Made by a program: the position numbers and the translations under genes. This document shows, one piece after another, positions 1 to 30,859 of a DNA stretch of 30,859 nt (within the stretch, counting starts at the first letter, position 1; every line of letters begins with the position of its first letter). The stretch comes from a virus. Location of the stretch: the IMG/VR virus record IMGVR_UViG_3300028844_002415, positions 1 to 30,859 of that record; one strand, 5' to 3'. The notes beneath the pieces were generated by a model. The model did not search any database, was not told where the DNA came from, and saw only the letters and a program-made list of their open reading frames with translations.

Positions 1-2
1 CC

Positions 3-1226
3 CAAGCGCCACAACCTATGGCGAGCGGTGGTATCGTAGGGATGCGTCAGGGCGGTAAGCTTGTAAAAGTAGGCCGCGCTAAATTCTACGCATTTCCTGA
101 TGGAGAGGTGTTTGTTGAAAATCCTGATGGTAGCAGAGAAGCTGTTACAGACCCTAGAGTGCTAGGGGTTGTCAGGGCGCAGGCAAACGTAGGGCCAGAA
201 AGACAAGAGAGCGCCGCGCCTTTGGGTTCGGAGATATTGCAAGAGGCTGCTCCAGAAGCTCCCACTCTTGAGTCTACGTTAAGTTCAGATAGACCGTTTA
301 ACCCACAGCAAATGGAAGTTACCGACACCCGCCCAGCGGTTCCATCTAGTCTTGGCATGGGGGGCGAGAGACCCTCTACACTTACCGATGTTACTCAGCC
401 AACAGCGTTGTCAGAGATGGAGAAGGCAAGGCTTGCCACTGAATTTACGCAACAACAAGAGCTTGCAAGAGCTATTAGAGATCAACAAGAGCAAGGGATT
501 GCTAGTTTAAACCCGCCTAGCGCAGATGTAGGCCCAACTGTTGATCTTGGTTTGACAACAGACCAACGTATCTCCCAAGAAGATATGGCGATGGCAGTGC
601 CTGTTCCACAAGGACAGCCCCGCAACTTCACACAACTTCTATCTGATCAGGCGCAACCATATGAAGGTGGGCAAACTACCCGTGACGAAGCATTGAGAGC
701 TTTAAGCGACCGATACGACGCAGCCATAGCCAAAGCGGGGAGTTATGATGACCTAAGCCCCAAAGAGCGGCTGGGGTTTGCCGCAGAACATAGTATGGTG
801 TCTCCCGATAGGGTGCTTGTAAAAGATAATGAATCTCCAGAAATTGTTTCTCGCGTTACAGAAAGTCTTTTACCACCCACCGCTACATTTGGTGGAGATT
901 TCTTAGGGGAATCACAAGCAAGAGCAAATGCCGCAAAGTTAAAAGAACTTAGAAAGACCCAGCCTAATGTAGACGTTGGCACTGACCCAGTATTTGGCGA
1001 CACTATGGGGCTACAAGAAGTCTTGGCAGGGGATTTTGATCCTGTGCCTGCTCCATCTAATGCAAAGCGTGACTTTGACGTTATGGTGCCTACTATTGAC
1101 CGTGACAGCAGTATTGACCAGCAATTGCTATCGAAAGCATTAGAAGCAAAGTCTCTGTTGACGTTATGGTGCCTACTATTGACCGTGACAGCAGTATTGA
1201 CCAGCAATTGCTATCGAAAGCATTAG
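3..1226 (+). pseudogene. 5' part of a virion-associated protein, frameshifted by tandem duplication
   Basis: The frame is open to the left edge, and the first ATG at 18 has no ribosome binding site, so the gene probably starts upstream of the window. It begins with a Gly-rich stretch (ASGGIVGMRQGGK) of a kind common in phage structural proteins, followed by a long Pro/Gln/Glu-rich region of low order. I see no catalytic motif. The last 23 codons read through a second copy of an 83-bp repeat in the wrong frame and stop at 1226. If one repeat copy is removed, this frame runs directly into the 1166-2209 frame and gives a single protein of about 700 residues from position 18. Its place directly before the giant internal-protein gene suggests an internal or ejected virion protein. 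That role is inference from position; the frameshift is directly visible. Confidence 0.75.
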
Positions 1227-1240
1227 AAGCAAAGTCTCTG
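1075..1240 (+). repeat. exact 83-bp tandem direct duplication
   Basis: Positions 1075-1157 and 1158-1240 are identical over 83 bp with no spacer. Because 83 is not a multiple of three, the second copy shifts the frame of the gene it lies in. The repeated unit encodes the peptide VMVPTIDRDSSIDQQLLSKA and flanking residues in the original frame. Confidence 0.97.
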
Positions 1241-2209
1241 CCGATCACTCCAACAGAGGATTTCCGCAGAGAGTTCGCAGATTACGGCGATGACATTTCT
1301 CCGTTTGATCCTGCTGATATCGCTGACACAACGGTAAGTAGGGGCGCTAGACGAAAAAATACTGGTGATGCTGTAAATCCTTTTGAAGGCTTGTTTACTA
1401 AAACAACATCAACAGGGAACAGAAGGCGTGGAGAAGTTGAAGAGGCACCAGTAAGCCTTACACCAACAGGTTTTTCTCCAGACCCAGAAGCATTACCCCT
1501 TGATGGCTCTGTAGTCGATATGGAAGCGACAGCACTTCCACCCACTTTAGGCGGTGGTGACCCCGCAATAGAGCGAGGTATTGCATCAGCATTAGCGCAG
1601 GATGTTCCTGCGAAAAATGTTGTCACTGCTCCTACAATAGATGATGGCGACGACAAGAAACCAACAACTCCAACAACCCCATCTGTCACAGGCACTGGCT
1701 CATCGCCACTCAGGGATCGCATCTCCCGCATGCTAGATGAGCGTGAGGCGAACAAGGAATCAGATAAGTGGATGGCCTTGGCGCAGACAGGCTTGGCACT
1801 GATGGCATCCAAGAACCCAACGATAGGTGGGGCACTTGGTGAGGCTGGTCTTGTTGGTGTGGGCGCAATGCAAAAAGCTAAGAGTAGCTATGACAAAGAT
1901 ATCTTGTCTCTCTTGGGGTTGCAGGAGAAAATGCGTACTGCCGATCTGAACTATGCAGCCAAGGTTGCGAAAGCTAATGCAAAAGATTTACCAAAACCAA
2001 GAACGCCTGCTGAAGTAAACGCTTACTTAGATTATTATCAAGGAGAAGCCAGAAGGCTTGGGACTGTAATAGAAGTAGATGAGTTGGGCGTTGAGAAAAA
2101 AACATATGACCCAACTAAAGTTCCTAAATCTATAAGAGATGAAATCTTTAGACTTGAAGAGCAATATCGTACAATGTTCCCAAGTGGTGCAACAAATCTA
2201 TCAGACTAG
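1166..2209 (+). pseudogene. 3' part of the same virion-associated protein
   Basis: This frame continues the 3-1226 gene after the 83-bp duplication. Its first ATG lies inside the repeat and has no ribosome binding site, so it is unlikely to be a natural start. The middle is Thr/Pro-rich. Residues about 188-260 (DEREANKESDKWMALAQTGL, then a Gly/Ala-rich stretch and a charged helix) resemble the amphipathic 'ALAQAGLA...GGALGEA' segment seen near the C-terminus of internal virion proteins of several marine phages; that resemblance is from memory of the family style. The C-terminus is charged and helical. The stop codon at 2207-2209 overlaps the AGGAG ribosome binding site of the giant gene, so the two are translationally linked. 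Confidence 0.75.
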
Positions 2210-2218
2210 GAGTTTCCC

Positions 2219-5200
2219 TTGGGTATTATTCAAGTCGCTGGACCTCAAACGGGTAAGAATTATTCCATAAATATATCTGGTGATCAGCCTACAGAGACTG
2301 AACAGCAAAGAATAGATCAGTTTGTTGCCCAGAAAGAGCAAGCCTACGCGGATTTTTTATCTCGCTATGAAGCGCCTGTTATTGAAGAGGCAGAGGAAGA
2401 AGTTGAAGACCCCAAGGGTGGGTTTGTAAATGCTATGGGAGTTGGCCTCGACGCCCTGCAAGTTGCATATGGAAACACGCTCGAAAGAATAGGTGCCAAC
2501 ACAGGTATAGCTGGCCTACAGGATTACGGCACTAGCGTAATAGAGGCCAATGAACAGCAGATAGCAGAGAAATCAGAGGGGCTGACGCGCCGTGAAGACA
2601 TCGAAACCTTTGGCGATGCAGCGTCTTTCTTCTTTGAAACTCTAGGCCAACAAGTTCCACAACTTGGTGTAAGTTTAGGTGGCGCAGGAGCGGGAGCCTT
2701 GGCTGCGGCCCCTATCCCGATCCCCGGTGCTAGAGTTGTAGGTGGTTTGATTGGTGGTATAGCTGCAAACTATCCTTACTTCTTTGGTGATAACATTGCC
2801 GCGCAGAAGGATGCGATTGATCGTGGTCTGCGGGTAGAGATAGACGATAGTGCAGCGGCCCTTGCTGCTATCCCTCAGGCTGCTCTTGACAGTATTGTTG
2901 ACAGGCTTCTAGTCGGCAAGATTTTAAACCCATCTGTGATTAGAACGGGTGGCATCTTTACCAGAGCGGGCAAAGGTGTTGCGGCTGGTACGGTGGCTGA
3001 GGTTCCCACTGAGATAGGGCAAGAGGTAATCAATAGGTATCAAGCTGGTCTACCTATTGACGACGAAGAGGCATTTAAAGTTTACGAAGATGTCGCTATC
3101 GCTGCTGGTATCACAGGTGGTACTGTCAGAGGTGTTACTAATGTTGTTGGTGGGGATTACAGAAAAGAAAAAACGCGTAAGGACGAAGCTGAAAAGCTCA
3201 AGCAGTTAGATGATGATCAGGCTGAAGAGAAGGCTAGAGTTGTTGCCAACGTAGATCGTATCAAAGATGCACAGCAAAAAGAGACTGATGAAAGCCTGAT
3301 AGAGGGAAGAGATACATCTCCTATTCCAGCAGAGAGATCCTTAGCGGTACAGCCAGAAGAGACCAGCAGGCTTGAGCCACAAGAAGAGATCTCTCTTCTA
3401 GGTCAGGCGGCTAGAGAAGCCACGTTACCATATGTGCCAGTACCATTGTCGGCACTCCCCGTAAGAGAGCGTCAGGCTGTCAGGCAGTCTAGATATGCTC
3501 AGGGCATTGATACAGATACAGATGTTTCTGTTGATGAGATACGCCGTGTTGTAGGTGAAGAAGCTGCCATTAGGGAATCAGCCAAGCAGAAGCCAGTCAC
3601 TGGTGGAGACTCAAGATTCCAACCCATTGACAGTGAATTGTTTACGCAAGAGCAATATGACGCTGCTCTTGATAAGGTTAAATCTGAAAAAAGATATACT
3701 CAGCCGATTGCACAAGCAGGCATTCGCGCAAAGACTGGTCAAAAATCTGTACCTAACAGCCAAGTTCACGCCATTAGGGATGAAATGGTGCGCCGTGGAA
3801 TATTGCGTAAGGTTGACACGCGGATTGGCTATGAGGTTGAGCCTGATATTATATCATCTAATGATAGATTAGCCTCATATACAAAGACTTTATCTGACGT
3901 AAATAAAGAAATAGAAGGGCTTAAAGAGAGCAGAACGGGAGCGCTTGAAAGTGCCAGACGCATTGAGCAAGATCCCGCTCTTGACCTGACCCCCCGTCAG
4001 AGGGCACAGCAATCGCGTGAGTTGAAGCTGGAAGCAGATAACTTTGAGGCTCAGATTGCACAGGCAGAGCAGAATAAAACTGAGATAGAGAACAGAAGAA
4101 AGCAGGGGCCGACCGCATCTGTACTGCCCACGACTGAGACACCCAAGATCATTATGGGCACTGATCGTCTTGATCCCAACGCCTCATCATCTGAGCGCAT
4201 TGATGCGTTGAGAACAAGTATCGCTGGGTACGATGCTCAGATTGCAGAGCAGAAGAAAAACCTTGCCGCACTCAAGCGGCAGACAAAGAAGATCAATCTT
4301 CCAAAGTCTGATCAAGGACTGATAACTGAGATAGAGAAAGACATAGAGCGCAAGACTTACTTGCGTGAGGCCGCGCAGTCTAGGTTAGATAAACCATCTG
4401 CCCCAGTACAGGTGGCACCAGAGAAGACGCAGGCTGCTATCGCCCGTGAGGTTGCCAACAAGGCAGCGAATGCAAACAAGAGAGATGCATTTACACAGCG
4501 TCAATCAAACCTGATTGCCAGTCTAAGCAAGCGACTGAAGAGAATGGGTCTGTCAGATGTAAGGCTGATAGGTGAAAAGCTTATTGCCCCTGAGTTGCTT
4601 AAAGAAGGTAAGTTTGCTGAAGGAGTTTACACCGTTAAAGATGGCAACAAAATACTTGCCCTGTCTATGGAAGTGGTTGACCCAAGCAAATCAGTAGAAG
4701 AGCAATACAATGTTCTTAAAAGTGTGATGAACCATGAGGTGATACACGCACTCAAGAACCTTGGTCTGTTTACTGACGAAGAATATAACTCTCTGGTCAA
4801 AGCAGCTAAGTCTAGGAAGTATGTAGCCATCAAGGATGGTAAGCCAACTGAGCGTAAGTATACATACTTTGAGAGAGCAGAGGCCATGTATCAAGGCATG
4901 GGTCTGAACAACATAGGTATTGAAGAAGAGGCTGTAGCAGAACTCTTCCGTGACTATGCAGATGGCAAGATAAAACTAGCTGGCAGACCTAAGACCCTAT
5001 TCGAGCGCATCAAGAACTTCTTTACCTCTGTGTTCAAGGCCACCAAGGACGCAGGCTTTAATGATGTTGAGGATATATTTGAGAACGTAAGAAGCGGTGA
5101 GATTGGCAGAAGAGAGCGGGCCAAGACACCACTTGATAACCTAAAAGATCTGCAAGCACAGGCGCGTAGTGATGTAGACCAGCAGGCTCAAGCGTTCTCC

Positions 5201-8200
5201 TTGAAGACGTTCTATCCCAAGCTGCCCTTTGCACCTGAAGGCGTGAGGGCACACAACTTGCCCCACCAATTACTGGTTGAGGGTGATGGCACCCCACCAC
5301 AGGTTAAGATCACCAAGAAGTACACGCCAAAGAACGCAGCAGCAAACAATAGTTCAATTGAACAAATCATAGCGGAGCATCCTGATGCGCTGCTGTCAGA
5401 TGCCAAGTGGTTACAGGCCATGCAGGCCGCACTGGGTGGCGATTACCTACCAGCCCCACCCTTGGTGGGCATAGAATACTCTAAGTCTCCTGAGGCTATG
5501 GCTGAGAAGCTGAGACAGCTAACGCCTGAGCTACGCAAGGGTGTTGATGAGGGATTTAATTATGTAAACCAGATCCGTGACATCTACTACAGCGGTCAGG
5601 CAACTCCACGCATGACGATGGATCTGTTTGTATGGGGCATATTATCCCGTGGCGCAGGCCCAGTGCAGCAGGAAAGTGCATTCATCGACATCATAGACAG
5701 CGCATATCCAATACTAGAGAAGGCTACTCGCCAGCCCCTCAGCCCTGACGATGTGGACATGTGGATGAATGGTATATCCACCAAGCTTCCAGAAGGATCA
5801 CCGGGCAAACAAGTTACAATGAACGTCAATGCGGCAGGCAGATTAGTTAATGCCATGTCTCAGATGGTTGGCGATACCAACAGAACCGTGATTGATCTAA
5901 TTCATGAGGGCATGTCAGATCCAAACGTGCCAGCTTCTGATATCAGGCAGTTGTTCATGTCTGCAACTCAGGGAGCGGGGATCGACAACAAAGTTCTATC
6001 ATTCATCCTTCTGGTTGGTGGCAAGGATGATGTGCTTGTCATGGACAGGATACAAGGCCGCGCCCTTTGGGATGATGGTCGCTACGGCGGCGCAAATATC
6101 TACGATGGCATTGGCAAAAACAAAGAGGGCTTGTCTGCTATTGTGCGTGGCCCTGTTGGCAACCTTGTCACACGCTTACTTGAGAACGGTATGCGTAAGA
6201 ATGTTGAACGTGCCTACGAGTTGGTAGGTAGGCCACAGGACGCATCCTTAGGTCGTTGGCACTGGGAGACATGGGTCATTGAGGGTGAGCAGGTCGTAAG
6301 TCACGGCACCCTGCAAGCAGTCATCAATGGATCTCCGATTGGCACCTCTGTAACTGAGGGCAAGACAGATACATTCTCTTCAGGCATGACCTACATTCGC
6401 GGGGAGAATGCTACAGTCGTGGAATATCCTCTGTCTGATGGCACCTCTGTGTACATGTCACCGACACAGATGAAAGACTTTGAGGCGTACATAAGGAACG
6501 CCAAGAATGGTATTGTACCCAAGGGCTTTAAGGTTACGGAGAGGGCTGATATACCTTGGTACACCAGAGCAGAAGTAGACAGAGAAAAGCTAGATCAAGC
6601 AGCAAGGGAGTTTGAAAATGCGAAACCCAATGGATCAATTCTTAGACGCGATGAAAGGTCTGGAGAAGACAAGGACGCCTCTCGACGGGGAAACTCTCCC
6701 ATCGACAAAAGATATGGCAGCAACCCAGACATTCGATCCCAACAGGGAGGAGGTCGAAGAGGACGGGATCAGACAGGCATCCTTGCGCCGCTTGAAGGTG
6801 CGCCGACAGTCAGAGGCGCGTCAGGCCCAGACGAAAACTTAGTAGCTGTAGCAGAAAAGTATGCCCGTGATAACGGGATAGATCTGAAAAGACAGTCTGA
6901 GTTTGTTACTGTAGATGAAAGCCGTGCCACCCGCATAGCTCAAGCTTATGAGGAGATGGAGAATGCGCCTCAAGACCCAGTGGTTAAAGAGGCATACGAA
7001 AACCTTATTGTTCAAACTATAGATCAATACCGTGCGCTAGAAAATGCAGGGTATAAGTTCTGGTTTACTGACCTAAGCATACCTGACAACATAGAATATT
7101 TGTCTAGCCCTTGGAACGCGATGAGAGACATCCGCGCCAACAAGACTATGGGTATATTCCCTACGGATGAAGGCTTTGGGTCTAGTGATTTAGATGTGTC
7201 GAATAATCCAATGTTAATGGATACTGGGATTGAGTGGCCCTCTGGATCTCCAAACGGGCCAAAGAAAAAAGTTCTTGCGAATGACTTGTTCCGCGCTGTC
7301 CATGATGCCTTTGGTCATGGGCTTGAAGGCTCTGGTTTCCGCGCCCGTGGTGAAGAGAATGCATGGCAGGCACATGTGCGGTTGTTCACAGGTTCTGCCG
7401 TGGGTGCTATAACTTCAGAGACAAGAGGTCAAAATAGTTGGCTTAATTACGGCCCGTATGGAGAGCAGAATAGAAACGCTAAGGTAGAAGATACAGTCTT
7501 TGCGGATCAAAAAGTTGGCCTTATGCCAGCCTTCACATGGGAAGAAGGTAGGGCTGGTGATGCAGACATTTCTCCTGAACAAGAAAGTTCAATAGAACCT
7601 TCAGCAGAGGATGACTTACCATCAGGTGTGCGGGAGCAATTTAAATCAATTGTCGGAGACAGCACAGGACAGGAAGTAAATAAATTCTCTGTAGCTCCAT
7701 CAAATCCCAACCAATTGATAGCTTCCCCAAAGAAAAACAAAGATGGCAGCACATCTCCTATCTATGGATCTATGCTGGAGAATGGGGAGTTTATCCCCAT
7801 TGTCCTGAAAGCAGGCAACCATAAAGAGGTTAGAGGTTTTGCCCCAACGGGCACGGGCTTGTATCACATCCAACAACGTGGTCACGACAGAGAGCTTGAA
7901 AGGTTCTCCAGATATTACAAATCTGGCAAAGATATAAAACAAGCCATCTATGACACGCTTGTCAAGCTGAAGAACCAAAACTATCAGGATGGTGCCGACA
8001 TGCTTGTCACGCCTCAGGGTAGGAACCGTTTGGTTCTTGAGTGGCGTGAGAACATACCTTACAAATCACCACCCCTGACCTTAGTTCTTGAGAAGAAGCC
8101 ACTAGGCAGTGGCTCTGTCTATGAGGTGGTTACATTCTTCCCTGATCTGGAGAAGAAAAATCGTGCCGTTGTAGATGGTCGGACACGTTACAGCATTGTA

Positions 8201-11200
8201 TCGGCAGTGGACTCAGGTCAGTTGTTTGATCAGCAAGCACTGCAAGATGCGGCAAGACAGAACGATAAGTCACGGGAGATCCTGACTTACGTTTCCATCA
8301 ATGACTTCCTGAACGTAGCTGAAGAAGGAAGAGATGAGCGCAAAGAACAGGCTGTTAAGCAGCTTGTATCAGAGGGCACTAAGTTTAATTCAATCCCTTA
8401 TCTTGGCTTCATCAACAACGGCGATGGCACGGGCCAAGTCGTGGGTCATGAAGGTAGACACAGGGCGAGGGCACTAGCTGACCTTGGCTATGAAGATATG
8501 CCTGTCAGGATTGTTAGTGAGCAAGGTGGCAACGGGCCTTCAATCAGATGGGGTCAACAGGATGATCCATCAAACATGGACTATGTACCTGTAGATCAGA
8601 GACCAAACGTGCTGCTTGGTGAGACATCTGGTCAGATGGCTATGCCAGATCTCACCTTTAACAATGCACCCACTTCCAAGTACAGCGTTACCCAAACCAC
8701 TCCTGCCACCCAGCTTGCTAAGGATGTAAAGCAAAAAGAATACAACCTTAACTACGCGAAGGCTGCTGACTTCTTAGCCAAGCCATTCAACCTGTTTATG
8801 CCACGGGATGTAGCGCAGGAAAGAGCAGATGATATTCTGCGTAAGTTCCAAGACAGCATGCTGCCAGTAGGCAGAATGGTACAGGAGTTAAAGCAGGCTG
8901 GCCTCAAGATCACAGACGCTATGGACACCTACCTCAATGAGGAGTTGTTCCACCGCAAGACTGCCAATGAAGTGGAGAAGCGCCAGAACACAACCTATAA
9001 AGAAGCGGTTGAAGCAGGCAAGCAGATCAAAGCCACTGACGCCCAGATCAAAGACCTCAAAGCAAAGTCAGGTTTCTTCTCTCAGGCACTTGCCTCAAGC
9101 AACGCTGGCATGGCTATGGTGGATGCATATCTCTATGCTTCACACGCCAAAGAACGCAATGCTTACATAGAAGCAAACAAGGATGCCAATAACCCTGAGG
9201 GTTCAGGCATGTCCAATGATGAGGCTGACACTATCCTGCAATGGTTTGCGAACCTTGACAGCAATAGTATTGCTGCGGTTAGCAACTTAGATGCAGCAGT
9301 CAAAAACATTGTGGCTGACACTAACAGTCTTAGAGTTGATGCTGGGTTGATCCCCCGTGATTTTGTTGAGATAGAGGACGATGAGGGCAACCTAGTTCCT
9401 GCGCCAAACTATAGCAGCTATGTGCCCTTGCGTGGCATCTATGATCCAGAGAAGACAGATGATCTAGACTACACCCGTCCATCTATGCGCGGTGCATTTG
9501 GTGTGCGTGGGCGTGAGGACAGGAAGGCACGGGGCAGAACAGCAGATGTTGGATACGCCACAGACATCTTGGCTAACGTCATCAGCCAGAACCAGAACGC
9601 TGTTGTTCGCGGAGAAAGAAACAAGGTAGGTCAATCATTCTTAAAGCTCCTGCGTGGAGATGAGGAGACTGGCACCAGTCTTACCAGTGGCTACGCACAG
9701 ATCTTAGACAAGCTTCCCACTACCAGACGACAAGGAAGAGATGCTCAGGGCAGACCTATCATGGTCAATGTGCCAAACATCATGAAGCTTACGTCAGACC
9801 CTAGCGTGTTGGCTGTAAAGGAAGATGGTAAGGATGTCTTTGTCAGGATCTATGACCCCCGCATAGCCCAAGCTATGAAGGGTGCCACTGGTCTGGGTGA
9901 TTCAAGTCAAAGCACAATTTTGCGCGGCATGACAAAGTTCAACAGACTTCTGTCGAACATCAATACATCATACAACCCAGAGTTCCTTATCACGAACATG
10001 CTGCGAGATCTTCAGACCGCTGGCGTCAACATCAATCAGTATGATGAGAAGGGTCTGACATCTTCTATTCTCAAGGGTCTGGCACCAGCCTTGAGAGGGA
10101 TTAAGAACTCTATCAGAGATAACGACAACAGTTCTAAGTGGGCTAAAATATACAGAGACTTTGTTGATGCTGGTGGTAAGAACGCAACCAACCAAATGAA
10201 TACAGTTGCTGATGAGATGGAAAATCTTACAAAGCTTTTGTCTGAGATTGGTGACGCTGGTTCTGCGGGCAAGTGGGGTTTGGTCAAGAACAAATTCCTT
10301 GGCAAAGGTAAGTCTCTTCTACAGTTCATGGAAGACTACAACACTATTGTGGAGAACGGCATTCGTGTATCCACATACCAGTCTCTGCTAGACAAGGGCT
10401 TCACCCGTGAGAGGGCAGCACAGGCGGCAGGGAATGTCACTGTGAACTTCTCTAAGGGTGGCGAGTACAAGGGCCTAATGAATGCCATGTACTTATTCTA
10501 CAACGCATCACTTCAAGGCTCATTCGCTATGCTGAATGCGGCGGTTAGATCCAAGCGGGTTCAGAAGATATGGATGTATGTTGTGGCGGCGGGCGTCCTG
10601 CAAGATCAACTCAATGCGGCACTGTCTGAAGAGGATGAGGATGGCAAGCTGGTATACGACAAGATACCACCGTACTTGCTGGAGCATAACATAATATTAC
10701 CTGATCCATTTGGATTGGTGGAGCGTCCATATATCAAGATCCCAATGCCATATGGTTTGAACATGGCACACAATCTAGGCAGGGCTATGAGTCAAGTTGC
10801 TCGCGGCGGTGAGTCCGTCAGTGATGCAGCGAACTCAATCGTTGGTACAATTGTTGATACACTCAGCCCCATAGGCGGCATATATGAAGAGGGCGTTGTG
10901 GATGCAGTGGCTCCTACAATTGCTGATCCGTTCATTGACATCTTTAGAAATAAAAACTTTGCCAACAATCCTATCTATAAAGAAGGGTTCCCCGGTGAAA
11001 GAACGCCTGCAAGCCAACAGTATTGGTCAACCACATCACCATCTGCCAAGTGGATTGCTAGTAATCTAAACTCTTTGACGGGTGGTACTGCCGCAACCAA
11101 AGGCCTTGTTGATATATCTCCAGACGTAATGGAATACTGGTTTGAGTTCTTAACTGGTGGCGTTGGTCGCTTTGTGCAGAGAACAGCAGAACTTCCAGCG

Positions 11201-11596
11201 CGGGTCTATGAGGATGGCCTGACTGAGGATCTGATAGGTGAGGTGCCGTTTGTCAGGAAAGTTATTGGCAGCGTTACTGATCGTCAGGATCTTGGCACCT
11301 ACATTGAAAAGCGTGATAGAGTTCTCAGGGCCTTTGATGAAATCAGGGATGCATCTAAAAAGCAGGATGCACCTAGACTTGCAAAAGCAAGGCAGAATTA
11401 TTCTGAAGAGATCAAATACATTCAGCTTGTAAGGAACATAGAGAATGCACGGCGCAAGTTAAGTCAGCAGATAAATGCTGTGAGAGACAATGAGCGCCTC
11501 TCTGATGAGCGTAAGCAGGAGTTGCTTGATACCCTAGAGGATCGACGCAATGCCATAGTCCTACGGGCCTCTAAGCTGATGAAAGATTTTAAATAG
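2219..11596 (+). CDS. giant polyvalent/internal virion protein (3125 aa) with metallopeptidase-like, ParB-like and LPD38-like regions
   Basis: The start is TTG at 2219, six bases after AGGAG (2208-2212); no upstream ATG is possible. Seen in order: Gly/Ala-rich hydrophobic segments at residues about 150-195, suitable for membrane insertion; long coiled coils (about 320-350, 560-640, 660-740); an HEVIH zinc-metallopeptidase motif (H839, E840, H843) with a downstream EEEAVAELF helix (902-910) that could give the third ligand; a helical domain at about 1045-1320; a VHDAFGHG motif (H1695, H1700); a region at about 1858-1960 with HIQQRGH (1883-1889) recalling phage barnase/EndoU-like domains; GHEGRHRA (2076-2083) typical of ParB-like/DdrB domains; and about 2575-2810 resembling LPD38 (NFSKGGEYKG, FYNASLQGS). 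Phage large polyvalent proteins are thought to enter the host with the DNA and counter defence. The domain names are from memory; zinc and ParB motifs are directly visible. Confidence 0.8.
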   Translation: MGIIQVAGPQTGKNYSINISGDQPTETEQQRIDQFVAQKEQAYADFLSRYEAPVIEEAEEEVEDPKGGFVNAMGVGLDALQVAYGNTLERIGANTGIAGLQDYGTSVIEANEQQIAEKSEGLTRREDIETFGDAASFFFETLGQQVPQLGVSLGGAGAGALAAAPIPIPGARVVGGLIGGIAANYPYFFGDNIAAQKDAIDRGLRVEIDDSAAALAAIPQAALDSIVDRLLVGKILNPSVIRTGGIFTRAGKGVAAGTVAEVPTEIGQEVINRYQAGLPIDDEEAFKVYEDVAIAAGITGGTVRGVTNVVGGDYRKEKTRKDEAEKLKQLDDDQAEEKARVVANVDRIKDAQQKETDESLIEGRDTSPIPAERSLAVQPEETSRLEPQEEISLLGQAAREATLPYVPVPLSALPVRERQAVRQSRYAQGIDTDTDVSVDEIRRVVGEEAAIRESAKQKPVTGGDSRFQPIDSELFTQEQYDAALDKVKSEKRYTQPIAQAGIRAKTGQKSVPNSQVHAIRDEMVRRGILRKVDTRIGYEVEPDIISSNDRLASYTKTLSDVNKEIEGLKESRTGALESARRIEQDPALDLTPRQRAQQSRELKLEADNFEAQIAQAEQNKTEIENRRKQGPTASVLPTTETPKIIMGTDRLDPNASSSERIDALRTSIAGYDAQIAEQKKNLAALKRQTKKINLPKSDQGLITEIEKDIERKTYLREAAQSRLDKPSAPVQVAPEKTQAAIAREVANKAANANKRDAFTQRQSNLIASLSKRLKRMGLSDVRLIGEKLIAPELLKEGKFAEGVYTVKDGNKILALSMEVVDPSKSVEEQYNVLKSVMNHEVIHALKNLGLFTDEEYNSLVKAAKSRKYVAIKDGKPTERKYTYFERAEAMYQGMGLNNIGIEEEAVAELFRDYADGKIKLAGRPKTLFERIKNFFTSVFKATKDAGFNDVEDIFENVRSGEIGRRERAKTPLDNLKDLQAQARSDVDQQAQAFSLKTFYPKLPFAPEGVRAHNLPHQLLVEGDGTPPQVKITKKYTPKNAAANNSSIEQIIAEHPDALLSDAKWLQAMQAALGGDYLPAPPLVGIEYSKSPEAMAEKLRQLTPELRKGVDEGFNYVNQIRDIYYSGQATPRMTMDLFVWGILSRGAGPVQQESAFIDIIDSAYPILEKATRQPLSPDDVDMWMNGISTKLPEGSPGKQVTMNVNAAGRLVNAMSQMVGDTNRTVIDLIHEGMSDPNVPASDIRQLFMSATQGAGIDNKVLSFILLVGGKDDVLVMDRIQGRALWDDGRYGGANIYDGIGKNKEGLSAIVRGPVGNLVTRLLENGMRKNVERAYELVGRPQDASLGRWHWETWVIEGEQVVSHGTLQAVINGSPIGTSVTEGKTDTFSSGMTYIRGENATVVEYPLSDGTSVYMSPTQMKDFEAYIRNAKNGIVPKGFKVTERADIPWYTRAEVDREKLDQAAREFENAKPNGSILRRDERSGEDKDASRRGNSPIDKRYGSNPDIRSQQGGGRRGRDQTGILAPLEGAPTVRGASGPDENLVAVAEKYARDNGIDLKRQSEFVTVDESRATRIAQAYEEMENAPQDPVVKEAYENLIVQTIDQYRALENAGYKFWFTDLSIPDNIEYLSSPWNAMRDIRANKTMGIFPTDEGFGSSDLDVSNNPMLMDTGIEWPSGSPNGPKKKVLANDLFRAVHDAFGHGLEGSGFRARGEENAWQAHVRLFTGSAVGAITSETRGQNSWLNYGPYGEQNRNAKVEDTVFADQKVGLMPAFTWEEGRAGDADISPEQESSIEPSAEDDLPSGVREQFKSIVGDSTGQEVNKFSVAPSNPNQLIASPKKNKDGSTSPIYGSMLENGEFIPIVLKAGNHKEVRGFAPTGTGLYHIQQRGHDRELERFSRYYKSGKDIKQAIYDTLVKLKNQNYQDGADMLVTPQGRNRLVLEWRENIPYKSPPLTLVLEKKPLGSGSVYEVVTFFPDLEKKNRAVVDGRTRYSIVSAVDSGQLFDQQALQDAARQNDKSREILTYVSINDFLNVAEEGRDERKEQAVKQLVSEGTKFNSIPYLGFINNGDGTGQVVGHEGRHRARALADLGYEDMPVRIVSEQGGNGPSIRWGQQDDPSNMDYVPVDQRPNVLLGETSGQMAMPDLTFNNAPTSKYSVTQTTPATQLAKDVKQKEYNLNYAKAADFLAKPFNLFMPRDVAQERADDILRKFQDSMLPVGRMVQELKQAGLKITDAMDTYLNEELFHRKTANEVEKRQNTTYKEAVEAGKQIKATDAQIKDLKAKSGFFSQALASSNAGMAMVDAYLYASHAKERNAYIEANKDANNPEGSGMSNDEADTILQWFANLDSNSIAAVSNLDAAVKNIVADTNSLRVDAGLIPRDFVEIEDDEGNLVPAPNYSSYVPLRGIYDPEKTDDLDYTRPSMRGAFGVRGREDRKARGRTADVGYATDILANVISQNQNAVVRGERNKVGQSFLKLLRGDEETGTSLTSGYAQILDKLPTTRRQGRDAQGRPIMVNVPNIMKLTSDPSVLAVKEDGKDVFVRIYDPRIAQAMKGATGLGDSSQSTILRGMTKFNRLLSNINTSYNPEFLITNMLRDLQTAGVNINQYDEKGLTSSILKGLAPALRGIKNSIRDNDNSSKWAKIYRDFVDAGGKNATNQMNTVADEMENLTKLLSEIGDAGSAGKWGLVKNKFLGKGKSLLQFMEDYNTIVENGIRVSTYQSLLDKGFTRERAAQAAGNVTVNFSKGGEYKGLMNAMYLFYNASLQGSFAMLNAAVRSKRVQKIWMYVVAAGVLQDQLNAALSEEDEDGKLVYDKIPPYLLEHNIILPDPFGLVERPYIKIPMPYGLNMAHNLGRAMSQVARGGESVSDAANSIVGTIVDTLSPIGGIYEEGVVDAVAPTIADPFIDIFRNKNFANNPIYKEGFPGERTPASQQYWSTTSPSAKWIASNLNSLTGGTAATKGLVDISPDVMEYWFEFLTGGVGRFVQRTAELPARVYEDGLTEDLIGEVPFVRKVIGSVTDRQDLGTYIEKRDRVLRAFDEIRDASKKQDAPRLAKARQNYSEEIKYIQLVRNIENARRKLSQQINAVRDNERLSDERKQELLDTLEDRRNAIVLRASKLMKDFK

Positions 11597-11612
11597 TTCA
11601 ATGGAACTTTTG
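11596..11612 (+). promoter_or_regulatory. GTTC-N4-GAAC-TTTT palindrome fused to a stop codon
   Basis: GTTCAATGGAACTTTTG begins with the last base of the TAG stop of the giant gene. It is one of a dispersed set of such sites (see findings) and could be a protein-binding site or a minimal 3'-end hairpin. Confidence 0.55.
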
Positions 11613-11614
11613 AA

Positions 11615-11661
11615 AGGGGGGCAGTGGCTACAGAGTAGATACTCGAACCTCTTGCCCCCTC
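11615..11661 (+). other. nested hairpin between convergent genes
   Basis: GGGGGCA at 11617-11623 pairs with TGCCCCC at 11653-11659. Inside it GAGTA (11633-11637) and TACTC (11640-11644) form a second inverted repeat. There is no T-run, so it is not a standard terminator in either direction. Further right, AACCG at 11729-11733 and CGGTT near 11750 bracket an imperfect complementary pyrimidine/purine stretch. These elements fill the 195-bp gap, which holds no gene I can support. Confidence 0.5.
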
Positions 11662-11791
11662 AGTATCCAATCACCTACACACCATAATAATAGGCTTGGA
11701 CTGCTATGGTTAATAACCGCTTCTCTTCAGGAAGGTGAAAAGAAAAACGGTTGGGTGTCAAAAGACTAAACCACCCTATCGCACTCATAGC

Positions 11792-12661
11792 TCACGATGT
11801 CTTGGCATCCTTTATAAGACCCCAATTTTTGTTTGCACATTTTTTATTAGAGATCATAACTTTAGATGTAGCGGGAATATCATTCACTGTTAAGTGTTCA
11901 TACTCATCCTGTGTAAGATGTGAGAATTTCTTACCCAGATTCAACAAGAATTTAGATGTGAGAATTTCTTCCTCAGATACTTCCATGTCTTCAGCATTTT
12001 CTCCTTTAAGTCTTGCCACCTCTTCAAACGAATACTCCAAGGCCAAGTCTTTCATTCTTGTCCATTCCATTGGTGGCATTTCATATATATTTTTTTCTCT
12101 AAACTCTCCATTGTATATGGGCCTGAGATATTTAATTAAGAACTTCTCCCTCACTAAGTGAAATGAATTTTTGTCTTCGCACAATTCAAACTTCACATCT
12201 TTGACTTCACCAAACCAATACTGCCCGTTCTTGTGAGATTGTATTCTGCCCTTTAGGTGGTGTGTTTGCCCAACATAAAGGGGCTTTCCTTCGTCATTCC
12301 TGAGGCAGTAAATATATCTCAACCCATGATTGCTGATCGGCCCATGCTTGGACAGTGCATCACAAAGCTCTTGCTGATCTTTGCTTAGCCTTTCATAACT
12401 CAGCAGATGCTTTCGTATCTTCTCTCTGCTAACACATTTTTCAAAAGGATCTCCCTTGTTGGGATCAGGCAACTGTTCAGCCAACCATGAAAGATCTAAC
12501 CGTCTATGAAATTGGGCGCTGGGATTCCCAGTGGCACGAATTGCAAGAGGGTTAGTACCCATTGGAAGCCGCTTTGATTGTTGCTGTGTTAGATTGTTTT
12601 CATTTATGTATTTAGCCACAAAAGAATTATACATCCTTACTGGATGATCTACATGTTTCAT
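11792..12661 (-). CDS. GIY-YIG nuclease-domain protein
   Basis: A 289-residue protein with a central GIY-YIG nuclease domain. The motif elements are RYIY (115-118), YVG (129-131), the arginine and histidine of the helix (R139, H143), the catalytic glutamate E172 (REKFLIKYL), and the terminal P181/N184 pair, so all expected active residues are present. The N-terminal 110 residues are basic and helical and could bind DNA; the C-terminal 100 residues are acidic and helical, with no recognised DNA-binding repeat such as NUMOD. ATG at 12661 follows AGAGGG. It is last in the leftward 16.9-11.8 kb operon. The separate position and strong nuclease domain fit either a free-standing homing endonuclease or a host-DNA-degrading enzyme; I cannot decide which. 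Confidence 0.8.
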   Translation of the reverse strand: MKHVDHPVRMYNSFVAKYINENNLTQQQSKRLPMGTNPLAIRATGNPSAQFHRRLDLSWLAEQLPDPNKGDPFEKCVSREKIRKHLLSYERLSKDQQELCDALSKHGPISNHGLRYIYCLRNDEGKPLYVGQTHHLKGRIQSHKNGQYWFGEVKDVKFELCEDKNSFHLVREKFLIKYLRPIYNGEFREKNIYEMPPMEWTRMKDLALEYSFEEVARLKGENAEDMEVSEEEILTSKFLLNLGKKFSHLTQDEYEHLTVNDIPATSKVMISNKKCANKNWGLIKDAKTS

Positions 12662-12692
12662 TTCTTTGTTTACCCTCTGATAGGTTAATTTA

Positions 12693-13127
12693 TTATTTTA
12701 ACATTTGGAACTGCTCGTTTGAGATGTATCCTATAACCTCAACCTCATCAGGTGGGTTGCGTCTATTCCATCCCTTGCCTGATATTCTCAGGTCTTTCTG
12801 GCAGTCAAAATTCACATACCCAATTGCATCAGTCCACTCGACAACAAAGAAGCAAGGCAAGCCTGTAGCTTCTGTGTGCTGCTTGGCGGCTATAATCTTT
12901 GTGAGAGACACCATCACTGATGGGTATTGATACATGGGATTGTGCCTCGTCCTCATCTCAATGAAAGCACGGGGCATCCCATCCCTATGTGCGATGAAGT
13001 CAAACGGTGAGAGCCTCCTGTTGCGTTGCATTTCACAGCGCCATCTCTGGGCTACGATATCTGCGACACGCTGTTCAGCGTCATAGTCTTCCTGTGTTTC
13101 GTACATAGGGTAGGGTTCGTGGTTCAT
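12693..13127 (-). CDS. PD-(D/E)XK nuclease-like protein
   Basis: A 144-residue protein starting at ATG 13127, which overlaps the stop of the AlpA-like gene as TGATG and has GGAAG upstream; the longer start at 13145 has no ribosome binding site. The pattern E18 ... SPFDFIAHRDG (D43) ... AFIEMRTR (E57-x-R59) ... K77 matches the D-ExK/R core of small restriction-like and Holliday-resolvase-like nucleases, with R replacing the usual K. After the core, FFVVEWTDAIGYV could be the next strands of the fold. Substrate unknown. Translational coupling to a small regulator suggests they are made together. The fold assignment is inference from spacing of the core residues. Confidence 0.6.
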   Translation of the reverse strand: MNHEPYPMYETQEDYDAEQRVADIVAQRWRCEMQRNRRLSPFDFIAHRDGMPRAFIEMRTRHNPMYQYPSVMVSLTKIIAAKQHTEATGLPCFFVVEWTDAIGYVNFDCQKDLRISGKGWNRRNPPDEVEVIGYISNEQFQMLK

Positions 13128-13315
13128 CACTTTTCTTCCAGCCATTTATTGATGTCAGCAATACGCCATCTCCGTTTGCGCTTGCCAAACATGATAGGCT
13201 TGGGGAAGTTTATATCCTCGTCATTTATCATACGTTGCAATTGAGGGCGAGACATACACAGTATGTGCATGAGGCCAGCCACATCGACTAGCCTTTGATC
13301 TAGCTTTTCTTCCAT
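13127..13315 (-). CDS. AlpA-like helix-turn-helix regulator
   Basis: A 62-residue protein in the MerR/AlpA small-regulator style: 'VDVAGLMHILCMSRPQLQRM' forms a helix-turn-helix at about 10-30, followed by 'FPKPIMFGKRKRRWRIADI' (about 37-55), the typical wing, and a final helix ending KWLEEK. ATG 13315 has AAGGAG nine bases upstream. AlpA-family proteins act as transcription factors or excisionase-like directionality factors. No integrase is in the window, so a transcriptional role is the simpler reading. It overlaps the genes on both sides. Confidence 0.75.
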   Translation of the reverse strand: MEEKLDQRLVDVAGLMHILCMSRPQLQRMINDEDINFPKPIMFGKRKRRWRIADINKWLEEK

Positions 13316-13737
13316 TGTAAAAACTCCTTCTTTATTTCATCAAATCTATATCTGGCATCAGAGTTATCTCTAAATTCAGATCTTGATTTTATTCTGCACT
13401 CATTCCTTAAAGTATGAATGGCTTGATCTTCACCACCAACATCTTCAAATGAATATCTTCCAGATAAAAACGTCCAGAAATCTGGGTTGCGACACAGTAA
13501 TCCAGCGGATGCAATCAGGCGCTCAATGTAGTGCTGCTCTTCTCGCATCTCTGGCTCATCAAAATCATTCAGCCTAACCATTCCAACCATGTACCTACTG
13601 CCAACCCAATCTGTATGCAGTTCAGGTGGGCAATCATTTGGGTGAACACTGAGGCGCAGGGTGACACCGTTCTTGTCTTGCGACATAGAAACCTTGACAG
13701 CTTCAAACCCTATAGCGGCTTCTCTTATTTCAGTCAT
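13300..13737 (-). CDS. phage protein of unknown function
   Basis: A 145-residue soluble protein. Its beta-rich start (VKVSMSQDKNGVTLRLSVHP) and helical, charged end (SRSEFRDNSD ... FLQWKKS) resemble a family often seen next to phage recombination genes, but I know no function for it. The start ATG at 13737 overlaps the stop of the upstream winged-helix gene (TAATG), and GGAGC lies just upstream, so the two are coupled. The end overlaps the AlpA-like gene. Real by context; role unknown. Confidence 0.7.
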   Translation of the reverse strand: MTEIREAAIGFEAVKVSMSQDKNGVTLRLSVHPNDCPPELHTDWVGSRYMVGMVRLNDFDEPEMREEQHYIERLIASAGLLCRNPDFWTFLSGRYSFEDVGGEDQAIHTLRNECRIKSRSEFRDNSDARYRFDEIKKEFLQWKKS

Positions 13738-14072
13738 TACTCATGCTCCAAAAACATTTTATCCATTAAGGCCTTACCCTTTAATGTTAATCTGATTAGC
13801 CTATGCCTTCGATCTGACATCATAGTCTCAACATCTACTAGTTCAGCGGGGGTTCTTTTCCCTCTATGAAAATTAGATAATGCATGAACCAATCTATTAG
13901 TTGTAGATTTATGATATCCCAAAGACTGCTGTAAATCATGCAATGTTACAGGCTGGGTTTTACATATCTGAGCAAAGACTGCTAAATGATTTAAAGAGCA
14001 ATGGGATTCTTCCTGCACCGCATCCGCAAAATGTTTAATCTGCTTTGTTAAAATGTTAACACATTGATACAT
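13737..14072 (-). CDS. MarR-like winged-helix DNA-binding protein
   Basis: A 111-residue protein with the fold order of MarR regulators: an N-terminal helix, LNHLAVFAQI (about 27-36), helix-turn-helix VTLHDLQQSLGYHKSTTNRL (about 42-61), a beta wing with the DRRHRLIRLTLKG hairpin (about 87-99), and a terminal helix. It probably binds a DNA palindrome as a dimer. The ATG at 14072 directly follows the stop of the zinc-finger micro-gene (TAAATG), so both are on one message. A second winged-helix gene of related layout is encoded at 15575-16036 in the same operon. Confidence 0.75.
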   Translation of the reverse strand: MYQCVNILTKQIKHFADAVQEESHCSLNHLAVFAQICKTQPVTLHDLQQSLGYHKSTTNRLVHALSNFHRGKRTPAELVDVETMMSDRRHRLIRLTLKGKALMDKMFLEHE

Positions 14073-14234
14073 TTACTTATCATCCTGCTTTATATCTCTC
14101 TCGAAATGTAAACGTGCAGCTTGCATTCGCTCACGGTGATGGGCATCTTTTCTGTGCTTGCATGGTTGCCCCTGCTCTGCACCACACTTGGGGCACTCAA
14201 CCTGTCGTATCATCTCTTTTGTCACTGTGATCAT
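14073..14234 (-). CDS. 53-aa phage zinc-finger micro-protein
   Basis: This short gene encodes a protein with the core CPKCGAEQGQPC followed by H27 and the pair HH (31-32), the C-x2-C ... C ... H pattern of small zinc-binding phage proteins ('CPxCGA-GxPC ... H-x-xR'). It ends TAA immediately before the ATG of the MarR-like gene and overlaps the end of the HNH gene by 38 bases. ATG 14234 has AGG six bases upstream; an in-frame ATG at 14213 would give a smaller overlap (MIRQVECPKCG) and is equally possible. Zinc binding is inferred; role unknown. Confidence 0.75.
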   Translation of the reverse strand: MITVTKEMIRQVECPKCGAEQGQPCKHRKDAHHRERMQAARLHFERDIKQDDK

Positions 14235-14523
14235 TGAACCTATCCCAATTTCTTTTTGCCCAACTGATTGGATCTATCCCCTCAATATCCCACCATGTGC
14301 GCTCACCGCCAAAACGGTGAAGGCCCATATGGCATTCGTGGCACAGGGGTACGGCCCAATTGTCCCCCGACTTGCGGCCCACACCACGCTCCCCAACGTG
14401 TTGTAAGTGGTGCGCCTCTGCGCCACGCCTGCACACTAAGCAGGGAGATCCCCGCAAAGTATTGAGATACTTCTCGCTCTTAATCCTTGGGATTTTAAAA
14501 CGGGATCTCGTCATCGACATCAT
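14197..14523 (-). CDS. HNH-type endonuclease (DUF968/recombination-nuclease-like)
   Basis: A 108-residue protein with two zinc-knuckle pairs and a histidine-metal core: C28-x2-C31, EAHHLQH (H38, H39), GRKSGDNWAVPLCHECHMGLH with C61, C64, H65 and H69. This matches the compact HNH nucleases of phage recombination loci (Ref/DUF968/NinG style). It probably nicks or cuts DNA during recombination or late replication. It overlaps the SSB-like gene by 29 bases. Its ATG at 14523 has only a weak AGG; an in-frame ATG at 14514 is an alternative. It lies in the recombination operon with the annealing protein and exonuclease. Confidence 0.78.
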   Translation of the reverse strand: MMSMTRSRFKIPRIKSEKYLNTLRGSPCLVCRRGAEAHHLQHVGERGVGRKSGDNWAVPLCHECHMGLHRFGGERTWWDIEGIDPISWAKRNWDRFNDHSDKRDDTTG

Positions 14524-14809
14524 TACGAACAGCCTGACCAGTAGACATAGCCGCTGACCTGTTCATATTGTCCTTGGATCTTTCCCAAGATTCCTTGCCA
14601 CGCAGTGACAGAAATGAGCGTCCAGACTTGGCTGTCTTTTTCCATCCAGCAAGGTCAGCCTTGGGATGTTCTACCCCTTCCTGTATCTGCTGGTATAGAT
14701 CCATAACCACATCATGATCTAGTGATAGGTTGCCAGTGTAGTCTGGCTGATTGGGGGATTGCTTTCTATCATTGCTGAACAGTGCCCCTGATGCTGGGTA
14801 TTGTGCCAT
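14495..14809 (-). CDS. SSB-like phage protein
   Basis: A 104-residue protein starting 'QYPASGALFSNDRKQSPNQP' and containing GWKKTAKSGRSFLSLRGK, the layout of a common phage family sometimes annotated as single-stranded DNA-binding. It ends VDDEIPF, an acidic tail like the C-terminal DDDIPF of bacterial SSB that recruits replication and repair partners. AAGGA precedes ATG 14809, one base from the stop of the annealing protein gene. It probably coats ssDNA for annealing. The tail is directly visible; the OB-like role is inference. Confidence 0.65.
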   Translation of the reverse strand: MAQYPASGALFSNDRKQSPNQPDYTGNLSLDHDVVMDLYQQIQEGVEHPKADLAGWKKTAKSGRSFLSLRGKESWERSKDNMNRSAAMSTGQAVRNDVDDEIPF

Positions 14810-14810
14810 A

Positions 14811-15572
14811 TTATTTTCCTTTCTCTAATATACTGGCCTTCTTGGCCTTCAATGCAGTCATGACCTTGGCGAGGTCATCAGCCGCATGTACTTTCGCCGC
14901 GTCAAAGACGGGCTTATTCTTCTTGAAGAACACCTCAAGCTGGTTGGTTGTCTTGGCACTATCAACCCAACTGCAAGAAACGTCAGCCCACAGATCCCAT
15001 TGATAGAATGCGCGAGGCTCCTTGTCTTGTGGCCTGTATGCAAACGTGTTGACCATCGTACCTATTGGTGCGTCAGGATCAATCTTAGGGGCACTGGGCT
15101 TAGGTTCCTCTGGTTTGGCTGGATTGGGTGCCTGTTCTGCCTTTTGGCTATTCACTGGCGCTTGTATCGCCTCTACGGGATTATCTGGTGGCAGATCCTC
15201 GCCAGCATATATGTAATGACCAAGGCCAAGGTATGCCATTGCTTTTGTCATGGCACGTTGGTGTGCCGTATTGACATCAAAAGCATTGGGGTTCTGAATA
15301 GACTTGTTGCGATAGTCCAGCACTGGGAAAAGTTCAGTTGCACTTTCCCCGCCAGCCGTGACTGTAACCGTAACGTAGGCGAACCCATTGGCATCCAGGA
15401 TATACGTCATACCGTCCTCTTGTAGATGTTTGTTGAAGCTGGCATCTGGATAGCTATCTTTGAGCGCCTTCCATGCATGTGCCCAAGACAGATATGTCAT
15501 GCCATTTTTTTTGCGGGTGTATGAGGAAACATCAAGCACACTGAGTGTCTCCCAAACAGTTTTCTTAGACAT
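14811..15572 (-). CDS. DUF1071-type single-strand annealing protein
   Basis: A 253-residue protein from ATG 15572 (MSKKTVWETL), three bases after the upstream stop and with a GGGGG ribosome binding site inside the upstream gene; a longer frame to 15608 lacks a site. The N-terminal half has the DUF1071 signature 'MTYLSWAHAWKALKDSYP' (about 22-39), followed by the beta-rich segment around VTVTAGG and TAHQRAMTKAMAYLGLGHYI (about 101-120). This family belongs to phage recombinases that anneal complementary strands. A Pro/Lys-rich linker (about 135-170) leads to a helical C-terminal domain (173-253). Exonuclease, SSB-like and resolvase partners are encoded nearby, so a full recombination pathway is present. 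Confidence 0.8.
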   Translation of the reverse strand: MSKKTVWETLSVLDVSSYTRKKNGMTYLSWAHAWKALKDSYPDASFNKHLQEDGMTYILDANGFAYVTVTVTAGGESATELFPVLDYRNKSIQNPNAFDVNTAHQRAMTKAMAYLGLGHYIYAGEDLPPDNPVEAIQAPVNSQKAEQAPNPAKPEEPKPSAPKIDPDAPIGTMVNTFAYRPQDKEPRAFYQWDLWADVSCSWVDSAKTTNQLEVFFKKNKPVFDAAKVHAADDLAKVMTALKAKKASILEKGK

Positions 15573-15574
15573 TT

Positions 15575-16036
15575 CTAACCCCCAAACAGCCGTTTTAATT
15601 TGCCCCAAGAGGACAACTCTTGGAACAGTTCTTCATGATCCGCTGCAATTTTTCCCGTATCTATAGGAATGTCTTCCCTAACATCATCAAATATATCGTA
15701 CACAACCGCCAAGAAATGTCTGCCTTCCATAGTCAGATCTATAGAGACAGGATTATTTTTAGATATTTGAAGCAGCGGCTTATTAATCTTTGACCCATCA
15801 GTCATAGGAGCTTTCGCTGCTAAAATTCTACACAGCCTATGAGAAGACCCATAGGTTATAGATAGCGCCTGCGCCACAGTGCCGTAATCACATGGCTTGT
15901 TGTTTGAGTTGGCATTTAAAACTTCAAACAAAATTGCGGGATAGTTTATGCTGAGGTATGTTGTATGCATACCTACATCTTTAAAAGCTTTTTTAGTGCT
16001 AACCAAAGACTCAAAATATTTTTCTCTGAACTTCAT
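15575..16036 (-). CDS. second winged-helix (MarR-like) protein
   Basis: A 153-residue protein from ATG 16036, which overlaps the stop of the exonuclease gene as ATGA; the ATG at 16045 has its AGG too close. It has the same layout as the 13737-14072 protein: an N-terminal helix, LSINYPAILFEVLN, a helix-turn-helix around YGTVAQALSITYGSSHRL (about 51-68), and a wing ending NPVSIDLTMEGRHFL before a long terminal helix. It probably binds DNA. No ligand site can be recognised. It sits between exonuclease and annealing protein, so it is made with the recombination machinery. Confidence 0.65.
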   Translation of the reverse strand: MKFREKYFESLVSTKKAFKDVGMHTTYLSINYPAILFEVLNANSNNKPCDYGTVAQALSITYGSSHRLCRILAAKAPMTDGSKINKPLLQISKNNPVSIDLTMEGRHFLAVVYDIFDDVREDIPIDTGKIAADHEELFQELSSWGKLKRLFGG

Positions 16037-16923
16037 GATCTCCATCCTTTATATTGTTCACAGTACTCTGATACAGCGCAGTAACTCGCGCACCTAATCA
16101 ACTCACCTTTACGGTGTTCCACTACACAATTCTCAGCTAGTGCTGAGTTTGAATTTGCATGAGAGATGGCATCCTCTTCTGACTGATGCACCTTAATGGC
16201 TCTCTTCTGACCCTTCTTCTTTACCGCCCATGTATCAGGCCGCGCCCACTGTTCTTCTGCTGAACACAAAGGCAGCTTGTCATGCAGGTCAAAGTTCATT
16301 TGAACTTCCTGATGAAGGGTAAATCTTTCAGCTACATATTCATCTATATCATCCCACAACGGTAGCTCGACAATCGTGATTGGAGATTGCGGGTAGTCCT
16401 TATCGAACTCAGCTTTTTTTCTTTGCCAGTCCCTGAGTATGGCACAGATGCGGATGCTGCTAACGTCACGGCCTTTGAACTTACCGTTGGTAGAGTTCTT
16501 AACCATCCAAGCGTAGACGTTCTGCTGCCGCTCCCATTCCTTCTTGCCCATGATGACTGACCAAGCAGAGGTAACCTTGTAGTCTGTTATCTGAACGGTG
16601 CCATCATCCATCAACTCTTGATGGTCAAGTGCCCCTGATAAAGTCCAGCCAGCAAACTCTGCATAAAGTCTTTCTTCCGTGATTACGTTGTCACCTTCCT
16701 TGGTCTCTTCAAGGATACCGTGAACGGCAGTGCCAAACAAAGCCCAGACCATATCGGATACGTCCATTGACAATCCCTCAGAATATCTCTGACGCAATAG
16801 GTTTATGCGTGGGCTGTCGATAAATGTAGTAACGCTGATGTCAGCCTTACCTTTTGTGTATTTATCTGCTCTTGCAAAGTTAGCAATAGCCTCTGGCAAG
16901 CCAAAGTTATTTGTGATTTTCAT
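16033..16923 (-). CDS. Cas4/RecB-like PD-(D/E)XK exonuclease
   Basis: A 296-residue nuclease. Motifs in order: FGTAVHGILEE (H68), LSGALDH (D100), QITDYKVTSAW (D114 and K116, the catalytic D-x-K), and QQNVYAW (Q133/Q134, Y137). C220 and the C-terminal cysteines C278, C282 and C288 are spaced one-plus-three as in Cas4 and AddB nucleases, where they hold an iron-sulfur cluster; the cluster here is inferred. The likely role is 5'-3' end resection for the annealing protein. ATG 16923 follows CGGAGAG, and a near-consensus promoter lies directly upstream. It is the first gene of the leftward recombination operon. Confidence 0.82.
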   Translation of the reverse strand: MKITNNFGLPEAIANFARADKYTKGKADISVTTFIDSPRINLLRQRYSEGLSMDVSDMVWALFGTAVHGILEETKEGDNVITEERLYAEFAGWTLSGALDHQELMDDGTVQITDYKVTSAWSVIMGKKEWERQQNVYAWMVKNSTNGKFKGRDVSSIRICAILRDWQRKKAEFDKDYPQSPITIVELPLWDDIDEYVAERFTLHQEVQMNFDLHDKLPLCSAEEQWARPDTWAVKKKGQKRAIKVHQSEEDAISHANSNSALAENCVVEHRKGELIRCASYCAVSEYCEQYKGWRS

Positions 16924-16944
16924 TGTACTCTCCGTTGTGATGTC

Positions 16945-16973
16945 GTTAAATCATAGTTCGTGGGGGTTGTCAA
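16945..16973 (-). promoter_or_regulatory. sigma70-like promoter for the leftward recombination operon
   Basis: On the - strand TTGACA (16973-16968) and TTTAAC (16950-16945) are separated by 17 bases. The start site would fall just ahead of the exonuclease ribosome binding site. It sits in the 63-bp divergent gap between the exonuclease and the resolvase. Confidence 0.65.
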
Positions 16974-16986
16974 TTAGGATATTTTA

Positions 16987-17373
16987 ATGGACAAAATAGT
17001 ACAGTTCGAGGTGGTTGGTGAGCCAGCCTCAAAGGCGAACAGTCGCAAGGCAGTCGTGATAAGAGGCAAGCCAGCGTTTATTAAATCTCAAAAGGCTAGG
17101 GATTACGTCAAAGCATTTGGCGAGCAGTGCCCAACGCTCCCTGAGTTGATAACAGATGATGTTCTGGTGGAGATCCTGATCTACTATGCCAGTAGAAGAC
17201 CAGACCTAGATGAAAGTCTTATCTTGGATTGTATGCAAGATAAGATTTATAAGAATGACAGACAGGTTAAACAAAAAAAAATATATTGGAGTTTAGATAA
17301 AGATAATCCTAGAAGTATAATAAGAATAGTTAAATATGATATACTAAATATACCAAGTTATTTAGTATATTAA
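16987..17373 (+). CDS. RusA-like Holliday junction resolvase
   Basis: A 128-residue protein with the RusA layout: a basic N-terminal strand (VQFEVVGEPASKANSRKAV), a central PDLDESLILDCMQDKIYKND segment (about 73-92) carrying the conserved acidic residues (D74, D76, D82 and D86) that coordinate magnesium in RusA, and a C-terminal KDNPRSIIRI strand. RusA dimers cut four-way junctions made during recombination and replication. AGGA lies upstream of ATG 16987. It is transcribed divergently from the recombination operon and probably with the primase-helicase. The last 15 codons are very AT-rich, running into an AT repeat. Confidence 0.8.
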   Translation: MDKIVQFEVVGEPASKANSRKAVVIRGKPAFIKSQKARDYVKAFGEQCPTLPELITDDVLVEILIYYASRRPDLDESLILDCMQDKIYKNDRQVKQKKIYWSLDKDNPRSIIRIVKYDILNIPSYLVY

Positions 17374-17380
17374 GTTATAT

Positions 17381-17399
17381 TATATATATTATATATAGG
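17381..17399 (+). repeat. 19-bp AT element, copy 1
   Basis: TATATATATTATATATAGG, eight bases after the resolvase stop, is repeated exactly at 29119-29137 just before terL. Low complexity weakens it, but both copies precede + strand genes and end in GG. Confidence 0.45.
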
Positions 17400-17432
17400 T
17401 TCAGCTTTGTAAATTAAGCTACAGCTTTCTAC

Positions 17433-17460
17433 TTGACTACGGCACTCCATTCTCTATGCT
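17433..17460 (+). promoter_or_regulatory. candidate promoter of the primase-helicase gene
   Basis: TTGACT (17433-17438) and TATGCT (17455-17460) are 16 bases apart, 27 bases before the primase-helicase GTG. This fits a host sigma70-type promoter. Confidence 0.55.
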
Positions 17461-17487
17461 GGGTGGATCAGAGTAGGAGACCAAGCC

Positions 17488-19251
17488 GTGGAAGTCGAAC
17501 AAAAAGTTCGCGGCGAGGCTTACAGATTAGGTAATGGACAACACAAAATAACATGCCCAAGCTGTGGCCCCAGCCGCAAAAAGAAAACAGACAGAACGCT
17601 ATCACTCCGCATCGACAATGAAAAAATACTATTCAACTGCTGGCATTGCAGCATGAATGGCATTGTACCTTTGCGTGAGAAGATGCCAATAAATTCAGAG
17701 CAAAGGGTAAGTCATATGTCGATTGCGACACACGTTAAAGATGATCCGCTTTCAGACAATGCAGTACAGTGGTTGCAGACGCGAGGCATATCTCAAGCGA
17801 CTGCGGAAGGCGCAGGAATAAAAACAACAAAGAAATATATCAGGGCTGCGGGTGCAGAAGTTGAGTGCATCACGTTCCCATATAAGAACCAAGGCCAAGA
17901 GTACGCATACAAAATCAGGGCGCTTGCGACCAAGGGATTTTCATGCAGCGGGGCACCTCAAACATTCTTCAATGGTGACAATGTTGATGGCTCATCAACA
18001 GTAATCATATGTGAGGGTGAGATGGACGCGCTTTCATTTATGGAAGCAGGTATGACCAATGTGGTATCCATACCAAACGGGGCACCAGAAAAAGTATCTG
18101 TCCAAGAAGTTGATCCAGAGAACGACAACAAGTTTCAGTTCCTTTGGAAAGCAAAGGACATGCTGGAAGCAGCAGACAAGATCATCATTGCCACTGATAA
18201 TGACAAGGCAGGCACCGCTGCTGCGGAAGAAATGGCGCGGCGTATCGGGAAGGATAAGTGCTGGAAGTTTGAGTACCCAGAGGACTGCAAGGATGCTAAC
18301 GATATCCTTGTCACTTACGGTGTTGACGCACTGCAAGAAATAACAGGGTATGCCAAGCCGTGGCCTGTGGCTGGACTGTTTGATGCAGAACATTTTTATG
18401 ATGAGGTTGATGAGATATACCAGCGCGGTATGGGCCGTGGCGAAAGCACTGGCTATGACAACGTGGATGATTACTACACGATAGCTGGCGGGCAACTTAC
18501 CATTGTTACTGGGCACCCATCATCAGGAAAGTCTGAGTTCATTGACCAGATCATGGTAAATATGGCAAGCGAGAACCAATGGAAGTTTGCGATATGCTCT
18601 TTCGAGAATGAGCCTAGACTACACATTGCCAAGCTGATTAGTAAATATTTGGGCAAGCCTTTCTTCGATGGCATCACGCCACGCATGACAAAGGATGAAT
18701 TAAATGCTGGCAAAAAATTTGTTCAATCGAACTTTTCATTTTTATACCAAGCTGACGGGTCACTGTCTTCTGTTGACAGCATACTTGAAAGGTTAAAGGT
18801 GGCGGTGCTGCGTCATGGTATCAACGGTGCCGTGATAGACCCGTATAATTATCTTGAGAAGAACAGAGACAGCAGTGAGACTGACTGGATCTCTGAGATA
18901 CTGACGCGCTTCAGGGTGTTTGCTCAAGCGCATGACATTCACATCTGGTTCGTGGCACACCCAACAAAGATGATGCGTAATGACAAAGGCGTAGTGCCAG
19001 TGCCTAAAGGGTATGACATCTCAGGATCTGCTGCATGGTTTGCTAAGGCAGATGTCGGCCTGTCTGTTCACAGGCCTGACCCTGCGTTCTCACCTATCAG
19101 TGAGGTGCATGTCTGGAAGTGCAGGTTCTCTTGGATTGGGAAGCAGGGCAGTGCAGAGCTAGAGTTCGATGTACCAACGTCATCGTACCGTAAGGTTCAG
19201 CCTGATGCTTTTGTAACACAGTCACAAAGTTTGTCTGATGAGTTCTTTTAA
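17488..19251 (+). CDS. bifunctional primase-helicase (T7 gp4-like)
   Basis: A 587-residue replication protein. The start is GTG 17488 with AGGAG eight bases upstream. An N-terminal zinc ribbon (C23, C26, C51, C54) is followed by a TOPRIM primase core with CEGEMDAL (E177) and the TDNDKAG acidic pair (D237, D239). The C-terminal RecA-like helicase has Walker A GHPSSGKSE (342-350), a motif-2-like acidic step at AVIDPYNYL (D451), and VAHPTKM (H491). The order and length match T7 gp4 and bacterial DnaB-type phage primase-helicases: it primes lagging strands and unwinds the fork as a hexamer. No DNA polymerase is in the window, so the partner is either host-encoded or outside. A strong terminator follows. 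Confidence 0.92.
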   Translation: MEVEQKVRGEAYRLGNGQHKITCPSCGPSRKKKTDRTLSLRIDNEKILFNCWHCSMNGIVPLREKMPINSEQRVSHMSIATHVKDDPLSDNAVQWLQTRGISQATAEGAGIKTTKKYIRAAGAEVECITFPYKNQGQEYAYKIRALATKGFSCSGAPQTFFNGDNVDGSSTVIICEGEMDALSFMEAGMTNVVSIPNGAPEKVSVQEVDPENDNKFQFLWKAKDMLEAADKIIIATDNDKAGTAAAEEMARRIGKDKCWKFEYPEDCKDANDILVTYGVDALQEITGYAKPWPVAGLFDAEHFYDEVDEIYQRGMGRGESTGYDNVDDYYTIAGGQLTIVTGHPSSGKSEFIDQIMVNMASENQWKFAICSFENEPRLHIAKLISKYLGKPFFDGITPRMTKDELNAGKKFVQSNFSFLYQADGSLSSVDSILERLKVAVLRHGINGAVIDPYNYLEKNRDSSETDWISEILTRFRVFAQAHDIHIWFVAHPTKMMRNDKGVVPVPKGYDISGSAAWFAKADVGLSVHRPDPAFSPISEVHVWKCRFSWIGKQGSAELEFDVPTSSYRKVQPDAFVTQSQSLSDEFF

Positions 19252-19367
19252 CATACTAATTGACCATGTGGGTTCATACTGCTACATGTTGTGTCAGGAC
19301 GTACCATTCATACCATAGTTACTCTCCGGTTTCAGTATGCTTTGTATTTTCCTGCTCTGATAATACT

Positions 19368-19396
19368 GAGGTGGCCTTGTGCCACCTCTTTTTTTT
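19368..19396 (+). terminator. rho-independent terminator after primase-helicase
   Basis: GAGGTGGC (19368-19375), a five-base loop, GCCACCTC (19381-19388) and eight Ts form a perfect eight-pair hairpin with a T-run. Confidence 0.92.
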
Positions 19397-19442
19397 ACCA
19401 TTACGGGAAAAGTTAATGCTGCATCACTAACTCTGCATTTTT

Positions 19443-20078
19443 TTACGGATTATAATCAGCATTTAAATCCGTTTTTGGGTAGGGTAGAATTTTATATCGC
19501 AAGCACTTAATCAAATCCCTGCGCCGTTTCTTTTTGGCGTTGAAGAATACATACCTATGCTTGCGTGGGCGATCTACATAGTACACATTCTCTGCACCAT
19601 ACTTGTCGCGTATCTGCTGCATGTTCATGCCGTGTGCGTAAGTCGTGTGGTGCTGATGCTCCAAGCCCTTGACCTTTGGGTCTTTGAACTTTGATGACAG
19701 CCCGCAATAAAAAAAGTTTGATGCTTGATATATGGTTCCAACATGCCCGACAGATATCTCAGCAAAGGTCACGATGATTTCTTTATCAACCATCTTGAGT
19801 GAACCGCTTATCAAAAAGCTTGCTGCATTCTTGGGGGCATCATCCTCTGTCCACAATCTTGTTAGCTCATAGACATTATCTGCATGCTCATCCCCACAAA
19901 CTCCACGCCGTAGGGTTGTTGATCCGCTTACACCGTAAGTCACTATGCCTATCATCACCTCTCCATCAAACAGGCCAAAGGCCATGCTAATAGGTGGCAC
20001 CCTGTGCATGTAATGGCGGTCTATGATGAAGGGAAGCGCGCTGCGGCGTGTGATGGGTCTTACCTCAAGTCCAATCAT
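19443..20078 (-). CDS. Mom-like DNA-modification acyltransferase
   Basis: A 211-residue GNAT-fold-like protein. The stretch ELTRLWTEDDAPKNAASFLI (71-90), then IIVTFAEISVGHVGTIYQA (101-119) and NFFYCGLSS (121-129), is the pattern of phage Mu Mom-family proteins, which convert adenine in DNA to an N6-carbamoylmethyl form and protect the genome from many restriction enzymes. The basic C-terminus (PRKHRYVFF, AKKKRRRD) could contact DNA. ATG 20078 overlaps the stop of the Fis-like gene (ATGA) and has AAGGGG. It is distal in a long operon. In Mu, mom needs a companion activator (Com); no Com homologue is next to it, but a Fis-like protein is. Family assignment is from memory of the motif pattern. 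Confidence 0.7.
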   Translation of the reverse strand: MIGLEVRPITRRSALPFIIDRHYMHRVPPISMAFGLFDGEVMIGIVTYGVSGSTTLRRGVCGDEHADNVYELTRLWTEDDAPKNAASFLISGSLKMVDKEIIVTFAEISVGHVGTIYQASNFFYCGLSSKFKDPKVKGLEHQHHTTYAHGMNMQQIRDKYGAENVYYVDRPRKHRYVFFNAKKKRRRDLIKCLRYKILPYPKTDLNADYNP

Positions 20079-20350
20079 TTCTTCCCCTTGTTCTCTCTTC
20101 TTTTCAGCCAGTAGCTAAAGGCCTGATAGCTATCAAAGCCAAGCAACTTAGCTGCTTTTGTTTGAGAGCCGTGGCCTCTTCCCACAATGTTCAAGGCCCT
20201 CTCAATGTAATCATCAATCAGATCCTCTATAGCGAGATGCACATTCATATCATCTCTGAACCCACGCAAAGTTTTTTCAGTCTTTGTTGGGGTGATGATG
20301 AGCTTGCCATCTTCAACAGCGATGCTTAGGTTTTCCAACTCTATGTTCAT
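20075..20350 (-). CDS. Fis-family helix-turn-helix protein
   Basis: A 91-residue protein from ATG 20350, with GGAG directly upstream; the longer frame to 20380 would start inside the terminator-like hairpin. The N-terminal half is acidic and beta-rich. The C-terminal helix-turn-helix IVGRGHGSQTKAAKLLGFDS with YQAFSYWLKRR (about 54-86) matches the HTH of Fis and NtrC-type proteins (N-QxKAAxxLGxS), with S at the usual N/R position. It probably bends or binds DNA. It overlaps the Mom-like gene by four bases, so the two are coupled, which suggests it controls the modification gene or its timing. Confidence 0.72.
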   Translation of the reverse strand: MNIELENLSIAVEDGKLIITPTKTEKTLRGFRDDMNVHLAIEDLIDDYIERALNIVGRGHGSQTKAAKLLGFDSYQAFSYWLKRRENKGKK

Positions 20351-20360
20351 ATCATTCTCC

Positions 20361-20387
20361 AAAAAAAAATGACGGGGCACAGCCCCG
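20361..20387 (-). terminator. hairpin plus nine Ts directly before the Fis/Mom pair
   Basis: On the - strand CGGGGC (20387-20382), loop TGT, GCCCCG (20378-20373), then TCA and nine Ts (20369-20361). The T-run touches the GGAG of the Fis-like gene, leaving no room for a promoter between terminator and gene. Confidence 0.8.
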
Positions 20388-20395
20388 CCAGTTTA

Positions 20396-20446
20396 CAAGT
20401 GCGCGTTCATACAGGCAGTGTCTGAACGTCATGAGGAATGCACTTG
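20396..20446 (-). other. leader stem-loop upstream of the terminator
   Basis: CAAGTGC (20396-20402) pairs with GCACTTG (20440-20446), and inside it CGTTCA (20404-20409) pairs with TGAACG (20423-20428). Together with the terminator this fills the 98-bp gap and resembles an attenuator leader. Confidence 0.55.
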
Positions 20447-20448
20447 AG

Positions 20449-20718
20449 TTAGTGTATGGTGCCCTCGTCTTTCGAGACTAATAATTTCAAAGAATTTTCT
20501 CTGAACTCTTCAGGGGTTATTAAACCCAAAGCAGCCATAGCCATATTCTGTGTCACAAGAAATGTTTCAAACATCTCTTGCGGATCTTTTATACCATATC
20601 TCAATACAATATTCATAAGAAGATTGCATATTTGTTCTTGCGTTGCCTCTCTTGGCAACCCATCCATCAAGTCACTGACCACTTTAAAATCTAGGCCATC
20701 AGTTTCCATATCATTCAT
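20449..20718 (-). CDS. small acidic protein of unknown function
   Basis: An 89-residue helical protein (GLPREATQEQICNLLMNIVL, then AMAALGLITPEEF) with no recognised motif. The ATG overlaps the upstream stop (ATGA), and AGAGG lies upstream, so it is coupled to the 251-residue gene. It is real by spacing and codon continuity; function unknown. Confidence 0.7.
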   Translation of the reverse strand: MNDMETDGLDFKVVSDLMDGLPREATQEQICNLLMNIVLRYGIKDPQEMFETFLVTQNMAMAALGLITPEEFRENSLKLLVSKDEGTIH

Positions 20719-21470
20719 ACATCTAACCTCTTCATAACGGTATCTTGGATACGTCTTCTGAGCAAGCTTTCAGTCCGACCAAAGTCTTGGTGTATGGCAC
20801 TGATCCGCTTGCCCCCTACCCAGTACGTCATGACGTATCCATCGTGGATCTCTGCTGTATGTGATGATCCATAATTACTTCGATCCCTGCGTACAGTCAG
20901 TGATTTGCAGCCGTATGCTTCGATGTTATCACGGGTAAGCCGATTGAGATTGAACGGGCTGGCACTTAAAATAAAATGCCTTTGCTTGCCACCCTCGACA
21001 ATCTCTATGTCATTATCATACACACTTTTCTTCCAGTGTATTGGGATAACAATTTCTGGATTATTCTTATCGCGGTCTGGGATCTCTTGATGATCCCTGT
21101 ATTCTACCAGTGCACTTACCGTGTAGTTACTCCATGTCCTGAATGCACTATCCAAAGTGCTTTGGGCGAGCTGGCATGAGAGCCTAGCGTTCCGTTGAAA
21201 ACACGTATCGTAATCAGAAGGTACGCCTTTAATGCCTTGCCTGTGGCTTCTTATTCTTTGGTATAGGGTATCAACTGCATCAGAGACCTCATTGAATGTC
21301 ACTTGATCATAAGACTTTTCATCCAGATATTCTGGAAAAGATGCTGAGTACCTGTAGTTTGAGGACATTGGTAGATACCTAGACAATTGATTGTCTGGAA
21401 CCCCAACAACCTTGCACAGCTTACGCATGGTTTTGTTACGGACTGCTGCCCGTTGAAATTCATTCAACAT
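20715..21470 (-). CDS. protein of unknown function, 251 aa
   Basis: A soluble, mixed alpha/beta protein with an N-terminal helical part (FQRAAVRNKTMRKLCKVVG) that could bind nucleic acid, and a C-terminal part with many aromatic and charged residues (SSHTAEIHDGYVMTYWVGGK). I recognise no catalytic motif. GGAGAG before ATG 21470 is part of a 16-base leader, ATCGGAGAGAAAAATG, that is repeated exactly before the DpnD-like gene, so the two genes share a start block, perhaps through local duplication. Confidence 0.72.
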   Translation of the reverse strand: MLNEFQRAAVRNKTMRKLCKVVGVPDNQLSRYLPMSSNYRYSASFPEYLDEKSYDQVTFNEVSDAVDTLYQRIRSHRQGIKGVPSDYDTCFQRNARLSCQLAQSTLDSAFRTWSNYTVSALVEYRDHQEIPDRDKNNPEIVIPIHWKKSVYDNDIEIVEGGKQRHFILSASPFNLNRLTRDNIEAYGCKSLTVRRDRSNYGSSHTAEIHDGYVMTYWVGGKRISAIHQDFGRTESLLRRRIQDTVMKRLDV

Positions 21471-21482
21471 TTTTCTCTCCGA

Positions 21483-21650
21483 TTACAAAAATTCTATGGT
21501 GCCATCATACTCTTTGGCATTCTCAATCAGATCTGAGTAATCCTGATTGTATCTTTTCTCTACCTCTTTAAGTGCATCATCCGCTGTCAGAGCCTCAACC
21601 TTTACGCCATAGGTTTTTGTTTCTACGACAAGGATTTCATAATCTTCCAT
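21483..21650 (-). CDS. DpnD/PcfM-like small protein (55 aa)
   Basis: A short gene not long enough for usual cut-offs. It reads MEDYEILVVETKTYGVKVEA followed by ALKEVEKRYNQDYSD and ends TGTIEFL, the layout of DpnD/PcfM-like C-terminal-domain proteins (beta hairpin, helix, final strand 'v-F'). Homologues are widespread in plasmids and phages; their role is unclear. ATG 21650 follows GGAGAG, and the palindrome at 21665 lies directly upstream, so this gene may carry its own regulation. Confidence 0.75.
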   Translation of the reverse strand: MEDYEILVVETKTYGVKVEALTADDALKEVEKRYNQDYSDLIENAKEYDGTIEFL

Positions 21651-21664
21651 TTTTCTCTCCGATC

Positions 21665-21682
21665 AAAAGTTCAATAGAACTA
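21665..21682 (-). promoter_or_regulatory. GTTC-N4-GAAC palindrome between two small genes
   Basis: On the - strand TAGTTCTATTGAACTTTT: the TAG stop of the 21680-21868 gene is the left end of the palindrome. The ribosome binding site of the DpnD-like gene follows four bases after the TTTT. Confidence 0.6.
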
Positions 21683-21868
21683 TATTTGTTTTCCATGCTC
21701 TCTGAGTTGGCCCACATAATTGTCCAACTCTTCTCTCGCTGCAAACAACTGGCGGTCAAGATCATTTGGTGCCTTGCTTGTATACCGCAGGTCTTGCAGA
21801 TTATTTACCTGATTTTTTAGCCATCGTAGGTGGGCTGCTTGAAACGTGCCCAACTCCTCATCACCCAT
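21680..21868 (-). CDS. small coiled-coil protein (62 aa)
   Basis: An acidic helical protein with heptad-like spacing across HLRWLKNQVNNLQDLRY and REELDNYVGQLREH, likely a short dimeric coiled coil. GAGGGG precedes ATG 21868, and it overlaps the upstream stop by eight bases. Role unknown. Confidence 0.68.
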   Translation of the reverse strand: MGDEELGTFQAAHLRWLKNQVNNLQDLRYTSKAPNDLDRQLFAAREELDNYVGQLREHGKQI

Positions 21869-22091
21869 TGTCTAGCCCCTCTGGTCTGGCGCGAGGTCTG
21901 ATAAGCCTTGATGGCGTATCAGTCTCCTCGCAGTACATCATGGTATCATCATAGTGATCATGGATCACATCATAGATACCGCTCATTGCTACCTGCTCGC
22001 AGTGATCACGGTTCTCAAACCACATCACTGTAGTAAGTTCTTGGCCTTGCACCTCATAGTGCAAGACCAATGCTGTAAAGAACTCAATCAT
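21861..22091 (-). CDS. protein of unknown function (76 aa)
   Basis: From ATG 22091 it encodes MIEFFTALVLHYEVQGQELT with acidic, Asp/His-rich DVIHDHYDDTMMYCEE. It may bind metal (clustered H, D, C), but no family is recognised. An upstream GTG at 22139 has no ribosome binding site; the ATG gives an eight-base overlap with the upstream stop, the usual geometry in this operon. Confidence 0.65.
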   Translation of the reverse strand: MIEFFTALVLHYEVQGQELTTVMWFENRDHCEQVAMSGIYDVIHDHYDDTMMYCEETDTPSRLIRPRARPEGLDNG

Positions 22092-22347
22092 TATGTGACC
22101 ATTGTGGATCTTTTGCTGGCAGATATCTGCCTTTCCCACTGGGGTCAGAGTTTCTCCTGTGCCTTATCCTTGATGTCAATTCTGACTTCTCATTTATATC
22201 GGCGTCAAGATATTTCAGAAGACCATCTTGCCCCTGCTCCCATGCAACGGCGTTTGCCTCGTCATAGGTCAGGCTTGGATCTTCCTTCATGATATAACCG
22301 ACATGCTCCTCGAACATGTCCATTATAAATTGCATATGCTTTCCCAT
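22084..22347 (-). CDS. protein of unknown function (87 aa)
   Basis: Its N-terminal half (HMQFIMDMFEEHVGYIMKED, then SLTYDEANAVAWEQG) is helical and acidic; the C-terminal third is basic and Gly/Pro-containing, as if disordered. AAGGAG at ideal spacing supports ATG 22347. It follows the VWA gene by 11 bases in the same operon. No function assigned. Confidence 0.7.
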   Translation of the reverse strand: MGKHMQFIMDMFEEHVGYIMKEDPSLTYDEANAVAWEQGQDGLLKYLDADINEKSELTSRIRHRRNSDPSGKGRYLPAKDPQWSHND

Positions 22348-22358
22348 AATTTTCTCCT

Positions 22359-23486
22359 TTATGGACAGTTAAGATAAGTGGTCTCGCCAAAGGGCGCAGG
22401 ACGCCCGCTCGACCATGAAGATACCCAGAGAACTGGGTAGTCTGGATCATCAGGGTAGTCATGGATACCCATGTCACTGAGGCAGATCATTTGATCACAC
22501 TCGACATCCATGTCCTCGACGTAGCTGAACATTGGAGACACGCTAGTGCCGCCTCGCCCACCAATCTCAAAGGACTGGATCTCTTCGCCCTCTTCGTATC
22601 GCTTGACCGTGCGAACCTTGCTATCCCATGTGATGACAGTCACAGATGTCGGACGCATCTCATCAACAAGCTCATTGGCTACACCAAGGAAGTACTTGAT
22701 CTCGTTGTCCAAGACAGATCCAGATGTGTCCATACTGAAGACCACGTTACCGCAACCAGTCTTGATAACCGTAGGCGCGACGATCTTGAGCGATTTAATC
22801 TTCTTACGGTTGGGTCTGGCTGTCGAATAGTAGTCTGGGTTTTGACCACTCATGAACCGCGACATAACAGAGTGCAGATCTATGTCTGCCTTCTTCATCT
22901 CGTCGATCACAGCACTCAGGGATGCGGGCATCTTGCCACGCATGCGGGCACTCTCCGCAGCCATCATGGCCTTTGCCTGAACATCCGCAGTCATCTGCTT
23001 GATCTCTGCTTCAGAGGGTGCTTCGCCGTTCTTGTTCTTGGCGTCCTTCACCTCGCCCAACATCACGGTATCATCAGGCACCTGAAAGTTTTTGGGCAGG
23101 CGATCATAGACCTGCTCCGCAGTCATGCCCCTGTACTGCTCATCAATCAATATACCCTCAGGAAGCTCAAGACCTGCGTCCTTGCAGATTAGATTAGCTA
23201 CATAATCACAAGAGCAATTCCAGAGGAACGGGTCACGATTGCCGCGCCGTAGGTGATGGCACAAGACAATGTGCATGACCTCATGGGCAATTGTGCCCTC
23301 GACCTCTGCGAAAGATATCTCCGACACAAAGTTTGGTGCGTAATAGATCGACGATCCATCAGTACACATGGTGTCAATCGTTTCGTCTCTGGACATGCCT
23401 GTGGAAAGTGCAATTGAACCAAAGAATGGTTGATTGAATGCGAGCTGTGTAACAGCCCGCGACATGATTAGGTTTGGTTCCATCAT
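22359..23486 (-). CDS. VWA-domain putative metallopeptidase (DUF2201-like)
   Basis: A 375-residue protein from ATG 23486, which overlaps the ATPase stop and has AAGGAG eight bases upstream; the longer frame to 23681 is antisense read-through of the ATPase end. The N-terminal half has the zinc motif HEVMH (H68, E69, H72) in IAHEVMHIVLCHHLRR. The C-terminal half is a von Willebrand A domain with MIDAS residues DTSGS (253-257), GGTSVSP (T314) and LSDMG (D338). Such proteins pair with MoxR ATPases; the pair acts on other protein complexes, often in metal insertion or assembly. The phage target is unknown. It lies directly after the MoxR-like gene. Confidence 0.85.
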   Translation of the reverse strand: MMEPNLIMSRAVTQLAFNQPFFGSIALSTGMSRDETIDTMCTDGSSIYYAPNFVSEISFAEVEGTIAHEVMHIVLCHHLRRGNRDPFLWNCSCDYVANLICKDAGLELPEGILIDEQYRGMTAEQVYDRLPKNFQVPDDTVMLGEVKDAKNKNGEAPSEAEIKQMTADVQAKAMMAAESARMRGKMPASLSAVIDEMKKADIDLHSVMSRFMSGQNPDYYSTARPNRKKIKSLKIVAPTVIKTGCGNVVFSMDTSGSVLDNEIKYFLGVANELVDEMRPTSVTVITWDSKVRTVKRYEEGEEIQSFEIGGRGGTSVSPMFSYVEDMDVECDQMICLSDMGIHDYPDDPDYPVLWVSSWSSGRPAPFGETTYLNCP

Positions 23487-24550
23487 ACTAGCAACTCCTT
23501 CCCGCCGCCTGCCATGACCCACTCTCTGAAGGCTGGCACTTTCTTTAAGACCACTGGCCCGACACGCGAGCGAACATCTCGCATGATCATAGCCGTGAAC
23601 TCCTGCTGCTCGAACCGCTTGCAGTACTGAAGAATGGCTGCAAGGTTGTCGGCGTTTGCCCGTGATGACAGCGCAGCGCATACCGCATAGAGAACGTCAG
23701 GCGTGTCTGGCACCATAGCCTCATTGGGTTTTGCGATTAGCTCATCAATGTCTGGCACCAGATCAAAGACTTTGCAGAAACCATTGAATGCAGCGGCGGC
23801 TGGTGCGCCAATCTTTGACGCAATAGCTTGCAGCATTTCCTCTGGCTCAAGATCCCATGTCATGACTGTGTTTGTCTTCTCCCATGACCGTGGGGTTGGG
23901 AAGCTTTGAGCATCAGGATCGAACTTGTGCAGCCACTCCTCACCAGCGAACCGCAGGAACCCCTTGATCTTATCATTCCAGCCGTTCTGGTTTGCGTGTG
24001 CCAAGGTATCCTCTTTGTGGATCTCAATCTCACAGTTGAGGGATCTGTCTTTGACCTGAGCGGGGTTGTTGGTGGTGCCTGCACGATCTTGCTTGCGGTT
24101 GCCCGCAGCAATCACCACCCAGCCAGCGGGCAGCTTGTGAGGGCCACAACGGCGTTCCTCTAGGATGTTGCCGCCAGCATTCTGCTGCGACTTGTCACCT
24201 TGGTCATACTCATCAAGGAACACAACGCCATAGGGCTGATCATCAGCAGGAAACCACCACGGCTTCAGCTTGACCATGCGCCCGTTCTTTTCGTCGTAAT
24301 AATTGCTGCCAGCAATATCGTCTGGCGCTTCCTCTGCAATGTTCACAACGTGAAAGGCGTATTCCTTGACGCCCATGATTTCAAAGGCCTCTGCCGCCGC
24401 CTGTCTGGCGATGGATGATTTACCTGAGCCGACAGGCCCATAGTATTTGATCGGCACAAACTTGGCGTTGTATGCACCGCCCTTCTGGCCCAGTGCCACG
24501 TTGTTTATGATGGCCTGAACGGTGATATTTTTTGCAGTCAAAAGTCTCAT
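23483..24550 (-). CDS. MoxR-type AAA+ ATPase
   Basis: A 355-residue ATPase from ATG 24550 (MRLLTAKNIT); AAGGA lies seven bases upstream. Walker A GPVGSGKS (38-45), Walker B VVFLDEYD (109-116, D113/E114) and sensor-1 AAGN (148-151) are intact, followed by the NPAQVKDRSLNCEIEI and PTPRSWEKTN segments usual in this family. It should form a hexamer that remodels a target together with the VWA-metallopeptidase encoded next. Its start overlaps the stop of the 52-residue upstream gene (ATGA). An earlier Met frame to 24727 is out of context (it would overlay that gene). Confidence 0.87.
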   Translation of the reverse strand: MRLLTAKNITVQAIINNVALGQKGGAYNAKFVPIKYYGPVGSGKSSIARQAAAEAFEIMGVKEYAFHVVNIAEEAPDDIAGSNYYDEKNGRMVKLKPWWFPADDQPYGVVFLDEYDQGDKSQQNAGGNILEERRCGPHKLPAGWVVIAAGNRKQDRAGTTNNPAQVKDRSLNCEIEIHKEDTLAHANQNGWNDKIKGFLRFAGEEWLHKFDPDAQSFPTPRSWEKTNTVMTWDLEPEEMLQAIASKIGAPAAAAFNGFCKVFDLVPDIDELIAKPNEAMVPDTPDVLYAVCAALSSRANADNLAAILQYCKRFEQQEFTAMIMRDVRSRVGPVVLKKVPAFREWVMAGGGKELLV

Positions 24551-24705
24551 GAACTTTTCCTTCTCTGATAAATGCTTATGGTTGCTCTCTTTGGGGCATA
24601 AGCCTGACCCCAGATCTTTAGCTCTAGCTCTTCGCGGCTGTTTGCTTCTGCATACATGCGGGCATTGGTGCCCGACTGTATCCAGATGGCGAACCAAGGG
24701 GCCAT
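24547..24705 (-). CDS. small protein of unknown function (52 aa)
   Basis: A short gene filling the gap between the zinc protein and the ATPase. It reads MAPWFAIWIQSGTNARMYAE, then REELELKIWGQAYAP, and ends in the basic RRKSS. Its ATG overlaps the upstream stop (TGATG) and its own TGA overlaps the ATPase start (ATGA), so the three are coupled. Beta-helix-beta style; role unknown. The double overlap is strong support that it is real. Confidence 0.75.
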   Translation of the reverse strand: MAPWFAIWIQSGTNARMYAEANSREELELKIWGQAYAPKRATISIYQRRKSS

Positions 24706-25226
24706 CACAGCCCCCAAGTGTCTGCACAGATCGGGCCTATGCCCAGCTCTATGCTTTTAGGATCGGTCAATGTCCTGCCGCAACAGGCGCAGATCCCAGT
24801 GTCGCGCCCGTATTGAACGGCGGCACCGCGTGGATCTTTGGCGATCTTTGCGACCTTGGCACCTGTGTCATCATAGCAATCACTGGCTGGCTTGAACGTG
24901 CCGCCCATGATCTTGCCCTGATACTCTCCATCTGCCTTAACGTATACCGCGCCAGCATTGCGCCCATGACTGGGTGCCAAAGAGAACTGAAGGCCCTCTG
25001 CCCTGAAGACAGGGCGCTTGACCTTGGCGTATTGCAACAGGTCAATGATGGGGCCAGCATTCACGGGCGTGGCATCCTTGTCTGGATTGGTGAGCTTTTC
25101 GACCCACCACCACTGCTTGTCGGACAGTGCGCCCTTGCGGCTGTACTGCTTGATCAGGCTGGCTGCAAATTCGCTGCCCTTCATACGGTTCAACTTCACG
25201 ATCATTTCTTCGCGTTGGTTAAGCAT
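24705..25226 (-). CDS. DUF6011-like zinc-ribbon protein
   Basis: A 173-residue protein ending in the zinc-binding signature CACCGRTLTDPKSIELGIGP followed by IC (about 147-168: C-x2-CGRxL ... GIGPxC), which defines the DUF6011 type found in many phages and plasmids. The N-terminal part is helical and basic, with DKQWWWVEKL as in related helicase-loader-like or ssDNA-associated proteins; that link is weak. GGAGAG precedes ATG 25226. Zinc binding is inferred from the four cysteines. Confidence 0.75.
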   Translation of the reverse strand: MLNQREEMIVKLNRMKGSEFAASLIKQYSRKGALSDKQWWWVEKLTNPDKDATPVNAGPIIDLLQYAKVKRPVFRAEGLQFSLAPSHGRNAGAVYVKADGEYQGKIMGGTFKPASDCYDDTGAKVAKIAKDPRGAAVQYGRDTGICACCGRTLTDPKSIELGIGPICADTWGL

Positions 25227-25243
25227 ATTTCTCTCCTCTGATA

Positions 25244-25285
25244 AAAAGTTCGTATGAATTTTTCCATGATGCCCCAGTGGGGCAC
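25244..25285 (-). promoter_or_regulatory. palindrome half-site plus GC hairpin upstream of the zinc-ribbon gene
   Basis: AATTCATACGAACTTTT (- strand, 25260-25244) matches the dispersed palindrome except for one base in the left arm. Beside it, TGCCCC (25270-25275) and GGGGCA (25279-25284) form a six-pair hairpin. Confidence 0.5.
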
Positions 25286-25299
25286 CATAAAAAAGCTCA

Positions 25300-25416
25300 T
25301 CACCAAGCCAGCATGAAGATGACCATCCCCACCATCATGCATGTGAAGGCAACGCCAGAAGCGATGCCCTCTACAAAGATTATGCGGCGCTCGCGCTGCG
25401 TCATGCGGCGGCTCAT
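25300..25416 (-). CDS. 38-aa single-pass membrane protein
   Basis: A very short gene whose ATG overlaps the stop of the upstream 234-residue gene (ATGA). The basic N-terminus MSRRMTQRERR is followed by one hydrophobic segment, IIFVEGIASGVAFTCMMVGM VIFMLAW, long enough to cross the membrane once with the N-terminus inside. It could be a small holin-like or host-membrane-modifying peptide; nothing in the sequence decides this. Confidence 0.65.
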   Translation of the reverse strand: MSRRMTQRERRIIFVEGIASGVAFTCMMVGMVIFMLAW

Positions 25417-26117
25417 GCTGCGTTAGCCAAGGCAGCTTCAGCAGCTTTGACCGCTTCGTTCTCTGCCTTCTTGGCTTCCTCTGCCGCTTGTGCTGCCTCA
25501 GATGCGGCGGCGAACTCACGGCGCACTTCGATCAACTCTGCGATGCGGGCCTCAAAGGTTTCGAGATCCTCATCAGACAGGCCGTTAAGGAATGAAGTCT
25601 TGTTGACCTTGGCGTCACCCGTGTCTTTGTTGACCGTGGTGCCATAGAAACCAACCACGCTACGGGCAAGCTTTTCGACTTTATCGACAGCCCCGCCACG
25701 GTTCTCTTTGATGGCCTTGACCAGCTTGTTTTCGCTGGTTGCACCCAAGCTTTCGAGGTCACCCTTTGCCGCATCAGCAGTGTACTGGGTAGGGATGTCG
25801 CCAATCTTGTCATGGATCAACTTGACTGCATTGACAGCGTTCTCACCAAGGCGCTTGGCAGTGGCCTCAGGGATACCTGCGAACTCATGCAGGTCTGATT
25901 TCAGCTTGGTGCCATAGCCCCGCTCGAACTTGCCTGTCGGCTTGCGGTCAGCCGCGATGGCTGCAATCAACTCAGCATACTGGCTGACCTTGTGTGCATT
26001 GATGGCCTCATCTGAAACCTTCTTGTCACCGCGCAGTGTGACCACTTGGGCCTCAATGCTTTCAACAGTGTTGATGGTTTCGTTTGAGAGTGTCGGTGCT
26101 TTTGCAAAATTTGTCAT
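25413..26117 (-). CDS. Ala-rich protein of unknown function (234 aa)
   Basis: The N-terminal two-thirds is mixed helix (IHDKIGDIPTQYTADAAKGD). The C-terminal 40 residues are an Ala/Glu/Lys coiled coil (EAAQAAEEAKKAENEAVKAA). Abundant small soluble Ala-rich proteins of this kind are often highly expressed phage accessory proteins, but no function is known. AGAAGGAAG before ATG 26117 is a strong ribosome binding site. Confidence 0.75.
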   Translation of the reverse strand: MTNFAKAPTLSNETINTVESIEAQVVTLRGDKKVSDEAINAHKVSQYAELIAAIAADRKPTGKFERGYGTKLKSDLHEFAGIPEATAKRLGENAVNAVKLIHDKIGDIPTQYTADAAKGDLESLGATSENKLVKAIKENRGGAVDKVEKLARSVVGFYGTTVNKDTGDAKVNKTSFLNGLSDEDLETFEARIAELIEVRREFAAASEAAQAAEEAKKAENEAVKAAEAALANAA

Positions 26118-26204
26118 CTGTATCTTCCTTCTAGGCTGACAATTATCATGGGCGATTTTACCCTGAATGCCCCGCCAATCAGGGGGGGCATGTAGCGTAA
26201 AACA

Positions 26205-26324
26205 TTAGCCAAGCTTTTTGTGTTTCTGCTTGCGCGGCAGGATCTTGTTCTTTGCCTGCACCACTCGCATGCGGTATTTAGGCTGGCGCAGATCCCGTGC
26301 CATTGGGTTTTGTTTATTCAGCAT
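26205..26324 (-). CDS. 39-aa very basic protein
   Basis: Reads MLNKQNPMARDLRQPKYRMR, then VVQAKNKILPRKQKHKKLG. The pattern NPMARDLRxPKYRxRVV recurs in a family of short basic phage proteins, of unknown role; nucleic-acid or ribosome binding is plausible because of charge. GGGAG lies upstream of ATG 26324, and it overlaps the preceding gene by seven bases. A GC hairpin (ATGCCCC 26167-26173 with GGGGCAT 26185-26191) follows its stop. Confidence 0.8.
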   Translation of the reverse strand: MLNKQNPMARDLRQPKYRMRVVQAKNKILPRKQKHKKLG

Positions 26325-26569
26325 AGGTAGTCTCCCCTGTCTTCGCTGTAATTGAAATGGCCTGCATCAAGGCCAGTATTCCAAACCGCATCTATTGCTG
26401 ATTGCAGCGCCTGCATCTGCTCGACTAGCATCTGCTTTTGTGCGTCATGCTTGTCATCAAATAGCTCATCTGGGTTGTACCAGAAGATGCTTTTATGCTT
26501 TACAGCGACAGCCCATTTGCCACCCGCTGTCTGATGCACATAATGTTTTTTTGGCATTTGAAAGGTCAT
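26318..26569 (-). CDS. protein of unknown function (83 aa)
   Basis: From ATG 26569 (MTFQMPKKHYVH) with CAGGAG upstream; longer frames to 26587 and 26635 lack such a site. The sequence has a short beta part (GGKWAVAVKHKSIFWYN) and a helix (QKQMLVEQMQALQSAIDA). No family recognised. Confidence 0.7.
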   Translation of the reverse strand: MTFQMPKKHYVHQTAGGKWAVAVKHKSIFWYNPDELFDDKHDAQKQMLVEQMQALQSAIDAVWNTGLDAGHFNYSEDRGDYLC

Positions 26570-26627
26570 GATTTTCTCCTGTTTCATGATGTTAACATTG
26601 CAGCCCCGTAGGGCCGCAAACTTAGCA

Positions 26628-27062
26628 TCACGCACGGCGCTGTTCGATTATTTTAGCCGCTGCAATTTGTACGTCTAAGGGGGATTGATAATGTTCGTCA
26701 CTGGCCCTTACGCCACAGTTGAGTTCATTCACCCATCCTTCAGGTGCGCTTATTAGCTGGCCCGTTTTGCTCCAGCCGTGACCATTTTCCTGAACCATCT
26801 GGACGATGTAGGCCGCATGAAAGATGTTCTCTGGATCAAAGCTGGTCTGAGCCGTGTCTCTGTCATTGAACAGAAAGTCATCTGTTCTCAAGCGCCAGTA
26901 ATTGTTCTCACGATCCTCGACAGTGTATGTCCAAGCACGGCGAGAATTAGGCATCGACTTGATGCCGATCACTGTTTCGCTGCCACAGTCATCTATGAGC
27001 GTGATGCTCATAGCCATGCCTGTTTCGTTAACGTAATCAAATTTTGCAGTGATAGAAGCCAT
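26628..27062 (-). CDS. protein of unknown function (144 aa)
   Basis: A soluble, beta-rich protein (MASITAKFDYVNETGMAMSI) with a helical C-terminus (SPLDVQIAAAKIIEQRRA) and two cysteines (C26 and C117). AAAGGAGA before ATG 27062 is near-ideal. Preceded by a perfect hairpin at 27095-27114. Unknown role. Confidence 0.72.
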   Translation of the reverse strand: MASITAKFDYVNETGMAMSITLIDDCGSETVIGIKSMPNSRRAWTYTVEDRENNYWRLRTDDFLFNDRDTAQTSFDPENIFHAAYIVQMVQENGHGWSKTGQLISAPEGWVNELNCGVRASDEHYQSPLDVQIAAAKIIEQRRA

Positions 27063-27094
27063 TGGGTTCTCCTTTGTGGCTTGTGGATTTAAGT

Positions 27095-27114
27095 ATGCAG
27101 CACGAATGCTGCAT
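27095..27114 (-). other. perfect intergenic hairpin
   Basis: ATGCAGCA and TGCTGCAT around the tetraloop CGAA, eight pairs, between the 27123-27389 and 26628-27062 genes. No T-run. Confidence 0.75.
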
Positions 27115-27122
27115 GTTTAAAT

Positions 27123-27389
27123 TCACGCTGCGTTGAGGTAAGACATGTGTCTCTGGCCCCGTTCCAACCATTGCTGGTCATCATAAAAGCTGGGGTTCGC
27201 TTCGTTAAACCACTTGTCCAAGTGCATCAGAACGTGGCCGTGGCTGGGTGCGTTCCAGCCCGCCCTGTATTTTTGGATGTTGGTGGTCATCATTTTCATG
27301 AACTGATTGCCCTCATAGCCGTTGCCAGCTTTGAATGACCGTTGTGCCTGAGCGAATGAAGCGTAAGCATTTTCTAAGTGTCTGTTCAT
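27123..27389 (-). CDS. first gene of the long leftward operon, unknown function (88 aa)
   Basis: A helical, aromatic- and His-rich protein (LENAYASFAQAQRSFKAGNG, then GHVLMHLDKWFNEA). CTGGAGAG supports ATG 27389. It is the first gene after the 680-bp non-coding block, so it may be among the earliest expressed. Hairpin AAGCAGCACC/GGTGCTGCTT (27422-27443) lies directly upstream. Confidence 0.72.
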   Translation of the reverse strand: MNRHLENAYASFAQAQRSFKAGNGYEGNQFMKMMTTNIQKYRAGWNAPSHGHVLMHLDKWFNEANPSFYDDQQWLERGQRHMSYLNAA

Positions 27390-27421
27390 AGTTTCTCTCC
27401 AGTTGAGTTATTAAGCCATTC

Positions 27422-27443
27422 AAGCAGCACCGTGGTGCTGCTT
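27422..27443 (-). other. perfect hairpin in the 5' leader of the leftward operon
   Basis: AAGCAGCAC and GTGCTGCTT pair around CGTG, nine pairs, 33 bases before ATG 27389. Confidence 0.75.
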
Positions 27444-27479
27444 ACAAAGCCAAATCACTCTGTGGGGTTCAAAGCGTCA

Positions 27480-27840
27480 CTACTACTGCAAGCTGGTGTT
27501 CTCTACATTCAACCGCCTCGCTAGCCCGTTTCCCAGTGGCGGCACTCGCAGCGTTTACGTTAGTCTCTGAATTATCCCACGATCACAGGGTTTACGTTTA
27601 AGATCCTCTTTGGCTGAGCGTGTCAGGTCACAGTACATCGTGTGCAGAGGGGTGGAGGCCCTGCAAATCATCCCATTTACCAACTACCTTCTATATGAAG
27701 GGCGGGTGACCTTGCGGTCAGGGAAGCTACCTTGGGGGCTATTGCCCTTGGGGGGTCTCCCCAGTCTGGAATAATCGCCAGTCCGATGTTTGCGGGGGTT
27801 GTGAGTGTCAGGCACTGCGTTGCCCCCCCGCCGTTTGGAT
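27480..27840. other. non-coding block with many nested hairpins (structured RNA or packaging site)
   Basis: No frame here has a credible start or ribosome binding site. Inverted repeats: CCGCC (27513) with GGCGG (27538); a multi-branch unit closed by AGGTCAC (27625-27631) and GTGACCT (27706-27712) and enclosing GCAG-GG/CCCTGC (27644-27664) and CCTTC-TATAT-GAAGG (27687-27701); GGGC-TATT-GCCC (27736-27747); GGGG-TCT-CCCC (27752-27762); and GCGGGGG (27792-27798) with CCCCCGC (27825-27831) enclosing AGTG/CACT (27804-27816). GTTTACGTT occurs twice (27553, 27590), 37 bp apart. The block sits ahead of terS, so a packaging site or a transcribed structured RNA are both possible. Confidence 0.55.
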
Positions 27841-27879
27841 CTTCCTTATACACGTTCTATCAGGAGCTACAACCCCTAA

Positions 27880-27907
27880 TTTACACTATGGTTCATTATT
27901 TTACACT
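27880..27907 (+). promoter_or_regulatory. candidate promoter ahead of terS
   Basis: TTTACA (27880-27885) and TACACT (27902-27907) are 16 bases apart; TTTACACTAT is repeated directly at 27880 and 27900, so paired protein sites are an alternative. Confidence 0.4.
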
Positions 27908-27959
27908 ATACCATATAAACAAGGGGTATCGTGACAAGACGCATCTGCTGCGCTACAAT

Positions 27960-27976
27960 GGTGCAATAGAACTTTT
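27960..27976 (+). promoter_or_regulatory. variant copy of the dispersed palindrome ahead of terS
   Basis: GGTGCAATAGAACTTTT: the right arm and TTTT match, the left arm has GTGC for GTTC. It lies between the candidate promoter and terS. Confidence 0.45.
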
Positions 27977-28072
27977 GACAAGCAGCGTGTCATTTTGCAG
28001 GGGTGATTTGCTGAGAAACAGTGACAGCTACAGTGGGGGTGTAATAATACCCCATCATGGAAAGGGCCATAT

Positions 28073-28600
28073 ATGACTGAGAAAAACGCCGATACCAAGC
28101 GCAGCGCCAAGCTTACTGTGATCACCAACAAGGGGGGGAAGCCGTACAAGCAAACAGTCAAGACTGCCAGAAGATCCAATGGCCTCACAGACAAGCAGGA
28201 GGCCTTCGCTCAGGCGGTGTTTGATGGCAGCAATTTTAGTGAAGCGTACAGGCTGGCATATGATGCACAGAACATGAGTCCAGCAAGCATACACCAAGAG
28301 GCCTATCAGCTAGTCACAAGCCCTAAGGTGGCCCTGAGGCTAGAAGAGCTTGATAGGGTGAGGGTTAAGCAGCAAAGCATGCAGGCGCTCTCTAGATCAG
28401 AGAAGGTGATAAAAAAACTGGAGGATATTGGGCTGGGTGATGATCAGGGCGGCACTGCTCAGATCAGGGCGCTGGAGTTGCTGGGCAAATCCATCGGGCT
28501 GTTCAAGGACGTTGTGGAAACAGAGGACAAGACTGAACGCAACGCCGACACGATCAAGGCAGAGCTAGAGCAGAAGTTGCAGCGCATGCTGGGCGGCTGA
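28073..28600 (+). CDS. terS: terminase small subunit
   Basis: A 175-residue protein with a basic N-terminal tail (KRSAKLTVITNKGGKP), a helix-turn-helix starting GLTDKQEAFAQAVFDGSNFS (about 36-55) with EAYRLAY, central helices, and a C-terminal segment (IRALELLGKSIGLFKD) common to small terminase subunits. It should recognise the packaging site and recruit the large subunit. AAGGG lies seven bases before ATG 28073. The large subunit gene follows 540 bp later, unusually separated by an opposing small gene and an AT-rich gap. Confidence 0.85.
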   Translation: MTEKNADTKRSAKLTVITNKGGKPYKQTVKTARRSNGLTDKQEAFAQAVFDGSNFSEAYRLAYDAQNMSPASIHQEAYQLVTSPKVALRLEELDRVRVKQQSMQALSRSEKVIKKLEDIGLGDDQGGTAQIRALELLGKSIGLFKDVVETEDKTERNADTIKAELEQKLQRMLGG

Positions 28601-28602
28601 AA

Positions 28603-28619
28603 GGTTCACTTGAACTTTT
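28603..28619 (+). promoter_or_regulatory. GTTC-N4-GAAC-TTTT palindrome after terS
   Basis: GGTTCACTTGAACTTTT begins three bases after the terS stop, in the same orientation as the gene. Confidence 0.55.
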
Positions 28620-28682
28620 CAAACGTCTGGCTGGCTGGAATGCATCCGCTCACGTTTTATATTTAGAAGGAACGCGCGAGAA

Positions 28683-28705
28683 CCCCCACCCACCCCCACC
28701 CCCCC
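28683..28705 (-). other. G-quadruplex motif
   Basis: The + strand has C5-A-C3-A-C5-A-C7, so the - strand carries four G-runs of 7, 5, 3 and 5 bases with one-base T loops, a compact intramolecular G-quadruplex pattern. Confidence 0.8.
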
Positions 28706-28711
28706 GCAGAG

Positions 28712-28740
28712 GCGCACACGCACACACACGCGTATACATG
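28712..28740. other. 29-nt alternating purine/pyrimidine tract (Z-DNA prone)
   Basis: Strict purine-pyrimidine alternation through GCGCACACGCACACACACGC and then GTATACATG, six bases after the G-quadruplex motif. Confidence 0.7.
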
Positions 28741-28769
28741 ATGTTCCACACAAACAATTACAAAAGGTT

Positions 28770-29003
28770 TTAATAATTCCCTCTCTCCCTGTATCGTGTG
28801 AGTACTTCCCTGTAGTATGGAAACACCTCTAGCTCTCGCTGAGAGATCCACTGAGTGCTGCTTTCTTCTTTTGGTATATCTACCCACCCTAGATGTAGTT
28901 TACCCATCAGGTAAGCCACATGTCTGTACATTGTTGTTCTATCTGGGAGTGCCTCGACGTAACTGTTTACGTCATCAAGCAATTCTTCTTCTGCAATCTT
29001 CAT
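28770..29003 (-). CDS. small protein between terS and terL, opposite strand (77 aa)
   Basis: An acidic helical protein (LLDDVNSYVEALPDRTTMYR, then GKLHLGWVDIPKEES) with no recognised family. AGGGGTGGGGGT before ATG 29003 is a possible ribosome binding site. It lies opposite both terminase genes and separates them. It could be a late regulator; the reading frame is sound but the role is unknown. Confidence 0.6.
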   Translation of the reverse strand: MKIAEEELLDDVNSYVEALPDRTTMYRHVAYLMGKLHLGWVDIPKEESSTQWISQRELEVFPYYREVLTRYRERGNY

Positions 29004-29009
29004 ACCCCC

Positions 29010-29142
29010 ACCCCTATAATATATAGATACATTATTGGTAGTATATCAGATAGAATTACATTAATCTTAATACTATTAGATATCTATAAGTATATATTCC
29101 GTAGTAATATATATATTATATATATATTATATATAGGGGGTT
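29010..29142. promoter_or_regulatory. AT-rich divergent promoter region before terL
   Basis: About 130 bp of nearly pure A/T with TATAAT at 29015-29020, AGATATCT and the 19-bp AT element (29119-29137) shared with 17381-17399. It sits between divergent starts, so promoters both ways are expected; exact -35 boxes are not clear. Confidence 0.5.
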
Positions 29143-29148
29143 TTGAAA

Positions 29149-30654
29149 TTGCAACTGTCAAAGATCAAGAGCAAGCTGAATACTCTGCCCATTGAACAGC
29201 AAGCAGAGCTTCTTGACCTGATTAAAGAGCTTGAAGAGGTGCAGAACAAATCTGCGGCTAAGGATGACTTCATATCCTTTGTGAATATGATGTGGCCTAG
29301 CTTCATTAGTGGCAGGCACCACAAGGAGATGGCAGATGCCTTTGAGCGTGTGGCAAAGGGGGAGCTAAAACGTCTGATTATCAACATGCCACCCCGTCAT
29401 ACCAAGTCAGAGTTCGCATCATACCTTCTTCCTGCATGGTTTCTTGGTAAATATCCTGAAAAGAAAGTCATTCAAACGGCACACACAGCAGAACTGGCTG
29501 TAGGATTTGGACGTAAAGTCCGTAACCTGATTCAGTCTGAGGATTTTCAGAAGGTATTTAGCGGAATTAGTCTATCATCCGACTCAAAGGCTGCTGGTCG
29601 GTGGAATACCAACAAGCGAGGTGACTACTTTGCTATCGGTGTAGGTGGTGCTGTGACTGGTAAGGGTGCTGATCTGCTAATTATTGACGATCCGCACTCA
29701 GAACAGGACGCTCAACAGGGACAATTCAACCCAGAAGTCTATGATCGTGTGTATGAATGGTACACATCTGGCCCACGCCAGCGATTACAGCCCGGTGGTG
29801 CCATCATTGTCGTGATGACGCGGTGGTCTTTGCGGGATCTTACTGGTCAGATCCTTAAATCCACAGGTAATCGCAAGGGAATGGACGAATGGGAAGTGAT
29901 TGAGTTCCCTGCCATACTACCTTCTGGCACCCCCCTGTGGCCTGAGTTCTGGTCAAAGGAAGAGCTTGGTGCCCTAGAGGCAGAACTGCCATCATCCAAG
30001 TGGAATGCCCAGTATCAACAGAACCCCACCTCTGAAGAGGGGGCACTTATCAAGCGTGAGTGGTGGAGAGAATGGGATAATCCTAATCCACCACCATGTG
30101 AGATCATATTACAGTCTTGGGACACCGCATTTCTCAAGACACAGCGATCTGACTACAGTGCCTGCACTACATGGGGCGTATTCTACCACCCAGATGAGAA
30201 TGGTAAGAGCCAACCCAACCTAATACTTCTAGATGCGTTCAAGGAAAAGCTTGAGTTCCCAGAGTTGAAACGTGCTGCGTATGACAAGTACCTTGAGTTT
30301 GACCCAGACCAATTGATCGTGGAGAAGAAAGCTTCTGGTGCCCCTCTTATATTTGAGCTTAGGGCTATGGGTATGGCTGTCACTGAGTTCACCCCCTCAC
30401 GGGGTCAGGACAAGATAGCAAGAGTAAACGCGGTAACAGATCTATTCTCCAGTGGTTCCATCTGGCACCCACCCACCAAGTGGGCAGAAGATGTGATAGA
30501 GGAATGCGCTGCATTCCCGTCAGGAGAGCATGATGATTTCGTTGACTCCACATCACAGGCACTCCTGAGGTTTAGGCAGGGGGGATGGGTCAGGGCTGAG
30601 TCAGATGATTGGGATGATGAACCTAAGTATCAGCGTCCTGTAGAGTATTATTAA
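29149..30654 (+). CDS. terL: terminase large subunit
   Basis: About 500 residues; the start is TTG. TTG 29149 is eight bases after AGGGGG and preferred; TTG 29143 is only two bases after it. Numbering from 29143: an N-terminal helical tail, ATPase Walker A NMPPRHTKSE (81-90), Walker B LLIIDDP (178-184), a coupling TRWS (226-229), then the RNaseH-like nuclease with SWDTA (D327), VEKKASG (E394) and EHDDFVDS (D464, D465, D468). The subunit pumps DNA into the prohead and cuts it. The motif set is complete. Family style resembles terminases of T7-like and marine podoviruses. Confidence 0.93.
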   Translation: MQLSKIKSKLNTLPIEQQAELLDLIKELEEVQNKSAAKDDFISFVNMMWPSFISGRHHKEMADAFERVAKGELKRLIINMPPRHTKSEFASYLLPAWFLGKYPEKKVIQTAHTAELAVGFGRKVRNLIQSEDFQKVFSGISLSSDSKAAGRWNTNKRGDYFAIGVGGAVTGKGADLLIIDDPHSEQDAQQGQFNPEVYDRVYEWYTSGPRQRLQPGGAIIVVMTRWSLRDLTGQILKSTGNRKGMDEWEVIEFPAILPSGTPLWPEFWSKEELGALEAELPSSKWNAQYQQNPTSEEGALIKREWWREWDNPNPPPCEIILQSWDTAFLKTQRSDYSACTTWGVFYHPDENGKSQPNLILLDAFKEKLEFPELKRAAYDKYLEFDPDQLIVEKKASGAPLIFELRAMGMAVTEFTPSRGQDKIARVNAVTDLFSSGSIWHPPTKWAEDVIEECAAFPSGEHDDFVDSTSQALLRFRQGGWVRAESDDWDDEPKYQRPVEYY

Positions 30655-30670
30655 AAGTTCTATTGAACTA
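30653..30670 (-). promoter_or_regulatory. GTTC-N4-GAAC-TTTT palindrome at a convergent gene junction
   Basis: On the - strand TAGTTCAATAGAACTTTT: TAG is the stop of the right-edge gene. On the + strand it touches the terL stop. Confidence 0.6.
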
Positions 30671-30859
30671 AACCTCTATATTTATCTTAGTTCCTTGGGG
30701 TCGATCTGCATTAGTCTTGCGACCAAAGCGGTCATAAGCTTCTCCCAAGTCAAACCTTTGCTTTGCTAATGCCTCTAGGTGGCTGTGATTGGCCCTGTGT
30801 TCTTTCTCAACCATCTGTTCTTTTAGGTGAGCCTCTATTCGCTCACGACTTTGAGTTTG
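30668..30859 (-). CDS. partial gene running off the right edge
   Basis: An open frame of 63 codons plus TAG continues past the window edge. The visible C-terminal part is charged and helical (SRERIEAHLKEQMVEKEHRA, later EAYDRFGRKTNAD), coiled-coil-like with no recognised family. It converges with terL, and the two stops are 14 bp apart across the palindrome. Confidence 0.65.
   Translation of the reverse strand, partial: QTQSRERIEAHLKEQMVEKEHRANHSHLEALAKQRFDLGEAYDRFGRKTNADRPQGTKINIEV

Follow-up and report, generated by a model that had tools for sequence, protein, structure and literature searches.

Locus and sequence-only reading

The window, i.e., the whole 30,859-nt stretch of DNA analysed here, is the IMG/VR virus fragment IMGVR_UViG_3300028844_002415. 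In this fragment, terS and an operon transcribed leftward diverge from a non-coding interval that contains a cluster of inverted repeats and, as described below, a structured RNA which we denote RNA-A (Table 1). Elsewhere in the window, a single open reading frame of 3125 codons, the start codon of which is uncertain, occupies positions 2219-11596 on the plus strand, and a Mom-family DNA modification gene (Pfam PF25680, E 4.9e-42) is found at positions 19443-20078.

A sequence-only reading of positions 27480-27840 had described a dense block of hairpins without a credible gene and proposed either a structured RNA or a packaging (cos/pac) site. The inverted repeats it named are present, including, on the plus strand, GCGGGGG (27792-27798)/CCCCCGC (27825-27831) and the seven-pair stem CTGCAAG (27486-27492)/CTCGCAG (27545-27551), the interior of which is branched. 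The absence of a gene also holds: across relatives, the longest open stretch in the six frames of the core spans 36-51 codons, and single-base indels disrupt every frame. However, the implied exceptional density of hairpins does not withstand comparison with shuffled sequences. The z-score of the minimum free energy (MFE) is +0.44 on the plus strand and -0.44 on the minus strand for positions 27480-27850, and ranges from -0.1 to -0.3 for the exact RNA against dinucleotide shuffles. Because folding energy is no better than that of dinucleotide shuffles on either strand, hairpin density alone is no evidence of function; it is the conservation and covariation among relatives, invisible to a reader of one sequence, that identify the structure as real. 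The cluster itself was thus correctly spotted, whereas its limits shift to 27462-27838, with a promoter reaching to 27872, and the feature is assigned to the minus strand.

Table 1 Coordinates of RNA-A, its parts and its neighbours in the window
Feature	Position	Strand	Remarks
terS (Terminase_2)	28073..28600	+	Neighbour of RNA-A; divergent transcription
-35 hexamer TTGTAG	27867..27872	-	TTTACA, TTGACA or TAGACA in relatives
-10 hexamer TATAAG	27845..27850	-	CATAAG, TAGATA, AATAAG and similar in relatives
RNA-A, structured RNA, ~377 nt (about 380)	27462..27838	-	5' end predicted from promoter; 3' end set at the end of helix P1
H1, 5'-domain hairpin GCGGGGGGGCAACG...CUCACAACCCCCGC	27792..27831	-	Nested GCGGGGG/CCCCCGC stem of the sequence-only reading
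H3, hairpin GGGC-AAUA-GCCC	27736..27747	-	Middle pair A-U, G-C or C-G in relatives
Hairpin GACC-GCAA-GGUC, GNRA tetraloop	27708..27719	-	GCAA or GCGA in relatives; minus strand only
Conserved 3' core	27462..27580	-	Closed by P1 and P2
P1	27576-27580 with 27462-27466	-	GUGGG/CCCAC; elsewhere GCGC/GCGC or GUGC/GCAC
P2	27565-27571 with 27468-27474	-	UUCAGAG/CUUUGAA; elsewhere AUUUCUGC/GCAGAGAU or GAGGC/GCCUC
P3, CUGCGAG/CUUGCAG	27545-27551 with 27486-27492	-	Seven-pair closing stem of the sequence-only reading
P4, CCGCC/GGCGG and ACUGG/CUAGC, GA bulge	27513..27542	-	C-G to A-U in L117; G-C to A-U at the inner pair
P5, small hairpin UGU-AGAGA-ACA	27497..27507	-	Loop nearly invariant
Perfect hairpin AAGCAGCACC-AC-GGUGCUGCUU	27422..27443	-	Between RNA and first gene; no U-tract
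First gene of leftward operon, 88 aa	27123..27389	-	Without family match; varies among relatives while RNA stays

RNA-A is conserved in uncultured marine phages

Searches of viral contigs with the TerS and TerL sequences yielded 18 and 80 loci, respectively. In local blastn alignments, the segment 27455-27593 is 80-89% identical over 99-176 bp, whereas the TerS proteins of the same loci are 47-58% identical, so that conservation is higher in this non-coding DNA than in the gene beside it. Matches to two conserved 18-20-mers were found in 34 and 36 viral stretches, from which 26 distinct sequences were obtained. In all 25 distinct loci with sufficient flanking sequence, the block is located 440-700 bp upstream of terS, in divergent orientation, and in the 26 loci RNA-A is found always at the 5' end of the operon, never elsewhere. 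An exact-pattern search of 84,980 bacterial and archaeal species genomes returned no match to RNA-A, nor did a covariance-model search of cultured relatives; blastn against cultured phages produced nothing meaningful, the lone hit being a chance match of 43 bp in Erwinia, outside the core. Two isolate contigs (L124 and L126) that match one of the 18-mers were rejected as chance matches, since the second conserved motif is absent from them and the covariance model does not recognize them.

The window and ten related loci contain no match to any of the 4227 Rfam models at the gathering score, the GOLLD and ROOL models included; a search relaxed to E up to 10 over positions 27300-28150 found nothing, and a tRNA/tmRNA search of the window was likewise negative. 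We found no description of RNA-A in the literature searched; the 2017 catalogue of 224 candidate RNAs lies outside this comparison. RNA-A is thus a new family, not in Rfam, among the large structured phage RNAs (GOLLD, ROOL, Flavobacterium-1), and comes from uncultured marine phages. Like RNA-A, GOLLD and ROOL are large, structured orphan RNAs of phages; however, they often occur near tRNA islands, whereas RNA-A is smaller and adjoins no tRNA genes.

Covariation supports a fold on the minus strand

The covariation analysis of homologues that had been suggested from the sequence alone uncovered compensatory changes. It was performed on 22 distinct sequences aligned with MAFFT from sequence only, with no structure used. 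Within the core, 92.5% of the alignment cells in the 22 sequences are paired, compared to 84.3% in shuffles, and 51 cells are double-changed, compared to 17.8 in shuffles, although these cells come from related sequences and are not independent events. The covariation score of the core is 0.263, against 0.119 for shuffles and 0.013-0.080 when slid. When core pairs are read as minus strand, G-U outnumbers A-C 74 to 14, and hence pairing is standard on the minus but not on the plus strand. Consistently, the RNAalifold energy of the core is -58.6 kcal/mol on the minus strand versus -41.4 kcal/mol on the plus strand, and several hairpins of the 5' domain are capped by GNRA loops on the minus strand only (GACC-GCAA/GCGA-GGUC, GCC-GCAA-GGC). 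The alifold energy of the 5' domain aligned alone does not favour the minus strand (-23.4 versus -26.3 kcal/mol on the plus strand), so that the strand assignment derives from the promoter, the GNRA loops and the data on the core.

RNA-A is composed of a swappable multi-hairpin 5' domain, with GNRA loops on some of the hairpins, and a rigid 3' core (P1-P5) of high conservation, which the covariance model R1 finds in the window at E 5e-41. In the 5' domain, the inner arm of H1 is AGUG/CACU in some relatives and GAGG/CCUC in others, and H3 is paired in 100% of cases with 9 double-changed cells, versus 2.5 in shuffles. In the core, P3 is paired in 96.1% of the alignment cells, and P4 conforms across relatives to CCGCC/GGYGG followed by CUGR/YYAG above the GA bulge, with changes from C-G to A-U in L117 and from G-C to A-U at the inner pair. 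Many unpaired positions of the core are invariant (GUAAACGC, GUAGAGAA and GUAGUAGUGACGC). The core contains one-base indels and no conserved frame, which argues against a protein-coding gene, a candidate that was considered and rejected. On comparative sequence evidence, the hairpin block is a structured RNA of the minus strand with a real fold; of the two possibilities raised initially, it is the structured RNA that minus-strand covariation and the conserved promoter bear out, and, as had also been remarked, this RNA belongs to no recognizable family, with no Rfam, tRNA or tmRNA counterpart.

Promoter and organization of the predicted leader

Sequences that resemble a sigma-70-type promoter, identified by consensus matches only, directly precede the RNA in the aligned relatives, with a spacer that is 16 nt long in the window and almost always 17 nt in the relatives. 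When a range of 220 nt was scanned without bias, the same site was selected in most sequences; in six (L098, L104, L109, L115, L117 and L023), another site had an equal or higher score. Upstream of the -35 hexamer, at positions 27877-27909, are two direct repeats of TTTACACTAT, 20 bp apart, which are possibly activator sites; repeats of other sequence occupy this place in relatives. Further upstream, the plus-strand sequence ATAAACAAGGGGTATCGTGACAA (27914-27938), which may serve the divergent promoter region as a regulatory site, is kept also in many relatives without RNA-A. The near-palindrome AAAGTTCAATTGAACTTT, which is operator- or terminator-like, recurs in intergenic regions (27966-27985, 28604-28622 and 30654-30672) and is found near terS in relatives too.

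Downstream of P1, the order is about 20-45 nt, a variable hairpin, the ribosome-binding site (RBS) and the first leftward gene, the identity of which varies from phage to phage. All relatives have an analogous hairpin, of a sequence different from that in the window, ahead of the first gene, and no U-tract terminator was found between the RNA and this gene. A strong minus-strand terminator lies far downstream (20370-20390), which fits a leader and a free RNA alike. The transcript of RNA-A may extend past P1 into the operon. Loci that share an RNA carry unrelated first genes and, conversely, a single first-gene family is found next to different RNAs; inspection by eye revealed no apparent coupling of the RNA to the first downstream gene. 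RNA-A heads the leftward operon and is not a leader of terS. Its nearness to terS is explained by the divergent promoter region, from which the RNA would be transcribed away from terS as the leader of the leftward operon. As a separate observation, strong hairpins are located just upstream of the RBS of successive leftward genes, at 26592-26616, 27086-27113 and 27422-27443.

Unrelated RNAs are exchanged in the same genomic slot

In covariance-model searches, RNA-A was absent from many relatives in which terS, terL and the gene order are homologous. In these phages, the equivalent interval contains a promoter of the same kind and other conserved sequences. One of these, RNA-B, occupies the slot in eight loci (L005, L010, L013, L018, L063, L062, L048 and L051) and displays 22 pairs with compensatory changes in a minus-strand model, the two strands being tied in alifold energy; another, RNA-C, is found in three (L047, L071 and L078). 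Loci L047 and L048 are 99.7-99.8% identical over the flanking 6.0 and 3.5 kb, but differ in the middle of the RNA, where L047 carries RNA-C (6116-6262, 147 nt) and L048 carries RNA-B (6007-6261, about 255 nt); as judged from these alignments, the difference is a recent cassette swap. In L068, the 5' half of RNA-A is retained and the 3' half is unrelated. The L047/L048 difference and the half-replacement in L068 indicate that the interval is mosaic and exchanged between genomes. That unrelated RNAs replace one another at a single slot is more surprising than the new family itself.

A further candidate occupant was recognized among cultured phages, the nearest of which, by TerL identity, are phage 023Pt_psg01 (58%) and the pelagiphages HTVC027P (55.6%) and HTVC023P (50%). 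HTVC023P shares the order of leftward gene, 546-bp gap and terS, and the gap folds below shuffles on the minus strand (z about -2.4). In HTVC027P, terS sits inside the leftward block, and a divergent gap of 549 bp with an MFE z-score of -4.2 to -5.5 lies upstream of the leftward genes gp34/gp33, with TTGACA-17-TATATA at its right end, close to record position 18195 (L128 ~3700). On the leftward strand of this gap we identified the Rfam family Flavobacterium-1 (RF02976) with 90.2 bits (cut-off 58.9; L128, 3256-3376, minus strand). Flavobacterium-1 resembles RNA-A in being a structured RNA of marine phages from the same broad group, and in HTVC027P it, too, heads a leftward operon, on the leader strand. 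Nevertheless, its helix plan differs, there is no match to RNA-A in sequence or by covariance model, and neither the RF02976 model nor its GGCGUaCAaAUC...GCaUUUCCCUGuACgU core was detected in the window or the RNA-A loci. A 22-mer of Flavobacterium-1 occurs in 91 viral-contig stretches and in one of the 84,980 species genomes, the lone bacterial match (L223) being a Flavobacterium single-cell scaffold that encodes TerS (73.5%), gp33 (87%) and gp34 (67%) of HTVC027P. Given that this scaffold bears phage genes, Flavobacterium-1 is in effect a marine phage RNA and the family name is misleading. The place of Flavobacterium-1 relative to terS varies, the two being several kb apart in some contigs, in either orientation, and its equivalence to the RNA-A slot is therefore one of layout, not of strict synteny.

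We tentatively suggest, with somewhat more doubt than confidence, that in this broad group of marine phages, which are podovirus-like and related to the HTVC023P-type pelagiphages, the place of the 5' leader is an exchangeable RNA slot, in which at least four mutually unrelated large structured RNAs (RNA-A, RNA-B, RNA-C and Flavobacterium-1), swapped by recombination as whole or half cassettes, would perform one job with different folds. Plausibly, these RNAs would dock on the RNA polymerase or another part of the machinery of the host, or would distinguish self from non-self among competing phages. Such phages spend 300-500 bp of their compact genomes on a putative leader RNA, the slot of which changes occupant between genomes, and the Rfam orphan Flavobacterium-1 fits the same context, as a phage RNA. 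Since HTVC027P carries such an RNA and RNA-seq of its infection has been published, the function of large phage leader RNAs becomes testable.

Possible functions of RNA-A

The put RNA of phage HK022 is short, comprising two hairpins. By itself, put RNA is reported to suppress both pausing and termination during early transcription (PMC9378689). If RNA-A likewise heads an early transcript of host RNA polymerase, it would be analogous in role to put RNA, and could be a minus-strand leader with an effect in cis on how the early/replication operon is transcribed, a proposal that we favour while giving equal weight to belief and doubt. Host sigma-70 RNA polymerase would start RNA-A at the promoter between terS and the leftward operon, which would make it the 5' leader of this operon; no conserved terminator intervenes before the first gene, the RBS of which follows the extra hairpin; and the folded nascent leader would act in cis on the host polymerase as an antiterminator. 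The comparisons establish the RNA structure and its strand, the promoter position, the synteny, the independence from the first gene and the replacement by unrelated RNAs at one place, whereas transcription itself, cis action and antitermination are what we infer. HTVC027P encodes no RNA polymerase and uses the host enzyme throughout infection (PMC12753301); early-operon timing for the RNA-A loci is only suggested, by the high expression of HTVC027P gp33/gp34 at 6-9 h (PMC12753301). Against the put-like leader, RNA-A is far larger than put and bears no sequence relation to it, its single-sequence folding energy does not surpass that of shuffles, and the fact that unrelated RNAs can take its place would suit a function in trans, or simple protection of the 5' end, equally well.

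Nearly as likely, albeit itself rather doubtful, is the main rival, namely that RNA-A is a trans-acting non-coding RNA, produced early, processed or free, which would bind a host or phage factor (cf. GOLLD, ROOL and Flavobacterium-1). Such a role would account for the invariant unpaired positions of the 3' core, for the maintenance of the RNA while the downstream gene changes and for the tail hairpin that the RNA has of its own ahead of this gene; furthermore, the RNA in the sister slot of HTVC027P, Flavobacterium-1, is classified in Rfam as an sRNA gene. However, there is neither a terminator nor a conserved processing site before the operon, and the position at the operon 5' end is invariable in 26 loci.

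It is improbable that RNA-A is a cis-acting 5' UTR element of another kind, i.e., a translational regulator, a ligand sensor or a shield against RNases, even though it sits immediately ahead of the RBS of the first gene and, in relatives, the outer stem of the last hairpin is long. Pure shielding would leave the unpaired sequence free to vary, and a riboswitch dedicated to one gene is disfavoured, since the same RNA precedes changing first genes and a single first-gene family is combined with different RNAs.

The packaging site proposed in the sequence-only reading, where TerS would recognize the block to initiate packaging (cos/pac), now appears very unlikely. The block does contain many inverted repeats 235-600 bp upstream of terS, but a packaging site would be expected in all phages that share the terminase, whereas in many relatives there is no such block although terS, terL and the gene order are retained. 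Moreover, the block covaries as RNA, its compensatory changes obeying the rules of RNA pairing, with G-U allowed and A-C not. A far better candidate for a cos/packaging site lies on the other side of terS, between terS and terL at about 28683-28770, where a non-coding, C-rich bipartite motif, ACCCCCACCYACCCCC-N-CCCCCC, about 25-30 nt and ATACATGATGTTCCACACAAACAATTA, is recognizable in all aligned relatives, whichever RNA they carry. The pRNA of phi29 is a structured phage RNA encoded near packaging functions. To our knowledge, phi29-type motors operate without the TerS/TerL pair, which is present in the window; the phi29 pRNA covariance model has no match in the window, and RNA-A is lost or replaced while the terminase stays.

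Least likely of all, to the point of being negligible, is that the block encodes a plus-strand RNA, serves as a leader of terS or contains a short protein gene: a plus-strand frame of ~45 codons spans the core in the window, but even among close relatives the frame is shifted by single-base indels at hairpin loops, the plus-strand alifold of the core is much weaker and the promoter points left.

Beyond the candidate packaging site, a self-complementary AT-rich stretch (29090-29140) lies directly upstream of terL and recurs in relatives.
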